NCBI RefSeq assembly: GCF_000720255.1
Contig: NZ_JOJE01000003.1
Span: forward strand, 124,001-188,000
Reading direction: 5' to 3'
Source: Streptomyces griseus subsp. griseus
GTDB lineage: Bacteria; Actinomycetota; Actinomycetes; Streptomycetales; Streptomycetaceae
Length of the DNA: 64,000 nt
Made by a program: the position numbers and the translations under genes. Of this stretch, positions 1-64,000 are shown piece after piece (position 1 is the first letter of the stretch; each line of letters starts with the position of its first letter). A model generated the notes under the pieces. It was not told the origin of the DNA. It worked only from the letters and a program-made list of their open reading frames with translations, and made no database searches.

Positions 1-453
1 CGGAAACCGCTGGATGTTCTCAATGTCGACCCACGGCAGCAGCTCCGGCGCGGACTCCACGTCACCGTTCATCATGGGCGGCACCGGCGGCACCCACTTG
101 GTGATCCCGAGCAGCGCCGCGAAGTCGGTGCCCTCCCGTGCCGCCCGGTCCAGGTCGAACTCCGCGAGCGCCTTGGGCCGGCACACGATCCCCTGCGACA
201 GCTCCCCGCGCAGCCGCACCGCCTTGACCCGGTCCGCGTTGCCGCCCGCCAGCCGCCCGGTCAGCCCCAGCTCCTCGATCAGCTCGGACGGCAGCACCGC
301 CTGCTCGGGGATGTAGACGGCGGTCTCACCGGTGCGGTAGGCGCCCTTGGCGACGACCGCTCGGTAGAGACCCACCTGGGCCAGTTCGAGCGCATCGGCG
401 TTCGGGTGCTCGTGGACGGTCAGTACTTCGGCAGTGACACGCAGCGTCGACAC
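1..453 (-). CDS. RNA ligase, DraRnl/Rnl5-type (DRB0094 family), N-terminal part only
   Basis: The gene runs off the left edge, so only the first 151 codons are present, beginning VSTLRVTAEVLTVHEHPNAD. This opening, the middle segment IPEQAVLPSELIEELGL and the RLRGELSQGIVCRP segment match the N-terminal OB-fold module of the Deinococcus-type ATP-dependent RNA ligases, which seal RNA nicks. The nucleotidyltransferase domain with its KxDG lysine should lie beyond position 1 and is not visible. The start is GTG at 453, preceded by a GGAGG ribosome site five bases upstream. It is divergent from the gene at 600. The N-terminal fold also resembles tRNA-binding modules of PheT, so the ligase call rests on segment order and not on a catalytic motif. 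Confidence 0.7.
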   Translation of the reverse strand, partial: MSTLRVTAEVLTVHEHPNADALELAQVGLYRAVVAKGAYRTGETAVYIPEQAVLPSELIEELGLTGRLAGGNADRVKAVRLRGELSQGIVCRPKALAEFDLDRAAREGTDFAALLGITKWVPPVPPMMNGDVESAPELLPWVDIENIQRFP

Positions 454-599
454 GGCGCCTCCAGGTATCTCACACGGGTTTCATCGCGCCCAACTCTCCA
501 GGTGGGAAAAGGCTGGATCGAACGGATTAGCGCCTGGTAACGTCGCGCTCTTCGGCCGGCCCATCGCCGCGCACGGAGTCCTGACGGGACCGAACTCCC

Positions 600-1334
600 A
601 TGCATTCGCCCGCCCTTGACGCGGCCCTCGCCACCATCGACACCGTCTTCGACGGCTTCGCCAGCCCGCACGAGACCGGCTGCGGTATGTGCCACCTGCC
701 CGAGGAGACCGCGTACCTGCGCACTCCCTCCACCCGCATCCCCCTGGACGTCGTCCAGATGTACGTCTACGAGGTTTCCGACCACTTCGACGACCACGCC
801 GCCGCCATGCGCCGCCTCCTGCCGCAGGCGGCACGGGCGATGGCCGACGGGGCCCTGACGGGGCTCCAGTACGGTGCCCACGGACTGAGCCGCGTGGAGT
901 GGCGCTTCTGGCCCCCCGAGCAGGCCGCCGCGATCGACGCGTTCCTGCGCGCCTGGTGGCAGGACGTCCTCGCGACGCCGGAGCCGCCGTACGGCGTGGA
1001 CGACATCTTCGACACCTGCGTCACGATCGCCGGGACCGTGACCCCGTTCCTCGAGGGGTGGGTCGATGGACCCGCCGCCGACGCGCACCTCGTCCACTGC
1101 GTCGACGTCTGGCTCTACGACCTGCTCGGCGACGCCTCCCCGTTCTCCTGGTGGTACGACGACAGTAAGGTCACCGGCGTCATGGACCTGCGGACCTGGC
1201 TGTCCGGCCCCGGCGCCGCCCGGCTGCGCGCGCTGGACCAGCCCGACCTGGCCATCCGCTGCGAACTCCTCGCCCTGCCCTACGACGAGCGCTGGGCGCA
1301 CCCGCACTGGGACACGGCCGCGGCCACCAGCTGA
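600..1334 (+). CDS. hypothetical protein, 244 aa
   Basis: I do not recognise this protein. It is soluble and acidic, has no signal peptide, and is rich in Trp, Asp and His (for example CVDVWLYDLLGD and SWWYDD near residues 163-190). A CGMCH segment near residue 28 could bind metal or haem, but it lacks the CxxCH spacing of cytochrome c. GC-rich third codon positions are consistent with real coding. The start is ATG at 600 with only a weak purine stretch upstream. Its last 55 bp overlap the 3' end of the convergent BKACE-type gene. Confidence 0.65.
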   Translation: MHSPALDAALATIDTVFDGFASPHETGCGMCHLPEETAYLRTPSTRIPLDVVQMYVYEVSDHFDDHAAAMRRLLPQAARAMADGALTGLQYGAHGLSRVEWRFWPPEQAAAIDAFLRAWWQDVLATPEPPYGVDDIFDTCVTIAGTVTPFLEGWVDGPAADAHLVHCVDVWLYDLLGDASPFSWWYDDSKVTGVMDLRTWLSGPGAARLRALDQPDLAIRCELLALPYDERWAHPHWDTAAATS

Positions 1335-2008
1335 GCGTTCGACTCCGCCCGTCCCCCTCCGGGAAGGACCAGCGTGTCCTCCAGACCGATACGCGTCGCC
1401 AGCCCCAGCCGTCCCGCCAGGCGCAGGACGGGCCATGCGCCGCCGTCCTCACCGTGCAGCAGGACCGGGCGGCCGTGGGCGGGGCCCAGAGCGGTCAGCA
1501 GGGCGTGTGCCGACTCCGTCGCGGTGGCGGGGTCGGTGTCGGTCACCTCGGCGAGCACGCGCAGCACCGCCGGACCCAGGGGCGAGCGCGCGAAGCGTTC
1601 CGCGCCGTCCGTGCCCGTCCAGATGCCGGCCTCCACGCCCACGCCGAGGTCGATCAGCGCGGCGGCGAGCTCCTCCGCGCCCGGCTCGTGCCAGTTGACC
1701 GAGGCGTGGTCGGGCAGCACCGTCCAGTCGCGCACGCGTTCCAGGCGTGCCGCCGGATCCGGCTCGGCCCAGACGCCCGTGGTCACGCCGACCGGCACCG
1801 CCACCCGGGCCCGTATCGCCTCCAGCGTCGCCGCCACCACGCGCGGTGACAACGTGTCCTGTCCGCAGGGGGTCTTGGGGTGGACATGAACGTCCGTGGC
1901 CCCGGCGGCGACGGCCTCGGCCGCCGACTCGGCCAGCGCGTCCGGCGACCGGGGCACCGCCACACCGTCGGCGGCCCCGCGTGTTCCGTTGAGACAGACC
2001 TGCACCAT
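1280..2008 (-). CDS. BKACE family (DUF849) beta-keto acid cleavage enzyme
   Basis: This 242-residue TIM-barrel protein belongs to the family of 3-keto-5-aminohexanoate cleavage enzyme. Those enzymes condense a beta-keto acid with acetyl-CoA and release acetoacetate plus a new acyl-CoA. The metal-site signature VHVHPKTP lies near residues 39-46, giving the His-x-His pair. A late Glu in RAESNAQLV fits the third zinc ligand. It is shorter than the usual 270-310 residues, mainly at the C-terminus, so substrate specificity cannot be read. The start is the ATG at 2008, where the family N-terminus (VCLNGTRG) begins. The open frame continues upstream to 2239, but that part has no family similarity. 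Its 3' end overlaps the convergent gene. Confidence 0.75.
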   Translation of the reverse strand: MVQVCLNGTRGAADGVAVPRSPDALAESAAEAVAAGATDVHVHPKTPCGQDTLSPRVVAATLEAIRARVAVPVGVTTGVWAEPDPAARLERVRDWTVLPDHASVNWHEPGAEELAAALIDLGVGVEAGIWTGTDGAERFARSPLGPAVLRVLAEVTDTDPATATESAHALLTALGPAHGRPVLLHGEDGGAWPVLRLAGRLGLATRIGLEDTLVLPGGGRAESNAQLVAAAVSQCGCAQRSS

Positions 2009-2073
2009 GCCCCAAGTCTGCCGCTCACCACTGACAATGGGGGGTGCGGCATCCCCGGCGCACCCCCGTCGAA

Positions 2074-2676
2074 CTAGGCCGACACCAGAAGCCGTCCCCG
2101 CCTGGCGTACTGCAGGGCCTCCGGCGTCAGGACCGGGCGCGGCACCAGGATTCCGCAGAACGCGCAGACGGGACCGGACGACGGCTCGTGATCCAGGTCG
2201 TACTTCCAGACCAGGCGCTCCCCGTCGCACACCGGGCAACCGGTACCCGGTTCTCGCTCCAGCGCGGCGATGATCCGGCGCAGTACCTCGGCCAGCGGGT
2301 CACGGGGGTGCACCCGCGGGTCGTCGCACCACGCGACCCCGAAACCGCCCCAGGTCAGCCGGTGCCAGTCGTCCACACTGCCCGGCCGGCGCAACCCGTC
2401 GTGCTTCTCCTTCCTGCGGCGCTCCGCGAAGTCGACCTCATAGGCGAGCCAGACGGCCCGCGCCTCCTCCAGCTCGTCCAGTGCGGCCACGAGCCGCGCT
2501 GGATCGGGGGAGCGGTCCTCCGGCCCGAACCCCGCCCGGGAGCACAAGTGGTCCCAGGTCGCCCGGTGCCCGTAAGGAGCGAACCGCTCCAGGCACTTGC
2601 GCAGTGAGTAGCGCCGCAGTGCCAGATCACACCGCGGGTCGCGCACCTGTCTCGCCAGACTCCGGAAACCGGCCAT
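2074..2676 (-). CDS. hypothetical protein with C-terminal zinc-ribbon-like Cys pairs
   Basis: This is a 200-residue protein of unknown function. The first 130 residues are helical and charged, with a Trp-rich core. The C-terminal part carries two Cys pairs, CPVCDGE and CAFCG, about 26 residues apart, a plausible zinc ribbon. It resembles other uncharacterised streptomycete proteins that I cannot name. The start is ATG at 2676, with GGAGG nine bases upstream on the minus strand. It is transcribed away from the acylase gene and separated from it by about 290 bp. Confidence 0.65.
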   Translation of the reverse strand: MAGFRSLARQVRDPRCDLALRRYSLRKCLERFAPYGHRATWDHLCSRAGFGPEDRSPDPARLVAALDELEEARAVWLAYEVDFAERRRKEKHDGLRRPGSVDDWHRLTWGGFGVAWCDDPRVHPRDPLAEVLRRIIAALEREPGTGCPVCDGERLVWKYDLDHEPSSGPVCAFCGILVPRPVLTPEALQYARRGRLLVSA

Positions 2677-2750
2677 CGCCCTGCACCTCCGTCACACCTG
2701 CACCTGTACTTCGGTCACTTCGGCGTCTCCGTACGGACGTCGCCGAATAG

Positions 2751-2764
2751 ACGTGTCGACACGT
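2751..2764. promoter_or_regulatory. perfect 14-bp palindrome, candidate operator
   Basis: ACGTGTCGACACGT reads the same on both strands. It lies between two divergent genes, 75 bp from the start at 2676 and 205 bp from the start at 2970. No regulator gene is adjacent, so the binding protein is unknown. The rest of the 2677-2969 gap holds an imperfect inverted repeat near 2721-2746 and the acylase ribosome site; I see no further gene. Confidence 0.35.
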
Positions 2765-2969
2765 GATTCGGCTCCATCCGATTTCGGATGGCCTCCATAA
2801 GCCGTCCGGGCTTGCGCGCGGCTCCCCCTCAGTGACCCGTGTGTCCGACGTGACGCCCATGCCGACTCCTGACGACCGCGCCGACTTTGCAAAAAGTGAC
2901 GCTTGCTCATCTTCAATCTCGGGGATACCGGCGGTAACCTCCGGCTCACCCCCATCGCAAGGAGCTGCC

Positions 2970-5771
2970 ATGCCGCGGCGAACCCCACGCAACGTCCTCG
3001 ACAGACTGAGAACTCCCAGTCGATTCCCCGGGTTCCTGAAGAACGCATCCGTATGCGTCCTGATAGCCGGGCTTTTGTCCCCGCTTTCCCAGGCGGCGGT
3101 GGCGGCCGAGGCCACGGCCGAGGCCACGGCTGCCGCCAACGACTACTGCGGCGGCCAGTGTTCCGACATCCTCCCGCCTGGTCAGAACGGCAATGCCACA
3201 CTTGCCCAGGTTCTGCTGAATCAGGCCTTCGGCACCCAGCCGGACCACGCAGAGGACCAACTCGGCCCCTACGCAAACCTGGCCAAGGGGTACCCCACCC
3301 TGACCAACGCCACGATCAACACGTTCTTCAACGACGCCTCGTTCGGGGTCCCCACCGACCAGGTCGCCTCCACTCTCAAGCCCGCCGGCCGCGCCGACGT
3401 GACGATCGTCCGGGACAAGAAGACGGGCGTGCCGCACATCACCGGCACCACCCGGTACGGCACGGAGTTCGGCGCCGGTTACGCCGCGGCCCAGGACCGC
3501 CTCTGGCTGATGGACGTCTTCCGCCACGTCGGCCGCGGCCAGTTGACCTCCTTCGCCGGCGGCGCGGCCTCCAACCAGGGCCTGGAGCAGCAGTTCTGGC
3601 GCAACGCCCCGTACACCGAGGCCGACCTCCAGGCCCAGATCGACAACGCCATCGCCACGAACGGCGCGCGCGGCCAGCAGGCCCTCGACGACGCCAGGGC
3701 CTACCTCGACGGCATCAACGCCTACATCGACGCCTCCGACAGCGGCCGCTACTTCCCGGGTGAGTACGTCCTGACCGGGCACAAGGACTCCGTCACCAAC
3801 GCCGGCACCATCGACCACTTCAAGATCACCGACCTGGTCGCGCTCGGCTCCGTCATCGGCGCGCTCTTCGGCTCCGGAGGCGGCGGCGAGGTCAACAACG
3901 CGATCTCACTGCTGGCCGCCCAGGAGAAGTACGGCGTCGCCGAGGGCACCAAGGTCTGGGAGTCCTTCCGCGAGCGCAACGACCCCGAGGCCGTCCTCAC
4001 GCTCCACAACGGCGAGAGCTTCCCCTACGCCACCAAGCCGGACAACCCGCAGGGCCTGGCCCTGCCCGACGCCGGCTCGGTCGTGGAGGAACCGCTCGTC
4101 TACGACCGTACGGGCAGCGCGGCCACCAGCAGCGCCGCCACCGCCTCCACGTCGGCCGCGAAGACCGCCCTGACCTCCGCCAAGCGCGGGATGTCCAACG
4201 CCCTCGTGGTGAGCGGCAAGCACACCGCCAGCGGCCACCCGGTCGCCGTCTTCGGCCCGCAGACCGGCTACTTCGCCCCGCAGCTGCTCCTGCTCCAGGA
4301 GCTCCAGGGCCCGGGCATCAGCGCCCGCGGCGCCTCCTTCGCGGGCCTGAGCATGTACGTCGAACTCGGTCGCGGCCAGGACTACTCCTGGAGCGCCACC
4401 ACCTCCGGCCAGGACATCATCGACACCTTCGCCGTCGAACTGTGCCAGGACGACTACCACTACCTGTACCACGGCACCTGCACGGCCATGGACAAGGTCG
4501 AACGCAAGAACGCCTGGACGCCGACCACGGCCGACGGCACGGCAGCGGGCTCGTACACGATGCGCGTGTGGCGGACCAAGTACGGCCCCGTCGAGTACCG
4601 GGCGACCGTCGGCGGCAAGAAGGTCGCCTACACCACCCTGCGCTCCTCCTACCTGCATGAGGCCGACTCCATCATCGGTTTCCAGATGCTCAACGACCCC
4701 GACTACGTCAAGAGCCCGCAGACCTTCCAAAGCGCGGTGCAGCACATCAACTACACCTTCAACTGGTTCTACGCCGACTCCCAGCACACCGCGTACTACA
4801 ACAGCGGCGACAACCCGGTGCGCGCGAGCGGCGTCGACGCCGAGTTCCCGGTGTGGGCGCAGTCGGCGTACGAGTGGCGGGGCTGGAACCCGACGACCAA
4901 CACCTCCGACTACACGCCCGCGACGGCCCACCCCAACTCCATCGACCAGGACTACTACATCTCCTGGAACAACAAGCAGGCCAAGGACTACACGGCCGCG
5001 CCCTGGGGCGACGGCTCGGTGCACCGGGGCAACCTGCTCGAGGACCGGGTGAAGAAGCTGGTCGCGGCCGGCGGCGTGACCCGCGCGTCGCTGACGAAGG
5101 CGATGGCGGACGCGGCCACCGCCGACCTGCGGGCCGAGGACGTGCTTCCCGACCTGTTGAAGGTCGTCAACAGCTCCACGGTGACCGACTCCACGGCCGC
5201 TGCCGCCGTCAGCAAGCTCCAGACCTGGCTGACGGCCGGCGGCAAGCGCACGGAGACCACCGCCGGTTCGAAGAAGTACGCCGACGCCGACGCGATCAGG
5301 ATCCTGGACGCCTGGTGGCCGCTGCTGGTGAAGGCCGAGTTCGAACCGGGTCTCGGCACCGGCCTGTACACCGCCTTCACCAACAACCTCCCCGTCGACG
5401 AGGCCCCCTCGGCCGGACACGGCCCGACCGGCTCGCACGCCGGAAGCTCCTTCCAGTACGGCTGGTGGAGCTACGTCGACAAGGACATCCGGGCGGTGCT
5501 CGGTGAGTCGGTACAGGGACCGCTGGGCCGCAAGTACTGCGGCGGCGGCACCCTCACTGCCTGCCGGGACACTCTCATCAGCACCCTGAAGGAGGCGGCC
5601 GGCAAGACCGCGGCCCAGGTCTACCCCGGTGACGACCAGTGCTCGGCGGGCGACCAGTGGTGCGCCGACTCGATCGTCCAGCGCACCCTGGGCGGCATCA
5701 AGCACGGCAAGATCAGCTGGCAGAACCGGCCGACCTTCCAGCAGGTCGTGGAGTTCACCTCACACCGGTGA
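2970..5771 (+). CDS. penicillin acylase family protein (secreted Ntn hydrolase)
   Basis: This is a 933-residue secreted precursor of an N-terminal-nucleophile amidohydrolase. Members cleave side-chain amides in beta-lactams, acyl-homoserine lactones or lipopeptides. A long basic N-terminus and a hydrophobic segment ending in AAVAAEA (about residues 24-49) form an export signal. The alpha-chain region has the family segment KTGVPHITG. The beta chain should start at Ser409 in the segment GMSNALVVSGKH, where autocatalytic cleavage exposes the nucleophile. An Ala/Thr-rich spacer precedes it. At 933 residues it is longer than aculeacin-type acylases of about 790. I chose ATG 2970 because AAGGAG precedes it by eight bases; the frame is open farther upstream but without a better start. 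The substrate cannot be inferred from the neighbours. Confidence 0.88.
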   Translation: MPRRTPRNVLDRLRTPSRFPGFLKNASVCVLIAGLLSPLSQAAVAAEATAEATAAANDYCGGQCSDILPPGQNGNATLAQVLLNQAFGTQPDHAEDQLGPYANLAKGYPTLTNATINTFFNDASFGVPTDQVASTLKPAGRADVTIVRDKKTGVPHITGTTRYGTEFGAGYAAAQDRLWLMDVFRHVGRGQLTSFAGGAASNQGLEQQFWRNAPYTEADLQAQIDNAIATNGARGQQALDDARAYLDGINAYIDASDSGRYFPGEYVLTGHKDSVTNAGTIDHFKITDLVALGSVIGALFGSGGGGEVNNAISLLAAQEKYGVAEGTKVWESFRERNDPEAVLTLHNGESFPYATKPDNPQGLALPDAGSVVEEPLVYDRTGSAATSSAATASTSAAKTALTSAKRGMSNALVVSGKHTASGHPVAVFGPQTGYFAPQLLLLQELQGPGISARGASFAGLSMYVELGRGQDYSWSATTSGQDIIDTFAVELCQDDYHYLYHGTCTAMDKVERKNAWTPTTADGTAAGSYTMRVWRTKYGPVEYRATVGGKKVAYTTLRSSYLHEADSIIGFQMLNDPDYVKSPQTFQSAVQHINYTFNWFYADSQHTAYYNSGDNPVRASGVDAEFPVWAQSAYEWRGWNPTTNTSDYTPATAHPNSIDQDYYISWNNKQAKDYTAAPWGDGSVHRGNLLEDRVKKLVAAGGVTRASLTKAMADAATADLRAEDVLPDLLKVVNSSTVTDSTAAAAVSKLQTWLTAGGKRTETTAGSKKYADADAIRILDAWWPLLVKAEFEPGLGTGLYTAFTNNLPVDEAPSAGHGPTGSHAGSSFQYGWWSYVDKDIRAVLGESVQGPLGRKYCGGGTLTACRDTLISTLKEAAGKTAAQVYPGDDQCSAGDQWCADSIVQRTLGGIKHGKISWQNRPTFQQVVEFTSHR

Positions 5772-5817
5772 GCCGGTAGCCGGTGAGCCGGCGAACCCCT
5801 TACGGCGGCGGGCCGCG

Positions 5818-7137
5818 TCAGCGGATGCGGCCCGCCGCCAGCACCAACTGGGCCAGCTCCTCGTGCACGATGTCGCTGTGCGCCCCGGCCGGCGGCCCGC
5901 CGCGCCGGACCACCGCGGCCGCGTCGACGTTCACACAACCGGAGGCGGGCAGCGGCCCGCGCAGCGCGTCGGCCAGCTTCATCCCCGGTGTGCCCGGCAC
6001 CGCCTGCACACCGTCGAACCCCATCGCCCCCCACTTCGCGCCGATCAGCGCCCCGAGCCCGAACTCCTCGACCAGGCCCGCGGCGTCACCCGCCACTCGC
6101 GAGGCCAGCGGATACAGGGTGCCCAGCGCCGAGTCGTGCGAGGAGTGACAGCACACCACGGGACCGTCGACGCGGTTGTACTGACCCTGAAGGACACCGC
6201 CCGCGCGCGGGTCGTGCGGCAGCCGCGCCGCGAACGCGTAGTGCGAGAAGGCACCCTGGAGCAGCGTCACGGACTTCACCGAGCGCACACCCTCGGGCAG
6301 CCCGCGCAGCGCGAACGACACCAGCCGCCCGCCGAAACTGTGCCCCACCAGATGCACCCGCACCTGCGGCGCGGCCTCGGCGAGCTGCCCCACCACCCGG
6401 CCCAGCCCGCGCTCACCGACCGTCCCGGCACGCCGCTTCATCGCGTAGTACGTCCCCTGCCGGAGCAACTCGTGCGCACCGTCCCACGGGTTGGGCAGCG
6501 CGAACCCCTCGGCGTCGGACCGGCCGTTCACGTGCGTCAGAGCGGTCGCGAACTCCTCGCAGGCCGTCGCGGCGCTCCCGCGGAACATCTCGGGCTCGGC
6601 CTGTGGCACCCCCTCGGCCAGTGTGTCCGCCGCGAACAGGGCCTGCGGTCCCGCCGGAACGACGTCGACCAGCGACTGGACCAGCCGCCCGAACTCCTCC
6701 AGCTCCGTCTCCTCACGCGGCTGCTGCTCCAGCATCCGCGCGATCTGCTCCACCACCGTGGCCCGGCCCGGGAACGCCTCCAGCAGTGCGTGCCGGGTGT
6801 CCTCGTCGAGCCCGGGGCGCGCCGCGGCGACGGCCGTCGCGGTGCGCGGGAAGTCCGGGATGGGCTCGTCGGAGAATCGCATCGACGGCCACACCACACC
6901 GGCATAGCCGATCTCGGCATCGGGGGCCAGCTGCGGGAACGGCGCGAAGAAGCCGTTGTAGAGGCGGGTCGCGATCGAGCGGTCGTTGTTCCAGCCGTGC
7001 GAGAAGACGACCAGGTCGCGCACACCGCGATCCGCCACTTCCGCCAGCAGCCGGTCCCGCTGCCGGCCCTGTACATCCCCGTCCGCGTCGAAGGTCAGCT
7101 CCCAGTAGGGACTCACACTCATCGCCGGATCCGCCAT
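5818..7137 (-). CDS. alpha/beta hydrolase of serine-hydrolase type, cytoplasmic
   Basis: This 439-residue protein has an early segment DLVVFSHGWNND (about residues 41-52), which fits an oxyanion-hole region, and the nucleophile elbow GHSFGG near residue 275. A C-terminal His in PPAGAHSDIVHEE fits the catalytic His. About 150 residues of insert separate the first strands from the elbow, more than in a minimal hydrolase. There is no signal peptide. The start ATG 7137 has GGAAGGGG upstream; the reading frame extends to 7218 without a better start. It is convergent with the acylase gene 46 bp away. The substrate is unknown; lipase or esterase activity is possible. Confidence 0.75.
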   Translation of the reverse strand: MADPAMSVSPYWELTFDADGDVQGRQRDRLLAEVADRGVRDLVVFSHGWNNDRSIATRLYNGFFAPFPQLAPDAEIGYAGVVWPSMRFSDEPIPDFPRTATAVAAARPGLDEDTRHALLEAFPGRATVVEQIARMLEQQPREETELEEFGRLVQSLVDVVPAGPQALFAADTLAEGVPQAEPEMFRGSAATACEEFATALTHVNGRSDAEGFALPNPWDGAHELLRQGTYYAMKRRAGTVGERGLGRVVGQLAEAAPQVRVHLVGHSFGGRLVSFALRGLPEGVRSVKSVTLLQGAFSHYAFAARLPHDPRAGGVLQGQYNRVDGPVVCCHSSHDSALGTLYPLASRVAGDAAGLVEEFGLGALIGAKWGAMGFDGVQAVPGTPGMKLADALRGPLPASGCVNVDAAAVVRRGGPPAGAHSDIVHEELAQLVLAAGRIR

Positions 7138-7221
7138 GACAGGCCCCTTCCGTCCCCCGTCGCCGTGCGCGATGTGGGCGCATCGTCCTGCCAACGGGTG
7201 GAATTGGCCATACGTCACGGC

Positions 7222-8457
7222 TCATCCGTACAAGAGGTACTCCTGGCGCAACCGCCGGAATGTCGCGAGCTCCTCGCGCCAGCCCGCGACCACCTCCTCG
7301 ACGCCCGCGCCCGCGTCGATCGCGGTGCGCACCCAGGAGGAGCCGGTGAGCTTGTCGATCCAGTGGTCGGGCCGCCAGGCGAAGCCGCTCCACACCCGCT
7401 TGGCGGTCACCAGCAGCACGATGCCGGTGCGGACGGGGTCGTACGCCTTCCGGTCCTGGACGTGGATCTGCACGCCGCCGACGGTCTTGCCCTGGAACTT
7501 GGAGAAGGTGGGGGCGAAGTAGGCCTCACGGAAGCGGACGCCTTTCAGGCCGGCCTCGTTCGCAGCGGCCGCCCAGCGTCCGTCGATGCCCTCCGCGCCG
7601 ATGAGTTCGAACGGGCGGGTGGTGCCTCGGCCTTCCGACAGGTTCGTCCCCTCGAAGAGACACGTTCCGGAGTACACCAGGGCCGTCTCCGGGGTCGGCA
7701 TGTTCGGGCTCGGCGGGACCCAGGGCAGGCCCGAGGCGTCGTACCAGTCGGAGCGGCGCCAGCCGGTCATCGTCACCGTGTCCAGGGCTACCGGTTTCGT
7801 CAGGAACTCCGCGTTGAAGAGCCGGGCGAGTTCGGCGACGGTCATGCCGTGCGCCTGCGAGACGGGTTGTCTGCCGACGAAGGACGCGAAGTCCTTGTGC
7901 AGCACGGGGCCCAGGGCCGCTCGTCCGGTCACCGGGTTCGGGCGGTCGAGGACGACGAAGCGCTTGCGTGCGAGCCGGGCCGCCTCCATGCAGTCGTAGA
8001 GGGTCCAGATATACGTGTAGAAGCGGGCACCGACGTCCTGGATGTCGAAGAGGACGGTGTCGACGCCGGAGGTGGCGAAGATGTCGGCGAGGGGTTGTCC
8101 GCTCTTCTGGTACGTGTCGTAGACGGGCAGGCCGGTGGCCGGGTCGTCGTAGCGGCCTTCCGAGCCGCCGGCCTGGGCGGTCCCGCGGAAGCCGTGTTCG
8201 GGGCCGAAGACGGCGCGGACGTTCACACGGGGGTCGGCGTGCATGACGTCGACGATGTGGTGGGCCTGGCGGGTGATGCCGGTGGGGTTGGTGAGGATTC
8301 CTACGCGATCGTCGCGCAGTTCGGCGTAGCCGTTCGCGGCGAGGTTCTCGAAGCCGGTTCTCAGGCGGCGGGCGCGTGATGGCTCCGCCCGGGCCTGCGG
8401 TGTTGAGGCTGCTACGACGGCCGTGGTGGCGAGCAGGCTTCGTCTGGAGAGCTTCAT
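7222..8457 (-). CDS. exo-beta-N-acetylmuramidase NamZ-type (DUF1343, YbbC-like)
   Basis: This 411-residue secreted protein begins MKLSRRSLLATTAVVAAST, a twin-arginine-like export signal cleaved near residues 22-25. The body matches DUF1343/YbbC proteins, including FGPEHGFRGTAQAG, FDIQDVGARFYTYIWTL and HGMTVAELARLFN. The characterised member, Bacillus subtilis NamZ, removes terminal N-acetylmuramic acid from peptidoglycan chains, so recycling of its own or foreign cell wall outside the cytoplasm is expected. The length is normal for the family. The ribosome site is weak. The gene points away from the SDR operon and could share the 8458-8628 intergenic region with it. Confidence 0.85.
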   Translation of the reverse strand: MKLSRRSLLATTAVVAASTPQARAEPSRARRLRTGFENLAANGYAELRDDRVGILTNPTGITRQAHHIVDVMHADPRVNVRAVFGPEHGFRGTAQAGGSEGRYDDPATGLPVYDTYQKSGQPLADIFATSGVDTVLFDIQDVGARFYTYIWTLYDCMEAARLARKRFVVLDRPNPVTGRAALGPVLHKDFASFVGRQPVSQAHGMTVAELARLFNAEFLTKPVALDTVTMTGWRRSDWYDASGLPWVPPSPNMPTPETALVYSGTCLFEGTNLSEGRGTTRPFELIGAEGIDGRWAAAANEAGLKGVRFREAYFAPTFSKFQGKTVGGVQIHVQDRKAYDPVRTGIVLLVTAKRVWSGFAWRPDHWIDKLTGSSWVRTAIDAGAGVEEVVAGWREELATFRRLRQEYLLYG

Positions 8458-8507
8458 GAAGTGACGGTAGGGGCTTCCGCGGGTCGTGGGGAGGGTGCCG
8501 GTCGTTC

Positions 8508-8537
8508 GTGGCTTGTCGCGCGGTTCCCCACGCCCCT
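8508..8537. repeat. dispersed streptomycete repeat core, copy 1
   Basis: The core GTGGCTTGTCGCGC followed by GTTCCCCACGCCCCT matches, with three differences, the two copies at 16633 and 16796. All copies lie between genes. A sequence of this kind is common between genes in Streptomyces genomes (my recollection). Confidence 0.6.
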
Positions 8538-8567
8538 GGTTGGCTGTGGTTACCCCTTTCCCGCGAC

Positions 8568-8583
8568 ATACCGACCGGTTAGT
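8568..8583. promoter_or_regulatory. TetR-type operator, site A (upstream of SDR-ligase-tetR operon)
   Basis: ATACCGACCGGTTAGT is a palindrome with a central ACCGGT and lies 45 bp before the SDR start. A nearly identical site, read on the other strand as ATACCGACCGGTCGGC, lies 46 bp before the kinase gene start. Matching sequence and matching distance at the two convergent units point to one shared repressor, most simply the TetR protein encoded at 11102. Confidence 0.7.
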
Positions 8584-8628
8584 CTGGCCGTGCTCGGGTC
8601 AGAGTCGAGCCCGCGTTGAAGGGGACTG

Positions 8629-9393
8629 ATGGTGGAAGCCTTGCAGGGTGCTGGAGTGGTTGTCACGGGGGCGGGAGGGGGCATCGGGGCGGCCCTCGCC
8701 CGGCGCTTCGCCGCTGAAGGGGCCCGGGTCGTCGTCAACGATCTTGATGCGGAGAGGGCCGGGGCCGTCGCCGACGAGATCGGGGGGATCGCCGTGCCCG
8801 GGGACGCCTCAGGGATCGTGGAGGCCGCCCGTGACGCCCTCGGCGGGACCGTCGACGTGTACTGCGCCAACGCCGGAGTCGCCTCGGGTGGGTCGGAGGC
8901 GGCCGGGGAGAGCGTCTGGGCGCTTGCCTGGGACGTCAACGTCATGGCGCACGTCCGGGCGGCCGAGGCACTGCTGCCGGACTGGCTGGAGCGCGGCGGC
9001 GGGCGTTTCGTGTCCACCGTCTCCGCGGCGGGGCTGCTGACCATGATCGGGGCGGCGCCCTACAGCGTCACCAAGCACGGCGCGTACGCCTTCGCCGAGT
9101 GGCTGTCCCTGACGTACCGCCATCGGGGGGTCAAGGTGCACGCGATCTGTCCGCAGGGCGTCCGCACCGACATGCTCGCCGCCACCGGCAGCGCGGGCGA
9201 CCTGGTGCTCCAGCCGACCGCGATCGAGCCGGAGGACGTCGCGGACGCCCTGTTCCGGGGCATCGAGGAGGACCGTTTCCTGATCCTGCCGCACCCCGAG
9301 GTCGCCGGGTACTACCAGGCCCGTGCCGCCACCCCCGACCGATGGCTGAGCAACATGAACCACATCCAGCAGAAGTGGGAGGCCGGACAGTGA
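8629..9393 (+). CDS. SDR family oxidoreductase
   Basis: This is a 254-residue classical short-chain dehydrogenase. The dinucleotide motif TGAGGGIG is at residues 13-20, NAG at 81-83, Ser132, and the catalytic YSVTK with Tyr145 and Lys149. Asp38 after the second strand suggests NAD rather than NADP. It is the first gene of an operon: its stop overlaps the GTG of the acyl-CoA ligase by four bases. GAAGGGG precedes the ATG by four bases. By analogy with LvaD of Pseudomonas putida it could reduce a 4-oxoacyl-CoA, but the family alone does not prove that. Confidence 0.85.
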   Translation: MVEALQGAGVVVTGAGGGIGAALARRFAAEGARVVVNDLDAERAGAVADEIGGIAVPGDASGIVEAARDALGGTVDVYCANAGVASGGSEAAGESVWALAWDVNVMAHVRAAEALLPDWLERGGGRFVSTVSAAGLLTMIGAAPYSVTKHGAYAFAEWLSLTYRHRGVKVHAICPQGVRTDMLAATGSAGDLVLQPTAIEPEDVADALFRGIEEDRFLILPHPEVAGYYQARAATPDRWLSNMNHIQQKWEAGQ

Positions 9394-11075
9394 CCTCTTC
9401 GACCCCCTCGACCTCGTCGCGCTACGCGGCCAGGCCCTGGCTCGGGCTCCTCAACGAGGCCCAGCGCGCCCCCGTCGACCCGGCCGACTCCCTGGTCCAC
9501 GCCCTGCGCCGGTCCGCCGCCGAGGCCCCCGACCGCACCTGCCTCACCTACTTCGACGGCCGGCTCACCTACCGCGAGGTCGACGAGCTCAGCGATTCCG
9601 TGGCCGGGCACCTCGCCGGGCGTGGTCTGGAGCGCGGTGACCGGGTGGCCGTACTGCTGCAGAACTCACCGCAGTTCGTGCTCGCCCTGCTCGGTGCCTG
9701 GAAGGCCGGCGCGACCGTCGTGCCCGTCAACCCGATGTACAAGGCGGGCGAGGTCACCCACGTCCTGCGGGACGGCGAGGTGGCCGCGCTGGTGTGTTCC
9801 GACCGGGCGTGGGAGTCGTACCTTCGGGACACGGCCGCGGACTCACCGGTGCGGATCGTGCTCACGGCATGCGAGTTGGATTTCCAGACGCGCAACGACG
9901 CGCGCGTGCTCGGCTTCGAGCGGGTGCCGGAGGCCGGGGACGCCGACGACCTGACGGCCGTCGCCCGCGCGGGGCACAAGGCGCCGGAGGGGCGTGACCC
10001 GGCCGCCTCGGACATCGCGCTGATCAGCTACACCTCGGGCACGAGCGGCACCCCCAAGGGGGCCACCAACACGCACGGCAACATCATGTACAACGCCGAG
10101 CGGCAGCGCACCGGCCTGGGCCTGCCCGACCCGCCCGTGTACTACGCGCTGGCGCCGCTGTTCCACATCACCGGCATGGTCTGCCAGCTCGGCGCCTGCC
10201 TCGACAGCGCGGGCACACTCGTGCTGACGTACCGCTTCGATGGCGGGGTCGTCCTCGACGCGTTCGCCGAGCACCGGCCGCACTACACCGTGGGGCCCGC
10301 CACCGCGTTCATGGCGCTGGCCGCTCACCCGGACGTCACCCGGGACCACTTCTCGTCCTTCGTGACCATCTCCTCCGGCGGCGCCCCGCTGCCGCCCGCG
10401 CTGGTGGAGAAGTTCCGGGCCGGCTTCGGGCCGTACATCCGCAACGGCTACGGGCTCACCGAGTGCACCGCGCCCTGCGCGTCCGTCCCGCCCCAGCTGG
10501 AGGCGCCCGTCGACCCGGCCTCCGGGACCCTCGCGGTGGGCGTGCCCTGCGCCCAGGCGGTCGTGCGCATCGTCGACGACCGGGGCGAGGAGGTGCCCTT
10601 CGGTCAGCAGGGCGAGATCGTCGTCAGCGGGCCGCAGGTCGTGCCCGGGTACTGGCGGCGACCCGAGGCGACCGCGGAGACCTTCCCCGGCGGCGAGCTG
10701 CGCACCGGCGACATCGGGTTCATGGACCCGGAGGGCTGGCTGTACGTCGTCGACCGCAAGAAGGACATGATCAACGCGTCCGGCTTCAAGGTCTGGCCGC
10801 GCGAGGTCGAGGACGTCCTGTACACCCACCCGGCGGTGCGCGAGGCGGCCGTCGTGGGCGTGCCCGACGGGTACCGCGGCGAGACCGTCAAGGCGTACAT
10901 CAGCCTGCGTCCGGGTGCCGACACGGATGCGGATACGCTCGCGGCCTACTGCAAGGACAGACTGGCGGCCTACAAGTATCCGCGGCAGGTGGAGATCCTG
11001 CCCGACTTGCCCAAGACGGCGAGTGGGAAGATCCTCCGTCGGGAACTGCGTTCCCGCACGCACGACGCTTCGTAG
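9390..11075 (+). CDS. AMP-binding acyl-CoA synthetase
   Basis: This 561-residue member of the ANL superfamily activates a carboxylic acid as acyl-AMP and then acyl-CoA. The P-loop SYTSGTSGTPKGA is encoded around 10025-10065, YGLTE around 10450, the hinge region TGDIG and YVVDRKKDMI near 10710-10770, and the catalytic lysine motif TASGKILRR at the C-terminus. GTG 9390 is chosen because it overlaps the SDR stop (GTGA) and restores normal family length; the frame is open upstream to 9099 only as a shadow of the SDR gene. The specificity is probably a medium-chain or substituted fatty acid. Confidence 0.88.
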   Translation: MTSSTPSTSSRYAARPWLGLLNEAQRAPVDPADSLVHALRRSAAEAPDRTCLTYFDGRLTYREVDELSDSVAGHLAGRGLERGDRVAVLLQNSPQFVLALLGAWKAGATVVPVNPMYKAGEVTHVLRDGEVAALVCSDRAWESYLRDTAADSPVRIVLTACELDFQTRNDARVLGFERVPEAGDADDLTAVARAGHKAPEGRDPAASDIALISYTSGTSGTPKGATNTHGNIMYNAERQRTGLGLPDPPVYYALAPLFHITGMVCQLGACLDSAGTLVLTYRFDGGVVLDAFAEHRPHYTVGPATAFMALAAHPDVTRDHFSSFVTISSGGAPLPPALVEKFRAGFGPYIRNGYGLTECTAPCASVPPQLEAPVDPASGTLAVGVPCAQAVVRIVDDRGEEVPFGQQGEIVVSGPQVVPGYWRRPEATAETFPGGELRTGDIGFMDPEGWLYVVDRKKDMINASGFKVWPREVEDVLYTHPAVREAAVVGVPDGYRGETVKAYISLRPGADTDADTLAAYCKDRLAAYKYPRQVEILPDLPKTASGKILRRELRSRTHDAS

Positions 11076-11101
11076 GCATCACGGAAAGGCAGGTGGCGGC
11101 A

Positions 11102-11695
11102 GTGCCCAGGACGACGGACGGAGAGGGAACTCCCGTTCCGCAGCGGCTTCTCGCCGCCGCCACCCGGCTCTTCGCCGAGCGGGGATACGACCGCACCTCG
11201 GTGCAGGAGATCGTCGAGGCGGCCGGCGTCACCAAGGGGGCGCTGTACCACTACTTCGGCTCCAAGGACGACCTCCTGCACGAGGTGTACGCGCGTGTGC
11301 TGCGCGTCCAGCAGGAGAGACTCGACGCCTTCGCGAACGCCGACGAGCCGATCGAGAAGCGGCTGCGGGGCGCGGCCGCCGACGTCGTCGTCACGACGAT
11401 CGACAACCTCGACGACGCGATGATCTTCTTCCGGTCGATGCACCACCTGAGCCCGGAGAAGAACAAGCAGGTGCGCGCCGAGCGCCGGCGCTACCACGAG
11501 CGCTTCCGCGCGCTCGTCGAGGAGGGTCAGGAGGCCGGGGTGTTCTCCAGGGCGACACCGGCGGACCTGGTGGTCGACTACCACTTCGGTTCGGTCCACC
11601 ACCTGTCGACCTGGTACCGCCCCGACGGGCCGATGACCCCGCAGGAGGTCGCCGACCATCTGGCGGACCTCCTGCTGCGGGCCCTGCGTCCCTGA
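11102..11695 (+). CDS. TetR/AcrR family transcriptional regulator
   Basis: This is a 197-residue regulator. The helix-turn-helix covers residues about 30-60, containing TSVQEIVEAAGVTKGALYHY, and is followed by an all-helical ligand domain typical of FadR/KstR-like TetR repressors of lipid catabolism. It is third in the SDR-ligase operon, 26 bp after the ligase stop. The start is GTG 11102 with AGGTGG upstream; a GTG nine bases earlier is also possible. It probably represses its own operon through the site at 8568 and the convergent operon through the site at 14050, released by an acyl-CoA. Confidence 0.85.
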   Translation: MPRTTDGEGTPVPQRLLAAATRLFAERGYDRTSVQEIVEAAGVTKGALYHYFGSKDDLLHEVYARVLRVQQERLDAFANADEPIEKRLRGAAADVVVTTIDNLDDAMIFFRSMHHLSPEKNKQVRAERRRYHERFRALVEEGQEAGVFSRATPADLVVDYHFGSVHHLSTWYRPDGPMTPQEVADHLADLLLRALRP

Positions 11696-11714
11696 GCCCG
11701 GTCTCTCCCAGCCC

Positions 11715-11756
11715 ATGGGTAAGGGGCGGTCGCCACGGCGACCGCCCCTTACCCAT
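11715..11756. terminator. bidirectional terminator hairpin
   Basis: This is a perfect 20-bp stem, ATGGGTAAGGGGCGGTCGCC with its complement, around a 2-base spacer. It sits between the convergent tetR and acyl-CoA dehydrogenase genes and so can serve both strands. Confidence 0.85.
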
Positions 11757-11760
11757 CACC

Positions 11761-12975
11761 TCACAGGTACTTCTTCAGCTCCCGGCGTGCCAGCGAGCGC
11801 TGGTGGACCTCGTCCGGGCCGTCGGCGATCATCAGCGTCCGGGCGCCCGCGTACAGCTCGGCCAGCGGGAAGTCCTGGCTCACGCCGCCCGCGCCGTGCA
11901 GCTGGATCGCCCGGTCGATGATGTCGACGACCGCGCGGGGTGTGGCGATCTTGATGGACTGGATCTCCGCGTGCGCGCCCCTGTTGCCGACCGTGTCCAT
12001 CAGCCAGGCCGTCTTCAGCACCAGCAGCCGCAGCTGCTCGACCGTCACACGCGCGTCCGCGATCCAGTTGTGGACCACACCCTGCTGGGCCAGCGCCTTG
12101 CCGAAGGCCGTACGGGAGACGGCCCTCCTGCACATCAGCTCGATCGCGCGCTCCGCCATGCCGATCAGCCGCATGCAGTGGTGGATACGCCCGGGACCGA
12201 GCCGCGCCTGCGCGATGGCGAAGCCGCCGCCCTCCTCGCCGATCAGGTTGGACACCGGAACGCGCGCGTTGTCGAAGATCACCTCGGCGTGGCCGCCGTG
12301 GTAGTGGTCCTCGTAGCCGAAGACCTGCATGGCCCGCTTCACGGTGACGCCCGGGGTGTCGCGCGGGACCAGGACCATGGACTGCTGGCGGCGGATGTCG
12401 TCCCCGTCGGGGTCGGTCTTGCCCATCACGATAAAGATCTTGCAGTCCGGGTTCATCGCCCCGGAGATGTACCACTTGCGCCCGGTGATGACGTACTCGT
12501 CGCCGTCGCGCTCGATGTGGGTGGTGATGTTGGTGGCGTCCGAGGAGGCCACCTCCGGCTCGGTCATCGCGAACGCCGAGCGGATCTCACCGGCGAGCAG
12601 CGGCTCCAGCCACTGCTTCTTCTGCTGCTCGTCGCCGAACTGGGAGAGCACCTCCATATTGCCGGTGTCGGGGGCCGCGCAGTTGGTCACGGTGGGCGCG
12701 AGCTGCGGGGAGCGGCCGGTGATCTCGGCGAGCGGCGCGTACTGGAGGTTGGTCAGCCCGGCGCCGTACTCCGCGTCGGGCAGGAAGAGGTTCCACAGAC
12801 CCTGGCGGCGCGCCTCGGCCTTGAGGTCCTCGACCACGGCCGGGGTGTCCCAGGGGGAGGCCAGCAGCGCGCGCTGTTCGTGCGCGACCTGCTCAGCGGG
12901 GTACACGTACTCGTCCATGAAGGCGAGCAGCTTGGCGCGCAGTTCCTCGGTGCGCGCGTCGAACGCGAAGTCCAT
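11761..12975 (-). CDS. acyl-CoA dehydrogenase, ACAD10/ACAD11/LvaC type
   Basis: This 404-residue FAD flavoprotein has the three-domain acyl-CoA dehydrogenase layout: FAMTEPEVASSD near residues 140-150 for FAD binding, WYISGAMNP in the beta domain, and AIQLHGAGG in the C-terminal helices. Where classical enzymes have the catalytic YEGT, this one reads ADGPDEVH, the form I associate with ACAD10/11 and LvaC. Those proteins act with an APH-like kinase to convert 4-hydroxyacyl-CoA through a phosphorylated intermediate. The APH-type kinase gene ends six bases upstream, as a two-gene operon. The start ATG 12975 fits the family N-terminus. Confidence 0.88.
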   Translation of the reverse strand: MDFAFDARTEELRAKLLAFMDEYVYPAEQVAHEQRALLASPWDTPAVVEDLKAEARRQGLWNLFLPDAEYGAGLTNLQYAPLAEITGRSPQLAPTVTNCAAPDTGNMEVLSQFGDEQQKKQWLEPLLAGEIRSAFAMTEPEVASSDATNITTHIERDGDEYVITGRKWYISGAMNPDCKIFIVMGKTDPDGDDIRRQQSMVLVPRDTPGVTVKRAMQVFGYEDHYHGGHAEVIFDNARVPVSNLIGEEGGGFAIAQARLGPGRIHHCMRLIGMAERAIELMCRRAVSRTAFGKALAQQGVVHNWIADARVTVEQLRLLVLKTAWLMDTVGNRGAHAEIQSIKIATPRAVVDIIDRAIQLHGAGGVSQDFPLAELYAGARTLMIADGPDEVHQRSLARRELKKYL

Positions 12976-12981
12976 GGCCGG

Positions 12982-14004
12982 TCAGCCTTCCTGGAGAGTG
13001 TTCAGGCCGTGCTCGATGAAGACCGGAACCAGCTCGCCGATGCGGTCGAAGCCGCGCCCGACGGTCTGGCCCAGGGTGTAGCGGTAGTGGATGCCCTCGA
13101 GGATCACGGCGAGCTTGAACCAGGCGAAGGCCGTGTACCAGGAGACCGCGGAGACGTCCCGCCCCGAGCGTGCGGCGTACCGCTCGACGAGTTCCGCGGG
13201 GGCCGGGTGGCCGGGGGCCTCGGCCGTGGTGGAGACGGGCGAGTGGGGGGTGCCGAGCGGGATGCTGTACATCACCAGCAGGCCCAGGTCGGTCAGCGGG
13301 TCGCCGAGCGTCGACATCTCCCAGTCGAGGATCGCCGTGATCCGGTCACCGTCGCCGATCAGTACGTTGTCGAGACGGTAGTCGCCGTGCACGACGGCCG
13401 GGGCCGGGGAGTGGGGCAGTTGCCGGCCCAGTGCCGCGTGCAGCTCGTCCACACCGGCCAGTTCGCGGCTGCGGGAGGCGTCCAGCTGCTTGCCCCAGCG
13501 GCGCAGCTGCCGGTCGAGGAAGCCCTCGGGGCGGCCGAAGTCCGCGAGGCCCACCTCGGCGGGGTCCACGGCGTGCAGCTCGACGAGGGTGTCGACGAGC
13601 GACAGCACCGCCTCGCGCGTCCGCTCGGCGCCGAGCGGGGCGAGCTGATCCGCCGTGCGGTACGGCGTGCCCGGCACGAACTCCATGACGTAGAAGGGCG
13701 CCCCGAGCACCTCGTCGTCCTCGCACAGCAGCACCGGGCGCGGCACCGGCACGTTCGTCGGGTGCAGGGCGCTGATCACCCGGTGCTCGCGCCTCATGTC
13801 GTGCGCGGTGGCCAGGACGTGGCCGAGCGGGGGCCGTCGTACGACCCACTTCGACGTGCCGTCCGAGACCTCGTACGTCAGGTTCGACCGTCCGCCCTCG
13901 ATCAGCCGACCGGTGAGAGGACCCTGTGCCAGTCCGGGCCGCTCCCGGTCGAGCAGGCCGCGCAGCCGGTCGAGATCGAGTCCGGGCGGGTGGTCGGGGC
14001 TCAT
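12982..14004 (-). CDS. APH-type phosphotransferase (acyl-CoA hydroxyl kinase candidate)
   Basis: This is a 340-residue kinase of the aminoglycoside-phosphotransferase fold. The N-lobe has GGRSNLTYEV as a nucleotide loop and WVVRRPPLG with the ATP-site lysine/arginine region. The catalytic loop reads VVHGDYRLDNVL (about residues 206-217), followed by the metal-binding segment AILDWEMSTLGDP. This family is the N-terminal domain of animal ACAD10/ACAD11 and is LvaA in Pseudomonas, which phosphorylates 4-hydroxyacyl-CoA. Here it is a separate gene just upstream of the matching dehydrogenase. It starts at ATG 14004 behind operator site B. It is unlikely to be an antibiotic-resistance gene. Confidence 0.85.
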   Translation of the reverse strand: MSPDHPPGLDLDRLRGLLDRERPGLAQGPLTGRLIEGGRSNLTYEVSDGTSKWVVRRPPLGHVLATAHDMRREHRVISALHPTNVPVPRPVLLCEDDEVLGAPFYVMEFVPGTPYRTADQLAPLGAERTREAVLSLVDTLVELHAVDPAEVGLADFGRPEGFLDRQLRRWGKQLDASRSRELAGVDELHAALGRQLPHSPAPAVVHGDYRLDNVLIGDGDRITAILDWEMSTLGDPLTDLGLLVMYSIPLGTPHSPVSTTAEAPGHPAPAELVERYAARSGRDVSAVSWYTAFAWFKLAVILEGIHYRYTLGQTVGRGFDRIGELVPVFIEHGLNTLQEG

Positions 14005-14049
14005 GTGTCGCTCCTACGGGCGAGTGAACGGAACGGGACCTCACTTATG

Positions 14050-14067
14050 ATGCCGACCGGTCGGTAT
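14050..14067. promoter_or_regulatory. TetR-type operator, site B (upstream of kinase-dehydrogenase operon)
   Basis: ATGCCGACCGGTCGGTAT contains the 12-bp perfect palindrome CCGACCGGTCGG and matches site A at 8568. It ends 46 bp upstream of the kinase ATG at 14004, a position compatible with covering the promoter. Confidence 0.7.
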
Positions 14068-14193
14068 GTCGTCCAGTATGCGCGACGAACGTGACCTGAG
14101 CCACCCTAGGCCGAAGGTGCCCCACCCGGTACGGCGGGGCGTGCAAGGGCTTTCGGCTTGCGAGCCGCTCGGGGACCCCGGAGGGTCGATGCC

Positions 14194-15147
14194 ATGAAGG
14201 CGATCAGCTACAGCCGCTACGGCGGACCCGAGGTGCTGGAGTACGGCGAGGTCGTGGACCCCCCGATCGGCCCCGACGCCGTGCTCGTGAAGGTACGGGC
14301 CGCGGCGGTCAACCCCGTCGACTGGAAGTGCCGTGAGGGCCATTTGGACGGCATGCTCCAGGCCGTCTTCCCGGTGGTGCCCGGATGGGACGTCTCGGGG
14401 GTCGTCGTGCGGCCGGGTGTCTCCGTCACGGAGTTCGCGGTCGGTGACGAGGTGATCGGCTACGTCCGTGAGGACTTCCTCTCTCGCGGCACCTTCGCCG
14501 AGTACGTCGCCGCGCCCGTACGCACCCTCGCCCGCAAGCCGCGCAACCTCACCTACGAGGAGGCCGCGGGACTACCGCTCGTCGGACTCACCGCCTACCA
14601 GGTGCTGATCAAAACACTTGAGGTGAAGCGGGGCGAGACGGTCCTGATCCACGCCGCGGCCGGCGGAGTCGGCTCGATCGCCGTGCAGATCGCACGCCAC
14701 CTGGGCGCGCGGGTGATCGGTACCGCGAGCGAGGGCAACCACGACTTCGTACGCTCCCTGGGCGGCGAACCCGTGACCTACGGCGCCGGCCTCACCGACC
14801 GGGTGCGGGGGCTGGCCCCTGAGGGAGTGGACGTCGCCTTCGACGCCGTCGGCGGCGATGCCCTGCGCGACTCGGTGAACCTCCTGGCCGCAGAGGGCCG
14901 CCTCGCGTCGATCGCCGACCCGAACGTCCTCGGCTACGGCGGCCGTTACTGCTGGGTGCGGCCCGACGCGGAGGATCTGAAACGGCTGGTGGACCTCGCC
15001 GAACGGGGCGTGGTCTCCGTGCACGTCTCGAAGACGTTCCCACTGGAGCGGACGGCGGAGGCCCACCGGCTCAGCGAGGAGGGACGGACGCGGGGGAAGA
15101 TCGTGGTGACGGTGGAGTGGGACGCCACGGGTAAGGGGGAGGAGTAG
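14194..15147 (+). CDS. NADP-dependent MDR oxidoreductase (quinone oxidoreductase-like)
   Basis: This 317-residue medium-chain reductase has a GroES-like N-terminus and a Rossmann domain with HAAAGGVGSIAVQIARHLGA around residues 150-169. Catalytic zinc ligands are absent, as in zeta-crystallin-type enzymes that reduce quinones or enones. The chosen ATG 14194 has GGAGGG eight bases upstream; an earlier in-frame start at 14158 lacks this. It is divergent from the kinase gene, so site B at 14050 may also affect it. The substrate is unknown. Confidence 0.82.
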   Translation: MKAISYSRYGGPEVLEYGEVVDPPIGPDAVLVKVRAAAVNPVDWKCREGHLDGMLQAVFPVVPGWDVSGVVVRPGVSVTEFAVGDEVIGYVREDFLSRGTFAEYVAAPVRTLARKPRNLTYEEAAGLPLVGLTAYQVLIKTLEVKRGETVLIHAAAGGVGSIAVQIARHLGARVIGTASEGNHDFVRSLGGEPVTYGAGLTDRVRGLAPEGVDVAFDAVGGDALRDSVNLLAAEGRLASIADPNVLGYGGRYCWVRPDAEDLKRLVDLAERGVVSVHVSKTFPLERTAEAHRLSEEGRTRGKIVVTVEWDATGKGEE

Positions 15148-15152
15148 GGGCA

Positions 15153-15188
15153 CAGGGGCAGGGGCAGGGGCAGGGGCAGGGGCAGGGG
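15153..15188 (+). repeat. CAGGGG hexanucleotide tandem array, six copies
   Basis: There are six perfect head-to-tail copies of CAGGGG just after the oxidoreductase stop. The plus strand carries repeated GGGG runs separated by two bases, which could form a G-quadruplex in DNA or in the 3' end of the transcript. Confidence 0.85.
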
Positions 15189-15222
15189 CTGTAAGGCTGC
15201 CGGGCCTGCTGCGGGGTCTCGG

Positions 15223-15573
15223 TCAGAAGACCAGCGCCGCCGCGCAGACCGCCATCGCCACCGTGCACAGGACCGCCGCGCCGGCCCCGCCCGGGGCCAG
15301 GGCCGGTGGGCGGGCCGTCGTGGCGAGGGTGCGGATGCGGTGGTGGGCGACGAGCAGGAAGCCCAGCCAGAGGACGGCGCACAGGGCGCACACGGCGACC
15401 CCGGCCGCCGTCGCCCCGCCGTGCAGCGCGGTCTTCACGGCGAGGACGGCGACAACGGTGCTCGACAGGGTCGTACGCCGCCACGCGAGCCGGGTGCGCT
15501 CCGGCTGCAGCCCCGGATCGCGCTCGTCGTTCACCGGTGGGTGGGGCTCGTGGCGGTCGGGCCCGGCGCTCAT
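15223..15573 (-). CDS. DUF202 family membrane protein, second of pair
   Basis: This is a 116-residue integral membrane protein. A polar N-terminus with the family motif ERTRLAWRRT is followed by three hydrophobic segments at about residues 36-55, 60-80 and 94-114. Its ATG overlaps the stop of the upstream DUF202 gene as ATGA, so the two proteins are probably translationally coupled and may form a heteromer. The function of DUF202 proteins is not established. Confidence 0.8.
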   Translation of the reverse strand: MSAGPDRHEPHPPVNDERDPGLQPERTRLAWRRTTLSSTVVAVLAVKTALHGGATAAGVAVCALCAVLWLGFLLVAHHRIRTLATTARPPALAPGGAGAAVLCTVAMAVCAAALVF

Positions 15574-15962
15574 GCGTCCCACCCGACGAGCACGACGACG
15601 ACCATGGCGACCGCCACCACCGCGACGACGAGGCCGAGCAGGGCCGGGAACCGTGACACCGGCAGGTCCTCACCCCGTCGCATCGCCCGCTCACAGCGCA
15701 TCCAGTGGTTCACGGCGCGCAACGAGCACAGCACGCCCGCCGCGAGGAGGGCGAGCGCGAGGCCGACGCGCCAGCCCCAGCGCAGGTCGGGCAGGAACTG
15801 GTCCACCGCGAAACCACCGCCGATCAGGGCGAGGGCGGTGCGCAGCCAGGCCAGGAAGGTGCGCTCGTTGGCCAGCGAGAACCGGTAGTCGGGGGTGTGG
15901 CCCTCCTCGCGGACGCGCTGCGGGGCGAACCACAGCCGGACGTTGTGTACGAACTCGATCAC
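15570..15962 (-). CDS. YidH/DUF202 family membrane protein, first of pair
   Basis: This 130-residue protein has the DUF202 signature ANERTFLAWLRTALAL at residues about 31-46, then hydrophobic segments at 36-55, 66-84 and 104-126. Charged loops and lack of a cleaved signal fit a three-helix inner-membrane protein. It starts with GTG at 15962 and overlaps the next gene by four bases. Both members of the pair belong to the same family but diverge strongly, an old duplication. The role is unknown. Confidence 0.8.
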   Translation of the reverse strand: MIEFVHNVRLWFAPQRVREEGHTPDYRFSLANERTFLAWLRTALALIGGGFAVDQFLPDLRWGWRVGLALALLAAGVLCSLRAVNHWMRCERAMRRGEDLPVSRFPALLGLVVAVVAVAMVVVVLVGWDA

Positions 15963-16001
15963 GCGAAGGACCTTACCGGGGGCGCGTTGCGCCGCAGCCG
16001 C

Positions 16002-16517
16002 TCAGCCCGTGGCCCGGAACGCCCCGAGCCGCTCGTAGGCGGCCAGTCCGTCCGGTACCCAGGTCCACTCGCTCAGACGGCGGGTCATCTCGTCCTCCGG
16101 AAGGAAGTCGTGCCAGGCGACCTCCTCGACCTGGGGGCGGACGGGCAGGTCGCAGCGGACTTCGTAGACGGCGGACCACCAGGACTGGCCGACGCCGTTG
16201 TCGTACAGGAACTTGAACAGGAAGTCGGGTCGCGGCAGGCCGCTCACTCCCAGCTCCTCCTCGGCCTCGCGCAGGGCCGCGTCGTCGTAGGCCTCACCGG
16301 CGCCGACGACTCCGCCGACGAACATGTCGTAGAGGGAGGGGAAGACCAGCTTGGTCGGGGTCCGCCGGTGCACGAAGATCCGTCCCTCCGCGTCCCGGGC
16401 CTGAATGAACACGCACCGATGCCGCAGCCCCCGCGCGTACGCCTCCCCTCGCGGCGACTGGCCGACGACCCGGTCGTTCTCGTCAACGATGTCGAGGATC
16501 TCGTCCGCAGAACTCAT
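16002..16517 (-). CDS. NUDIX hydrolase
   Basis: This 171-residue protein contains the Nudix box GAGEAYDDAALREAEEELGV at about residues 76-95, with the REAEEE core that binds the metal for hydrolysis of nucleoside diphosphates linked to another group. The N-terminal segment DILDIVDENDRVVG and the HRR/TPTKL stretch resemble isopentenyl-diphosphate isomerase-like NUDIX proteins (YfcD group), but isomerase activity is not implied. ATG 16517 is chosen; the frame is open for about 1.6 kb upstream without family similarity. Confidence 0.85.
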   Translation of the reverse strand: MSSADEILDIVDENDRVVGQSPRGEAYARGLRHRCVFIQARDAEGRIFVHRRTPTKLVFPSLYDMFVGGVVGAGEAYDDAALREAEEELGVSGLPRPDFLFKFLYDNGVGQSWWSAVYEVRCDLPVRPQVEEVAWHDFLPEDEMTRRLSEWTWVPDGLAAYERLGAFRATG

Positions 16518-16603
16518 GCACCCCATCCAAGCAGGGCCCTCCGGGGGTGCGGCGGGGATGGGGCGCTTTGCGGGGGCGGGGCGTATGCGGGGTGTGGGGG
16601 TGC

Positions 16604-16751
16604 GGGGGTGCCGGGGCAAGTGCAGGCGCCTTGTGGCTTGTCGCGCAGTTCCCCGCGCCCCTTTGGGGCACGTTGCCCCACAGGCGCTGCTTTGACGGGC
16701 CGAGCTCTCCTCGAGGCGGCCCCCTTTTACGTGCCGGCCCGGGTGAGCCCC
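16604..16751. repeat. about 145-bp intergenic direct repeat, unit 1
   Basis: The unit starts GGGGGTGCCGGGGCAAG, contains the dispersed core GTGGCTTGTCGCGCAGTT at 16633, and ends near GCCGGCCCGGGTG. It is about 85 percent identical to the unit at 16767. Together the two units fill most of the 410-bp gap between the NUDIX and DMT genes. I see no gene there. Confidence 0.8.
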
Positions 16752-16766
16752 ACGCCCGCCGTGGGC

Positions 16767-16913
16767 GGGGGTGCTGGGGCAGGTGGAGGCGCGTTGTGGC
16801 TTGTCGCGCAGTTCCCCGCGCCCTTTTGGGGCGCGTTGCCGCACAGGCGCTGCTTTGAGGGGCCGAGCTCTCTCGGGGCGGTCCCTTTTACGCGCCGGCC
16901 CGGGTGCCCCCGC
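16767..16913. repeat. about 145-bp intergenic direct repeat, unit 2
   Basis: This is the second copy of the unit at 16604, offset by about 163 bp. It has the core GTGGCTTGTCGCGCAGTT at 16796 and the same closing segment GCCGGCCCGGGTG. Short internal complementary runs such as CCCC and GGGG around the core could pair in RNA. Confidence 0.8.
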
Positions 16914-16927
16914 CCGCCGCGCAGCGC

Positions 16928-17821
16928 TCAGCTCGGCTGGAGGTCGCGGACGCGTTCCGGCTTGGCCGTGCCGGTGGGCATGGCCGGATGGCAGCCGAGG
17001 AGGATGATGCCGACGACCACGGCGGCGAGACCGGCCGCCTCCCAGGCGAGGGCGCCGGGGTCGGTGTCGAGGCGGTCGCCGAGGAAGCCGACCCCGCAGG
17101 CGATGCCCGCCAGGGGCTGGGCCGCGGTGAGGGCGGGCAGCGACATCCGCAGCGTCCCGGTCTCGAAGGCGCTCTGCACGAGGACAAGCCCGGTCACGCC
17201 CAGCGCCAGCACGGCGTACGGCTGCCAGCCGGTCAGCAGCTCGGTGAAGCCCCCTGCGGACAGCCGCTCGCCGCTGACCCTGGTCAGCGCGTCCTGGAGG
17301 CCGTAGAGCACGCCGGCCGCGAGGGCCAGCAGCACCGGCGCGGAGCTCAGCCGTGAGCGCTTGGCGGAGGCCGTGAGCAGCAGGGCGAGGCCCACCATCA
17401 CGCCGATGATCAGCCAGTGCCGCAGCGGATCGTCGATCGCGCTGCCGCCGCGCGGTTGTCCGGCCACGATGAACACGCTCACCCCGCCCGCGAGCAGCGC
17501 CAGCCCCGCCCAGCCCTGCCGGCCCAGCGGCTGCCTGGTCTGCCGTCGTGAGAGCGCGAGGGCGAAGAGCAGGTTGGTGGCGAGCAGTGGTTCCACCAGG
17601 GAGACCTCGCCCTGTCCGAGCGCGGCCGCGCCCAGCGCCATACCGGCCACCATCAGCGCGATGCCGCCGAGCCACCGGGGCATCCGCATCAGGTCCAGCA
17701 GCAGACGGAAGGAGAGGAAGTCGCCGAGGGGGGCCGTCTGTGCCGCGTTCTGCTGCAACACGAAGCCGAAGCCCAGACAGACCGCGGCACTCACGGCGAG
17801 AACCAGAACCAGAACCGACAC
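16928..17821 (-). CDS. DMT superfamily (EamA/NIPA-like) transporter
   Basis: This is a 297-residue polytopic membrane protein with about nine hydrophobic helices and two repeat halves, typical of drug/metabolite transporters. The first helix (about residues 2-24) is followed by QQNAAQTAP and GEVSLVEPLLATNLLFAL, which resemble NIPA-type and actinobacterial DMT permeases. The basic C-terminal tail PERVRDLQPS is cytosolic. No substrate can be named. It is transcribed alone, away from the next gene. Confidence 0.8.
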   Translation of the reverse strand: MSVLVLVLAVSAAVCLGFGFVLQQNAAQTAPLGDFLSFRLLLDLMRMPRWLGGIALMVAGMALGAAALGQGEVSLVEPLLATNLLFALALSRRQTRQPLGRQGWAGLALLAGGVSVFIVAGQPRGGSAIDDPLRHWLIIGVMVGLALLLTASAKRSRLSSAPVLLALAAGVLYGLQDALTRVSGERLSAGGFTELLTGWQPYAVLALGVTGLVLVQSAFETGTLRMSLPALTAAQPLAGIACGVGFLGDRLDTDPGALAWEAAGLAAVVVGIILLGCHPAMPTGTAKPERVRDLQPS

Positions 17822-18269
17822 GCTGCGTACCTCGTTGATCTTCCGCCGGCCACGGGGTGCGTATGTGTGCAGGGGCCGACTCTACCGTTTTCGGAAGTTT
17901 CGATGCTTTTTGATGTCCTGGGACGCACCACGGTGCGTCCCAGGAGGGCCCGTAGCCAGGCGACCGACTCGGTCGCGGTGCCCGGCGGATCGGTGGGGGA
18001 CCGGGGGCTGCGGCGCGACCGTTCCAGCCATGGTGCGATGCCGGACGGGGCCTCGCCATGGCGCAGGCCACATTCCGGGCCGCCTTACCACGCCCACCAG
18101 GTGGCCCGTCACGCCGGTCGGCCGCAGACCCCTTGTTCGGGTGGCCGGTTGGCATATGCCAAGCACCGGATTTTCTTGACGAAACCTCTGGCTGGGGGTT
18201 TGCTGTGCGTGATCAGCCGATGGCGGGTCGATATCGTACGCATCGCGCGAGAACGTGAGGAAGTCAGCG
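17822..18269. other. 448-bp gap between divergent genes
   Basis: I see no convincing coding region here: the frames that remain open have poor codon bias and no family similarity. The notable element is the palindrome at 18149. A TTGACG at 18175 with a TTTGCT 17 bases later is a weak promoter candidate for the gene at 18270. Confidence 0.5.
18149..18162. promoter_or_regulatory. perfect 14-bp palindrome, candidate operator
   Basis: TTGGCATATGCCAA is perfectly self-complementary and AT-rich at its centre. It lies 108 bp upstream of the gene at 18270 and just before a possible -35 element. The binding protein is unknown. Confidence 0.45.
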
Positions 18270-19220
18270 GTGCCCCCACCCCCGCTTCCCCTCGGCCGCG
18301 GCCGCAAGCGCGCGGCCCAGGCCTTCGACGCGGCACTCGACGACGCCGAACTCCGCGACGCTCGTACCGCACTCACCCAAGGCCGCTGGCAGGCCGCCCG
18401 CGCGCTGCTCGCCCACACCGGCGACGACTGGGACCGCCGCGGGCACCGTGTCGTCGTCCTCGCCGAGGAGCCGTACAGCGCCGCCTGGACCCGCGACTGG
18501 CTGCTCGCCGAACCCGACTCTGCCGACGCCGCAGTCCTGCTCGCCCTGGCCCTGGTCCACCGTGCCCTGCGCGGCAAGGAGAAGCCGGACCGGGCCCGCG
18601 AGGCCTGCCGCACCGCCGCCGCGCTCGCGCCCGCCGACCCCACCCCCTGGCTCGGTCTGCTCCTGCTGGAGCGCACCCTGGGCGGCGAGGAGGACGTCGT
18701 GCGGCTCTTCGACGAGGTGCGCCATCGCTACGCCGACCACCACCACGCCCACCACCTGGTCGTCGCCCGGCTCGCCGAGCGCCGCGCCGACACCGGCCCG
18801 GACCCCCTGCACGAGGTCTACGACTTCGCCGGCTGGGCCGCCGAGCAGGCGCCCGCCGACTCGCCGCTGGCGATGCTGCCGGTTGTCGCCCACGCCGAGC
18901 GCTACCGCGTCCTCGCCGCCGCCGGGTTCGAGCCCGCCGAGCCGGCCCGCTCCGAGCACTGGAGCGGACGCCGGGCCCGCCTGGTGATGAAGGCCGCCTT
19001 CGACTGGTGGCTGGAGTGGGAGCACGACGGCCATCCGCGCCGCCTGGTCGACCTCAACTTCCTCGCCCACGCGAAGGTCTGTGAGGGCCGTGGCGCCGAG
19101 GCCGCCGCCCTCTTCCACCGCATCGGCGAGCACGCCACCCCGGCCCCCTGGTCGTACCCCGACCGCGACCCGTACACCGCCTTCCGCGCCGCGCGCGCCG
19201 CCGCGCTCGGCGCGGCGTAA
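18270..19220 (+). CDS. TPR-like hypothetical protein
   Basis: This 316-residue soluble protein is made of Ala/Leu-rich helical pairs, such as RTALTQGRWQAARALLAHTG and AREACRTAAALAPADPTPW. These resemble tetratricopeptide or half-a-TPR repeats that mediate protein contacts. There is no catalytic motif or signal peptide. It is common among streptomycetes as an uncharacterised protein. The start is GTG 18270, with GAGGAAG seven bases upstream. It is followed after 45 bp by the APC permease gene, which may be cotranscribed. Confidence 0.72.
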   Translation: MPPPPLPLGRGRKRAAQAFDAALDDAELRDARTALTQGRWQAARALLAHTGDDWDRRGHRVVVLAEEPYSAAWTRDWLLAEPDSADAAVLLALALVHRALRGKEKPDRAREACRTAAALAPADPTPWLGLLLLERTLGGEEDVVRLFDEVRHRYADHHHAHHLVVARLAERRADTGPDPLHEVYDFAGWAAEQAPADSPLAMLPVVAHAERYRVLAAAGFEPAEPARSEHWSGRRARLVMKAAFDWWLEWEHDGHPRRLVDLNFLAHAKVCEGRGAEAAALFHRIGEHATPAPWSYPDRDPYTAFRAARAAALGAA

Positions 19221-19265
19221 CACCACCAGCCCCCGAAAAGCCACACCGGAAAGGAACGGCCCTCG

Positions 19266-20804
19266 ATGACCACGGGCAGTTCGAGCACGAGCAGATCCGC
19301 CGAGAGCGGCATCAGCACCTTCAAGGGGCAGGAACGCGCGCTGCGCGCCGACCGCCTCGGCACGGGGGGCCTGCTGCTCTCCGTCCTCGCGGCGACCGGC
19401 CCCATCATGGTCGTCGCTGGTGTCATGCCCACCGCATTCGCGGTGATGGGCATCGTCGGCCAGCCCCTCCTCTTCGTCGTCCTCGGCGTCGTCCTCGTCC
19501 TGTTCAGCGTCGGATACGCCGAGATGAGCCGGCACGTCCACAACGCAGGCGCCTTCTACGCCTACGTCTCCCGCGGGCTCGGCGGTACCGCGGGCGCGGG
19601 CGCCGCCCTGCTCGCGCTGGTTGCCTACAGCGCCCTGCAGGTCGGCATCTACGGCATCTTCGGCTTCGAGGCCTCCGGGTTGTTCGCCACCTACGCCGAC
19701 ATCCAGATCGCCTGGTGGATCCCGGCCCTCGTCGCGGCCCTCGTCGTCGGCACGCTCGGCCGGCTGAAGATCGACGTCAACGCGCGCGTGCTCGGTGTCC
19801 TGCTGGTCATCGAGGTGGCGCTGGTGGTCATCTTCGACCTGGCAGCCGTGGCCGACCCGGCGAGGGAGGGCCTGTCCCTGCACGCCTTCAACCCGGACAC
19901 GCTCACCGGCGCCGGTGTCGGCACCGCCCTGTGCTTCTGCATCGCGGCCTTCACCGGTTTCGAGCAGGCCCCGGTGTACGCGGAGGAGACCAGCCGGCCG
20001 CACGTCCTCGTCCCGCGCGTGATGTTCCTCGCCGTCGCGGGCGTCGCCGTCTTCTTCGCGGTCAGCAGCTGGGCGCTCACCGTCGCCGCGGGCCCCTCGC
20101 AGATCGTCGGGGCCTCGCAGAAGGAGAGCGCGAACCTGCTGTTCTCCCTGACGGAGTCCCGCCTCGGCGCCACCTTCACCGACGTCCTGCACGTCCTCTT
20201 CGTCACCGGCATGTTCGCGGCCCTGCTCAGCTTCCACAACGTCGTCGCCCGATACGCCTTCGCCATGGGCCGCGAGGGGCTGCTGCCGCGCGCGTTCGGA
20301 CAGACCACGGGCACGAGCGGTGCGCCCGGCACCGGATCACTGCTCCAGACGGCCGTCTCCGTCGTGGTCATCGGCGCGTTCGCCATCTCTGACGACAAGC
20401 CGACCGGCGACCCCACCGCGCCGGTGCTCCAGCTGTTCACCTGGTGCGGCAACGTGGGTGCGCTGGGCGTGATCCTGCTGATGGCGGCCGCCTCGGTCTC
20501 GGTGATCGTCTTCTTCGCCCGGCGCGGTGCCGCCGCCGCGCAGGCCTGGCGCATGGTGACCTCCGCGCTGGCGGCCGTCGCCCTGCTCGTGATCGCCGTC
20601 TACACGGTCAAGGATTTCGATGTCCTGGTCGGCGCGGCCCCCGGCTCAGAGGTGCCCTGGGTCCTGCCCGGCATCATCGCCGTCGCCCTGGTCGCCGGAC
20701 TCGTCCAGGGCCTCGTGCTGCGCTCCCGCGCACCCGAGGCACACGCCCGGATCGGCCTCGGCAACGAGGCGTTCCAGCTGGAGAAGGCGGCGGCGGTGCC
20801 GTAG
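19266..20804 (+). CDS. APC family amino acid/polyamine permease
   Basis: This is a 512-residue permease with about twelve transmembrane helices. The conserved helix-1 region reads GLLLSVLAATGPIMVVAGV (about residues 35-53). The segment FTGFEQAPVYAEETSRP near residues 225-245 matches the helix-6 unwound region and following loop of APC transporters. The N-terminal Ser-rich tail is cytosolic. RBS AAAGGAA precedes ATG 19266. The substrate is not predictable; amino acids or polyamines are typical. Confidence 0.85.
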   Translation: MTTGSSSTSRSAESGISTFKGQERALRADRLGTGGLLLSVLAATGPIMVVAGVMPTAFAVMGIVGQPLLFVVLGVVLVLFSVGYAEMSRHVHNAGAFYAYVSRGLGGTAGAGAALLALVAYSALQVGIYGIFGFEASGLFATYADIQIAWWIPALVAALVVGTLGRLKIDVNARVLGVLLVIEVALVVIFDLAAVADPAREGLSLHAFNPDTLTGAGVGTALCFCIAAFTGFEQAPVYAEETSRPHVLVPRVMFLAVAGVAVFFAVSSWALTVAAGPSQIVGASQKESANLLFSLTESRLGATFTDVLHVLFVTGMFAALLSFHNVVARYAFAMGREGLLPRAFGQTTGTSGAPGTGSLLQTAVSVVVIGAFAISDDKPTGDPTAPVLQLFTWCGNVGALGVILLMAAASVSVIVFFARRGAAAAQAWRMVTSALAAVALLVIAVYTVKDFDVLVGAAPGSEVPWVLPGIIAVALVAGLVQGLVLRSRAPEAHARIGLGNEAFQLEKAAAVP

Positions 20805-20823
20805 GGCGCCCTCGATGCCGTAG

Positions 20824-20871
20824 GAGACGGCGTACGAGACGGCGTACGAGACGGCGTACGAGATGGCGTAA
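20824..20871 (+). repeat. 12-bp minisatellite, four copies
   Basis: GAGACGGCGTAC occurs three times perfectly and once as GAGATGGCGTAA. The array lies between the permease stop and the next gene and could pair with itself only weakly because GTAC is self-complementary. Confidence 0.85.
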
Positions 20872-20945
20872 GAACTGCTTACGGAACCCTGACGAGCACC
20901 CGCGATCCCTGGTCCCACCGGGCTCGCGGGTGTTCGAATGAGTAC

Positions 20946-21671
20946 GTGAACTCCGAACAACCCGAGGAGCGGGGCAAGCCGGTCGGCCGCCGCATCTTCC
21001 TCGGCACCCTCGGCCTGGGTGTCCTCGGCGTGGCCACCGCCCCCACGCTCCAGCGCGGCCTGGAGGCCTTCCTCGGCAGCGCAGCCGACAAGGACCCCAC
21101 CGGCCTCACCGGACTGCTCCCCAACGGCGGCGGCTTCCGCTACTACTCCGTCGCCGCCTCGGTCCCGCACAAGACCCCCACGAGCTACCGCCTGAAGGTC
21201 GACGGCCTGGTCGACCACCCCAGGACGTACGGCCTCGCCGACCTCAGGGCGCTGCCGCAGACCCGGATGGTCAAGGACGTCCAGTGCGTCACCGGCTGGC
21301 GGGTCCCCGGGACGCCCTTCGAAGGCGTACGGCTGTCCGTCCTGCTGGACGCGGCCGGCGTACGGGCGAAGGCCGGCGCCGTCCGCTTCACCTGCTTCGA
21401 CGGCACCTACAGCGAGAGCCTCACCCTCGCCCAGGCCCGCCGCGCCGACGTGTTGGTCGCCCTGCGCATGCAGGACAAGGACCTCGGCCACGACCACGGC
21501 GGCCCCGTCCGCCTCTACGTGGCACCCATGTACTTCTACAAGTCCGCCAAGTGGCTCTCCGGCATCACCGTCACCGAGGACGTGCGCCCCGGCTACTGGG
21601 AGAACCGCGGCTACGACGTCGACGCCTGGGTGGGCCGTTCGAACGGACGTGACGATGAGCCTACGAGCTGA
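20946..21671 (+). CDS. Tat-exported molybdopterin-dependent oxidoreductase (SUOX/MsrP fold)
   Basis: This 241-residue protein has a twin-arginine signal, GRRIFLGTLGLGVLG, at about residues 14-28. The remainder is a single sulfite-oxidase-type molybdopterin domain. The segment KDVQCVTGWRVPGTPFEG gives the expected molybdenum-ligand Cys near residue 115. It lacks the C-terminal dimerisation domain of true sulfite oxidase, as in MsrP (YedY), a periplasmic methionine-sulfoxide reductase. The start is GTG 20946 with a poor ribosome site. The next gene overlaps it and encodes a cytochrome b, the likely electron donor. Confidence 0.82.
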   Translation: MNSEQPEERGKPVGRRIFLGTLGLGVLGVATAPTLQRGLEAFLGSAADKDPTGLTGLLPNGGGFRYYSVAASVPHKTPTSYRLKVDGLVDHPRTYGLADLRALPQTRMVKDVQCVTGWRVPGTPFEGVRLSVLLDAAGVRAKAGAVRFTCFDGTYSESLTLAQARRADVLVALRMQDKDLGHDHGGPVRLYVAPMYFYKSAKWLSGITVTEDVRPGYWENRGYDVDAWVGRSNGRDDEPTS

Positions 21672-22278
21672 CGCCCCGCCCGCCGCCACCCGCGTGCACC
21701 GCTTCAACCCGGCCCCGCGGTGGGTGCACCGCACCACGGCCTTGCTGATGGGCGTGTGCGTGCTGACCGCGGCCTTCCTCTACATCCCCGAGCTCGCCCA
21801 GCTGGTCGGCCGCCGCGAGCTGGTCGTCCGCGTCCACGAGTGGGCCGGACTCGCCCTGCCCGTGCCCCTCCTGGCGGGCCTCGCCTCCCGCGCACTGCGC
21901 GCCGACCTGCGCCTGCTGAACCGCTTCGGGCCGCACGACCGTGTCTGGCTGCGCGCCGCCCTGCGCCGCGACCGGCGCCACCAGTCGCGTCCGGCGGGCA
22001 AGTTCAACGCGGGTCAGAAGATCTACGCCGCCTGGATCACCGGCGCCACGCTCGTGATGCTCGGCACCGGCCTGATCATGTGGTTCACCCACCTCACCCC
22101 GCTGATGTGGCGCACCAGCGCGACCTTCGTCCACGACTGGCTGGCGCTGACCATCGGCATCGTCCTCGCCGGCCACATCGGCATGGCACTGGCCGACCCC
22201 GAGGCACGCCGGGGCATGCGCACGGGGTCGGTGAGCGAGGAGTGGGCGGACCGGGAGCATCCGCTGTGGCGTCGCTGA
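21655..22278 (+). CDS. cytochrome b/b6 domain membrane protein, partner of molybdopterin protein
   Basis: This is a 207-residue integral membrane protein with four hydrophobic helices near residues 27-45, 60-78, 125-145 and 160-180. The histidines in PRWVHRTTAL, VRVHEWAGL, FVHDWLAL and LAGHIGMAL sit at helix positions suitable for two b haems, as in formate-dehydrogenase gamma-type cytochromes. It overlaps the end of the molybdopterin gene by 17 bp. This implies a membrane complex passing electrons from quinol to the exported enzyme. GTG 21649 is an alternative start. Confidence 0.8.
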   Translation: MSLRADAPPAATRVHRFNPAPRWVHRTTALLMGVCVLTAAFLYIPELAQLVGRRELVVRVHEWAGLALPVPLLAGLASRALRADLRLLNRFGPHDRVWLRAALRRDRRHQSRPAGKFNAGQKIYAAWITGATLVMLGTGLIMWFTHLTPLMWRTSATFVHDWLALTIGIVLAGHIGMALADPEARRGMRTGSVSEEWADREHPLWRR

Positions 22279-22288
22279 ACCTCGACCG

Positions 22289-23686
22289 CTAGAGGATCAG
22301 CGACAGCAGCAGCACCAGGCCGCCCGCGACCACGGAGATGATCGTCTCCATGACCGACCAGGTCTTGATGTTCTGACCGACGCTCAGGCCGAAGTACTCC
22401 TTCACCAGCCAGAACCCGGCGTCGTTGACATGGCTGAAGAAGAGCGAGCCCGCGCCGATGGCCAGGACGAGCAGAGCCGAGTGGGTCGTCGACATGTCGG
22501 CGGCCAGCGGGGCGACCAGACCGGCCGCCGAGATCGTCGCCACCGTCGCCGAACCGGTCGCCAGCCGTATCGCCACGGCTATCAGCCACGCCAGCAGCAG
22601 AGCCGGGATCGACCAGTCCTTGGAGATGTCCAGGACCATCTGGCCCACACCGCAGTCGATGAGGGTCTGCTTGAAGCCGCCGCCCGCGCCGACGATCAGC
22701 AGGATGCCCGCGATCGGTGCGAGGCCCTTCTCCACGAGCCGGGAGATGTTCTCCTTGCTGAAGCCCGCGGGCCGGCCCAGCGTGAAGATGCCGACGAGCA
22801 CGGCGGCCAGCAGGGCGATCAGCGGGGAGCCGGCGACGTCGAAAACGCGCTGCACGGTGTTCGCGGGATCGTCCACGACGATGTCGACCAGTGCCTTCGA
22901 CAGCATCAGCACGACCGGCAGGAGGATGGTGGCGAGCGTGGCGCCGAAGCCGGGACGCTTCTCCAGGTCCTCCGAGGGGCGCTGGGGGACCATGCGGTCC
23001 GGGGCCGGGACGTCCACCCAGCGGGCCGCGAACCGGGAGAACACCGGACCGGCTATGACCACCGTCGGAATGGCGACCAGCACACCGAGCGCCAGCGTCA
23101 CACCGAGGTTGGCGCCGACCGCGTCGATCGCGACCAGCGGGCCGGGGTGCGGCGGAACGAGCCCGTGCATCACGGACAGACCGGCGAGCGCGGGGATGCC
23201 GATCCGCATCAGCGAGTAGTTGCCCCGCTTGGCGACCATCAGCACGACCGGTATCAGCAGGACGACGCCGACCTCGAAGAACAGCGGCAGCCCGATCACC
23301 GAGGCGATCAGCACCATCGCCCACGGCATCGATCGCCCGCCCGCCTTCGCGAGGATCGTGTCGACGATCTGGTCGGCGCCACCGGAGTCCGCGAGCAGCT
23401 TGCCCAGGATGGCGCCGAGGGCGATCAGGACACCGACACCGGCGACCGTGGAGCCCAGGCCCGTGGTGAAGCTGGCGATGGCCTTGTCGAGCGGTGCCCC
23501 GGCGAACGCGCCGAGCGCGAGCGAGCCGATGGTCAGCGCCAGGAAGGCGTGGAGCTTGAATTGGGTGATGAGCAGGACGATGACGGCGATGCCCGACAGC
23601 ACGGCGATGCCCAGCTGGGCGTGGCCGGCCGAGGTGATGGGCTCGACGGTGTCCGCTGCCAGCATCTCGACACTGAGTCTGGTCAC
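22289..23686 (-). CDS. gntP: gluconate:H+ symporter, GntP family
   Basis: This is a 465-residue permease with about twelve helices. GntP-family segments include GLPLFFEVGVVLLIPV, GLVPPHPGPLVAIDAVGANLG and HVNDAGFWLVKEYFGLSVGQ. It imports gluconate or a related aldonate. It lies downstream of gntK in the same direction, 62 bp away, and is probably controlled by the divergent GntR. GTG 23686 with GGAA upstream is preferred; an internal ATG at 23665 is possible. Confidence 0.9.
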   Translation of the reverse strand: MTRLSVEMLAADTVEPITSAGHAQLGIAVLSGIAVIVLLITQFKLHAFLALTIGSLALGAFAGAPLDKAIASFTTGLGSTVAGVGVLIALGAILGKLLADSGGADQIVDTILAKAGGRSMPWAMVLIASVIGLPLFFEVGVVLLIPVVLMVAKRGNYSLMRIGIPALAGLSVMHGLVPPHPGPLVAIDAVGANLGVTLALGVLVAIPTVVIAGPVFSRFAARWVDVPAPDRMVPQRPSEDLEKRPGFGATLATILLPVVLMLSKALVDIVVDDPANTVQRVFDVAGSPLIALLAAVLVGIFTLGRPAGFSKENISRLVEKGLAPIAGILLIVGAGGGFKQTLIDCGVGQMVLDISKDWSIPALLLAWLIAVAIRLATGSATVATISAAGLVAPLAADMSTTHSALLVLAIGAGSLFFSHVNDAGFWLVKEYFGLSVGQNIKTWSVMETIISVVAGGLVLLLSLIL

Positions 23687-23717
23687 GGGGGTTCCAATAC
23701 AGTTATGGGGAGGGGGA

Positions 23718-23752
23718 GTTACGTACGGAGGGGTTACGTACGGAGGGGTTAC
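23718..23752 (-). repeat. 15-bp tandem repeat reiterating the gntK stop codon
   Basis: Two perfect copies of GTTACGTACGGAGGG plus a five-base partial copy overlap the gntK stop. Read on the coding strand, each 15-base unit places another TAA in the gntK frame, so three in-frame stops occur at 23751, 23736 and 23721. Confidence 0.85.
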
Positions 23753-24267
23753 AGCGGGGCGCCGGAGATGTCGTCGAGTGCCCGCACGGCCCGGTCGGTG
23801 ATCTCCTCGGGGCTGCCGGCGACGCTCACGGCGACGCCGGCCTCGTCCGGCTCCAGCGGCTGGAGCGTGGCGAACTGGGAGTCCAGCAGCGCCGTGGGCA
23901 TGAAGTGGCCCTCCCGGTGCCCCATGCGGTCCGCGATCAGCTCCCGGTCGCCCGAGAGATGCACGAACAGCAGGCCGGGAGCCGCCGCCCTGAGCCGGTC
24001 CCGGTACGACCGCTTCAGGGCAGAGCAGCTGACCACCCCGCCCAGCCCGGCCCGCGCGTGCGCCCAGGCGCCGATGGCGTCCAGCCACGGCCACCTGTCG
24101 TCGTCGTCGAGCGGGGTGCCGGCCGACATCTTCGCGATGTTGGCCTCGGGGTGGAAGTCGTCGCCCTCGGCGTACGGAACGCCCAGCCGGGCGGCGAGCA
24201 ACGGACCGATGGTGGTCTTGCCCGTGCCGGCGACGCCCATCACCACGACGACGTGCGGGGTACGCAT
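23749..24267 (-). CDS. gntK: gluconokinase
   Basis: This 172-residue kinase phosphorylates gluconate to 6-phosphogluconate for the pentose phosphate pathway. The P-loop GVAGTGKTT is at residues about 11-19. EGDDFHPEANIAKMSAGTPL and CSALKRSYRDRLR are gluconokinase signatures, and REGHFMP is in the lid region. The length is normal. ATG 24267 has GAGG upstream. It is the first gene of the gntKP unit and divergent from the GntR regulator. Confidence 0.93.
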   Translation of the reverse strand: MRTPHVVVVMGVAGTGKTTIGPLLAARLGVPYAEGDDFHPEANIAKMSAGTPLDDDDRWPWLDAIGAWAHARAGLGGVVSCSALKRSYRDRLRAAAPGLLFVHLSGDRELIADRMGHREGHFMPTALLDSQFATLQPLEPDEAGVAVSVAGSPEEITDRAVRALDDISGAPL

Positions 24268-24392
24268 CAATGCCTCGCTGTCTGCCTCGACCTGACGACC
24301 TCGACGCAGGGGCGCCGACGCCCGGACGCCGATCTCTCCGGCGTCGCCACACTGAAACGCATTAGGTACGACGAATTCAAGAGGCTGTGACG

Positions 24393-24409
24393 AATAAGTC
24401 TGACTTTTT
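24393..24409. promoter_or_regulatory. candidate GntR operator between gntK and gntR
   Basis: AATAAGTC-T-GACTTTTT is a 17-bp inverted repeat with one mismatch. It contains the GT-N3-AC core found in operators of FadR-type GntR regulators. It lies 31 bp before the gntR start and 126 bp before gntK, well placed for control of both. Confidence 0.55.
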
Positions 24410-24439
24410 GGTTGGTGACGTGCCACGTACGCTGAGTGC

Positions 24440-25141
24440 ATGAGCACACCGGGCCGGGGGCTGCACGGCCATGTACTGGACACCCTCGGCCCCGCGATCA
24501 CCGGGGGCGACTACCCGCCGGGCAGCGTGCTGCGCACCGACGAACTGGCCGAACACTTCGACGTCTCACGCTCCGTCATGCGCGAGGCGGTGCGCGTCCT
24601 TGAGACCATGCACCTGGTCGAGTCCCGCCGCCGCGTCGGCGTCACGGTGCGGCCCAAGGCCGAGTGGAACGTCTACGACCCCCAGGTCATCCGCTGGCGG
24701 CTGGCCGGCGCCGACCGCCCGCACCAACTGCGCTCGCTCACCGTGCTGCGCTCGGCGATCGAGCCGGTGGCTGCGGGCCTCGCCGCCAAGAACGCCACAC
24801 CGGAGCAGTGCGCCGAACTCACCGAGTGCGCGCTCGGCATGGTGGCCAACTCACGCGGCCACCGCCTCGAGGGGTACCTCGTCCACGACGTCGCCTTCCA
24901 CCGGGTGATCCTCACCGCCTCCGGCAACGAGATGTTCGCCCGCCTCGGGGACGTCGTCGCCGAGGTCCTCACCGGCCGCACCCATCACGAGGTCATGTTC
25001 GACGACCCCCTCCCGGCCGCCGTCACCCTGCACGTCCAGGTCGCCGAGGCGGTCCGGGCGGGCGACGCGACACGCGCGGAAGAGCTCACCCGTCAGATCA
25101 CGGTGGGGGCGCTCAAGGAGCTGGACATCCTCGCCCCCTGA
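24440..25141 (+). CDS. gntR: GntR family regulator of gluconate genes (FadR/FCD type)
   Basis: This 233-residue regulator has a winged helix at residues about 10-70, including DELAEHFDVSRSVMREAVRV, then an FCD ligand domain. The FCD metal-site residues can be seen in HDVAFHRVIL and the later HVQVAEAVRAGD. By position it should sense gluconate or 6-phosphogluconate and repress gntKP. The ATG at 24440 follows TACGCT, so the mRNA may be leaderless or nearly so. It is followed by a convergent YchJ-like gene with only four bases between stops. Confidence 0.85.
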   Translation: MSTPGRGLHGHVLDTLGPAITGGDYPPGSVLRTDELAEHFDVSRSVMREAVRVLETMHLVESRRRVGVTVRPKAEWNVYDPQVIRWRLAGADRPHQLRSLTVLRSAIEPVAAGLAAKNATPEQCAELTECALGMVANSRGHRLEGYLVHDVAFHRVILTASGNEMFARLGDVVAEVLTGRTHHEVMFDDPLPAAVTLHVQVAEAVRAGDATRAEELTRQITVGALKELDILAP

Positions 25142-25145
25142 GACT

Positions 25146-25523
25146 TCAGTCCAGGAACTCCCCGTCGACGTAGACCCACGCCCCGTCGACCCGCTCGAAC
25201 CGGCTGCGCTCGTGCAGCGCCCCGCCCCGGAACGAGGCACGGAAGGTCACCGTCCCGGCGGTGTGGAAGGCCGTACCGTCCGCCTTGTCGAGGATCTCCA
25301 GACCCGTCCAGCGCATCCCCGGGTCGAAGTCGACCCGGGCCGGGCGCGTGAGCGGATGCCAGGTCCGCAGCAGGTACGCCTCGTCCCGGCGGGAGAACGC
25401 GCTGTAGCGCGACCGCATCAGAGCCTCGGCGGTCGGGGCCGCGGCCTCACCCCGGTGGAATCGGCCGCAGCACGCGTCGTAGGCCTCGGCGAGACCGCAA
25501 GGGCAGGGAGTACGTCGGGACAT
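25146..25523 (-). CDS. YchJ/UPF0225 family SEC-C-like metal-binding protein
   Basis: This 125-residue protein begins MSRRTPCPCGLAEAYDACCG, a zinc-binding SEC-C-like motif with Cys at residues 7, 9, 18 and 19. Next come the family segment EALMRSRYSAF and a Trp-rich NTF2-like core. The biochemical role is not established. ATG 25523 is chosen because the family motif follows immediately; the frame stays open into the adjacent 15-bp repeat array, which would add an unlikely N-terminus. Confidence 0.82.
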   Translation of the reverse strand: MSRRTPCPCGLAEAYDACCGRFHRGEAAAPTAEALMRSRYSAFSRRDEAYLLRTWHPLTRPARVDFDPGMRWTGLEILDKADGTAFHTAGTVTFRASFRGGALHERSRFERVDGAWVYVDGEFLD

Positions 25524-25535
25524 GCCCCCATTCTG

Positions 25536-25625
25536 CTGCACCCGCACCTACCCCATCCGCATCTACCGCATCCGCACCTACTGCATCCGCACCTACTGCA
25601 TCCGCACCTACTGCACCCGCACCTA
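25536..25625 (-). repeat. 15-bp minisatellite, six copies, carrying in-frame stops
   Basis: There are six contiguous units of the form CTGCATCCGCACCTA with small variants. The last unit contains the M1 peptidase stop codon. Read on the minus strand, every unit gives TAG in the peptidase frame (25625, 25610, 25595, 25580, 25565, 25550). The array separates the peptidase from the YchJ-like gene. Direct abutting units without spacers exclude a CRISPR array. Confidence 0.9.
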
Positions 25626-27035
25626 CGCCGAGGGCAGCGGCGGCAGCGCCGTTCCGTGCACCCAGGCCGCGAACAGCTCGTCCAACGGCTCAGGAGCGAA
25701 CCGGGCCACATGCGCGGTGAACGTCGTCGTGGTCACGGAGCCGCCCCGGTGCAGCGCGGCCCAGCCGCGCAGCATACGGAAGAACGCGTCGTCGCCCATC
25801 GCGCACCGCACCGCGTGCATGGTCAGCCCGCCCCGCTCGTAGAGCCGGTCGTCGAACATCGACTTCCGCCCCGGATCGGCCAGTCGCAGGTCCTGCGGCA
25901 GCGACGACAGCAACCGGTGTGCGGCGGCGGCGAGTTGCTGCGCACTGCGGCCGCCCGAGCGCTCCGACCACAGCCACTCCGCGTACTTGGCGAACCCCTC
26001 GTTGAGCCAGATGTGCCGCCAGTCGGCGATGGAGACGCTGTTGCCGAACCACTGGTGCGCCAGCTCGTGCGCGACCAGCCGCTCCGAACCCCGCGCCCCG
26101 TCCACGTGGTTGGACCCGAACAGCGACAACCCCTGTGCCTCGACGGGTACGTCGAGCTCCTCCTCGGTGACCACCACCGCGTACTCACCGAACGGATACG
26201 GCCCGAACAGCTCCTGGAACAGCTCCATCATCACGGGCTGCCGTGCGAAGTCCCGCGAGAACTCCGGCAGCAGGTGCGCCGGGATGTGCCCGTGCTGCGG
26301 CACTCCGCCGAGCCCCGGGTCCCCGAGCAGCACCGTCTGGTACTTCCCGATCGCCAGCCCGACCAGATAGCTGGACGTCGGCGCCGACTGCTCGAACACC
26401 CAGGTGGTCGTGGAGGCCTTCGTCGTCCGGGTCAGCAGCCGCCCGCCCGCCACCACCGTGTACGCGGACGGCGTGGTGACCGACAGCAGGTAGGACGCCT
26501 TGTCGGCGGGCCGGTCGTTGCACGGGTACCAGGACGGCGCCCCGACGGGCTGGCTCGCCACCAGCGCCCCGTCGCCCAGCTCCTCCCAGCCGAGACCTCC
26601 CCACGGGCTGTTGACCGGCTTGGGGTTGCCCGACCAGTGCACCTCCACCGTGAAGGCGGCTCCCGCCCGGACCGGCTTGGCCGGACGCACCCGCAGCTTG
26701 CCGCCCCGGTGGGTGTAGTGCGCCTGCCTGCCGTCCACACGGACCCGGCCGACCCGGAAGTCGGCCAGGTTCAGCTGGAACTCGGCGAGCGGCGAGCGCC
26801 CCGCGATGGCGTTGATCCGGGCCGTGCCCGACAGCCGGTTGGGTGCCGGCCGGTAGTCCAGCGCGAGCTCGTAGCGGTGCACCCGGTAGCGGCCATCGCC
26901 GTTCGCCGGGAAGTACGGGTCCGGACCCACTGACTGCTGAACTGCCACTGCCGCGTCTGCTCCCTGCGCCGTCTCGCCACCGCCCACCGGTGCACCGCCC
27001 GCCGGTTCCGAGTGGCCCGCGCTCAGGGACGCCAT
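25623..27035 (-). CDS. M1 family zinc metallopeptidase, linked to Pls-type synthetase
   Basis: This 470-residue aminopeptidase-fold protein has a zinc site HELAHQW near residue 328 and NEGFAKYAEW about 20 residues later, giving HExxH-x18-E. The usual GAMEN exopeptidase motif is replaced by VPVEAQGLS. The length is about half that of PepN, as in compact actinobacterial M1 enzymes. Its start overlaps the synthetase stop by 13 bp, so it should be translationally coupled. From memory, epsilon-poly-lysine degrading enzymes of producers are zinc aminopeptidases encoded beside pls, which suggests a hydrolase for the synthetase product. There is no obvious signal peptide. Confidence 0.88.
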   Translation of the reverse strand: MASLSAGHSEPAGGAPVGGGETAQGADAAVAVQQSVGPDPYFPANGDGRYRVHRYELALDYRPAPNRLSGTARINAIAGRSPLAEFQLNLADFRVGRVRVDGRQAHYTHRGGKLRVRPAKPVRAGAAFTVEVHWSGNPKPVNSPWGGLGWEELGDGALVASQPVGAPSWYPCNDRPADKASYLLSVTTPSAYTVVAGGRLLTRTTKASTTTWVFEQSAPTSSYLVGLAIGKYQTVLLGDPGLGGVPQHGHIPAHLLPEFSRDFARQPVMMELFQELFGPYPFGEYAVVVTEEELDVPVEAQGLSLFGSNHVDGARGSERLVAHELAHQWFGNSVSIADWRHIWLNEGFAKYAEWLWSERSGGRSAQQLAAAAHRLLSSLPQDLRLADPGRKSMFDDRLYERGGLTMHAVRCAMGDDAFFRMLRGWAALHRGGSVTTTTFTAHVARFAPEPLDELFAAWVHGTALPPLPSA

Positions 27036-30000
27036 GCCTCGATCGGGTTGCCGAGCCAGCGGGTGTCGTCGGGGACGGACTCCGCGGCCATGACGAGCGA
27101 CGCGGGACCCAGTGTCGTACGGGCCCCCACCGTGCTGTCGGGCAGCACGATGCCGCCAGGGCCCAGCGTCGCGCCCTCACGGAGGACCACCGTACCCGTA
27201 CGCAAGATCCGGTCGTGGAAGAGGTGTGTCTGCAGCACACACCCCCGGTTCACCGTGGCGGCGTCCTCCAGGGTCACCAGATCCGTCTCGGGCAGCCAGT
27301 AGCTCTCCACCCAGACCCCCCGGCCGATCCGCGCCCCCAGCCCGCGCAGGCACGCCGTCATCACCGGCGTCCCCGGCACCGCCCCGGCCAGCCATGGCAC
27401 CGCCACCACCTCGACGAAGGTGTCCGCCAGCTCGTTGCGCCACACGAAGGAGCTCCACAGCGGATGCTCACCCGCGCGGTGCCGCCCCACGAGCAGCCAC
27501 TTCGCGACGATCGACACCAGTGCGGCCGCACCGCCCGCCGCCAGCAGCACCAGCCCCGACAGCAGCGGCGCCCAGCCCCCCAGCGCGCACAGCGCCGCCA
27601 CGGTCAGCACCGCCAGCGCCGCCGAACAGAACACCGGCACCAGCCGGCACAGCTCCACCAGCCCACGCGCCCACAGCAGCCGCGCCGGCGGGTCGTAGGT
27701 CAGGCTGCCGTCGCCGTCGGCGGCGTGCCGGGGCAGCCTGACCGGCGGCAGCCCGAGGTAGGAGCTGCCCTTCTTCGCCTTCTTCGGCGTCGCCGACAGC
27801 ACCCCGACAAGACCGCCGTCCGGCACTGACCGCCCCGGAGCGGTCATCCCCGAGTTGCCGAGGAACGCCCGCCGCCCGATCTCCGCCCGCCCGATCCGCA
27901 CCCAGCCTCCACCGAGCTCGTACGGCGCGGTCAGCGTGTCGTCGGCGAGGAAGGCCCCCTCGCCCACCGTGGTCAGGCTCGGCAGAGCGAGCACCGTCGA
28001 CACCTCCGCGCCCTTGCCGATCCGCATCCCGAGCAGCCGCAGCCACACCGGCGTGACCAGCCCCGCGTACAGCGGGAACAGCGTCTCCCGCGAGCGGTCC
28101 ATCAGCTGCGTGACCGTCCACGCCTGCCATCCGGTCCTGCCGTGCGTCGGATACGTCCCCTCTCGCAGCCCCAGGCTCAGCAGCCGCACGGCGACCAGCA
28201 GCAGCCCGGCGTACACCAGCCCGTAGGCGAGCGTCGCCGGCACCAGCGCGAGCGCGGCGCCCCGCAGCGGCGCCTCCGGGGTGACGAACAGCAGGGCGAC
28301 GGCGACGGCCGCGGCGCCCGCCACCACCGGCAGCAGCGTCAGCCCGAACCCGGTCAGGCCGTACATCGCCCGCCAGTACCCGCCCCGCGCCGGCCGCTCC
28401 TTCGGCCAGTTGCGCTTGGCCCTGCCCAGCTTGACCGCGGGCGCGCCCGCCCACCGCTGACCGGTGGGGATCTGTCCGGTGACCGCCGAACCCGGCGCCA
28501 CCTCGGCCCGCTTGCCGACCCGGGCGCCCGGGAAGAGCATGCTGCGGGTGCCCACGACGGCGTGCGCGCCCACCTTGACCGGCCCGATCTCCAGCCGGTC
28601 GCCGTCCAGCCAGTGCCCCGACAGATCCACCTCGGACTCGACCGCCGCTCCCCGGCCCAGCTTGAGCATCCCGGTGACCGGCGGCAACGAGTGCAGATCC
28701 ACGTCAGGGCCGACCTTGGCACCCAGCGCCCGCGCGTACCGCTCCAGCCAGGACCCCGTCAGCGAGGTCGCCCCGGTGAACTCGGCGAGCCGCTCGGCCG
28801 TCCACAGCCGCAGATGGACACCACCGCCCCGGGCGTACGTACCCGGCCGCACCCCCTTCAGCAGCAACCGGGCCCCGCCCGCGGCGAGCGCGAGCCGTCC
28901 CGGCGGGCTGAAGAAGAGGACGGCCCCCACGGCGACGAGCCACCACGGCGCGGTCGGCAGCCAGGAGTAGGCGGGCAGCAGGTTGCCGAGCGCGGCCAGC
29001 GCCACCGTCCAGCGCAGCCCGAGCACCGTGAACAGCGGGACGAGCAGCAGCAGTTGCACCGCCTGGGCGCGCAGCGGCACCGGGGCGACCACCCGCGCGC
29101 CGCCGTCGTCCTGCGCCGACGCCTGCAGCCGACGGGCCAGCTTGCGCAGGGTCGGCCGCTGGTAGATGTCGAGGACGGCGGCGCTCGGGTAGCGGGTGCG
29201 CAGCCGAGTGGTGAGCTGGGCGGCGGCCAGACTGCTGCCGCCGATCGCGAAGAAGTCGTCCTGGGCACTGGTGACGGGGATGCCGAGCACTTCCGTCCAC
29301 TGCTCGGCCAGCCAGGCCTCGGTGCCGTAGAGCCGCTCGGCCGGCCCGCCGGTCTCCAGGCCCTCCAGCGGCCACGGCAGGGCGTTGCGGTCCACCTTGC
29401 CGCTGGTCCGGGTCGGCAGGTCGGCCACCGGCGCGAGCAGCGGGACCAGGGCGGCGGGCAGCTCGGCGCGCAACCGCTGCACGGCCGCCGCGTGGTCCCA
29501 GCCGTCCTGTGTGACGACATAGCCGACGAGGAGCTGGTTGCCGCTGCGCGCGGTGCGTACGGCGGCGGCCGCGCCCGCGACGCCGGGCAGTGCCTGAAGG
29601 GCCGAGTCCACCTCGCCGAGCTCGATGCGGCGCCCGCCCAGCTTGATCTGCTCGTCGGCCCGCCCGAGGAAGACCAGCCCCTCGGCGTCGGCGCGTACGA
29701 GGTCGCCGCTGCGGTACGCGCGCTCCCAGCCCAGCGACTGCAGCGGCGCGTACTTCTCCGCGTCCTTCTCGGCGTCCAGGTACCGGGCGAGCCCGACCCC
29801 GCCGATCACCAACTGCCCGCTGCCGCCCATCGGTACCGGATCCCCGGCCTCGTCGACCACGGCCAGCTCCCAGCCGTCCAACGGCAGCCCGATCCGGATC
29901 GGTTCCGCACCGGTCATCAGCGCCGCACACGCCACCACGGTCGCCTCGGTCGGTCCGTAGGTGTTCCAGACCTCCCGCCCCTCCGTCACCAGCCGCTGCG

Positions 30001-30877
30001 CCAGCTCCGGCGGGCACGCCTCACCGCCGAAGATCAGCAGCCGTACGTCGTTGAGGGCCTCCGGCTCCCACAGCGCGGCCAGTGTCGGCACGGTCGAGAC
30101 GACGGTGATCTCCTGCTCCACCAGCCACGGCCCGAGATCGGCACCGCTCCTGACCTGCGCGCGCGGCACCGGCACCAGACAGGCCCCGTACCGCCACGCC
30201 AGCCACATCTCCTCGCAGGACGCGTCGAACGCCACCGACAGCCCCGCCATGACCCGGTCACCGGGCCCGATCGGGTCCTCGGTGAGGAACAGCGCCGACT
30301 CGGCGTCCACGAACGCGGCCGCACTGCGGTGGCTCACGGCGACACCCTTGGGCTTCCCGGTGGAACCGGAGGTGAAGATCACCCACGCGTCGTGCTCGGT
30401 GCCGGGCCGCCGGGCGGGCACCTCTGAGACGCCGTGCGCGGCGATCCCGTGCCCCTCGCCGACGACGGCCCGCACGTCCGCCTCCCCGAAGACCAACTCG
30501 GCCCGCTCGTCCGGGTCCTCGGCGTCCACAGGCACATAGGCGGCGCCGGCGGCGAGCACGGCGAGAATCGCCACGTACAGGTCGTTCGTCCCGGACGGGA
30601 CCCGGACACCCACCCGGTCGCCCAGACCGGCCCCGGCCGCGGCCAGCCGGCGCCGCAGCCGCTCCACCTCGACGGCGAGCCCGCGGTACGTCAGCCGGGA
30701 CGTGCCGTCGTCCAGCGCGAGTTCGTCCGGGTAGGACCGCACGGACGCGTCGAACACGTCGACCAGCGTGCGGGGAGAGGCCGCCGGACCCCCGGAGAAA
30801 CGTGCCCGGTCACCGAACCGTTCGCGGATCTCTTCGTCGAGCAGGCCGAGAGCACTGCCCTCGTGTATGGCTGCCAT
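27023..30877 (-). CDS. Pls/PosA-type non-ribosomal homopoly(amino acid) synthetase
   Basis: This 1284-residue protein has the unusual order A-T-membrane segments-three tandem domains known from epsilon-poly-L-lysine synthetase. The adenylation domain (about residues 20-500) has FTSGSTGKPKGV, NTYGPTEATV and SGKVDRNALP. The carrier domain has IGGSSLAAA with Ser549 as the phosphopantetheine site. After residue 605 come six hydrophobic segments in three pairs, separated by repeats rich in Gly and Val like left-handed beta-helix acyltransferases. There is no conventional condensation or thioesterase domain. My alignment to GrsA gives the pocket D-A-E-T-I-G-T-V-V-K, close to a lysine code. It is cotranscribed with the M1 peptidase gene. 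ATG 30877 follows GAGGA. Confidence 0.9.
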   Translation of the reverse strand: MAAIHEGSALGLLDEEIRERFGDRARFSGGPAASPRTLVDVFDASVRSYPDELALDDGTSRLTYRGLAVEVERLRRRLAAAGAGLGDRVGVRVPSGTNDLYVAILAVLAAGAAYVPVDAEDPDERAELVFGEADVRAVVGEGHGIAAHGVSEVPARRPGTEHDAWVIFTSGSTGKPKGVAVSHRSAAAFVDAESALFLTEDPIGPGDRVMAGLSVAFDASCEEMWLAWRYGACLVPVPRAQVRSGADLGPWLVEQEITVVSTVPTLAALWEPEALNDVRLLIFGGEACPPELAQRLVTEGREVWNTYGPTEATVVACAALMTGAEPIRIGLPLDGWELAVVDEAGDPVPMGGSGQLVIGGVGLARYLDAEKDAEKYAPLQSLGWERAYRSGDLVRADAEGLVFLGRADEQIKLGGRRIELGEVDSALQALPGVAGAAAAVRTARSGNQLLVGYVVTQDGWDHAAAVQRLRAELPAALVPLLAPVADLPTRTSGKVDRNALPWPLEGLETGGPAERLYGTEAWLAEQWTEVLGIPVTSAQDDFFAIGGSSLAAAQLTTRLRTRYPSAAVLDIYQRPTLRKLARRLQASAQDDGGARVVAPVPLRAQAVQLLLLVPLFTVLGLRWTVALAALGNLLPAYSWLPTAPWWLVAVGAVLFFSPPGRLALAAGGARLLLKGVRPGTYARGGGVHLRLWTAERLAEFTGATSLTGSWLERYARALGAKVGPDVDLHSLPPVTGMLKLGRGAAVESEVDLSGHWLDGDRLEIGPVKVGAHAVVGTRSMLFPGARVGKRAEVAPGSAVTGQIPTGQRWAGAPAVKLGRAKRNWPKERPARGGYWRAMYGLTGFGLTLLPVVAGAAAVAVALLFVTPEAPLRGAALALVPATLAYGLVYAGLLLVAVRLLSLGLREGTYPTHGRTGWQAWTVTQLMDRSRETLFPLYAGLVTPVWLRLLGMRIGKGAEVSTVLALPSLTTVGEGAFLADDTLTAPYELGGGWVRIGRAEIGRRAFLGNSGMTAPGRSVPDGGLVGVLSATPKKAKKGSSYLGLPPVRLPRHAADGDGSLTYDPPARLLWARGLVELCRLVPVFCSAALAVLTVAALCALGGWAPLLSGLVLLAAGGAAALVSIVAKWLLVGRHRAGEHPLWSSFVWRNELADTFVEVVAVPWLAGAVPGTPVMTACLRGLGARIGRGVWVESYWLPETDLVTLEDAATVNRGCVLQTHLFHDRILRTGTVVLREGATLGPGGIVLPDSTVGARTTLGPASLVMAAESVPDDTRWLGNPIEAWRP

Positions 30878-31105
30878 CGGGTCCTCGCGTCTCGATCCCG
30901 GAAGCCTCCGGGGCGCCGGCGGGTCCGCAGGTCTGCCTGGGGTTGTCCGGTCCAGCCTCGTAACAAGCCGGAAATTTTAGTACGACGCTAGGCTCGCCCC
31001 CTTCTGTCGGCCACTCGGCACGGCCGTTCGGGGGTGTGGGGTGGAGCGAGTGGACGGCGCTGACCTGCGTGATCTTCGTGCCGACGAGAGATCGCCCACA
31101 TAAAC

Positions 31106-31142
31106 GAGTGAGGGCCGCGACCCGTGGTCGCGACCCTCACTC
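31106..31142 (-). terminator. terminator downstream of tRNA-Leu
   Basis: A 16-bp stem with one mismatch, GAGTGAGGGCCGCGAC against GTCGCGACCCTCACTC around CCGTG, begins nine bases after the tRNA 3' end. There is no long T run, as is usual in this GC range. Confidence 0.7.
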
Positions 31143-31150
31143 ATCTCGTG

Positions 31151-31235
31151 TGTCCGAGGGGGGACTTGAACCCCCACGCCCGATAAAGGGCACTAGCACC
31201 TCAAGCTAGCGCGTCTGCCATTCCGCCACCCGGAC
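31151..31235 (-). tRNA. tRNA-Leu (anticodon GAG)
   Basis: This 85-base gene has a long variable arm, as expected for leucine. The acceptor strands GTCCGGG and CTCGGAC pair with one G-U and are followed by discriminator A. The anticodon stem GCTAG/CTAGT encloses CTTGAGGT, anticodon GAG reading CUC. The T arm is GGGGG-TTCAAGT-CCCCC. The 3' CCA is not encoded. Confidence 0.95.
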
Positions 31236-31463
31236 AAGGTGTCTGTCGCGCGGGTCTCCCCGCCGCGACAGAGGAAACATTACCAGGCTTTCGATGGCGT
31301 CCTGATCACCCCCGGGGCCGAGCCCGGTCCCGCCCCGGATGGCCGTCCGGCCCCCGCTTCTCGCGTGAACGGCGTGTGACGGGCCGGGACCGGCCTTGGG
31401 CCGGGGCGGGAGGAGAGGGAGGATGAGGGGGACCGACCAGCAGTGACAGTGGGAGGAAGCAGC

Positions 31464-32789
31464 GTGAGCGAGACGGACACGGCCAGGAGCGTCACCGGCG
31501 AGGACGAGGTCGTGGACCTCTGCCGCGAGCTGATCCAGATCGACACCAGCAACTACGGCGACCACTCGGGCCCGGGCGAGCGCAAGGCGGCCGAGTACGT
31601 CGCCGAGAAGCTCGCCGAGGTCGGGCTCGAACCGCAGATCTTCGAGTCGCACCCGGGCCGCGCCTCCACCGTGGCCCGCATCCAGGGCGAGGACCCCTCC
31701 AGGCCCGCGCTGCTCATCCACGGCCACACCGACGTCGTACCGGCCAACGCGGCCGACTGGACCCACCACCCCTTCTCGGGCGAGGTCGCCGACGGGTGCG
31801 TCTGGGGCCGGGGGGCCGTCGACATGAAGGACATGGACGCGATGACCCTGGCGGTCGTCCGCGACCGGCTGCGCAGCGGGCGCCGGCCCCCGCGCGACAT
31901 CGTCCTCGCCTTCCTCGCGGACGAGGAGGCGGGCGGCAAGTTCGGCGCCCGGTACCTCGTCGACCACCACCGGGACCTCTTCGACGGCGTCACCGAGGCG
32001 ATCAGCGAGGTGGGTGGGTTCTCGTTCACCGTGAGCGAGCAGCGGCGGCTCTACCTGATCCAGACGGCCGAGAAGGGCATGCACTGGATGAAGCTCACCG
32101 TGGCCGGCACGGCGGGGCACGGGTCGATGATCCACCGGGACAACGCGATCACGGAGCTGTCGGAGGCCGTCGCACGGCTCGGCCGCCACACCTTCCCGGT
32201 GCGGGTCACCAAGACCACCCGGGCCTTCCTCGACGAACTCGGCGACGCGCTCGGCACCGAACTCGACCCCGAGAACATGGAGGGCACGCTCGCCAGGCTC
32301 GGCGGCATCGCCAAGCTCATCGGCGCGACACTGAGCAACACGGCCAACCCCACCCAGCTGGGCGCCGGTTACAAGGTCAACGTCATCCCCGGCGAGGCCA
32401 CCGCGCACGTCGACGGGCGGTTCCTGCCCGGGCACGAGGAGGAGTTCCTCGCCGACCTCGACCGGATCCTCGGGCCCAAGGTGCGACGGGAGGACGTGCA
32501 CGCCGACAAGGCCGTCGAGACCACCTTCGACGGGGCACTCGTGGACGCCATGCAGTCCGCGCTGCTCGCCGAGGACCCGGCCGCGAAGGCGATTCCCTAC
32601 ATGCTCTCCGGCGGCACCGACGCCAAGTCCTTCGACGACCTCGGCATCCGGGGCTTCGGCTTCGCGCCGCTGAAGCTGCCGCCGGAGCTGGACTTCGCCG
32701 GCATGTTCCACGGCGTCGACGAGCGGGTGCCGGTGGACGGGCTGAAGTTCGGCGTGCGGGTGCTCGACCGCTTCATCGACGCGTCCTGA
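31464..32789 (+). CDS. M20/M25/M40 family metallo-hydrolase
   Basis: This 441-residue cytosolic di-zinc peptidase or amidohydrolase has the zinc ligands in HGHTDVVP (about residue 88), RGAVDMKD (the bridging Asp) and DEEAGG (catalytic Glu). A C-terminal His-containing segment FAGMFHGVDERVP completes the site. The lid/dimerisation domain lies between. Members include ArgE, DapE and carnosinases; this one cannot be assigned a substrate. GTG 31464 is preferred because GGAGGAAG lies just upstream; GTG 31443 is possible. Confidence 0.88.
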   Translation: MSETDTARSVTGEDEVVDLCRELIQIDTSNYGDHSGPGERKAAEYVAEKLAEVGLEPQIFESHPGRASTVARIQGEDPSRPALLIHGHTDVVPANAADWTHHPFSGEVADGCVWGRGAVDMKDMDAMTLAVVRDRLRSGRRPPRDIVLAFLADEEAGGKFGARYLVDHHRDLFDGVTEAISEVGGFSFTVSEQRRLYLIQTAEKGMHWMKLTVAGTAGHGSMIHRDNAITELSEAVARLGRHTFPVRVTKTTRAFLDELGDALGTELDPENMEGTLARLGGIAKLIGATLSNTANPTQLGAGYKVNVIPGEATAHVDGRFLPGHEEEFLADLDRILGPKVRREDVHADKAVETTFDGALVDAMQSALLAEDPAAKAIPYMLSGGTDAKSFDDLGIRGFGFAPLKLPPELDFAGMFHGVDERVPVDGLKFGVRVLDRFIDAS

Positions 32790-32800
32790 GAACACGTGGG

Positions 32801-32830
32801 AGAACGCGGGAGACCGCGGGAGAACGCGGG
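32801..32830 (+). repeat. 10-bp tandem repeat, three copies
   Basis: AGAACGCGGG, AGACCGCGGG and AGAACGCGGG follow each other just after the M20 stop, with a degenerate 12-base copy before them. It is a small minisatellite in the chpH upstream region. Confidence 0.75.
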
Positions 32831-32892
32831 AGACTTCTGTATTCGGGCGCGTGTGCGGAAGTTCCTGAGAAGGGTGAATGCGACCATAAGCT

Positions 32893-32920
32893 CGTAGCCT
32901 GATTACTCCCTCCTCGTTAC
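32893..32920 (+). promoter_or_regulatory. candidate BldN (ECF sigma) promoter of chpH
   Basis: CGTAGC at 32893, a 16-base spacer and CGTTAC at 32915 resemble the BldN-type consensus as I recall it, CGTAAC-N16-CGTTGA. BldN is known to drive chaplin genes. Transcription would begin near 32927, leaving a short leader of about 43 bases. Confidence 0.55.
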
Positions 32921-32927
32921 AGGTGAT

Positions 32928-32948
32928 GCGATCAGCGAACTGGATCGC
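32928..32948 (+). promoter_or_regulatory. stem-loop at the 5' end of the chpH leader
   Basis: GCGATC and GATCGC form a perfect 6-bp stem around a 9-base loop, followed at once by TTTT and then the GGAGG ribosome site. It would sit at the very 5' end of the predicted mRNA and may stabilise or attenuate it. Confidence 0.5.
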
Positions 32949-32969
32949 TTTTGCCTACAAGGAGGAATA

Positions 32970-33203
32970 ATGATCAAGAAGGTCGTCGCCGCTGCGGCTG
33001 CCACCGGTGGCCTCGTTCTCGCCGGCGCGGGCCTGGCCGTCGCCGACTCCGGTGCCCAGGGTGCCGCCGTGCACTCCCCGGGTGTCGTTTCCGGCAACGT
33101 CGTTCAGGTGCCCGTTCACGTCCCGGTGAACGTGTGCGGCAACACGATCTCCGTGATCGGTCTGCTGAACCCCGCCTTCGGCAACGTCTGCATCAACAAG
33201 TGA
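32970..33203 (+). CDS. chpH: short chaplin ChpH
   Basis: This is a 77-residue secreted surface protein. A Sec signal at residues 1-25 ends AVADS. The rest is one chaplin domain with SPGVVSGN, VNVCGNTISVIGLLNPAFGN and the disulfide pair Cys56/Cys74. Short chaplins assemble into amyloid-like films that make aerial hyphae hydrophobic. The sequence is nearly that of S. coelicolor ChpH as I recall it, and the position before a long chaplin also matches. GGAGG precedes ATG 32970. Confidence 0.96.
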   Translation: MIKKVVAAAAATGGLVLAGAGLAVADSGAQGAAVHSPGVVSGNVVQVPVHVPVNVCGNTISVIGLLNPAFGNVCINK

Positions 33204-33232
33204 CGTCGACCCTCTAGGGGGGCGTCCACTGG

Positions 33233-33271
33233 GTCGGCCCCGGAGCGCGCGCCATGCGCTCCGGGGCCGAC
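33233..33271 (+). terminator. terminator downstream of chpH
   Basis: There is a perfect 16-bp stem, GTCGGCCCCGGAGCGC and its complement, with a 7-base loop. The sequence CGGTCTTTT follows, giving a T-rich tail. Confidence 0.88.
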
Positions 33272-33363
33272 CGGTCTTTTCGCGATCATTTCCCGCACGG
33301 AGAACTCGCGACAAGGACTCGTGGCAAGAATTTCGAGACAAGGTCGAAGGCAGGGATTGAGCA

Positions 33364-34407
33364 ATGCGACAGGTCACCCGTAAAGGCCTCATGACGGTGG
33401 CGGCCGCGACCGGCGTCCTCGCCGCCGCCGGCGGTTACGCCCACGCCGACTCGGGTGCGAGCGGCTCCGCCACCAACTCACCGGGGGTGGCGTCCGGCAA
33501 CATGGTGCAGGCGCCGGTGCACGTGCCGGTGAACGTCTGCGGCAATACCGTCGACGTCATCGGTCTCCTCAACCCGGCGGTGGGCAACAAGTGCGCCAAC
33601 ACCGGTGGTGGCGGCGCTTCGCGCGGATACGGGGACTCCGGCGGGTACGGCGGTCACGGTGGTCACGGTGGTCATGGCGGCTCGCACGCGAGCGGACACA
33701 CGGGCGGCTCGCCCGGCGTGGCCTCGGGCAACCACATCCAGGCACCGGTCGACGCGCCGGTGAACGTCTGCGGCAACAGCGTCAACGCCGTCGGGCTCCT
33801 GAACCCGGCGACGGGCAACGAGTGCGCCAACACCGGTGGCGGATCCGGCGGGTACGGCGACTCGGGCGGGCACGGCGGTCATGGCGGCCACGGTGGCTCG
33901 GGCGGTCAAGGTGGCTCGGGCGGTCACGGTGGCTCGGGCGGTCACGGTGGCTCAGGCTCGCACGCGGGCGGGCACACCGGTGGTTCGCCCGGCGTCGGCT
34001 CCGGCAACCATGTCGAAGCGCCGGTCGACGTGCCGGCGAACGTCTGCGGCAACGGCGTCAGCGTCATCGGGCTCGGCAACACGGCCGTGGGCGACGACTG
34101 TGCCAACGGCGGCGGGCACACCCCGCCGAGCGGCGGTCACGAGACCACTCCGCCCGGCAACCCGACTCAGCCGGCCAACCCCGGGCAGCCCGGCACGCCG
34201 GGTACGCCGACCGCCCCGGGCGGCGAGCGGCCGGGCGGCTCCTCGCACGCCAACCACCCGGGCACCCGTTCCGTCGACGGACCGGCCGGCGCCGCACAGC
34301 TCGCGGAGACCGGCAGCGAGCTGCCGCTCGGCATCGCCCTGCCGGCGGGTGCGGGAGCGCTGCTCGCGGGCGCGGTCCTCTACCGCAAGGCCCGGGCCTC
34401 GGCCTGA
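33364..34407 (+). CDS. long chaplin with three chaplin domains and sortase signal
   Basis: This 347-residue cell-wall anchored chaplin has a Sec signal (residues 1-28). Three chaplin domains lie at about 39-79, 116-156 and 208-248, each with a Cys pair (59/77, 136/154, 228/246). The domains are joined by Gly/His-rich linkers, GYGGHGGHGGHGGSH and a longer GGSGGHGG series. A Pro-rich stretch is followed by the sortase motif LAETG at 313-317, a membrane helix and a basic tail. Long chaplins such as ChpA-C normally have two domains, so this one has an extra copy. It occupies the chpC position next to chpH. ATG 33364 has AGGGA upstream. Confidence 0.93.
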   Translation: MRQVTRKGLMTVAAATGVLAAAGGYAHADSGASGSATNSPGVASGNMVQAPVHVPVNVCGNTVDVIGLLNPAVGNKCANTGGGGASRGYGDSGGYGGHGGHGGHGGSHASGHTGGSPGVASGNHIQAPVDAPVNVCGNSVNAVGLLNPATGNECANTGGGSGGYGDSGGHGGHGGHGGSGGQGGSGGHGGSGGHGGSGSHAGGHTGGSPGVGSGNHVEAPVDVPANVCGNGVSVIGLGNTAVGDDCANGGGHTPPSGGHETTPPGNPTQPANPGQPGTPGTPTAPGGERPGGSSHANHPGTRSVDGPAGAAQLAETGSELPLGIALPAGAGALLAGAVLYRKARASA

Positions 34408-34436
34408 CCCGGTGGGTGCGCACCCCGTCGGTGCGC

Positions 34437-34476
34437 AAACGGAGCGGGCCCCGGCACCCCGGGGCCCGCTCCGTTT
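34437..34476. terminator. bidirectional terminator between long chaplin and DUF5703 genes
   Basis: A perfect 18-bp stem, AAACGGAGCGGGCCCCGG and its complement, encloses a 4-base loop. The outer AAA/TTT pairs supply a short T run in either direction. Confidence 0.9.
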
Positions 34477-34490
34477 CCGCCGATCCCACC

Positions 34491-34679
34491 TCACCAGGTG
34501 GCGCGCACCTGGCGGATGATCCTGCGGCGCAACCGCACCCTGCGGCTGCCGTCACGCAGCAGGCTCAGGCGGTACAACTCCCAGTTTCCGTACTCGGCGT
34601 GGTCGGTCAGCAGGCGTGCCGTCTCCTTGCGGGAGACCCCGCGCGGTACGTACACGTCGACAAATTCGTATTCCGGCAT
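34491..34679 (-). CDS. DUF5703 family small basic protein
   Basis: This 62-residue protein begins MPEYEFVDVYVPRGVSRKE and ends with a strongly basic stretch, RRVRLRRRIIRQVR. It is conserved in streptomycetes next to the chaplin genes and is of unknown function. The ATG at 34679 is eight bases downstream of CACAAT, so the mRNA may be leaderless. The start-to-start distance to the divergent gene is only 47 bp. Confidence 0.75.
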   Translation of the reverse strand: MPEYEFVDVYVPRGVSRKETARLLTDHAEYGNWELYRLSLLRDGSRRVRLRRRIIRQVRATW

Positions 34680-34726
34680 CGCATCTATTGTGCGGGCTGG
34701 GGCCCGGTACGGATAGCGTCTGCACT

Positions 34727-35422
34727 ATGTCTGATGCTGCGCAGCCCACCGCTGCCGAGGTACGCGCCGCCGCCGAGCGGGTCAAGACCGCGCTCGACCG
34801 TCACCTGGCGGCGGTCGAAAGCCGGTCGGGGGAGGACGACCCGGCCGTCTACGAGGCGTTCAACCAGCTGGCCGCGGCCGCAGAGGTGTACGACGAACTG
34901 CTCTACGACCGCTACGACGAGGTCACCCCGTTCGAGATCCCCGGTGCGGAGGACTCGCTGCCGCCGTACACGGGCCCCGAGGAACCGAACGCGCTGAGCG
35001 TGCTGATCCGCCGCGACTACTCCGTGGCGGAGCCGCAGCGGCTGCTGGCCCAGGCGCAGCGGATCGAGGCGGCGGACGGCGAGGGCAGGGGCGCGGAGGC
35101 CGCCGGCACGGTGCACGGCGCGCTGGGCATCCTGTTCGGTGAGTTCGAGCCGGACGAGATCGCCTCCCGGCACAAGGAGTTCGGCCTGGAGGAGGGCGAC
35201 TCGACGCTCTGGGTGACGGCCGCGGAGGAGCCGAGCGACCCCGGTGAGTGGCTGGAGGCGCCGTTCGACCAGGTCGACCCGCAGCAGGTGGTCTGCCGCT
35301 TCGACGTCAGCGCCGTCTTCGACGACGAGCTCGACGACGACGTCGAGGATGACCTCGATCCGGACCTGGACGCCGAGCTGGACGAAGACGAGGACCTGGA
35401 ACCCCTGGACGCGGACCGCTAG
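34727..35422 (+). CDS. conserved hypothetical protein with acidic C-terminal tail
   Basis: This 231-residue soluble protein has a helical N-terminal region (AAEVRAAAERVKTALDRHL) followed by an alpha/beta core. The last 30 residues are almost all Asp, Glu and Leu, beginning DDELDDDVEDDLD. Such a tail could mimic nucleic acid or bind basic proteins. There is no ribosome site before ATG 34727, but a TAGCGT hexamer lies about nine bases upstream, consistent with a leaderless transcript. I do not recognise a function. Confidence 0.75.
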   Translation: MSDAAQPTAAEVRAAAERVKTALDRHLAAVESRSGEDDPAVYEAFNQLAAAAEVYDELLYDRYDEVTPFEIPGAEDSLPPYTGPEEPNALSVLIRRDYSVAEPQRLLAQAQRIEAADGEGRGAEAAGTVHGALGILFGEFEPDEIASRHKEFGLEEGDSTLWVTAAEEPSDPGEWLEAPFDQVDPQQVVCRFDVSAVFDDELDDDVEDDLDPDLDAELDEDEDLEPLDADR

Positions 35423-35500
35423 CGCGGACCGCTAGCGCTGACCGCCGGCGCGGGGCGCACATCGGAAACCCGCGACGGCAGGACGACGGCAGTACGACGG

Positions 35501-35546
35501 CAACGGCGGCGGTACGGGAGCCCTGCTCTCCGTACCGCCGCCGTTG
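35501..35546. terminator. bidirectional terminator
   Basis: A perfect 17-bp stem, CAACGGCGGCGGTACGG and its complement, with a 12-base loop lies between the convergent acidic-tail gene and the RecD-like gene. Confidence 0.85.
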
Positions 35547-35572
35547 CCCTCCCAGGTGGGCTGGTCGCGGCC

Positions 35573-37852
35573 TCAGCCGGCCGCCGGTACCTGGGTCCCC
35601 AGCAGGACGGGCAGGCGGGTCGTGCGAGGCTTCGCCGGGACCTCGGCCACGGCCCTCGGGAGGGCCTGTTCCACACCGTGGACGACGGACAGGTGGCGCT
35701 CAGCCCGGGCGAACGCCGTGTACACCCAGGGGCGGTTGAGCGCCGCTGCCGCGTCGCCGGGAAGGACCACGACCGCCGCGGGCCACCGGTTGCCCACCGC
35801 CTGGTGCGCGGTCAGCGCCCACCCGTGCCGCACGGAGTGCTCCACCCGTTCCCTCGGTACGACCACGGGGGCGCCCGCGCAGGACAGGTGCAGCCCGTCG
35901 GTGTCGGCCTTCACCACCTGGCCCGGCAGCGTCCGTCCGGGCGCGGGGGAGTAGGCGATCCGGTCGCCGGGGTCGAAGCCACCGAAGCGGCCGGGGCCGG
36001 GATTGAGCCGTTCCTTGAGGGCGGCGTTCAGCGCGCGGCTCCCGGCCGCGCCGCCGTGGCCCGGGGTGATCACCACCGTCTGCTCGGGCGGGACGCCGAG
36101 CGCCCGGGGCACCGAGTCCGCGACGAGCTGCACCGTGCGGTGCACGGCCTCGCCAGGGTCCCGCACCGGCACGATCACGATCTCCTTGCCGGGGGCGTCG
36201 ACCTGGTTCAGCTCACCCACGCCGACCCCCGAGACGAGTTCGCCGAGCGGACCCGGGTCCGGAGTGCGCGAGGCGACCTGCGGGCACACCCGCGCGGCGA
36301 GCAGGTCGGCGAAGACCCGCCCCGGACCGGCCGACCACAACACCGCCGGGTCGCCGCTCAGCAGCAGACGGGCCCCGTCCGGCAGCGACTCCACGACCAT
36401 CGCTGCGCTCTCCACGTCCAGCTGCGGCGCGTCCAGCACCACCAGGAGGTCGAGAGCCAGCGCCCCCTCGGCGTCCCGGCCGGGGCCTTCCGCGCCCGAG
36501 AGGAGCCCGGAGACGGTCACGACGGCGGGGTGGCCGTCGTCGCCGGTCCCGAGCAGGTCCGCGAACCGGCGGCTTCCGTCCGGGGTGTGGCAGGCCGCCA
36601 CGGCACGCAGGCCCAAGGCGCTCGCCGCGGCGACCAGCGCCGCCGGCTCCGCGCGGGCCGCCTCGCCGCCGGTGTGCAGCACGAGGCCGTGCCCGGCGAC
36701 GGCGCGGATCAGCTCCGCCGCGCTGCCCGAGGCCGACCCGACGGCCGACTCCCATGGCGTCGAGGCCTCTGTGGCCAGGGAGTTGACCAGGCGGGCCAGA
36801 CCGTCGGCGAGGCTCTCCTCGGCGAGCGCGTACTGCTCCAGGCCGACGAGGACACGCACCGGCCGGGCGCCTTCCTCCTGGTCGTCCTCCTCCGCGCCCT
36901 CCTGCTGCCGGGCAGGTGCGGGTGCCCCCGGCTCCTCCAGCGCGTCCTGGAAGACCAGCGCCTCGCCCTCGGCGATCGCGTCCTGCACGGCCGCGTCCGG
37001 GTCGGGTACACCCCGCTGGGCCAGGGCGGCGGTGAGCGCCGGCAGCTCCAGGGCGGTGTGTCCGGCCAGCGCCGCCTGCTCCAGGAGCCAGACGATGACG
37101 GCCCGGCCACGCCGTTCGTCGTCCGGGCCGCACTCCGCGCCGAGCAGCGCCCGCGCGAAGCCGTCGGCCTGCTCGGGCCGCACCCCGCCGACCCGCAGCA
37201 GCTGCCACGGGTCCGCGCGCAGGACGTCCTGCGCGCCCTCACCGAGCACCGCGGTGACCTGCGGGGCCAGCGCTTCCGGCGCACCGCCGCCGACCAGCAC
37301 GCTGCGGACGGCCTCGACTGTCTCCGGGGCCGGAGCCGACGTCACCTCGGCGGCCGGGACGGGCAGGGGCTGCGGACGCCGTACGGGCTCCGGGGCGTGA
37401 CGGCGCGGGGCCGGCTCCGGCTCGGCGAAGACGGGGGCCACGGGCTTGGTCCCGCTCTCCACGGCCCGCACCGCCGCGAGCAGGTCGGCGGCCTTTCCGC
37501 TCAACTTGCCGCCGCTGTCGATCGACTCCTTCTTCTCCGCCTTCCGCCGCGCGATCCGCTCCCGCTCCACCCGCTGCGCAGCCAACTCGGCCTCGCCCTC
37601 GGACAGCTGAGCGCCGGTTTCGCCCTCCGCGCTCGTGCCCTCGGCGGCGCCCGGCTCCGAGCGGTCGGCCCCGGCCGAATCCCCGGCCTCCTGGCCTGCC
37701 TCCTCAGTGGCGCCCCCGGCCGGACCGCCTCCGGCACCCGTGCCCGCGTCCTCGCCCGTCGCCGAGCTCTCCTGCGGGCCGGCGTCGGCGGAGCCGTCCG
37801 TGTCCGGGGGCCCCGGGTCGGTGTTCTCCGTGGTCTCCGGCTCCGTGCTCAC
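35573..37852 (-). CDS. RecD-like helix-hairpin-helix protein with degenerate ATPase motifs
   Basis: This 759-residue protein has a long acidic, low-complexity N-terminus (about residues 1-100). Helix-hairpin-helix-like segments follow (LLRVGGVRPEQADGFARAL), then a superfamily 1 helicase-like core. The expected Walker A GGPGTGKT is replaced by HTGGEAARAEP, with no lysine or following Ser/Thr. Motif II is reduced to VVLDAPQLD, motif III reads LLLSGDPAVL, and motif V is recognisable as ALTAHQAVGNRWP. It therefore looks like a RecD2-family protein that has lost ATP hydrolysis. It starts with GTG overlapping the aldo/keto reductase stop (GTGA). A role in DNA binding is inference. Confidence 0.75.
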   Translation of the reverse strand: MSTEPETTENTDPGPPDTDGSADAGPQESSATGEDAGTGAGGGPAGGATEEAGQEAGDSAGADRSEPGAAEGTSAEGETGAQLSEGEAELAAQRVERERIARRKAEKKESIDSGGKLSGKAADLLAAVRAVESGTKPVAPVFAEPEPAPRRHAPEPVRRPQPLPVPAAEVTSAPAPETVEAVRSVLVGGGAPEALAPQVTAVLGEGAQDVLRADPWQLLRVGGVRPEQADGFARALLGAECGPDDERRGRAVIVWLLEQAALAGHTALELPALTAALAQRGVPDPDAAVQDAIAEGEALVFQDALEEPGAPAPARQQEGAEEDDQEEGARPVRVLVGLEQYALAEESLADGLARLVNSLATEASTPWESAVGSASGSAAELIRAVAGHGLVLHTGGEAARAEPAALVAAASALGLRAVAACHTPDGSRRFADLLGTGDDGHPAVVTVSGLLSGAEGPGRDAEGALALDLLVVLDAPQLDVESAAMVVESLPDGARLLLSGDPAVLWSAGPGRVFADLLAARVCPQVASRTPDPGPLGELVSGVGVGELNQVDAPGKEIVIVPVRDPGEAVHRTVQLVADSVPRALGVPPEQTVVITPGHGGAAGSRALNAALKERLNPGPGRFGGFDPGDRIAYSPAPGRTLPGQVVKADTDGLHLSCAGAPVVVPRERVEHSVRHGWALTAHQAVGNRWPAAVVVLPGDAAAALNRPWVYTAFARAERHLSVVHGVEQALPRAVAEVPAKPRTTRLPVLLGTQVPAAG

Positions 37853-38844
37853 AGCGTGCTCCAGTCGTGATCGGGATAGCGGTGCACGGGCGCCGACACG
37901 TCGTCGAGCGCCCGGCAGATCTCGTCAGGAAGATTAAGGGCCTCCACTGACAACGCCGCCGTCAGCTGCTGCGCGTTGCGCGCGCCGATGACCGGCGCCG
38001 CCACTCCGGGACGGTCGCGGATCCAGGCGAGCGCCACGTGGAGCGGCGTCACCGCGAGCCCGTCCGCCGCCGTCGTCACCGCGTCCACGATCCGGCTCGC
38101 GGTGTCGTCGAGGTAGGGCGCGACGAACGGCGCGAAGTGCTCCGACGCACCGCGGGAGTCCGGCGGCGTGGCGGTGCGGTACTTGCCGGTGAGGACCCCG
38201 CGGCCCAGCGGCGAGGAGGGCAGCAGCCCGACGCCCAGGTCCAGCGCGGCCGGCAGCACCTCACGCTCCACCCCGCGCTGCAACAGCGAGTACTCCATCT
38301 GCGTCCCCGCCAGCCGCGTCCGTACCCCCGGTGCCGCGAGCTGCCAGGTCGCCGCCTTGGCGAGCTGCCAGCCGGAGACGTTGGAGACGGCCGCATAGCG
38401 CGCCCGGCCGCTGGAGACCGCCAGGTCGAGGGCCTGGAGGCTCTCCTCGAGCGGCGTCTCGGGGTCGTAGACGTGCAGGTGCCACAGGTCGACGTAGTCC
38501 GTGCCGAGGCGGCCGAGGGAGGCGTCGAGCGCCGCGAGCAGATGTCCGCGTGAACCGTCGACGCGCCGCTCCGGGTCGGGCACGCTGCCCGCCTTGGTGG
38601 AGATCACCAGGTCGCGCCGGGGCACGAGGCCGTCTATGAGGCGTCCGAGCAGATACTCGGCCTCTCCGTCGCCGTACGCGTCCGCCGTGTCGACGAGGGT
38701 CCCGCCCGCTTCCCAGAACGTCTTCAAGAGGTCCGCCGCGTCGTGCTCGTCGGTGTCACGGCCCCACGTCAGGGTGCCGAGCCCGATGCGGGACACACGC
38801 AGGCCGGTACGGCCGAGATGCCTCTGCTCCATGTCGGTCGACAT
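37849..38844 (-). CDS. aldo/keto reductase
   Basis: This 331-residue TIM-barrel NADPH reductase has DTADAYGDGEAEYLLG (catalytic Asp and Tyr), STKAG (catalytic Lys) and LWHLHVYDP (catalytic His). The C-terminal segment PVIGARNAQQL is the cofactor phosphate region. The substrate is unknown. ATG 38844 gives the N-terminus MSTDMEQRHLGRTG; ATG 38832 is equally near the family start. It precedes and overlaps the RecD-like gene by four bases, so the two may be cotranscribed. Confidence 0.87.
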   Translation of the reverse strand: MSTDMEQRHLGRTGLRVSRIGLGTLTWGRDTDEHDAADLLKTFWEAGGTLVDTADAYGDGEAEYLLGRLIDGLVPRRDLVISTKAGSVPDPERRVDGSRGHLLAALDASLGRLGTDYVDLWHLHVYDPETPLEESLQALDLAVSSGRARYAAVSNVSGWQLAKAATWQLAAPGVRTRLAGTQMEYSLLQRGVEREVLPAALDLGVGLLPSSPLGRGVLTGKYRTATPPDSRGASEHFAPFVAPYLDDTASRIVDAVTTAADGLAVTPLHVALAWIRDRPGVAAPVIGARNAQQLTAALSVEALNLPDEICRALDDVSAPVHRYPDHDWSTL

Positions 38845-39024
38845 TACTGGCCGGAACTGGGACGTGGGCTGCCTGTGGATAACCGATTTCCCGGTGCTCC
38901 CGCCGCATTTCGGGCGCCCTCCCGCCGACGCGCGGACCTCGCCGTCGCCGCCCCGGTACGCGACCCTCACCACATCCCCGTCTCCTCTGCCCGCGCCCGC
39001 GCTAAGGTCTCCGCGACAGGGACG

Positions 39025-39038
39025 TTACTGATCAGTAA
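39025..39038. promoter_or_regulatory. perfect palindrome, TetR-like operator before LLM oxidoreductase
   Basis: TTACTGATCAGTAA is a perfect 14-bp palindrome, AT-rich against its surroundings. It ends 14 bp before the ATG, overlapping the promoter/ribosome-site region. Its form resembles operators of TetR regulators that control flavin oxidoreductases. No regulator gene is adjacent. Confidence 0.55.
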
Positions 39039-39052
39039 AAGGGGAATGGGCC

Positions 39053-40108
39053 ATGCAGCTCGGGATCAATCTCGGCTACTGGGGCGCCGGAATGGACGCG
39101 GACAACCTCGCCGTGGCCCAGGAGGCGGACCGGCTCGGGTACGCCGTGTGCTGGGCCGCCGAGGCCTACGGGTCCGACGCGGCCACCGTGCTCAGCTGGG
39201 TCGCCGCGCAGACCGAGCGGATCGACGTCGGCTCCGCCATCTTCCAGATCCCGGCCCGGCAGCCCGCGATGACCGCGATGACCGCGGCGACCCTCGACTC
39301 GCTCTCCGGCGGCCGTTTCCGGCTCGGCCTCGGCGTCTCGGGGCCGCAGGTCTCCGAGGGCTGGTACGGCGTCAAGTTCGACAAGCCGCTGTCCCGCACG
39401 CGCGAGTACGTCGAGATCGTGCGCAAGGCCATGACGCGGGAGCGGCTGTCCTACGAGGGCGAGCACTGGACGCTGCCGCTGCCCGGCGGCCCCGGCAAGC
39501 CCATCAAGCTGACCGTGCACCCGCAGCGCGAGCACATCCCGCTGTACATCGCCGCCATCGGGCCGAAGAACCTCGAGCAGACCGGTGAGATCGCCGACGG
39601 CGCGCTGCTCATCTTCCCGTCCGCCGAGCACCTCGAGGACACCACGATCACGCACCTGCGGGCCGGACGCGAGAAGGCCGGCAAGAGCCTCGACGGGTTC
39701 GACGTCTGCCCGACCCTGCCGCTCGCCGTCGGCGACGACAAGGACGTCGCCCGGCTCGCCGACACCTTCCGGCCCTACACCGCGCTCTACGTCGGCGGCA
39801 TGGGCAGCAGCAAGCAGAACTTCTACAACAAGCTCGCCCAGCGCATGGGGTACGAGCGGGAGGCCGCCGAGATCCAGGAAAAGTACCTCTCCGGTGACAA
39901 GGAGGGTGCCGCGGCCGCCATCCCGCACGACCTCATCGACAGCACCACGCTGCTCGGCTCGGTGGACCGCATCGCCGACCGGATGAAGGCCTACGCCGCT
40001 GCCGGGGTCACCACCCTCAGCCTCGCCCCGGCGGGTTTCACGCTCGACGAGCGGCTCGCCTCGCTGCGCGCCGGAGCGGCGGCCCTGGAGCGGGCCGGCC
40101 TGGCGTAA
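39053..40108 (+). CDS. LLM class F420-dependent oxidoreductase
   Basis: This 351-residue protein has the luciferase-like TIM barrel. The beginning MQLGINLGYWG and the segment GSAIFQIPARQPAMTAMTAATLD are typical of F420-dependent members related to F420-linked reductases of mycobacteria. The segment GRFRLGLGVSGPQVSEGWYG lies near residues 83-102. It probably oxidises or reduces an organic substrate with F420; the substrate is unknown. AAAGGGG precedes the ATG. The palindrome at 39025 suggests inducible expression. Confidence 0.87.
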   Translation: MQLGINLGYWGAGMDADNLAVAQEADRLGYAVCWAAEAYGSDAATVLSWVAAQTERIDVGSAIFQIPARQPAMTAMTAATLDSLSGGRFRLGLGVSGPQVSEGWYGVKFDKPLSRTREYVEIVRKAMTRERLSYEGEHWTLPLPGGPGKPIKLTVHPQREHIPLYIAAIGPKNLEQTGEIADGALLIFPSAEHLEDTTITHLRAGREKAGKSLDGFDVCPTLPLAVGDDKDVARLADTFRPYTALYVGGMGSSKQNFYNKLAQRMGYEREAAEIQEKYLSGDKEGAAAAIPHDLIDSTTLLGSVDRIADRMKAYAAAGVTTLSLAPAGFTLDERLASLRAGAAALERAGLA

Positions 40109-40131
40109 CCGAGGCCCACAGAGGTTTTCCG

Positions 40132-40171
40132 CGGCCGTGGTGGGGGCTCGGGGTCCACCCCGCCACGGCCG
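40132..40171 (+). terminator. terminator downstream of LLM oxidoreductase
   Basis: A 14-bp stem, CGGCCGTGGTGGGG against CCCCGCCACGGCCG with one G-U pair, begins 24 bp after the stop and has a 12-base loop. Confidence 0.7.
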
Positions 40172-40323
40172 TCACGGAGAGCAACGCGCCGCGGGGCGCG
40201 CGGTTACGCCCTGGCGTGACCGCGGCGGTCCTCCTTTTGGCCGAGTCGTCCGACACAGCTGTTGCAGCGTCCCCCACGCGGTATTTGACTCGTTCTGCGG
40301 AGTCCTGCGGAGAGGTGCCTCAC

Positions 40324-41112
40324 ATGCTTTCGGCCAAGAGTCTGTTCCAGGAGATCCTCGACGACGACGAGTCCTTCCAGCTCTTCTGCTCCATCGCCGC
40401 CAGTGGGGAGAGCCAGGGCGGCTGGGAGAACGCCCGGATCGCCGCGCTCGTCCCGGAGAGCGAACGCGCGCTCGCCCCCAAGATCGCCCGCCATGGCGCC
40501 GACGAGGACAAGCACGGGCGGATCTTCAACGCTCTGCTGAGGAAGCGCGGTCTCGCTCCCGTGCCCGTCCCGCACGAGACCGACTACACGATGCTCCTGG
40601 AGAAGCACGGCATCGGACTCGCCCACGAGAAGCTCAGGGCCGACCGGCCGCTCACCCTGCAGGACCTCATCGTCTACCTGTCCCACAGCCGGGTCACCGA
40701 ACAGCGCGCCGCCGAACAGATGATGATGCTGCGGAAGTACTTCGAGGACCACCCGGTCGTCGGCAGGGCCGTCAGGATGATCTCCGACGACGAGGACAAC
40801 CACCTCGCCTACGCCCACGAGGAACTGCTGCGCTTCGCGGCCGCCGGACACGGCAGGTTCATCCAGCTGACGCTGCGCGAGTGCGCGCTCGCCGAGATCC
40901 GCGTCTACCGGGACGTCAGCCTCGCGGTCATGGACCACATGGGCCGCATCCTCGGCTGGCCCGGGGCCAAGTCGGCGGCCCTGGCGGCCGGCATCCACGC
41001 CGTGTACGCGTGGGAGCGGTTCGCGGGCTGGCGGCGCATGGTCACGCTGCAGATGCCCCAGCGCCGCGACGCCCTCGGCGGCCCGGCGGCCCCCGCCCAC
41101 GAGTTCGCCTGA
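40324..41112 (+). CDS. ferritin-like domain protein (putative di-iron)
   Basis: This 262-residue helical protein has two ExxH motifs, ADEDKHGRIFNALL (about residues 60-73) and SDDEDNHLAYAHEE (about 156-169), as expected for a di-iron centre in a four-helix ferritin-like bundle. It has no signal peptide. Whether it is an oxidase, an iron store or a hydroxylase for a carrier-bound substrate cannot be told. ATG 40324 is preceded by GGAGAGG. It is convergent with corA, only two bases between stops. Confidence 0.75.
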   Translation: MLSAKSLFQEILDDDESFQLFCSIAASGESQGGWENARIAALVPESERALAPKIARHGADEDKHGRIFNALLRKRGLAPVPVPHETDYTMLLEKHGIGLAHEKLRADRPLTLQDLIVYLSHSRVTEQRAAEQMMMLRKYFEDHPVVGRAVRMISDDEDNHLAYAHEELLRFAAAGHGRFIQLTLRECALAEIRVYRDVSLAVMDHMGRILGWPGAKSAALAAGIHAVYAWERFAGWRRMVTLQMPQRRDALGGPAAPAHEFA

Positions 41113-41114
41113 CG

Positions 41115-42110
41115 TCACAGCCAGCCCCGCCGCTTGAACATCCGGTACAGCAGTACTTCCAGGGCGCCCATCACCGCGATCACCACCGGGTACGACCACA
41201 CCCAGCGCAGCTCCGGCATGTGCTCGAAGTTCATGCCGTAGATCCCCGCGATCATGGTGGGGATCGCCGCCATGGCCGCCCACGAGGAGATCTTCCGCAT
41301 GTCGTCGTTCTGGCGCACGCTCATCTGCGCCAGATGCGCCGACAGGATGTCCGACACCAGCCGGTCCAGGCCCTCCACCGACTCGTTCACGCGTGTGAGG
41401 TGGTCGCTGACGTCCCGGAAGAAGGGCCGCGCCTTGTCGTCCACGAACGGCACCGACCCGCCGAACGGACCGGTGCCGGCGAGCCGGGACATGGGCAGCG
41501 CCAGCGGGCCCGTCGCCCGGCGGAACTCAAGGACCTGCCGCTTGAAGGTGTAGATCCGGGACGCGGTGTGCCGGGAGCCGCCACTGTCCGGCGAGAACAC
41601 CTCTGTCTCCAGCTCCTCCAAGTCCGTCTGCAACTCGCCCGCCACCTCCAGGTAGTGGTCGACGGAGGCGTCGCTCAGCGCGTACAGCACCGACGTCGGA
41701 CCCTTCGCCAGGAGTTCGGGCTCCTGCTCCAGCCGACGCCGTACCGCCGCCAGGGGCGTCCCCTCGCCGTGCCGGACGGTCACCACGAAACCGTCGCCGA
41801 GGAACACCATCACCTCACCGGTGGAGACGGCATCGCTCTCCGGCTCGTACACGACCGGCTTCAGCACCAGGAACAGCGAGTCGTCGTACACCTCCAGCTT
41901 GGGCCGCTGATGGGCCTTCAGGGCGTCCTCGACCGCCAGCGGATGCAGCTCGAACTCCCGAGTGACGTGTGCGAACTCCTCCTCACTGGGCTCGTGCAGC
42001 CCGATCCACACGAACCCGCCGCCGGCCCGTGCGTCCTCCAGGGCGTCCGAGAAGTCCTCGGGCCCCTGCGCACGGTGCCCGTCGCGATAGATGGCGCAGT
42101 CGACGATCAC
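41115..42110 (-). CDS. corA: magnesium/cobalt transporter CorA family
   Basis: This 331-residue channel has a large acidic cytosolic domain, a long helix, and two C-terminal transmembrane segments. The selectivity motif GMN occurs in IYGMNFEHMPEL. The tail RMFKRRGWL is basic and cytosolic, as in other CorA proteins. It starts with GTG 42110. It is divergent from the histidine phosphatase gene 62 bp away. Confidence 0.93.
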   Translation of the reverse strand: MIVDCAIYRDGHRAQGPEDFSDALEDARAGGGFVWIGLHEPSEEEFAHVTREFELHPLAVEDALKAHQRPKLEVYDDSLFLVLKPVVYEPESDAVSTGEVMVFLGDGFVVTVRHGEGTPLAAVRRRLEQEPELLAKGPTSVLYALSDASVDHYLEVAGELQTDLEELETEVFSPDSGGSRHTASRIYTFKRQVLEFRRATGPLALPMSRLAGTGPFGGSVPFVDDKARPFFRDVSDHLTRVNESVEGLDRLVSDILSAHLAQMSVRQNDDMRKISSWAAMAAIPTMIAGIYGMNFEHMPELRWVWSYPVVIAVMGALEVLLYRMFKRRGWL

Positions 42111-42172
42111 AGACAGAATCCTTCCCCCGCCCGCCCGCCGCAGTCCCCGCTCGTGCGCCTACGCTGGTCCGC

Positions 42173-42859
42173 ATGCCCACGCTGATCCTCGTCCGGCATG
42201 GACGTTCCACCGCCAACACCTCGGGCGTGCTCGCCGGCTGGACGCCCGGTATCGCCCTCGACGAGCGCGGGGCGGCGCAGGCCGCCGCTCTGCCCGGGCG
42301 GCTCGCCGAACTGCCGCTCGCCGAGGTCGTCGCCAGTCCCCTGCAGCGGTGCCAGGAGACGATCCAGCCCCTCCTGGACGCCCGGCCCGGACTGCGCGCG
42401 CACACCGACGACCGGATCGGGGAGTGCCAGTACGGCGACTGGTCCGGACGCAAGCTCGCCGAGCTCATGGACGAGCCGCTGATGGAGGTCGTCCAGGCGC
42501 ACCCGTCCGCCGCCGCCTTCCCCGGTGGCGAGTCCATGCGGGCCATGCAGACCCGGGCCGCCGAGGCGGTACGCGAGTGGAACGCGCGCGTGGAGCGCGA
42601 TCACGGCCCCGACGCCGTGTACCTGATGTGTTCGCACGGCGACATCGTCAAGTCGCTCGTGGCGGACGCACTTGGACTTCATCTCGACCTCTTCCAGCGG
42701 ATCTCCGTCGAACCGTGTTCCATCACGGCGATCCGTTACACCCGGCTGAGGCCCTTCGTGGTGCGCCTCGGGGACACCGGAGACTTCGCCTCCCTGGTGC
42801 CGCGCGAGGAGCCCCCTTCCGGCGACGCACCAGTAGGGGGCGGTGCGGGCGCACCGTGA
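42173..42859 (+). CDS. MSMEG_4193-type histidine phosphatase
   Basis: This 228-residue phosphoglycerate-mutase-fold phosphatase has the catalytic RHG in LILVRHGRST (His9 region), ERGAAQAAALPGRL, SPLQRCQET and the second catalytic His in CSHGDIVKS near residue 153. This type is conserved beside mshC in actinobacteria, but its substrate is unknown. ATG 42173 lies seven bases after TACGCT and has no ribosome site, which suggests a leaderless mRNA. It opens the conserved four-gene cluster. Confidence 0.88.
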   Translation: MPTLILVRHGRSTANTSGVLAGWTPGIALDERGAAQAAALPGRLAELPLAEVVASPLQRCQETIQPLLDARPGLRAHTDDRIGECQYGDWSGRKLAELMDEPLMEVVQAHPSAAAFPGGESMRAMQTRAAEAVREWNARVERDHGPDAVYLMCSHGDIVKSLVADALGLHLDLFQRISVEPCSITAIRYTRLRPFVVRLGDTGDFASLVPREEPPSGDAPVGGGAGAP

Positions 42860-42971
42860 TCGTCGGCCGCAGTAGGGTGAAGCGGTCGCGACAGCGACGC
42901 ACCCGAACGCGGCCCCGCGGCCAGTCGCTCCCGATGCCGATGCCGACCAACGATTCCCATGGAGACAGGAC

Positions 42972-43562
42972 GTGTCCCGTCAGGTGTTCCTCTACGACCC
43001 ACCGGACCGTTTCGTGGCCGGTACGGTCGGACTGCCCGGGCGCCGTACCTTCTTCCTCCAGGCCACCGCCGGCGCCCGGGTGACCAGCGTGGCGCTGGAG
43101 AAGACCCAGGTCGCCGCGCTCGCCGAGCGCATGGACGAGCTGCTGGACGAGGTCGTACGCCGCAGTGGCGGCAGCGCCGCCGTGCCCGCCGTGGCACCCA
43201 CCGAGGTCGCCGACACGGAACCGCTCGACACCCCTGTCGAGGAGGAGTTCCGGGTCGGCACCATGGCCCTCGCCTGGGACGGCGAGGAACAGCGCATGAT
43301 CGTCGAGGCCCAGGCCCTCGTCGAACTCGACGCCGACTCCGAGGAGGACCTCGCCGAGGCCGAGGAGCGGCTCCTGCAGGACGAGGAGAACGGGCCTCCG
43401 ATGCTGCGGGTCCGGCTCACCGGATCCCAGGCCCGGGCCTTCGCCAAGCGCGCCCTGGACGTCGTCAACGCCGGCCGGCCGCCCTGCCCGCTGTGCAGTC
43501 TGCCGCTCGACCCGGAGGGACACGTATGTCCGCGCCAGAACGGATACCGCCGCGGAGCGTGA
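42972..43562 (+). CDS. DUF3090 family protein (MSMEG_4194-like)
   Basis: This 196-residue conserved actinobacterial protein opens SRQVFLYDPPDRFVAGTVG and ends with a zinc-ribbon-like pair, CPLCSLPLDPEGHVCP. The central acidic region carries DADSEEDLAEAEER. The function is unknown, but it always travels with the histidine phosphatase and SCO1664-type genes near mshC, which suggests a shared process. It starts with GTG 42972. The next gene begins inside it, 37 bp before its stop. Confidence 0.85.
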   Translation: MSRQVFLYDPPDRFVAGTVGLPGRRTFFLQATAGARVTSVALEKTQVAALAERMDELLDEVVRRSGGSAAVPAVAPTEVADTEPLDTPVEEEFRVGTMALAWDGEEQRMIVEAQALVELDADSEEDLAEAEERLLQDEENGPPMLRVRLTGSQARAFAKRALDVVNAGRPPCPLCSLPLDPEGHVCPRQNGYRRGA

Positions 43563-44356
43563 CGGCGGACGGCCGGCCCGCCGAGCTGCTCGCGCGGGGC
43601 GAGCTGACCGTGCGCGGCCGCATTCGTGACGCCTCCAACGCCGCGCTGTACTGCACGGTGAGCCATGAGGGCCGGGAGGCGACCTGCGTCTACAAGCCGG
43701 TCGCCGGGGAGCGGCCGCTGTGGGACTTCCCCGACGGGACGCTCGCCCAGCGGGAGGTCGCCGCGTACGAGGTCTCCGAGGCTACCGGCTGGGGACTCGT
43801 GCCGCCGACCGTGCTGCGCGACGGCCCGTACGGCGAGGGCATGTGCCAGCTGTGGATCGAGGCGACGACCGAGGCCGAGCTGCTCGCCCTGGTGGACACG
43901 GAGCAGCCCGAGCCCGGCTGGAAGGCGATCGGCTTCGCGGAGGTCGGCGAGGGCGGAACCGCCCTGCTCGTGCACGCCGACGACGACCGGCTGCGCCGCC
44001 TCGCCGTCCTCGACGCGGTGATCAACAACGCCGATCGCAAGGGCGGCCATCTGCTCCCCACCCCGCAGGGCCACCTCTACGGCATCGATCACGGTGTCAC
44101 CTTCAACGCCGAGAACAAGCTGCGGACGCTGCTGTGGGGCTGGGCGGGGGAGCCTCTGACGGGGGAGGCGGTGGAGACCCTCAAGGGGCTGAAGACGGCC
44201 CTGGAGGACGGCGCGGCACTGGCGACCCGCCTGGCCGGCCTCATCACCCCGGCGGAACTCGACGCCACCCGCGCGCGGGTCGACGCCCTGCTGGAGTCCG
44301 GCCGGCATCCGGAGCCGAGCGGTGAGTGGCCGGCGATCCCGTGGCCGCCGGTGTGA
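43526..44356 (+). CDS. SCO1664 family protein, PI3K/HipA-like fold
   Basis: This 276-residue protein has the kinase-like segment VLDAVINNADRKGGHLL (about residues 167-183), carrying the DxxxxN-type loop, followed by GIDHGVTFN with a candidate metal-binding Asp. These resemble phosphatidylinositol-kinase and HipA folds, but the activity is unproven. ATG 43526 with GGAGGG upstream overlaps the DUF3090 gene by 37 bp, so coupling is likely. It is third in the mshC-linked cluster, so a role in mycothiol or inositol metabolism is possible but inferred. Confidence 0.85.
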   Translation: MSAPERIPPRSVTADGRPAELLARGELTVRGRIRDASNAALYCTVSHEGREATCVYKPVAGERPLWDFPDGTLAQREVAAYEVSEATGWGLVPPTVLRDGPYGEGMCQLWIEATTEAELLALVDTEQPEPGWKAIGFAEVGEGGTALLVHADDDRLRRLAVLDAVINNADRKGGHLLPTPQGHLYGIDHGVTFNAENKLRTLLWGWAGEPLTGEAVETLKGLKTALEDGAALATRLAGLITPAELDATRARVDALLESGRHPEPSGEWPAIPWPPV

Positions 44357-44453
44357 CAGGCTCACGGGGGGACGCACATTCCGGACGTTCGCGCAAGAGC
44401 GCCTAATTGGCCATACGGCCTGCTCCGGTTCGTATGCGGAAGTTCTCTCCGGT

Positions 44454-44459
44454 TAGGCT
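44454..44459 (+). promoter_or_regulatory. -10 element of a likely leaderless mshC promoter
   Basis: TAGGCT lies seven bases before ATG 44466 with no ribosome site in between. This spacing places transcription start at or next to the ATG. Confidence 0.5.
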
Positions 44460-44465
44460 CAAGGC

Positions 44466-45695
44466 ATGCATGCCTGGCCCGCTTCCGAGGTCCCCGCCCT
44501 GCCTGGTCAGGGCCGCGACCTGAGGATCCACGACACCGCGACCGGCGGTTCGGTGACTCTCGACCCCGGTCCCGTCGCCCGACTCTACGTCTGCGGCATC
44601 ACCCCGTACGACGCCACCCACATCGGACACGCGGCGACGTACAACGCGTTCGACCTGGTGCAGCGCGTGTGGCTCGACACCAAGCGGCAGGTCCACTACG
44701 TCCAGAACGTCACCGACGTCGACGATCCGCTGCTGGAGCGGGCGCAGCGCGACGGCGTCGACTGGGTCGCCCTCGCCGAGAAGGAGACGGCTCTCTTCCG
44801 CGAGGACATGATCGCCCTGCGGATGCTCCCGCCGCAGCACTACATCGGCGCCGTCGAGGCGATACCGGGCATCGTCCCGCTCGTCGAGCGCCTGCGGGAC
44901 GCCGGTGCCGCCTACGACCTCGAGGGCGATGTCTACTTCTCCGTGGAGTCCGACCCGCACTTCGGCAAGGTCTCGAACCTGGACGCCGCCGCCATGCGGC
45001 TGCTGTCCGCCGAACGCGGCGGCGACCCCGACCGCCCCGGCAAGAAGAACCCGCTCGACCCCATGCTCTGGATGGCCGCCCGTGAGGGCGAGCCCAGCTG
45101 GGACGGCGGCTCGCTCGGCCGCGGCCGCCCCGGCTGGCACATCGAGTGCGTCGCCATCGCCCTCGACCACCTCGGCATGGGCTTCGACATCCAGGGCGGC
45201 GGCTCCGACCTCGCCTTCCCGCACCACGAGATGGGCGCCTCCCACGCGCAGGCCCTGACCGGCGAGTTCCCCATGGCCAAGGCGTACGTCCACGCCGGCA
45301 TGGTCGCCCTCGACGGCGAGAAGATGTCCAAGTCCAAGGGCAACCTCGTCTTCGTGTCCCAGCTGCGGCGCGAGGGCGTCGACCCCGCCGCTGTCCGGCT
45401 CGCCCTCCTCGCCCACCACTACCGCTCCGACTGGGAGTGGACCGACCAGGTGCTCCAGGACGCGGTGGCCCGGCTCGGACGGTGGCGGGCGGCCGTCTCC
45501 CGGCCCGACGGGCCGCCCGCCGAGGCCCTCGTCGAGGAGATCCGCGGCGCCCTCGCCGACGATCTCGACGCTCCCGGCGCCCTGGCCGCCGTGGACCGCT
45601 GGGTCGCCCTCCAGGACGATCAGGGCGGCGACGACACCGGCGCCCCCGGCGTCGTCTCGCGGGCGGTGGACGCCCTGCTGGGCGTGGCCCTGTAG
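44466..45695 (+). CDS. mshC: L-cysteine:GlcN-Ins ligase, mycothiol biosynthesis
   Basis: This 409-residue class I aminoacyl-tRNA-synthetase-like enzyme joins cysteine to glucosaminyl-inositol, the step before acetylation in mycothiol synthesis. Cys43 in [18 protein letters not shown] is the zinc ligand beside the HIGH motif, and the KMSKSKGN signature lies near residue 288. The segments HIECVAIAL and FPHHEMG supply the other zinc ligands. It is shorter than CysS because the tRNA-binding C-terminus is missing, which separates it from cysteinyl-tRNA synthetase. It ends the conserved phosphatase-DUF3090-SCO1664-mshC cluster. Confidence 0.95.
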
Positions 45696-45714
45696 GCACG
45701 GCCGGCTCGCACGC

Positions 45715-45747
45715 GAGGGGCGGTTCCCTTTACGGGGACCGCCCCTC
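45715..45747 (+). terminator. terminator downstream of mshC
   Basis: A 14-bp stem, GAGGGGCGGTTCCC against GGGGACCGCCCCTC with one G-U pair, begins 20 bp after the stop. Confidence 0.85.
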
Positions 45748-45864
45748 GGTCACGCGGGCGATCCGCCCGGAAGTGATCCTGTGGAGAGGGCGGCCCCGTG
45801 ATGGGGTGGGGCGTCAGTCGACGCCTCGGTCGGCCCGTGCCGACCCCTCGCGGAAGGACGCACA

Positions 45865-46839
45865 GTGACACCCGCGCACCGTTCCTTCGCACCATCCTCC
45901 GCCCACCCCCTCGCACGCCGAAGACTCCTGACGGCGACCGCCGCCCTCTCGGGAGCGGCCCTCCTCGGCGGTACCGCACACGCGGCCGAGAAGCCGACGT
46001 GGCCGGCGGCCTTCCCGCTGCCCGCCGGCTGGCAGCCCGAGGGCATCACCATCGGCTCCCGGCCGTACGCCTACTTCGGCTCGCTCGCCCACGGCGACAT
46101 CTACCGGGCGGACCTCGCCACCGGCCGCGGCACCGTCCTCAGCACGGGCCTCGGCGCCGGGCACCCCACCGTCGGGCTCAAGGTGGACCCGTACGGCAGG
46201 CTCTTCCTCAGCGGAGGGGACAGCGGCGAACTGCGCACGGCCGACGGCCGCACCGGAGGGATCGAGAAGGTCTACGCCGTCGGCGGCACCTTCGTGAACG
46301 ACGTCGTCCTCACGCCGGGAGCGGCCTGGTTCACCGACACCTACAAGGCAGTGCTCTACAAGCTGGTCCTCGGCCGGCGCGGGGCGCCCCGCGACGTGGA
46401 GACCGTGCCGCTCGGCGGCGACTGGGTCCAGGGCGACGGTTTCACCGCCAACGGCATCGAGCGCACGCCCGACGGCAGCGCGCTGCTCGTGGTCAACACC
46501 GTCGCCGACGGCGGCGGCCTGATGCGCGTGGACCCGCGCACCGGCGCCGCCCGCGCCGTCGACCTCGGCACGGCCAGGCTTCCGAACGGCGACGGACTGC
46601 TGCTGCTCGGCCGCACCCTCTACGCGGTCCAGCAGGCGCAGAACGCGATCGACGTGTTCCGGCTGAACGCCTCCGGCACCCGGGGCACCGCGATCACCCG
46701 CATCACCGACCCGCGCTTCCGCATCCCCACGACGGCCGCGGCCTGGGGCCGCCGCGTGTACCTGCCCAACGCGCGCTTCGACGTCGAACAGCCGCAACCG
46801 GACACCGAGTACGACGCGGTGGCGGTGCGACAGGTCTGA
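45865..46839 (+). CDS. secreted beta-propeller protein (SMP-30/gluconolactonase-like)
   Basis: This 324-residue exported protein has a twin-arginine-like signal, LARRRLLTATAALSGAALLG, at about residues 16-35, with cleavage after AHA. The mature part has repeating strand motifs, such as GLKVDPYGRLFLSGG, TFVNDVVLTPGAAWFTDTY and NGIERTPDGSALLVVN, of a six-bladed propeller. Acidic and Asn residues in these loops could bind calcium. The enzymatic function is unknown. GTG 45865 follows AAGGACG. Confidence 0.82.
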   Translation: MTPAHRSFAPSSAHPLARRRLLTATAALSGAALLGGTAHAAEKPTWPAAFPLPAGWQPEGITIGSRPYAYFGSLAHGDIYRADLATGRGTVLSTGLGAGHPTVGLKVDPYGRLFLSGGDSGELRTADGRTGGIEKVYAVGGTFVNDVVLTPGAAWFTDTYKAVLYKLVLGRRGAPRDVETVPLGGDWVQGDGFTANGIERTPDGSALLVVNTVADGGGLMRVDPRTGAARAVDLGTARLPNGDGLLLLGRTLYAVQQAQNAIDVFRLNASGTRGTAITRITDPRFRIPTTAAAWGRRVYLPNARFDVEQPQPDTEYDAVAVRQV

Positions 46840-46866
46840 CCCGGCGCACGGCCGGGCGGACGCGAG

Positions 46867-46894
46867 GGGGCGGTGCGCCGATACGCACCGCCCC
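46867..46894. terminator. terminator between convergent propeller and PAC2 genes
   Basis: An 11-bp perfect stem, GGGGCGGTGCG and its complement, encloses CCGATA. Confidence 0.75.
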
Positions 46895-46913
46895 AATGCT
46901 CACCGGCCCCGGT

Positions 46914-47894
46914 TCACTCCTCCGACGATTCCTCGTCACCCGTGTCCGCACTCGGCTTCGGAGGCTTCGGCGGCCAGGCGCGCTCCCCGGGACTGTCCCG
47001 CTTGTACGGCGGGCTCTCGCCGCCGTCCGCCGTGGCGTGCCCGCCGGGGCTGCCGCCGTCCCGGCGCCGCAGGTACCGCTCGAACTCGCGGGCGATCGCC
47101 TCACCCGACGCCTCCGGCAGCTCCGCGGTGTCGCGGGCCTCCTCCAGCGTCTGGACGTACTCGGCGACCTCGCTGTCCTCGGCGGCCAGCTGGTCCACGC
47201 CCACCTGCCAGGCCCGCGCGTCCTCGGGCAGCTCGCCCAGCGGGATGCGCACCTCGATCAGGTCCTCCAGGCGGTTGAGGAGGGCCAGCGTCGCCTTCGG
47301 GTTCGGCGGCTGCGAGACGTAGTGGGGGACGGCGGCCCACAGCGACACCGCGGGCACGCCCGCGTGCGTGCACGCCTCCTGAAGGACGCCGACGATGCCC
47401 GTGGGGCCCTCGTACTTGGTCTCCTCCAGGTCCATCCGCTGCGCCAGGTCCGAATCGGACGTGGTCCCGCTGATCGGGACCGGACGGGTGTGCGGGGTGT
47501 CGCCGAGCAGCGCGCCCAGGATCACCACCAGCTCCACCCCGAGCTCGTGCGCGAAGCCGAGGAGCTCGTTGCAGAACGAGCGCCAGCGCATGGACGGTTC
47601 GATACCGCGCACCAGCACCAGGTCGCGCGGTTTCTCGCCGCCGACTCTCACCACCGACAACCGGGTCGTCGGCCAGGTGATCTTGCGCACGCCGGCGTCC
47701 ATGAACACGGTGGGGCGGTTCACCTGGAAGTCGTAGTAGTCCTCGGCGTCCAGCGCCGCGAACACCTCACCCTTCCACTCCCTCTCCAGATGCGCGACCG
47801 CGGTGGAGGCGGCGTCGCCGGCATCGTTCCAGCCCTCGAACGCGGCCACCATGACCGGGTCGATCAGCTCGGGAACCCCCTCGAGCTCGATCAC
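46914..47894 (-). CDS. PAC2 family protein
   Basis: This 326-residue cytosolic protein belongs to the proteasome-assembly-chaperone-2-like family common in actinobacteria. It opens VIELEGVPELIDPVMVAAFEGWNDAGDA and contains VLVRGIEPSMRW and VVILGALLGDTPHTRPVP. The C-terminus is an unstructured Pro/Glu-rich tail. A role with the actinobacterial proteasome is suspected but not established. GTG 47894 has AAGGAGG eight bases upstream, which decides against the ORF start at 47930. Confidence 0.87.
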   Translation of the reverse strand: MIELEGVPELIDPVMVAAFEGWNDAGDAASTAVAHLEREWKGEVFAALDAEDYYDFQVNRPTVFMDAGVRKITWPTTRLSVVRVGGEKPRDLVLVRGIEPSMRWRSFCNELLGFAHELGVELVVILGALLGDTPHTRPVPISGTTSDSDLAQRMDLEETKYEGPTGIVGVLQEACTHAGVPAVSLWAAVPHYVSQPPNPKATLALLNRLEDLIEVRIPLGELPEDARAWQVGVDQLAAEDSEVAEYVQTLEEARDTAELPEASGEAIAREFERYLRRRDGGSPGGHATADGGESPPYKRDSPGERAWPPKPPKPSADTGDEESSEE

Positions 47895-48032
47895 CCAGTG
47901 CCTCCTTCCGACGTGCCCTCGCTTGACCACCCAACCTTACGGCGTGCGGCGGGGGCGCCCGCAGCCCCCTTGTGCGGGACGGTGCTCGGATCACTGCCCC
48001 GATCGGGAGCCCCGAACACACCGGGGAAGCGC

Positions 48033-48704
48033 TCACAGCGTCGAGCGCAGCCACTGCTCCACACTCGCGATGTGCACGGTCGCCCAGGAGCGCGCCGCCT
48101 CCGCGTCCCGGTCGCGCAGGGCCGCCAGGATCGCCCGGTGTTCGCGCAGGGTCCCGGTGACCGCGTCCTCCTGGGTCAGACCGCGCCAGATCCGGGCCCG
48201 GGTGGTCGGCCCGGACAGCCCGTCGAGGAGCGAGCACAGCACCGAGTTGCCGGCGCTCTGCACGATGCCCCGGTGGAACTCCAGGTCGCCGGCGACGAGT
48301 TCCTCCACCGACGGGTTGGAGCCCAGCTTGTCCAGCTGGGCGTTGAGCGCGTCCAGCTGCTGCTCGCTGATGCGGGAGGCGGCCATCGCCGTCGCCGCCG
48401 GCTCCAGTATGCGGCGCACGGCCAGGAACTCCAGGACCGTGTCGTCGCGGTGGAAGTCCACGACGAAGCTCAGCGCCTCCAGCAGCAACTGCGGGTCGAG
48501 GCTCGTGACGTAGGTGCCGTCGCCCTGCCGCACGTCCAGGATCCGGATCAGCGACAACGCCCGCACGGCCTCCCGCAGGGAGTTGCGCGACAACCCGAGG
48601 TCCGCAGCGAGCTCGCTCTCCTTCGGCAGCCGGTCGCCGGGGCGCAGCGCGCCGGAGACGATCATGCCCTTGATCTTCTCGATCGCCTCATCGGTGACAG
48701 CCAT
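48033..48704 (-). CDS. GntR family regulator, FadR/FCD subfamily
   Basis: This 223-residue regulator has a winged helix with KESELAADLGLSRNSLREAV at residues about 30-49 and a C-terminal FCD helical domain. FCD metal-site residues can be seen in DLEFHRGIVQSAGN and HRAILAALRDRD. GGGAGG precedes ATG 48704. A perfect inverted repeat just upstream suggests autoregulation. Its effector and targets are unknown, although it lies next to the glycerol operon. Confidence 0.87.
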   Translation of the reverse strand: MAVTDEAIEKIKGMIVSGALRPGDRLPKESELAADLGLSRNSLREAVRALSLIRILDVRQGDGTYVTSLDPQLLLEALSFVVDFHRDDTVLEFLAVRRILEPAATAMAASRISEQQLDALNAQLDKLGSNPSVEELVAGDLEFHRGIVQSAGNSVLCSLLDGLSGPTTRARIWRGLTQEDAVTGTLREHRAILAALRDRDAEAARSWATVHIASVEQWLRSTL

Positions 48705-48731
48705 GACCGACCTCCCTGTCGTCGCTCGTCC

Positions 48732-48746
48732 AGACATCCGATGTCT
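48732..48746. promoter_or_regulatory. FadR/GntR-type operator upstream of the regulator gene
   Basis: AGACATC-C-GATGTCT is a perfect 7+1+7 inverted repeat, 27 bp before the regulator ATG. This fits autoregulation. Confidence 0.65.
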
Positions 48747-48849
48747 AGGCGCCCATTATGGGGGCTGCAGACGGAACTGCCGCCACCCCTGCGATCACCG
48801 CTCGCTCGGCGGCGGCGGTGAGCCCCCGGTTGCCGCCGAAGAAAGCAGG

Positions 48850-48889
48850 CGAGAGGGGCGGCTCCCTAGGCGGGGAGCCGCCCCTCTCG
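48850..48889 (-). terminator. terminator of the glpFKD operon
   Basis: A 17-bp perfect stem, CGAGAGGGGCGGCTCCC and its complement, with a 6-base loop begins 70 bp after the glpD stop on the minus strand. Confidence 0.88.
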
Positions 48890-48959
48890 TGGCGCCGGCC
48901 CTGGTGCGGAGGGCCGTTCCCGGTGCCGGCCCCGGTCGGGGAGGAGGCCGGCGGAGGGT

Positions 48960-50576
48960 CTACTTCTTGTCGAGCAGGTCCTGGACCTTCGCCCTGACCT
49001 CGTCCGTGGCCAGGCCGCGGATGGTGAGCGTCGTACGACGGCGCAGCACGTCGTCCGGGGTCTCGGCCCACTCGTGGTCCCGGGCGTAGACGACCTGGGC
49101 CCAGATCTCGGGCGCGTCGGGGTGCACCCGCTCGCCCAGCTCCGGGTTGTCGTTGGCGAGGCGGGCGATGTCGAAGGCCAGCGAACCGTAGTGCGTGGCC
49201 AGGTGCTTGGCGGTGTCCGCCGCCATGCGCGGCCCGGGCGCCGGGCCGTCGACCAGCAGCCGGTGGGCGACCGCGCGCGGGTTGGCGACCCCCGGCAGCG
49301 GCAGCTTCTTCGGCAGCGAGGAGATCGGCTCGAAGTCGTCGCCCAGCGGGTGGCCCGGCAGCGCCTCCAGCTTCTTCATCACCGTACGGCCGATGTGCCG
49401 GAAGGTCGTCCACTTGCCGCCCGCGACGGACAGCATGCCACCGCGGCCCTCCGTGACCACCGTCTCGCGCTTGGCCTTCGCCGTGTCCCCGGGCCCGCCC
49501 GGGAGCACCCGCAGCCCCGCGAAGGAGTAGGTGATCAGGTCACGGCTCAGCTGCTGGTCGCGAATGGAGAACGCGGCCTCGTCGAGTATCTGGGCGGTGT
49601 CCTTCTCGGTGACCGAGACATCCGCCGGGTCTCCCTCGAACTCCTCGTCGGTCGTGCCGAGCAGCAGCATGTCCTCCCAGGGGAGGGCGAAGGTGATGCG
49701 GTACTTGTCGATCGGGGTCGCCAGCGCGGCCTTCCAGGGGGAGGTGCGCTTCAGGACCAGATGCGCGCCCTTCGACAGCCGGATCGACGGAGCGGCATCC
49801 GGGTCCTCCATCCGGCGCAGGTGGTCGACCCACGGGCCGGTCGCGTTCAGGACGAGACGGGCGTTCACGCCGAACTCGTCGCCGGACGTGCGGTCCCTGA
49901 GGTCGGCGCCCGTGACCCGGCCCTTGGTGAAGCGCAGGCCGGTCACCTCGGCGTGGTTGAGGACGACGGCGCCCGCCCCGACGGCCGCGCGGACCGTCAT
50001 CAGCGCCATCCGGGCGTCGTTCATCTGGTCGTCGCCGTAGACGGCCACGGCCTTGAGGTTGTCGGTGCGCAGTTCCGGCACGTCCTGCGCGGCCTTGGCC
50101 GGCGAGAGCAGGTGCCCGACACCGTCACCGAACGCCGAGAGCGCGGAGTAGGCGAAGACGCCCGCCCCGAGCTTCGCCGCGCCGTGCGGCCCGCCCTTGT
50201 ACACGGGGAGGTAGAACGTGAGCGGGTTCGCCAGGTGGGGTGCCACCTGGCGGGAGACCGCACGGCGCTCGAAGTGGTTCTCCGCCACCAGCTTCACCGC
50301 ACCGGTCTGCAGGTAGCGCAGACCGCCGTGCAGCAGCTTGGAGGAGGCGGAGGAGGTGGCGCCGGCGAAGTCGCCGGAGTCGACCAGTGCCACCCTGAGG
50401 CCGGACTGCGCGGCGTGCCAGGCGGTGGAGATGCCCAGGATGCCGCCGCCGATGACGAGGAGGTCGTACGACGCCTTGGAGAGCTGCTCCCGGGTCTCGG
50501 CGCGGCTCGGGTTGGAGCCGGAGGCCGGGTGGCTCCCCAGGGCAGGTACGGACTGCAGGGTGGACTGAGTAGACAT
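48960..50576 (-). CDS. glpD: FAD-dependent glycerol-3-phosphate dehydrogenase
   Basis: This 538-residue membrane-associated flavoprotein oxidises glycerol-3-phosphate to dihydroxyacetone phosphate and feeds quinone. The FAD motif DLLVIGGGILGISTAWHAA is at residues about 38-56. SSKLLHGGLRYLQ and NATGPWVDHLR are GlpD family signatures, and GGKWTTFRHIG is in the C-terminal half. It is third in glpF-glpK-glpD, 18 bp after glpK. GAGGAG precedes ATG 50576. It is equivalent to gylB of S. coelicolor. Confidence 0.95.
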   Translation of the reverse strand: MSTQSTLQSVPALGSHPASGSNPSRAETREQLSKASYDLLVIGGGILGISTAWHAAQSGLRVALVDSGDFAGATSSASSKLLHGGLRYLQTGAVKLVAENHFERRAVSRQVAPHLANPLTFYLPVYKGGPHGAAKLGAGVFAYSALSAFGDGVGHLLSPAKAAQDVPELRTDNLKAVAVYGDDQMNDARMALMTVRAAVGAGAVVLNHAEVTGLRFTKGRVTGADLRDRTSGDEFGVNARLVLNATGPWVDHLRRMEDPDAAPSIRLSKGAHLVLKRTSPWKAALATPIDKYRITFALPWEDMLLLGTTDEEFEGDPADVSVTEKDTAQILDEAAFSIRDQQLSRDLITYSFAGLRVLPGGPGDTAKAKRETVVTEGRGGMLSVAGGKWTTFRHIGRTVMKKLEALPGHPLGDDFEPISSLPKKLPLPGVANPRAVAHRLLVDGPAPGPRMAADTAKHLATHYGSLAFDIARLANDNPELGERVHPDAPEIWAQVVYARDHEWAETPDDVLRRRTTLTIRGLATDEVRAKVQDLLDKK

Positions 50577-50594
50577 GCGGTTTCTTGCTCCTCG

Positions 50595-52133
50595 TCAGCT
50601 TTCGTCGGCGATCCAGCCCATGGTCCGCTCGACGGCCTTGAGCCAGTTCTTGTACTCACGGTCGCGGGCGTCCGCGTCCATGCGGGGGGTCCACTCGGCG
50701 GCCCGGCGCCAGTTCGCGCGCAGGTCGTCGGTGTTGGTCCAGAAGCCGACGGCGAGACCGGCGGCGTAGGCGGCGCCGAGGCAGGTCGTCTCGGCGACCA
50801 TCGGGCGCACCACCGGGGCGTCCAGGAAGTCCGAGAGCGTCTGCATCAGCAGGTTGTTGGAGGTCATGCCGCCGTCGACCTTGAGCGCGGAGAGCTCGAC
50901 GCCGGAGTCCTTCGTCATGGCGTCGGTGATCTCACGGGTCTGCCAGGCCGTGGCCTCCAGGACGGCGCGCGCGAGGTGCGCCTTGGTGACGTACCGGGTG
51001 AGGCCGGCGATCACACCGCGGGCGTCGGAGCGCCAGTAGGGGGCGAACAGGCCGGAGAAGGCCGGCACGAAGTACGCGCCGCCGTTGTCCTCGACCGAGA
51101 GCGCCAGCGTCTCGATCTCGGCGGCGGTGGAGATCAGGCCCATCTGGTCGCGCATCCACTGCACCAGCGAACCGGTGACGGCGATCGAGCCCTCCAGGGC
51201 GTAGACCGGCGCCTGCTCTCCGATGCGGTAGCCCACGGTGGTGAGCAGACCGCTGTACGAGTTGATGATCTTCTCGCCGGTGTTCATCAGCATGAACGTG
51301 CCGGTGCCGTACGTGGACTTGGCCTCGCCCTCGGAGAAACAGGTCTGTCCGAACAGGGCCGCCTGCTGGTCGCCGAGCGCGGAGGCGACCGGGATGCCGC
51401 CGAGCAGGTCGCCGAGCTTGCCGCCGGTGATCTCGCCGTAGACCTCGGCGGAGGAGCGGATCTCCGGCAGCATCGCCAGCGGGACGCCGATGGACTCGGC
51501 GATCTTCTCGTCCCACTCCAGCGTGTGCAGGTTCATCAGCAGGGTGCGGGAGGCGTTGGTGACGTCGGTGTAGTGCTTGCCGCCGTTGACACCGCCGGTC
51601 AGGTTCCAGATGACCCAGGTGTCCATGGTGCCGAAGAGGATGTCGCCGGCCTCGGCGCGCTCGCGCAGGCCCTCGACGTTGTCCAGCAGCCAGCGGGCCT
51701 TGGGGCCCGCGAAGTAGGAGGCGAGGGGGAGGCCGGTCTCCCGGCGGAAGCGGTCCTGGCCGACGTTGCGGCCGAGTTCCTTGCACAGGCCGTCGGTGCG
51801 GGTGTCCTGCCAGACGATGGCGTTGTGGACCGGCTCACCGGTGTTCTTGTCCCAGAGCAGAGTGGTCTCGCGCTGGTTGGTGATGCCGATGGCCTTGATG
51901 TCGTCGCGGGTGATGCCGGCCTTGGCGATGGCACCGGCCACGACCTCCTGGACGTTGGTCCAGATCTCGTTGGCGTTGTGCTCGACCCAGCCCGGCTTCG
52001 GGAAGATCTGCTCGTGCTCCTTCTGGTCGACGGAGACGATGCGGCCGTCGCGGTCGAAGACGATGCAGCGGGAGGAGGTGGTGCCCTGGTCGATGGCCGC
52101 GATGAAGGGGCCGGCGGTGTGGGCGTCGGTCAC
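50595..52133 (-). CDS. glpK: glycerol kinase
   Basis: This 512-residue sugar kinase of the FGGY family phosphorylates glycerol. The N-terminus [20 protein letters not shown] is the first ATP-binding motif. Other motifs are [22 protein letters not shown] and the C-terminal [15 protein letters not shown] region. The length is typical. GTG 52133 follows AGGAG by seven bases. It is the middle gene of the operon and corresponds to gylA. Conversion of imported glycerol traps it for glpD. Confidence 0.96.
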
Positions 52134-52234
52134 TGTGAGCTCCTGAGGAAATCCGTGGTTATGGGGCTTTACGTACGACGCGTGCTGTGAAGTTCCGCGG
52201 TCCGGGCCCGAAAGCCCGGGAGCCGTTGGTGCCC

Positions 52235-53029
52235 TTAAGCAAATGCGACGTTGTAGATGCCTGCAGCGATCGCGCCGCCGATCAGCGGACCGACCACCGG
52301 GATCCAGGCGTAGCCCCAGTCGGAGCCACCCTTGTTGGGCAGGGGCAGGAGGGCGTGCACGATGCGCGGACCGAGGTCACGGGCCGGGTTGATCGCGTAG
52401 CCGGTCGGTCCACCGAGGGACAGACCGATCGAGACGACGACGAGTGCCGTGACCAGGGCACCCAGCGTGCCGAGACCGTTGCCCTTGTCGTTGAGACCCT
52501 GCGTGAGGATGGCGAGCACCAGTACGACGGTGCCGATGATCTCCGTGGCCAGGTTCTGCCAGACGACCCGGACCTCCGGGCCGGTGGAGAAGACGCCCAG
52601 GACCGGGCCGGCGCCCTTCTCCTGGGCCTCGACGGCCTTGGCCGCCGTGGCCTGGGCGCCCGGACCGCCGACGATCTCCTTGTCGGTGAGGTGGGCGTGG
52701 AACTGGCCGTAGTAGGCGACCCAGACCAGGGTCGCGCCGATCATCGCGCCGAGCAGCTGCCCCGCGAAATAGGTCGGGACGTTGGTCCAGTCGTTGTCCT
52801 TGATCGCGAGTGCGACGGTCACGGCCGGGTTCAGGTGGGCGCCGGACAGCGGCGCCGAGGTGTAGACCGCCGTGAGTACCGCGAAGCCCCACCCGAAGGT
52901 GATGGCGAGCCAGCCGGCGTTGCGGGCCTTGGAGGCCTTCAGCGTGACGGCGGCGCAGACGCCGCCGCCGAGCAGGATGAGTATGGCGGTACCGATGGTC
53001 TCGCCGATGAAGATGTCGGAGCTGGACAC
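52235..53029 (-). CDS. glpF: glycerol facilitator, MIP family
   Basis: This 264-residue aquaglyceroporin has two half-helix motifs, [11 protein letters not shown] and [10 protein letters not shown]; the Asp after the second NPA-R is characteristic of glycerol rather than water channels. Six hydrophobic helices can be traced. The start is GTG 53029, with AGGAG seven bases upstream, which removes 46 residues of the longer open frame. It is the first gene of the operon (gylC), preceded by a GylR-type operator at 53159. Confidence 0.95.
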
Positions 53030-53158
53030 CCGCGACTCCTTTGTCCTTCGTCCAGGGAAGCCGAACCCCGGGTCCCTCCGGGGGTTCCGCGCCCTCGGGG
53101 GTGAGAGCGATGGCCGGCCCTTGGCGTTGTCACACTCTAGCGCGTATTGCCGGTAGGT

Positions 53159-53175
53159 GTTCGACAATGCCGACC
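53159..53175. promoter_or_regulatory. GylR-type operator upstream of glpF
   Basis: GTTCGACAATGCCGACC is a 17-bp near-palindrome. It matches GTTCGGCAATGTCGAAC upstream of gylR at 54233, with the inner halves exchanged, and the flanking CCGGTAG/TGTTCG is also shared. It lies 130 bp before the glpF start. The 53030-53405 gap otherwise holds a hairpin after gylR and no gene. Confidence 0.65.
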
Positions 53176-53352
53176 GATGGACGGGAGTCTTGCTCCGGCG
53201 TCACATGCGCGTCAAGGGTTCTGTTATCGAAAGCCTGATCGTTACTGATCGCAGTGCCGATCGCCGTGCCGTCCGGCGTGCCGATCGCCCCCCGGAATAT
53301 CGATCTCCCGAGGTCGGAGCGGTGGGCGGCGATTCGGGGAGGGCAACGACAA

Positions 53353-53382
53353 GGCCGGGTACGCCATGACGGCGTCCCGGCC
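53353..53382 (-). terminator. hairpin downstream of gylR
   Basis: GGCCGGGTACGCC and GGCGTCCCGGCC pair with one bulge around a 5-base loop, just after the gylR stop. Read-through into glpF remains possible. Confidence 0.55.
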
Positions 53383-53405
53383 CGCTGTGTGCGGTGGCGC
53401 GCCGC

Positions 53406-54170
53406 TCAGAACCGCCCGGCGCCCAGGTCGCGCGAGACCGCGCGGGCGCAGTCGCGGACCGCCGCGATGAGCTCGGGGCGCAGTTCACCGTCCCGGCAGA
53501 TCCGCTCGACCGCGCCGGTGATGCCGACCGCGCCGACCGGCATGCGGCGCCGGTCGTGGATGGGCGCGGCGATGGAGGCCACGCCCTCCCAGGTCTCCTC
53601 GACATCCGCGGCGTAGCCACGCGCGCGCGTGATGTCGAGGAGCTGCTCGAACGCCTCGGGCTCGCACACCGTCCGGTCCGTGAAGGGCTTGCGATCGGCC
53701 TCCAGGGCCTCGCTGTGCGCGACGGGATCGTAGGCGGACAGCACCTTGCCCAGAGCGGTGGAGTGCAGCGGCTGCATGGCCCCGATCTCCAGGACCTGCC
53801 GGCTGTCGTCGGGCCGGAAGACGTGGTGCACGACCAGCACGCCCTGCTGGTGCAGGACCCCCAGGTGAACGCTCTCCCCGCTGGAGCGGGCCAGATCGTC
53901 CGTCCACACCAGAGCCCGGGCCCGCAGTTCGTGGACGTCGAGATAGGTGGTGCCCAGACGCAGCAGCTCCGCGCCCAGCTGGTAGCGCCCGGAGGCGTCG
54001 TCCTGCTCGACGAAGCCCTCGTGCTGCAGGGTGCGCAGAATGCCGTGGGCGGTGCCTTTGGCCAGGCCGAGCGACGAGGCGATGTCCGAGAGGCCGAGTC
54101 GCCGCTCGCCACCCGCGAGCAGCCGCAGCATCGCGGCCGCCCGTTCGAGCGACTGGATGTTCCGTGCCAT
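53406..54170 (-). CDS. gylR: IclR family regulator of glycerol genes, GylR
   Basis: This 254-residue IclR-type regulator has a winged helix with LGLSDIASSLGLAKGTAHGI at residues about 26-45, then an effector domain with VHLGVLHQQGVLVVHHV and SIAAPIHDRRRMPVGAVGITG. The length and position directly upstream of glpF match S. coelicolor GylR, which represses the glycerol operon and itself, with glycerol-3-phosphate as inducer. ATG 54170 is preceded by GGAGG. The frame extends upstream through its operator, which argues against an earlier start. Confidence 0.94.
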   Translation of the reverse strand: MARNIQSLERAAAMLRLLAGGERRLGLSDIASSLGLAKGTAHGILRTLQHEGFVEQDDASGRYQLGAELLRLGTTYLDVHELRARALVWTDDLARSSGESVHLGVLHQQGVLVVHHVFRPDDSRQVLEIGAMQPLHSTALGKVLSAYDPVAHSEALEADRKPFTDRTVCEPEAFEQLLDITRARGYAADVEETWEGVASIAAPIHDRRRMPVGAVGITGAVERICRDGELRPELIAAVRDCARAVSRDLGAGRF

Positions 54171-54232
54171 CGCCGTCCTGCCTCCGTCCCCATCGACCGC
54201 CTCGACGCCCACCACGCGGTAGCGCTGCCGTC

Positions 54233-54249
54233 GTTCGGCAATGTCGAAC
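54233..54249. promoter_or_regulatory. GylR-type operator upstream of gylR
   Basis: GTTCGGCAATGTCGAAC has matching GTTCG/CGAAC ends around a near-symmetrical centre and lies 63 bp before the gylR start. It is the partner of the site at 53159. Confidence 0.65.
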
Positions 54250-54695
54250 ACTACCGGTCCATGCCGACCTCTCGCTAATGGTCGGTCAAGACGTGTTCCA
54301 CCACTCGTCTTCCGCACGCGACACGCAGGCGGCCCGAGCATGCTCCCGGGAGCCCGCCGAGCACGGCCCGCGGGGCCGCCGACGTGCCCCGGAAGGCCGT
54401 CCGAGCACTGCCGCGGAGGACACCCCGAGCACGATTGCCGAGGTCACCCCGCGTTTGTCGCGTGAAGCAGCCCGGCATCACTGCCGAGGTCACTGCTCCG
54501 CGCCCCCCGCACGCCGCCCGAGCGTGACGCGGCACCCGCCCCGGCCGCCAGGCCCGTCCGTCCCGTGGACGCCCTGACCATAAGCCCACGGTCCCGGCTA
54601 CCCTGGCGGCGTGCGCCCTCCTCGGGCCAGCTCTGTCCGGGCTCGCCGGGGGAACGCGCAAAGCCGACAGCCGTCGCACCCAAGGGAGCCCTTTC
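54250..54695. other. gap between gylR and metH, no gene seen
   Basis: There is GC-rich sequence with irregular GCCGAGGTCAC-type repetitions around 54360-54500 and no plausible coding frame. I looked for a cobalamin or SAM riboswitch before metH and did not find the conserved boxes. CTGACC at 54574 and TACCCT at 54599 are a weak metH promoter candidate with a long spacer. AAGGGAG before 54696 is the metH ribosome site. Confidence 0.4.
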
Positions 54696-58217
<3,522 letters not shown>

Positions 58218-58286
58218 CACCGGGGCGCCGTCCGGCATCCCGCACGGCGCCGCGCGTCTCACCCAGCACGCTGATCCGACAAGTCG

Positions 58287-58292
58287 TACACT
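58287..58292 (+). promoter_or_regulatory. -10 element candidate for HAD gene
   Basis: TACACT is a good housekeeping-sigma -10 match; no clear -35 is visible. Transcription would start near 58299, just before the palindrome at 58305. Confidence 0.35.
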
Positions 58293-58304
58293 GGTCGGTC
58301 CACT

Positions 58305-58336
58305 GCAGGCCGGTTCCCGCGCGGGAACCGGCCTGC
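58305..58336. terminator. 32-bp perfect palindrome between metH and HAD gene
   Basis: GCAGGCCGGTTCCCGC is followed directly by its exact complement with no spacer. It lies 87 bp after metH and 23 bp before the HAD start. It can terminate metH transcription. If the promoter at 58287 is used, it forms the 5' hairpin of the HAD mRNA. No T run follows. Confidence 0.7.
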
Positions 58337-58359
58337 TCGTCCCCCTAGGAGGTACGTGG

Positions 58360-59055
58360 ATGACCAGTACGGTCCCCGCACTAGGAACCCGTACGGCCGA
58401 AGGTTCCGCACTCCAAGCCGTGCTGCTGGACATGGACGGCACCCTGGTGGACACCGAGGGTTTCTGGTGGGACGTCGAGCGCGAGGTCTTCGCCGGTCTG
58501 GGGCACGCCCTGGACGACTCCTGGCGTCATGTCGTGGTCGGCGGTCCCATGACCCGCAGCGCGGGCTTCCTCATCGAGGCCACCGGTGCCGACATCTCCC
58601 TCGGTGAGCTCACGGTCCTGCTCAATGAGGGCTTCGAGGAGCGCATCGGACAGGCCCTGCCGCTGATGCCCGGAGCCGCCCGGTTGCTGGCCGAGCTCGC
58701 CGCGCACGAGATCCCCACGGCCCTGGTGTCCGCCTCGCACCGGCGCATCATCGACCGGGTCATGACCTCGCTCGGGCCCCAGTACTTCGCCCTGAGCGTC
58801 GCCGGTGACGAGGTGCCCCGCACCAAGCCGCACCCCGACCCCTATCTGTTCGCGGCCTCCGGGCTGGGCGCCGATCCGGCGAGGTGCGCCGTCGTCGAGG
58901 ACACCGCGACCGGTGTCGCCTCGGCGGAGGCGGCGGGCTGCCACGTCGTCGCCGTCCCGTCCGTCGCGCCCATCGCGCCGGCCGTCCGACGCACCGTCGT
59001 GACGTCCCTGGAAGAGGTCGACCTGACATTTCTGCGCGGGTTGTTGACCAACTGA
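58360..59055 (+). CDS. HAD family hydrolase (beta-phosphoglucomutase-like phosphatase)
   Basis: This is a 231-residue HAD phosphatase of subfamily IA. Motif I is LLDMDGTLVDTE (about residues 23-34), with nucleophile Asp25 and acid Asp27. Motif II is LVSASHRR, motif III is RTKPHPDPYL and motif IV is AVVEDTATG. The helical cap between motifs I and II fits small phosphosugar substrates. AGGAGG precedes ATG 58360 by seven bases. Its physiological substrate is unknown. Confidence 0.9.
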   Translation: MTSTVPALGTRTAEGSALQAVLLDMDGTLVDTEGFWWDVEREVFAGLGHALDDSWRHVVVGGPMTRSAGFLIEATGADISLGELTVLLNEGFEERIGQALPLMPGAARLLAELAAHEIPTALVSASHRRIIDRVMTSLGPQYFALSVAGDEVPRTKPHPDPYLFAASGLGADPARCAVVEDTATGVASAEAAGCHVVAVPSVAPIAPAVRRTVVTSLEEVDLTFLRGLLTN

Positions 59056-59489
59056 TGACAGAAATGCGCTGGGTGTTCACCCAGCGTGCGGAGGCGATAA
59101 CCAGGTAATTCGACGCGCCCCCAACCAGGGGAATTAACACACCCGGGGCGGTCGAATTCCAGGCGGAGCGACCTCTTTTGAGCCTGTGACGTTCGCCACC
59201 TCATAAGGGGTCGACACAGGGTGACGTGTGTGCTCGCTCCCCCCGTTCGGGGGTGTCCGACGCGCCCTTGTGTCCCGATTGATGAGAGCCTGCACGAATC
59301 CTTCCCCTGTCGGGTTTTCGGTGTGTCCACGCCCGGTTTCGCTCCGTGATGGCTGCTCAACTCCGGTGACTGCGGGCGCTCGTGCAGGTGCGGACTAATC
59401 TCGTCGCGAGAACATCGCCGTACCCCCGTGATCCGCCGCAACACCCATGCATGTCGGGTACACGGACTCGACTCTGGAGAAACTCGAGC
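59056..59489. other. 434-bp gap before peptide-binding lipoprotein genes
   Basis: CGCTGGGT and ACCCAGCG at 59067-59086 form a terminator-like hairpin after the HAD gene. A second inverted repeat, AATTCGAC at 59107 with GTCGAATT at 59151, encloses a longer loop. CCCCC-GTTC-GGGGG near 59237 is a third hairpin. TAATCT at 59396 is a good -10 candidate for the first lipoprotein gene. I see no gene. Confidence 0.5.
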
Positions 59490-61091
59490 ATGAACCGCAA
59501 GACCCTGGTGCTGCCGGCCGTCGTCGGCCTGATCGCGCCCGTGCTCGCCGCCTGCGGCGGGTCCGACAGCGGGAGCGGCGGCGGTGGCGACATCGTCGTC
59601 GGCACCACGGACCGGTTCATCGCCACCAAGGACGTCCCCGCGCCCCTCGACCCCGCCTACGCCTACGACGTCGGTACCTGGAACATCCTGCGCCAGACCG
59701 TGCAGACCCTGATGATCCAGCCCAAGGGCGAGGGCGACCCGGTGCCCGAGGCCGCCGAGAGCTGCGTCTTCACCGACAGCGGCAACGAGCGCTACGAGTG
59801 CAAGCTGCGCGAGGGCCTGAAGTTCTCCAACGGCGATCCCATCACCGCCGAGGACGTGAAGTTCTCCATCGACCGCGCCCGCGCCATCAAGGCCGACTCC
59901 GGCGTGTTCGCGCTGCTGTCCACCATCGACACCGTCGAGACCAAGGGCGACCGCGATGTCATCTTCCACCTGAAGACCGCGGACGCCACCTTCCCGTTCA
60001 AGCTGTCCACCCCGGTCGCCGGGATCGTCAACCCCGACGACTACGAGAAGAACAAGCTGCGCGACGGCTTCGCCGTGGACGGTTCCGGCCCCTACACCCT
60101 CAAGGCCGACACCAAGGGCGACGAGATGGTCAAGGCCGTGTTCACCAAGAACCCCGACTACAAGGGGACGCTCAAGGTGAACAACGACAGCGTCGACATG
60201 GTCTCCTTCACCGATGCCGACGCCATGGGCGCCGCTCTGGAGAAGGGTGACATCGACGTCATGTCTCGCACGATGTCGCCGGAGCAGATCAAGAAGCTGT
60301 CCGACAACTCCGGCGACGTCGACATGGTCGAGCTCGACGGCCTGGAGATCCGCTACCTGGGCTTCAACACCGACGCCCCCACCGTGAAGAGCAAGGCCGT
60401 ACGCCAGGCCATCGCCCAGCTCGTCAACCGCAGCGAACTCGTCTCCCAGGTGTACGGCACCCAGGCCGAGCCGCTCTTCTCGCTGGTCCCGGCCTCCGTC
60501 ACCGGCCACTCCAACTCGTTCTTCAACAAGTACGGCGACCCCAGCACGACCAAGGCCAAGTCGCTGCTGGAGAAGGCCGGCGTCACCACCCCGGTGAAGC
60601 TGACGCTGAACTACACCACCGACCACTACGGTCCGGCCACCAAGCAGGAGTTCCAGATCCTGCAGAAGCAGCTCAACGACAGCGGCCTCTTCGACGTCAC
60701 CATCAAGGGCACCCCCTGGGACACCTACGTCCCGGCGGAGCGCAAGGGCGAGTACGCGGTCTACGGCATGGGTTGGTTCCCCGACTTCCCCGACGCCGAC
60801 AACTTCCTCGCCCCCTTCCTCGACAAGGACAACTTCCTCAAGTCGCCGTACGTGAACAGCCGGATCATCAACACCCTGATCCCGGAGTCCCGCCGTGAGG
60901 CCGACCGCCTCGCCGCCGCCGGCACCCTGACCGACATTCAGGACACCGTCGCCCAGGACGTTCCCGTACTGCCCCTGTGGCAGGGCAAGCAGTACGTCGC
61001 CGCCCGCGACGACATCACGGGCACGGCGTACGCGCTCAACTCCGCCTCCACCCTTCAGCTGTGGGAGCTCGGCCGCGGTGTGAGCGGCTGA
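59490..61091 (+). CDS. ABC transporter peptide-binding lipoprotein, copy 1
   Basis: This 533-residue family-5 solute-binding protein has a lipoprotein signal ending in the lipobox LAAC with Cys at residue 21. A Gly/Ser linker leads to the oligopeptide-binding fold, with EGLKFSNGDPITAEDVKFS, VDGSGPYTLKAD and PDFPDADNFLAPF. It binds oligopeptides or similar molecules outside the membrane. No permease or ATPase gene follows; instead a second binding protein gene lies 73 bp downstream. ATG 59490 is preceded by GGAGA. Confidence 0.9.
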   Translation: MNRKTLVLPAVVGLIAPVLAACGGSDSGSGGGGDIVVGTTDRFIATKDVPAPLDPAYAYDVGTWNILRQTVQTLMIQPKGEGDPVPEAAESCVFTDSGNERYECKLREGLKFSNGDPITAEDVKFSIDRARAIKADSGVFALLSTIDTVETKGDRDVIFHLKTADATFPFKLSTPVAGIVNPDDYEKNKLRDGFAVDGSGPYTLKADTKGDEMVKAVFTKNPDYKGTLKVNNDSVDMVSFTDADAMGAALEKGDIDVMSRTMSPEQIKKLSDNSGDVDMVELDGLEIRYLGFNTDAPTVKSKAVRQAIAQLVNRSELVSQVYGTQAEPLFSLVPASVTGHSNSFFNKYGDPSTTKAKSLLEKAGVTTPVKLTLNYTTDHYGPATKQEFQILQKQLNDSGLFDVTIKGTPWDTYVPAERKGEYAVYGMGWFPDFPDADNFLAPFLDKDNFLKSPYVNSRIINTLIPESRREADRLAAAGTLTDIQDTVAQDVPVLPLWQGKQYVAARDDITGTAYALNSASTLQLWELGRGVSG

Positions 61092-61164
61092 CACCTCCTT
61101 CTGTGCCCGGGATCCATGACCAAGGCCCCGGGGTGACGAGAACCCGACGACAAGGCACACCCAA

Positions 61165-62751
61165 GTGAAGATGCGCAACCAGTGGCCGGTCCTGCCGATC
61201 GTGGCGGGATTGGCCTCCGGTCTGTTGACCGGATGCGGCACGGACAGCGGCGACAACGGGGGCACCGGCTCCGCGGTGGTCATGGGGATGTCGGACGACG
61301 TCCTGGCCACGGACCCCGCCTCCGGCTACGACCCCGGCTCGTGGCTGTTGTTCAACAACGTCTTCCAGTCGCTCCTGAGCTTCCCCAACGGAGGCACCGA
61401 GCCACAGCCGGAGGCCGCCGAGGAGTGCTCCTTCCAGGACACCCAGGCCAAGGTGTTCTCGTGCACGCTGAAGGACGGACTGAAGTTCAGCAACGGCGAC
61501 TCCCTCACGTCCGAGGACGTGAAGTTCTCCTTCGACCGGATGCTGAAGATCAACGACGAGGCCGGCCCGGCGATCATGTTCCCCATGCTCGACAAGGTCG
61601 AGACGCCGAACGACAAGACGGTCGTCTTCAACCTGAAGGTCCCCGACGCCACGTTCCCCAGCAAGCTCGCCTCCGGCGCCGGCTCCATCGTCGACCACCG
61701 TCAGTACGACGCCGACGGGCTGCGCAAGGACGGCGACGCCGTCGGCTCCGGCCCCTACAAGCTGGACTCCTTCGGCGACGACGAGGCCGTCTTCTCGGTC
61801 AACGAGAACTACAAGGGAACCGCCGACGTCAAGAACTCCGGCGTCACCCTGAAGTTCTTCCACGGCGACCAGTCCGCCCTGAAGAAGGCGCTCCTCGACA
61901 AGAAGGTCGACATCGCCTACCGCGGTCTCACCGCGGGCGACATCACCGACATCGAGGAGGGCGACCCCGACTCGGGCGTCAAGGTCGTCGAGGGCACCAG
62001 CGCCGAGGTCCAGCACCTGGTCTTCAACATGGACGACCCGGTCGCCGGCAAGCTCGGCGTCCGCAAGGCCCTCGCCTACCTGATCGACCGCGACGCCCTC
62101 ATCAAGAACGTCTACCAGGGCACCGCGACCCCGCTGTACTCGATCATCCCGGCGGGCATCGCCGGCCACAACACCGCCTTCTTCGACCGCTACGGCGCCA
62201 GCCCCTCCAAGGACAAGGCCGCCACCGCGCTCAAGAACGACGGCATCACCGGCAAGGTCAAGCTCACCCTCTGGTCCACCCCCTCCCGCTACGGCCCCGC
62301 CACCGACCAGGAGCTCAAGGCCATAGCCGGCCAGCTCAACGACAGCGGCCTCTTCGACGCCGACGTGAAGTCCGTCGCCTACGGCCAGTACGAGAAGGAC
62401 ATCGAGGCCGGCAAGTACGGCGTCTACGTCAAGGGCTGGGTGCCCGACTACCCGGACGCCGACAACTTCACCGCCCCCTTCTTCGGCAAGGGCAACGTGC
62501 TCAGCAACAACTACACCAACAGCACCATCACCGACACCCTCATCCCCCGCACCGCGTCCCAGAGCGAACGCGCCAACACCGACGGGGACTTCGGCCGGCT
62601 CCAGGACATCGTCGCCGACCAGATGCCCGTCCTGCCGGTCTGGCAGGCCAAGCAGTACGCGGTCTCCCGCGAGAACGTCTACGGCCTGCAGTACTGCCTC
62701 GACGCCTCGACCGTCTTCCGGTTCTGGGAGCTCAGCAAGAGCGAGGACTGA
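61165..62751 (+). CDS. ABC transporter peptide-binding lipoprotein, copy 2
   Basis: This 528-residue paralogue of the preceding gene has the lipobox LLTGC with Cys at residue 24, then DGLKFSNGDSLTSEDVKFSFD, GSGPYKLDSFG and PDYPDADNFTAPFF. The two copies share length and motif order but differ strongly in sequence, which points to distinct ligands. It starts with GTG 61165; the ATG six bases later is possible. It is orphan in this window: no permease or ATPase gene follows before the response-regulator gene. Confidence 0.9.
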   Translation: MKMRNQWPVLPIVAGLASGLLTGCGTDSGDNGGTGSAVVMGMSDDVLATDPASGYDPGSWLLFNNVFQSLLSFPNGGTEPQPEAAEECSFQDTQAKVFSCTLKDGLKFSNGDSLTSEDVKFSFDRMLKINDEAGPAIMFPMLDKVETPNDKTVVFNLKVPDATFPSKLASGAGSIVDHRQYDADGLRKDGDAVGSGPYKLDSFGDDEAVFSVNENYKGTADVKNSGVTLKFFHGDQSALKKALLDKKVDIAYRGLTAGDITDIEEGDPDSGVKVVEGTSAEVQHLVFNMDDPVAGKLGVRKALAYLIDRDALIKNVYQGTATPLYSIIPAGIAGHNTAFFDRYGASPSKDKAATALKNDGITGKVKLTLWSTPSRYGPATDQELKAIAGQLNDSGLFDADVKSVAYGQYEKDIEAGKYGVYVKGWVPDYPDADNFTAPFFGKGNVLSNNYTNSTITDTLIPRTASQSERANTDGDFGRLQDIVADQMPVLPVWQAKQYAVSRENVYGLQYCLDASTVFRFWELSKSED

Positions 62752-62761
62752 TCGACAGACA

Positions 62762-62809
62762 CGCGTAGGGCGCCCCCTGGAAACTGCCGTGAAGGGGGCG
62801 CCCTACGCG
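62762..62809. terminator. bidirectional terminator
   Basis: A perfect 17-bp stem, CGCGTAGGGCGCCCCCT and its complement, with a 14-base loop separates the lipoprotein gene from the convergent response-regulator gene. Confidence 0.88.
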
Positions 62810-62821
62810 CGTACGTCCGCT

Positions 62822-63493
62822 CTACTGCGCCCCGGGGCGCACCAGACCGCTCTCGTACGCGTACACCGCGGCCTGCACCCGGTCGCGCAGCCCCAGCTTC
62901 GTCAGGACATGGCCCACATGCGTCTTGACAGTGGTCTCGCTGACGAACAGATCGGCGGCGATCTCCGCGTTCGACAACCCGCGCGCCACCAGCTTCAGCA
63001 CCTCCACCTCACGGTCGGTCAGCGTGTGCAGCGTGTCCGGCACCGGCTCGTCACCCGACGGCAGATGCGTGGCGTACTTGTCCAGCAGGCGCCTGGTGAT
63101 ACTCGGCGCGAGCAGCGCCTCACCCGCGGCCACCACCCGGATCGCCTGCACCAGTTCGTTGGCCGGCGCGTCCTTCAGCAGGAAGCCACTGGCCCCCGCG
63201 CGCAGCGCCTCCACCACGTACTCGTCGAGGTCGAAGGTCGTCAGCACCAGCACCTTCGCCGGCCCGTCCCGTCCCGGCCCGGTGATCTGCCGGGTCGCCT
63301 CCACACCGTCCATCCGCGGCATACGGATGTCCATCAGAACCACATCGGGCTGTAGCGCACGCACCTGGTCGAGTGCCTGCAGTCCGTCACCGGCCTCCCC
63401 GACGACCGCGATGTCCTGCTCGGCCTCGAGAATCATCCGGAAGCCGGTACGCAGCAGCGGCTGGTCGTCGACCAGTAGGACGCGGATGGCCAC
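62822..63493 (-). CDS. NarL/LuxR-type response regulator
   Basis: This 223-residue regulator has a receiver domain at residues about 3-120. The acidic pair is in LLVDDQ, the phosphorylation Asp in VLMDIRMPRMDG (about residue 54), and the later Lys in LLKDAPANEL. The C-terminal LuxR helix-turn-helix is in LTDREVEVLKLVARGLSNAEI and VKTHVGHVLTKL. The partner histidine kinase gene is not adjacent on the visible side. GTG 63493 with GGAG six bases upstream is chosen over the longer frame. Confidence 0.92.
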   Translation of the reverse strand: MAIRVLLVDDQPLLRTGFRMILEAEQDIAVVGEAGDGLQALDQVRALQPDVVLMDIRMPRMDGVEATRQITGPGRDGPAKVLVLTTFDLDEYVVEALRAGASGFLLKDAPANELVQAIRVVAAGEALLAPSITRRLLDKYATHLPSGDEPVPDTLHTLTDREVEVLKLVARGLSNAEIAADLFVSETTVKTHVGHVLTKLGLRDRVQAAVYAYESGLVRPGAQ

Positions 63494-63507
63494 GTAAGTC
63501 TCCTTCG

Positions 63508-64000
63508 CTAGTCCGGCCCCATTCTGCCCTGCGTGACCTCGTCGGACTCCGCCGCCCTCACCGGCAGCGGCAGCGGATAGGGCGGGGGAGTGCCGCCGAA
63601 CTCCGGGCAGTGCGCCTGGTGATCGCACCAGCCGCACAGCTTCGTGGGCCGCGGCCGCCAGTCACCCGTCTCCGTCGCCAGCCGGATCGCCTCCCACAGC
63701 GCGAGCAGCTTGCGCTCCACCCGCTCCAGGTCGGCGACGACCGGGTCGTACGTCAACACGTCACCGCTGCCGAGATACACGAGCTGCAGCCGGCGTGGGA
63801 CCACGTTCTTCAGCCGCCACACGACCAGGGCGTAGAACTTCATCTGGAACAGGGCGCCCTCCGCGTACTCCGGCCTCGGCGCCTTCCCCGTCTTGTAGTC
63901 GACGATCCGCACCTCGCCGGTCGGCGCCACGTCGACGCGGTCGATGATGCCGCGCAGCGTCAGCCCCGACTCCAGCTCCGCCTCGATGAACAGCTCCCGC
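63508..64000 (-). CDS. RecB-family PD-(D/E)XK exonuclease, C-terminal part
   Basis: The gene continues past the right edge, so its start is missing. The visible 163 codons contain the nuclease core IIDRVDVAPTGEVRIVDYKTGK, with the Asp and the D-Y-K catalytic triad region. A later QMKFYALVVWRL helix has the conserved Gln. The Cys cluster CGWCDHQAHCP, with an upstream Cys expected off-window, would bind an iron-sulfur cluster as in Cas4/AddB-like RecB nucleases. It ends 14 bp upstream of the response regulator and may be cotranscribed with it. A stand-alone DNA exonuclease is likely; I see no cas genes. Confidence 0.85.
   Translation of the reverse strand, partial: RELFIEAELESGLTLRGIIDRVDVAPTGEVRIVDYKTGKAPRPEYAEGALFQMKFYALVVWRLKNVVPRRLQLVYLGSGDVLTYDPVVADLERVERKLLALWEAIRLATETGDWRPRPTKLCGWCDHQAHCPEFGGTPPPYPLPLPVRAAESDEVTQGRMGPD

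Follow-up and report, generated by a model that had tools for sequence, protein, structure and literature searches.

In Pseudomonas putida, levulinic acid is reportedly degraded through a phosphorylated 4-hydroxyacyl-CoA by LvaA (an APH-type kinase), LvaC (a dehydrogenase-like protein), LvaD (an SDR) and LvaE (a ligase). Homologs of lvaABCD are named for Alpha-, Beta- and Gammaproteobacteria in a report that cites the original lva paper (PMC6692424). In mammals, ACAD10 and ACAD11 are described, in two studies, as fusions of a kinase and an acyl-CoA dehydrogenase that act on 4-hydroxy acids (PMC12440821, PMC11342911). According to PMC12440821, R626, H634 and R637 of ACAD11 (HCMR region) bind the 4-phosphate, their substitution disrupts phosphate elimination, and D753 is catalytic. 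No paper on the locus treated here in Streptomyces was found among the matches listed (titles and abstract openings of openly licensed PMC text).

The window, a 64,000-nucleotide stretch of Streptomyces DNA, contains five genes in two groups facing each other, and all five were confirmed on the strands given in the original prediction. Three genes on the plus strand (8629–11695) encode a classical SDR oxidoreductase of 254 aa (8629–9393), an AMP-binding acyl-CoA ligase of 561 aa (9390–11075) and a TetR-family regulator of 197 aa with TetR_N and TetR_C_24 domains and a GTG start (11102–11695). The program-listed ORF of the ligase begins too early, and the GTG at 9390, which overlaps the SDR stop codon, was adopted. 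These genes converge on a minus-strand pair (11761–14004), the genes of an acyl-CoA dehydrogenase of 404 aa (11761–12975) and, 6 nt 5' of it, of an APH-type kinase of 340 aa (12982–14004). Between the two stop codons lies a perfect 20-nt inverted repeat (11715–11756), a probable bidirectional terminator that would separate the two operons. Kinase, ACAD10/11-type dehydrogenase, SDR and CoA ligase also occur together in the P. putida lva operon, but there the regulator is the sigma-54-type LvaR, whereas Streptomyces has a TetR and two convergent operons. No LvaR of this type was present within 8629–14004, where the TetR gene is the sole regulator gene. We consider it likely, from sequence comparison, that the locus works as a single catabolic module, controlled by the TetR, for acids oxygenated at carbon 4.

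The dehydrogenase is 56.1% identical to mouse ACAD11 over 392 columns, and in the PDB search the ACAD11 chains scored 454–463 bits (best E 8.3e-138), against 141 bits for the best conventional ACAD. The ADGPDEVH motif was found as claimed, and its Asp aligned with D753 of ACAD11. However, the claim that the motif replaces the catalytic Glu needs rewording: an Asp stands where Glu is usual, so the catalytic acid is substituted and not lost. The equivalents of D753, R626, H634 and R637 are all identical in the window protein. They were kept in 113/113 Streptomyces orthologs, in all of the 80 best genome-contig loci (chiefly from Burkholderiales) and, for the class of G122, in 20 of the 21 hits at the 19 loci read with their flanks, the search there having given 32 matches in 27 of 274 genomes. 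None of five conventional ACADs of the own genome (L004–L008) had D753, H634 or R626; Arg at 637 was present in L006 alone, and the family-wide R631 in all five. A FastTree phylogeny (the window protein, mouse ACAD11, 12 Streptomyces orthologs, 10 of the 80 best loci and others) split the window protein and mouse ACAD11 from the conventional ACADs of the own genome with a support of 0.994. The node uniting the two had a support of 0.965, some inner nodes being weak, and L289_ACAD_16015, a hit without the motif, was placed at the tree base. Assignment of the window dehydrogenase to the ACAD10/11 type is thus supported at the sequence level.

The kinase gave a similar picture. Its best PDB match was 9o56 (234 bits), followed by 3dxp and ACAD11 (171–175 bits), and the next chain reached 42 bits. 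The protein is 33% identical to mouse ACAD11, and the equivalents of D220, N225 and R176 of ACAD11 are kept in it and in 110/110 orthologs, supporting its predicted ACAD10/11 type. Both proteins therefore group with ACAD11 by residues and scores, in agreement with the original prediction and, for the dehydrogenase, with the tree. Their likeness to LvaA and LvaC was assessed through ACAD11 and published identities, PMC11342911 giving 29% between LvaA and ACAD10/11. The mammalian proteins share with the window pair the two enzyme domains, the catalytic Asp and the phosphate-binding R/H/R, but are fused, whereas Streptomyces has two separate proteins encoded in one operon. The HAD domain of ACAD10 is absent from the Streptomyces module, which adds TetR control, the SDR and the ligase.

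In the proposed pathway, the ligase would make the CoA ester. The SDR would interconvert oxo and hydroxy forms, either by reducing 4-oxo to 4-hydroxy compounds like LvaD or by a later hydroxyacyl-CoA oxidation. Judging by homology and active-site residues, the kinase is predicted to phosphorylate the 4-hydroxyl of 4-hydroxyacyl-CoA, and the ACAD10/11-type flavoprotein to remove the phosphate, giving a 2-enoyl-CoA for ordinary beta-oxidation. This predicted core chemistry, from 4-hydroxyacyl-CoA via 4-phosphoacyl-CoA to 2-enoyl-CoA, is well supported. Levulinate, 4-hydroxyvalerate, longer 4-hydroxy fatty acids and hydrolyzed gamma-lactones may be substrates.

The position of the SDR in this scheme can be read in two ways. 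The protein carries the motifs TGAGGGIG, NAG and YSVTK (read by eye), and among solved structures it was closest to a (3R)-hydroxyacyl-CoA dehydrogenase domain (110 bits). This match would suit an SDR that acts downstream, as 3-hydroxyacyl-CoA dehydrogenase in the ensuing round of beta-oxidation, in a pathway starting from 4-hydroxy and not 4-oxo acids. An Asp that follows the second strand (VVNDLD) and suggests NAD use points the same way. In PMC11342911, the dehydrogenase part of ACAD10 is also reported to yield some 3-hydroxyacyl-CoA. The similarity is weak, however, with other listed SDR chains at 57–86 bits. Furthermore, two SDR-like genes lie in the kinase-dehydrogenase operon of another actinobacterial family (L345), one of them encoding a protein 64% identical to the window SDR, indicating that SDR roles may differ. 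A downstream role is a serious possibility, although we lean somewhat against it.

It is less probable, and in our view unlikely, that the locus is a true levulinate pathway, in which the ligase activates levulinate and the SDR acts as LvaD on levulinyl-CoA ahead of the LvaA/LvaC-like pair. The enzyme types of lvaA, lvaC, lvaD and lvaE are all present and apparently co-regulated. According to PMC6692424, no lvaB was found in the lva-like cluster of P. citronellolis LA18T, which has a kinase, a dehydrogenase and an SDR as in Streptomyces, and loss of lvaE does not stop P. putida from growing on levulinate. Neither the lack of an LvaB nor a ligase that can be dispensed with would thus stand in the way. 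Unlike Streptomyces, LA18T has a sigma-54-type regulator and a histidine phosphatase gene, and its ligase LvaE2 sits in an oppositely oriented gene group (PMC6692424). Against a dedicated levulinate route, the window SDR shows no particular affinity to SDRs directly adjoining ACAD10/11-type genes (30% and 66 bits for L289, 33% and 95 bits for L298), being about as close to the best SDR of its own genome (35%, 87 bits). In addition, the best NCBIfam matches of the ligase were long-chain fatty-acid ligases, all under cut-off among the matches listed, and the cluster regulator is a TetR and not of the LvaR type. The absence of an LvaB homolog, as originally proposed, fits the layout, with 6 nt between kinase and dehydrogenase genes and no small gene in the cluster. 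DUF6285, which may be LvaB-like, was absent from the own genome and from four Burkholderiales genomes and was found in 7 of 274 genomes of the class of G122; as this likeness is tentative, it was rejected as a stand-in for LvaB.

The module was present in nearly all Streptomyces sampled. Among 121 genomes searched, 114 had a dehydrogenase ortholog, of which 113 (including the window, G048 being left out) were fetched, and 104 of these kept the convergent SDR/TetR//ACAD/APH order. The ligase was missing from 17 of the 104 convergent loci. Its role is probably one that other ligases can fill. TetR matches (E 1e-70 or better) occurred in 117/121 genomes. In three genomes (L120–L122) the TetR was kept, but kinase and dehydrogenase were missing, so this regulator may have a further role; these stretches held no SDR, and the 3 kb around the TetR gene were free of the site. 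Outside Streptomyces, five regions were read. In L345 a site precedes the run SDR-SDR-APH-ACAD, which faces a TetR that also has a site. Both the TetR and the APH-ACAD pair of L344 have one, and L346–L348 held only some partners within the stretch. In Tsukamurella tyrosinosolvens, a plasmid-borne cluster (L011, NZ_LR134470) encodes an SDR, kinase, dehydrogenase and ligase 55, 53, 71 and 42% identical to those of the window, but as a same-strand gene run that also includes two more ACAD genes besides MaoC, FabG, HAD and QOR.

The best NCBIfam match of the TetR was the ScbR autoregulator-receptor model, at 71.7 of 150 bits well under cut-off, and another kinase-dehydrogenase pair (L010) is plasmid-borne and lies near an AfsA-related gene. 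These observations, together with the near-universal presence, hint at a near-core housekeeping function. The module would then clear gamma-lactone or 4-hydroxy acids from the cell itself or its neighbors, possibly ring-opened gamma-butyrolactone-type signals, with the TetR sensing a 4-hydroxy- or 4-phosphoacyl-CoA. We regard this reading as very unlikely.

New compared with the original prediction is an exact 16-mer 5' of both operons. The predicted operators, which share this exact sequence, are CATACCGACCGGTTAGTCTG (8567–8586, plus strand) on the SDR side and CATACCGACCGGTCGGCATCAT (14047–14068, minus strand) on the kinase side. The bounds first drawn around the locus (8568–14067) coincide with these copies, which that prediction did not mention. 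The site was found 5' of the SDR gene in 104/105 Streptomyces loci and 5' of the kinase gene in 109/111, one locus of each kind being dropped as too short. The misses were L096 for the SDR, and L063 (kinase match to residues 203–340 only) and L160 (short contig) for the kinase; a second copy (L123) and a remote homolog (L124) were left out. In contrast, the site was rare 5' of the TetR (1/113), ligase (2/90) and dehydrogenase (0/113) genes, and occurred in 0.5–1% of shuffled upstream controls that kept only base composition. It was also seen (at least 10 of 11 positions) in 42/45 NamZ and in 11/59 QOR upstream regions, which are no independent controls because these divergent intergenic regions are shared with the module. 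The full 16-mer, with at most one mismatch, was present in 95/121 genomes, partly elsewhere in the genome, the conserved part being shorter. The search that gave the sites of L344 and L345, made without a shuffle control, also gave isolated matches elsewhere, among them in L012 and L120–L122. A second recurrent site, CGACATACCTACCGGT, was rejected as marking a further regulon member, as the adjoining genes had no evident link and it was also found in two genomes without the module.

Since the site lies 5' of the SDR and kinase genes and nearly never of others, both operons very probably form one TetR regulon with the predicted operators. The TetR would bind CATACCGACYGGT at each of the two promoters and so repress both operons, and also itself, as its gene lies in the SDR operon; it is predicted to be released by an intermediate of the pathway, probably in the form of a CoA ester. 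Conserved order and the shared site indicate that the five genes act as one unit, as first proposed. The complete pathway of the original prediction is a weaker case, as the ligase is missing from 17 loci and the SDR is only a possible LvaD ortholog. Many genomes carry other genes between TetR and ACAD, showing that the operons can be parted, and two (L115, L157) have a rearranged order, which might suggest independent neighbors that share the 16-mer by accident. This is highly improbable given the site at both promoters, the continued proximity of the operons despite insertions, and SDR, APH and ACAD within one operon in L345. Judged by their ORF starts, the insertions showed no recurrent pathway gene; the commonest cluster (13 loci) begins like a secreted protein, and a cluster of two loci resembles a quinone-oxidoreductase-type enzyme (L159).

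An antibiotic-modifying aminoglycoside phosphotransferase beside unrelated fatty-acid genes can practically be dismissed: although the kinase has a Pfam APH domain, NCBIfam matches to APH(3') models and a top PDB match (9o56) that carries only the name 'aminoglycoside phosphotransferase', it reached no APH equivalog cut-off (40.7 bits where APH(3') requires 205), viomycin, capreomycin and hygromycin kinases scored 22–25 bits against 171–175 for ACAD11 and 3dxp, and it is paired genus-wide, at a spacing of 6 nt, with an ACAD10/11-type dehydrogenase.

The locus is probably a TetR-controlled actinobacterial variant of an already known 4-hydroxy acid system. With two sites and a set of residues to work from, the prediction lends itself to direct tests, and the TetR with its operator might be developed into a 4-hydroxy acid sensor. 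A locus present in nearly all Streptomyces sampled thereby gains a concrete predicted function as well as a predicted regulon, and the 4-hydroxy acid route known from mammals and Pseudomonas would reach into actinobacteria, under another type of switch.

Five genes within 8567-14068 form the facing arrangement that had been described for this region, and their strands were confirmed. On the forward strand lie genes for an SDR (8629-9393), an acyl-CoA ligase (9390-11075), which starts at a GTG overlapping the SDR stop, and, last in the SDR operon, a TetR-family regulator (11102-11695). These face an acyl-CoA dehydrogenase (ACAD, 11761-12975) and, 6 nt transcriptionally upstream of it, an APH-type kinase (12982-14004), both on the reverse strand. 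A perfect 20-nt inverted repeat (11715-11756) separates the TetR and ACAD stop codons. The module is flanked by NamZ (7222-8457, reverse strand) and a zinc-type oxidoreductase (QOR; 14194-15147, forward strand), whose transcription points away from it.

The dehydrogenase belongs, by its sequence, to the ACAD10/11 type, as originally predicted, and scores, active-site residues and phylogeny all bear this out. Among solved structures its matches at 454–463 bits were ACAD11 chains and a putative ACAD (4hr3), as against 141 bits for the best conventional ACAD. Over 392 aligned columns it shares 56.1% identity with mouse ACAD11; the identity published for LvaC and ACAD11 is 56% (excerpt of PMC11342911). 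In ACAD11 numbering, R626, H634 and R637 are residues tested by substitution and D753 is catalytic (excerpt of PMC12440821), and all four have counterparts in the window ACAD. The four were kept in 113/113 Streptomyces orthologues (at least 76% identity), in all of the best 80 loci (mostly Burkholderiales), and in 20 of 21 ACAD matches from 19 loci of the class of genome G122, the sole exception being a 28%-identical match without the motif. In the five conventional ACADs of the host genome, D753, H634 and R626 were absent throughout and Arg at 637 occurred once, while the family-wide R631 was present in every one. A FastTree phylogeny of sampled sequences grouped the window ACAD with mouse ACAD11 (node support 0.965) and split the ACAD10/11-type group from the host's conventional ACADs with support 0.994; the same tree had several weak inner nodes, and a motif-less sequence (L289_ACAD_16015) lay at its base.

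The kinase, judged likewise from sequence, pairs with this dehydrogenase. Its best solved match was 9o56 (233.6 bits), named only "aminoglycoside phosphotransferase", followed by 3dxp (174.9 bits) and ACAD11 (174.5 and 170.9 bits); the next chain scored 41.7 bits. The residues D220, N225 and R176 of ACAD11 had identical counterparts in 110/110 kinase orthologues, including that of the window. Scores and residues together uphold the predicted resemblance to the ACAD11 kinase. Identity to mouse ACAD11 was 33.4%; the published value for LvaA is 29% (excerpt of PMC11342911).

The prediction of an Lva-like module was supported in part: the core ACAD10/11-type pair held, and the SDR showed no specific tie to LvaD. 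It was 30% and 33% identical to SDRs directly beside ACAD10/11-type genes at loci L289 and L298, against 35% for its best paralogue in its own genome. Its closest solved relative was a (3R)-hydroxyacyl-CoA dehydrogenase, and its named close homologues were Streptomyces proteins.

In the proposed pathway, the ligase would make the CoA ester, the SDR would interconvert the oxo and hydroxy forms, and the kinase and dehydrogenase would act as the ACAD10/11-type reaction pair, which homology supports. According to an excerpt of PMC11342911, the reactions are carried out by mammalian ACAD10/11 and by orthologues from B. pseudomallei. TetR would keep both operons repressed until a CoA-bound intermediate is present. 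That some Streptomyces loci have lost the ligase recalls P. putida, in which an lvaE mutant can still use levulinate for growth, and the absence of an LvaB gene from the Streptomyces module resembles the situation in P. citronellolis (both from the available part of PMC6692424).

The window contains two exact copies of CGACATACCGACCGGT, one preceding the SDR and one, in the opposite orientation, preceding the kinase; a third similar place has three mismatches. When other Streptomyces loci fetched around the ACAD were scored for at least 10 of 11 matches to TACCGACYGGT, the site was found upstream of the SDR in 104/105 and of the kinase in 109/111, with about 20 positions conserved at 90% or more. 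Elsewhere it was rare (upstream of TetR in 1/113, ligase in 2/90 and ACAD in 0/113), and composition shuffles passed at 0.5–1%. TetR is the natural candidate reader of this predicted operator. A review matching the string ACCGACCGGT, TetR and Streptomyces has, in the available portion, phenylacetate catabolism as its subject (PMC9493321).

The site was also present in part upstream of NamZ (42/45 loci) and QOR (11/59), because these genes share intergenic regions (8458-8628 and 14005-14193) with the SDR and kinase promoters; NamZ and the zinc-type oxidoreductase may therefore respond to TetR too. A second recurrent site, CGACATACCTACCGGT, was seen elsewhere in the host genome (G000:C2:80379-80394) and in other Streptomyces, about 30 genomes among the matches listed. 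It adjoined a gene starting MGRSRRT(L/I)PEELLLLALDP in five of nine loci read, and is probably another regulator's target.

Across 121 Streptomyces genomes, ACAD (E 1e-150 or better) and kinase were each matched in 115 and TetR in 117; the ACAD match of one genome (G079) was only 60% identical. Of the 114 genomes with an ACAD orthologue 113 were fetched, 104 of which show the convergent arrangement, with SDR and TetR facing ACAD and APH. The ligase is also present in 87 of these, and the other 17 have an SDR-TetR gap of 32–209 nt. The remaining nine comprised two rearranged loci (L115, L157) and seven where at least one partner was missing from the stretch read, some of them lying at contig ends. 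At three loci (L120-L122, from G035, G051 and G094) TetR was kept at 81–83% identity although neither ACAD nor APH was matched; the stretch contained no SDR, and the site did not occur within 3 kb of TetR.

In many other species the gap between the convergent operons, 11696-11760 in the window, contains inserted DNA of up to several kb, yet the two operons remain neighbours. A Streptomyces cathayae plasmid (NZ_CP121683, 3247-9250) carries a module copy (APH 90%, ACAD 92%, SDR 88%) flanked by IS3 transposase genes; it had no ligase match, and its TetR match fell into two pieces without an annotated gene. A plasmid of Streptomyces sp. NBC_00388 (NZ_CP107949) has a kinase-ACAD pair (55% and 71%) whose cluster also includes ketoacyl synthases and an AfsA-related gene. 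The host genome has a second, more diverged pair (G000:C26:20708-37916; ACAD 41–44%, APH 39%), adjoining a ligase-like gene and genes whose beginnings resemble a TetR regulator and an SDR; its ACAD reads HAMR, not HCMR, and retains the catalytic Asp.

TetR matches at E 1e-45 or better were found in 63 of 296 genomes of the wider class, 26 of them Streptomyces; the non-Streptomyces matches were 44–72% identical. Five such regions were read. One (L345) has the order site-SDR-SDR-APH-ACAD and, facing it, a TetR that has a separate site; the second SDR of L345 is 64% identical to that of the window, and another (L344) has TetR and APH-ACAD with one site each. Only some partners were in the stretch in L346 (ACAD, TetR), L347 (APH, TetR) and L348 (TetR).

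The five genes make up an actinobacterial version of the ACAD10/11-Lva system, under predicted TetR control, that nearly all sampled Streptomyces carry. Three elements are new: the site common to both promoters, the regulon predicted across the genus, and an lva-like set in which TetR replaces the sigma-54 regulator. The chemistry was already known, but the function and the switch of a near-core Streptomyces locus are now directly testable.
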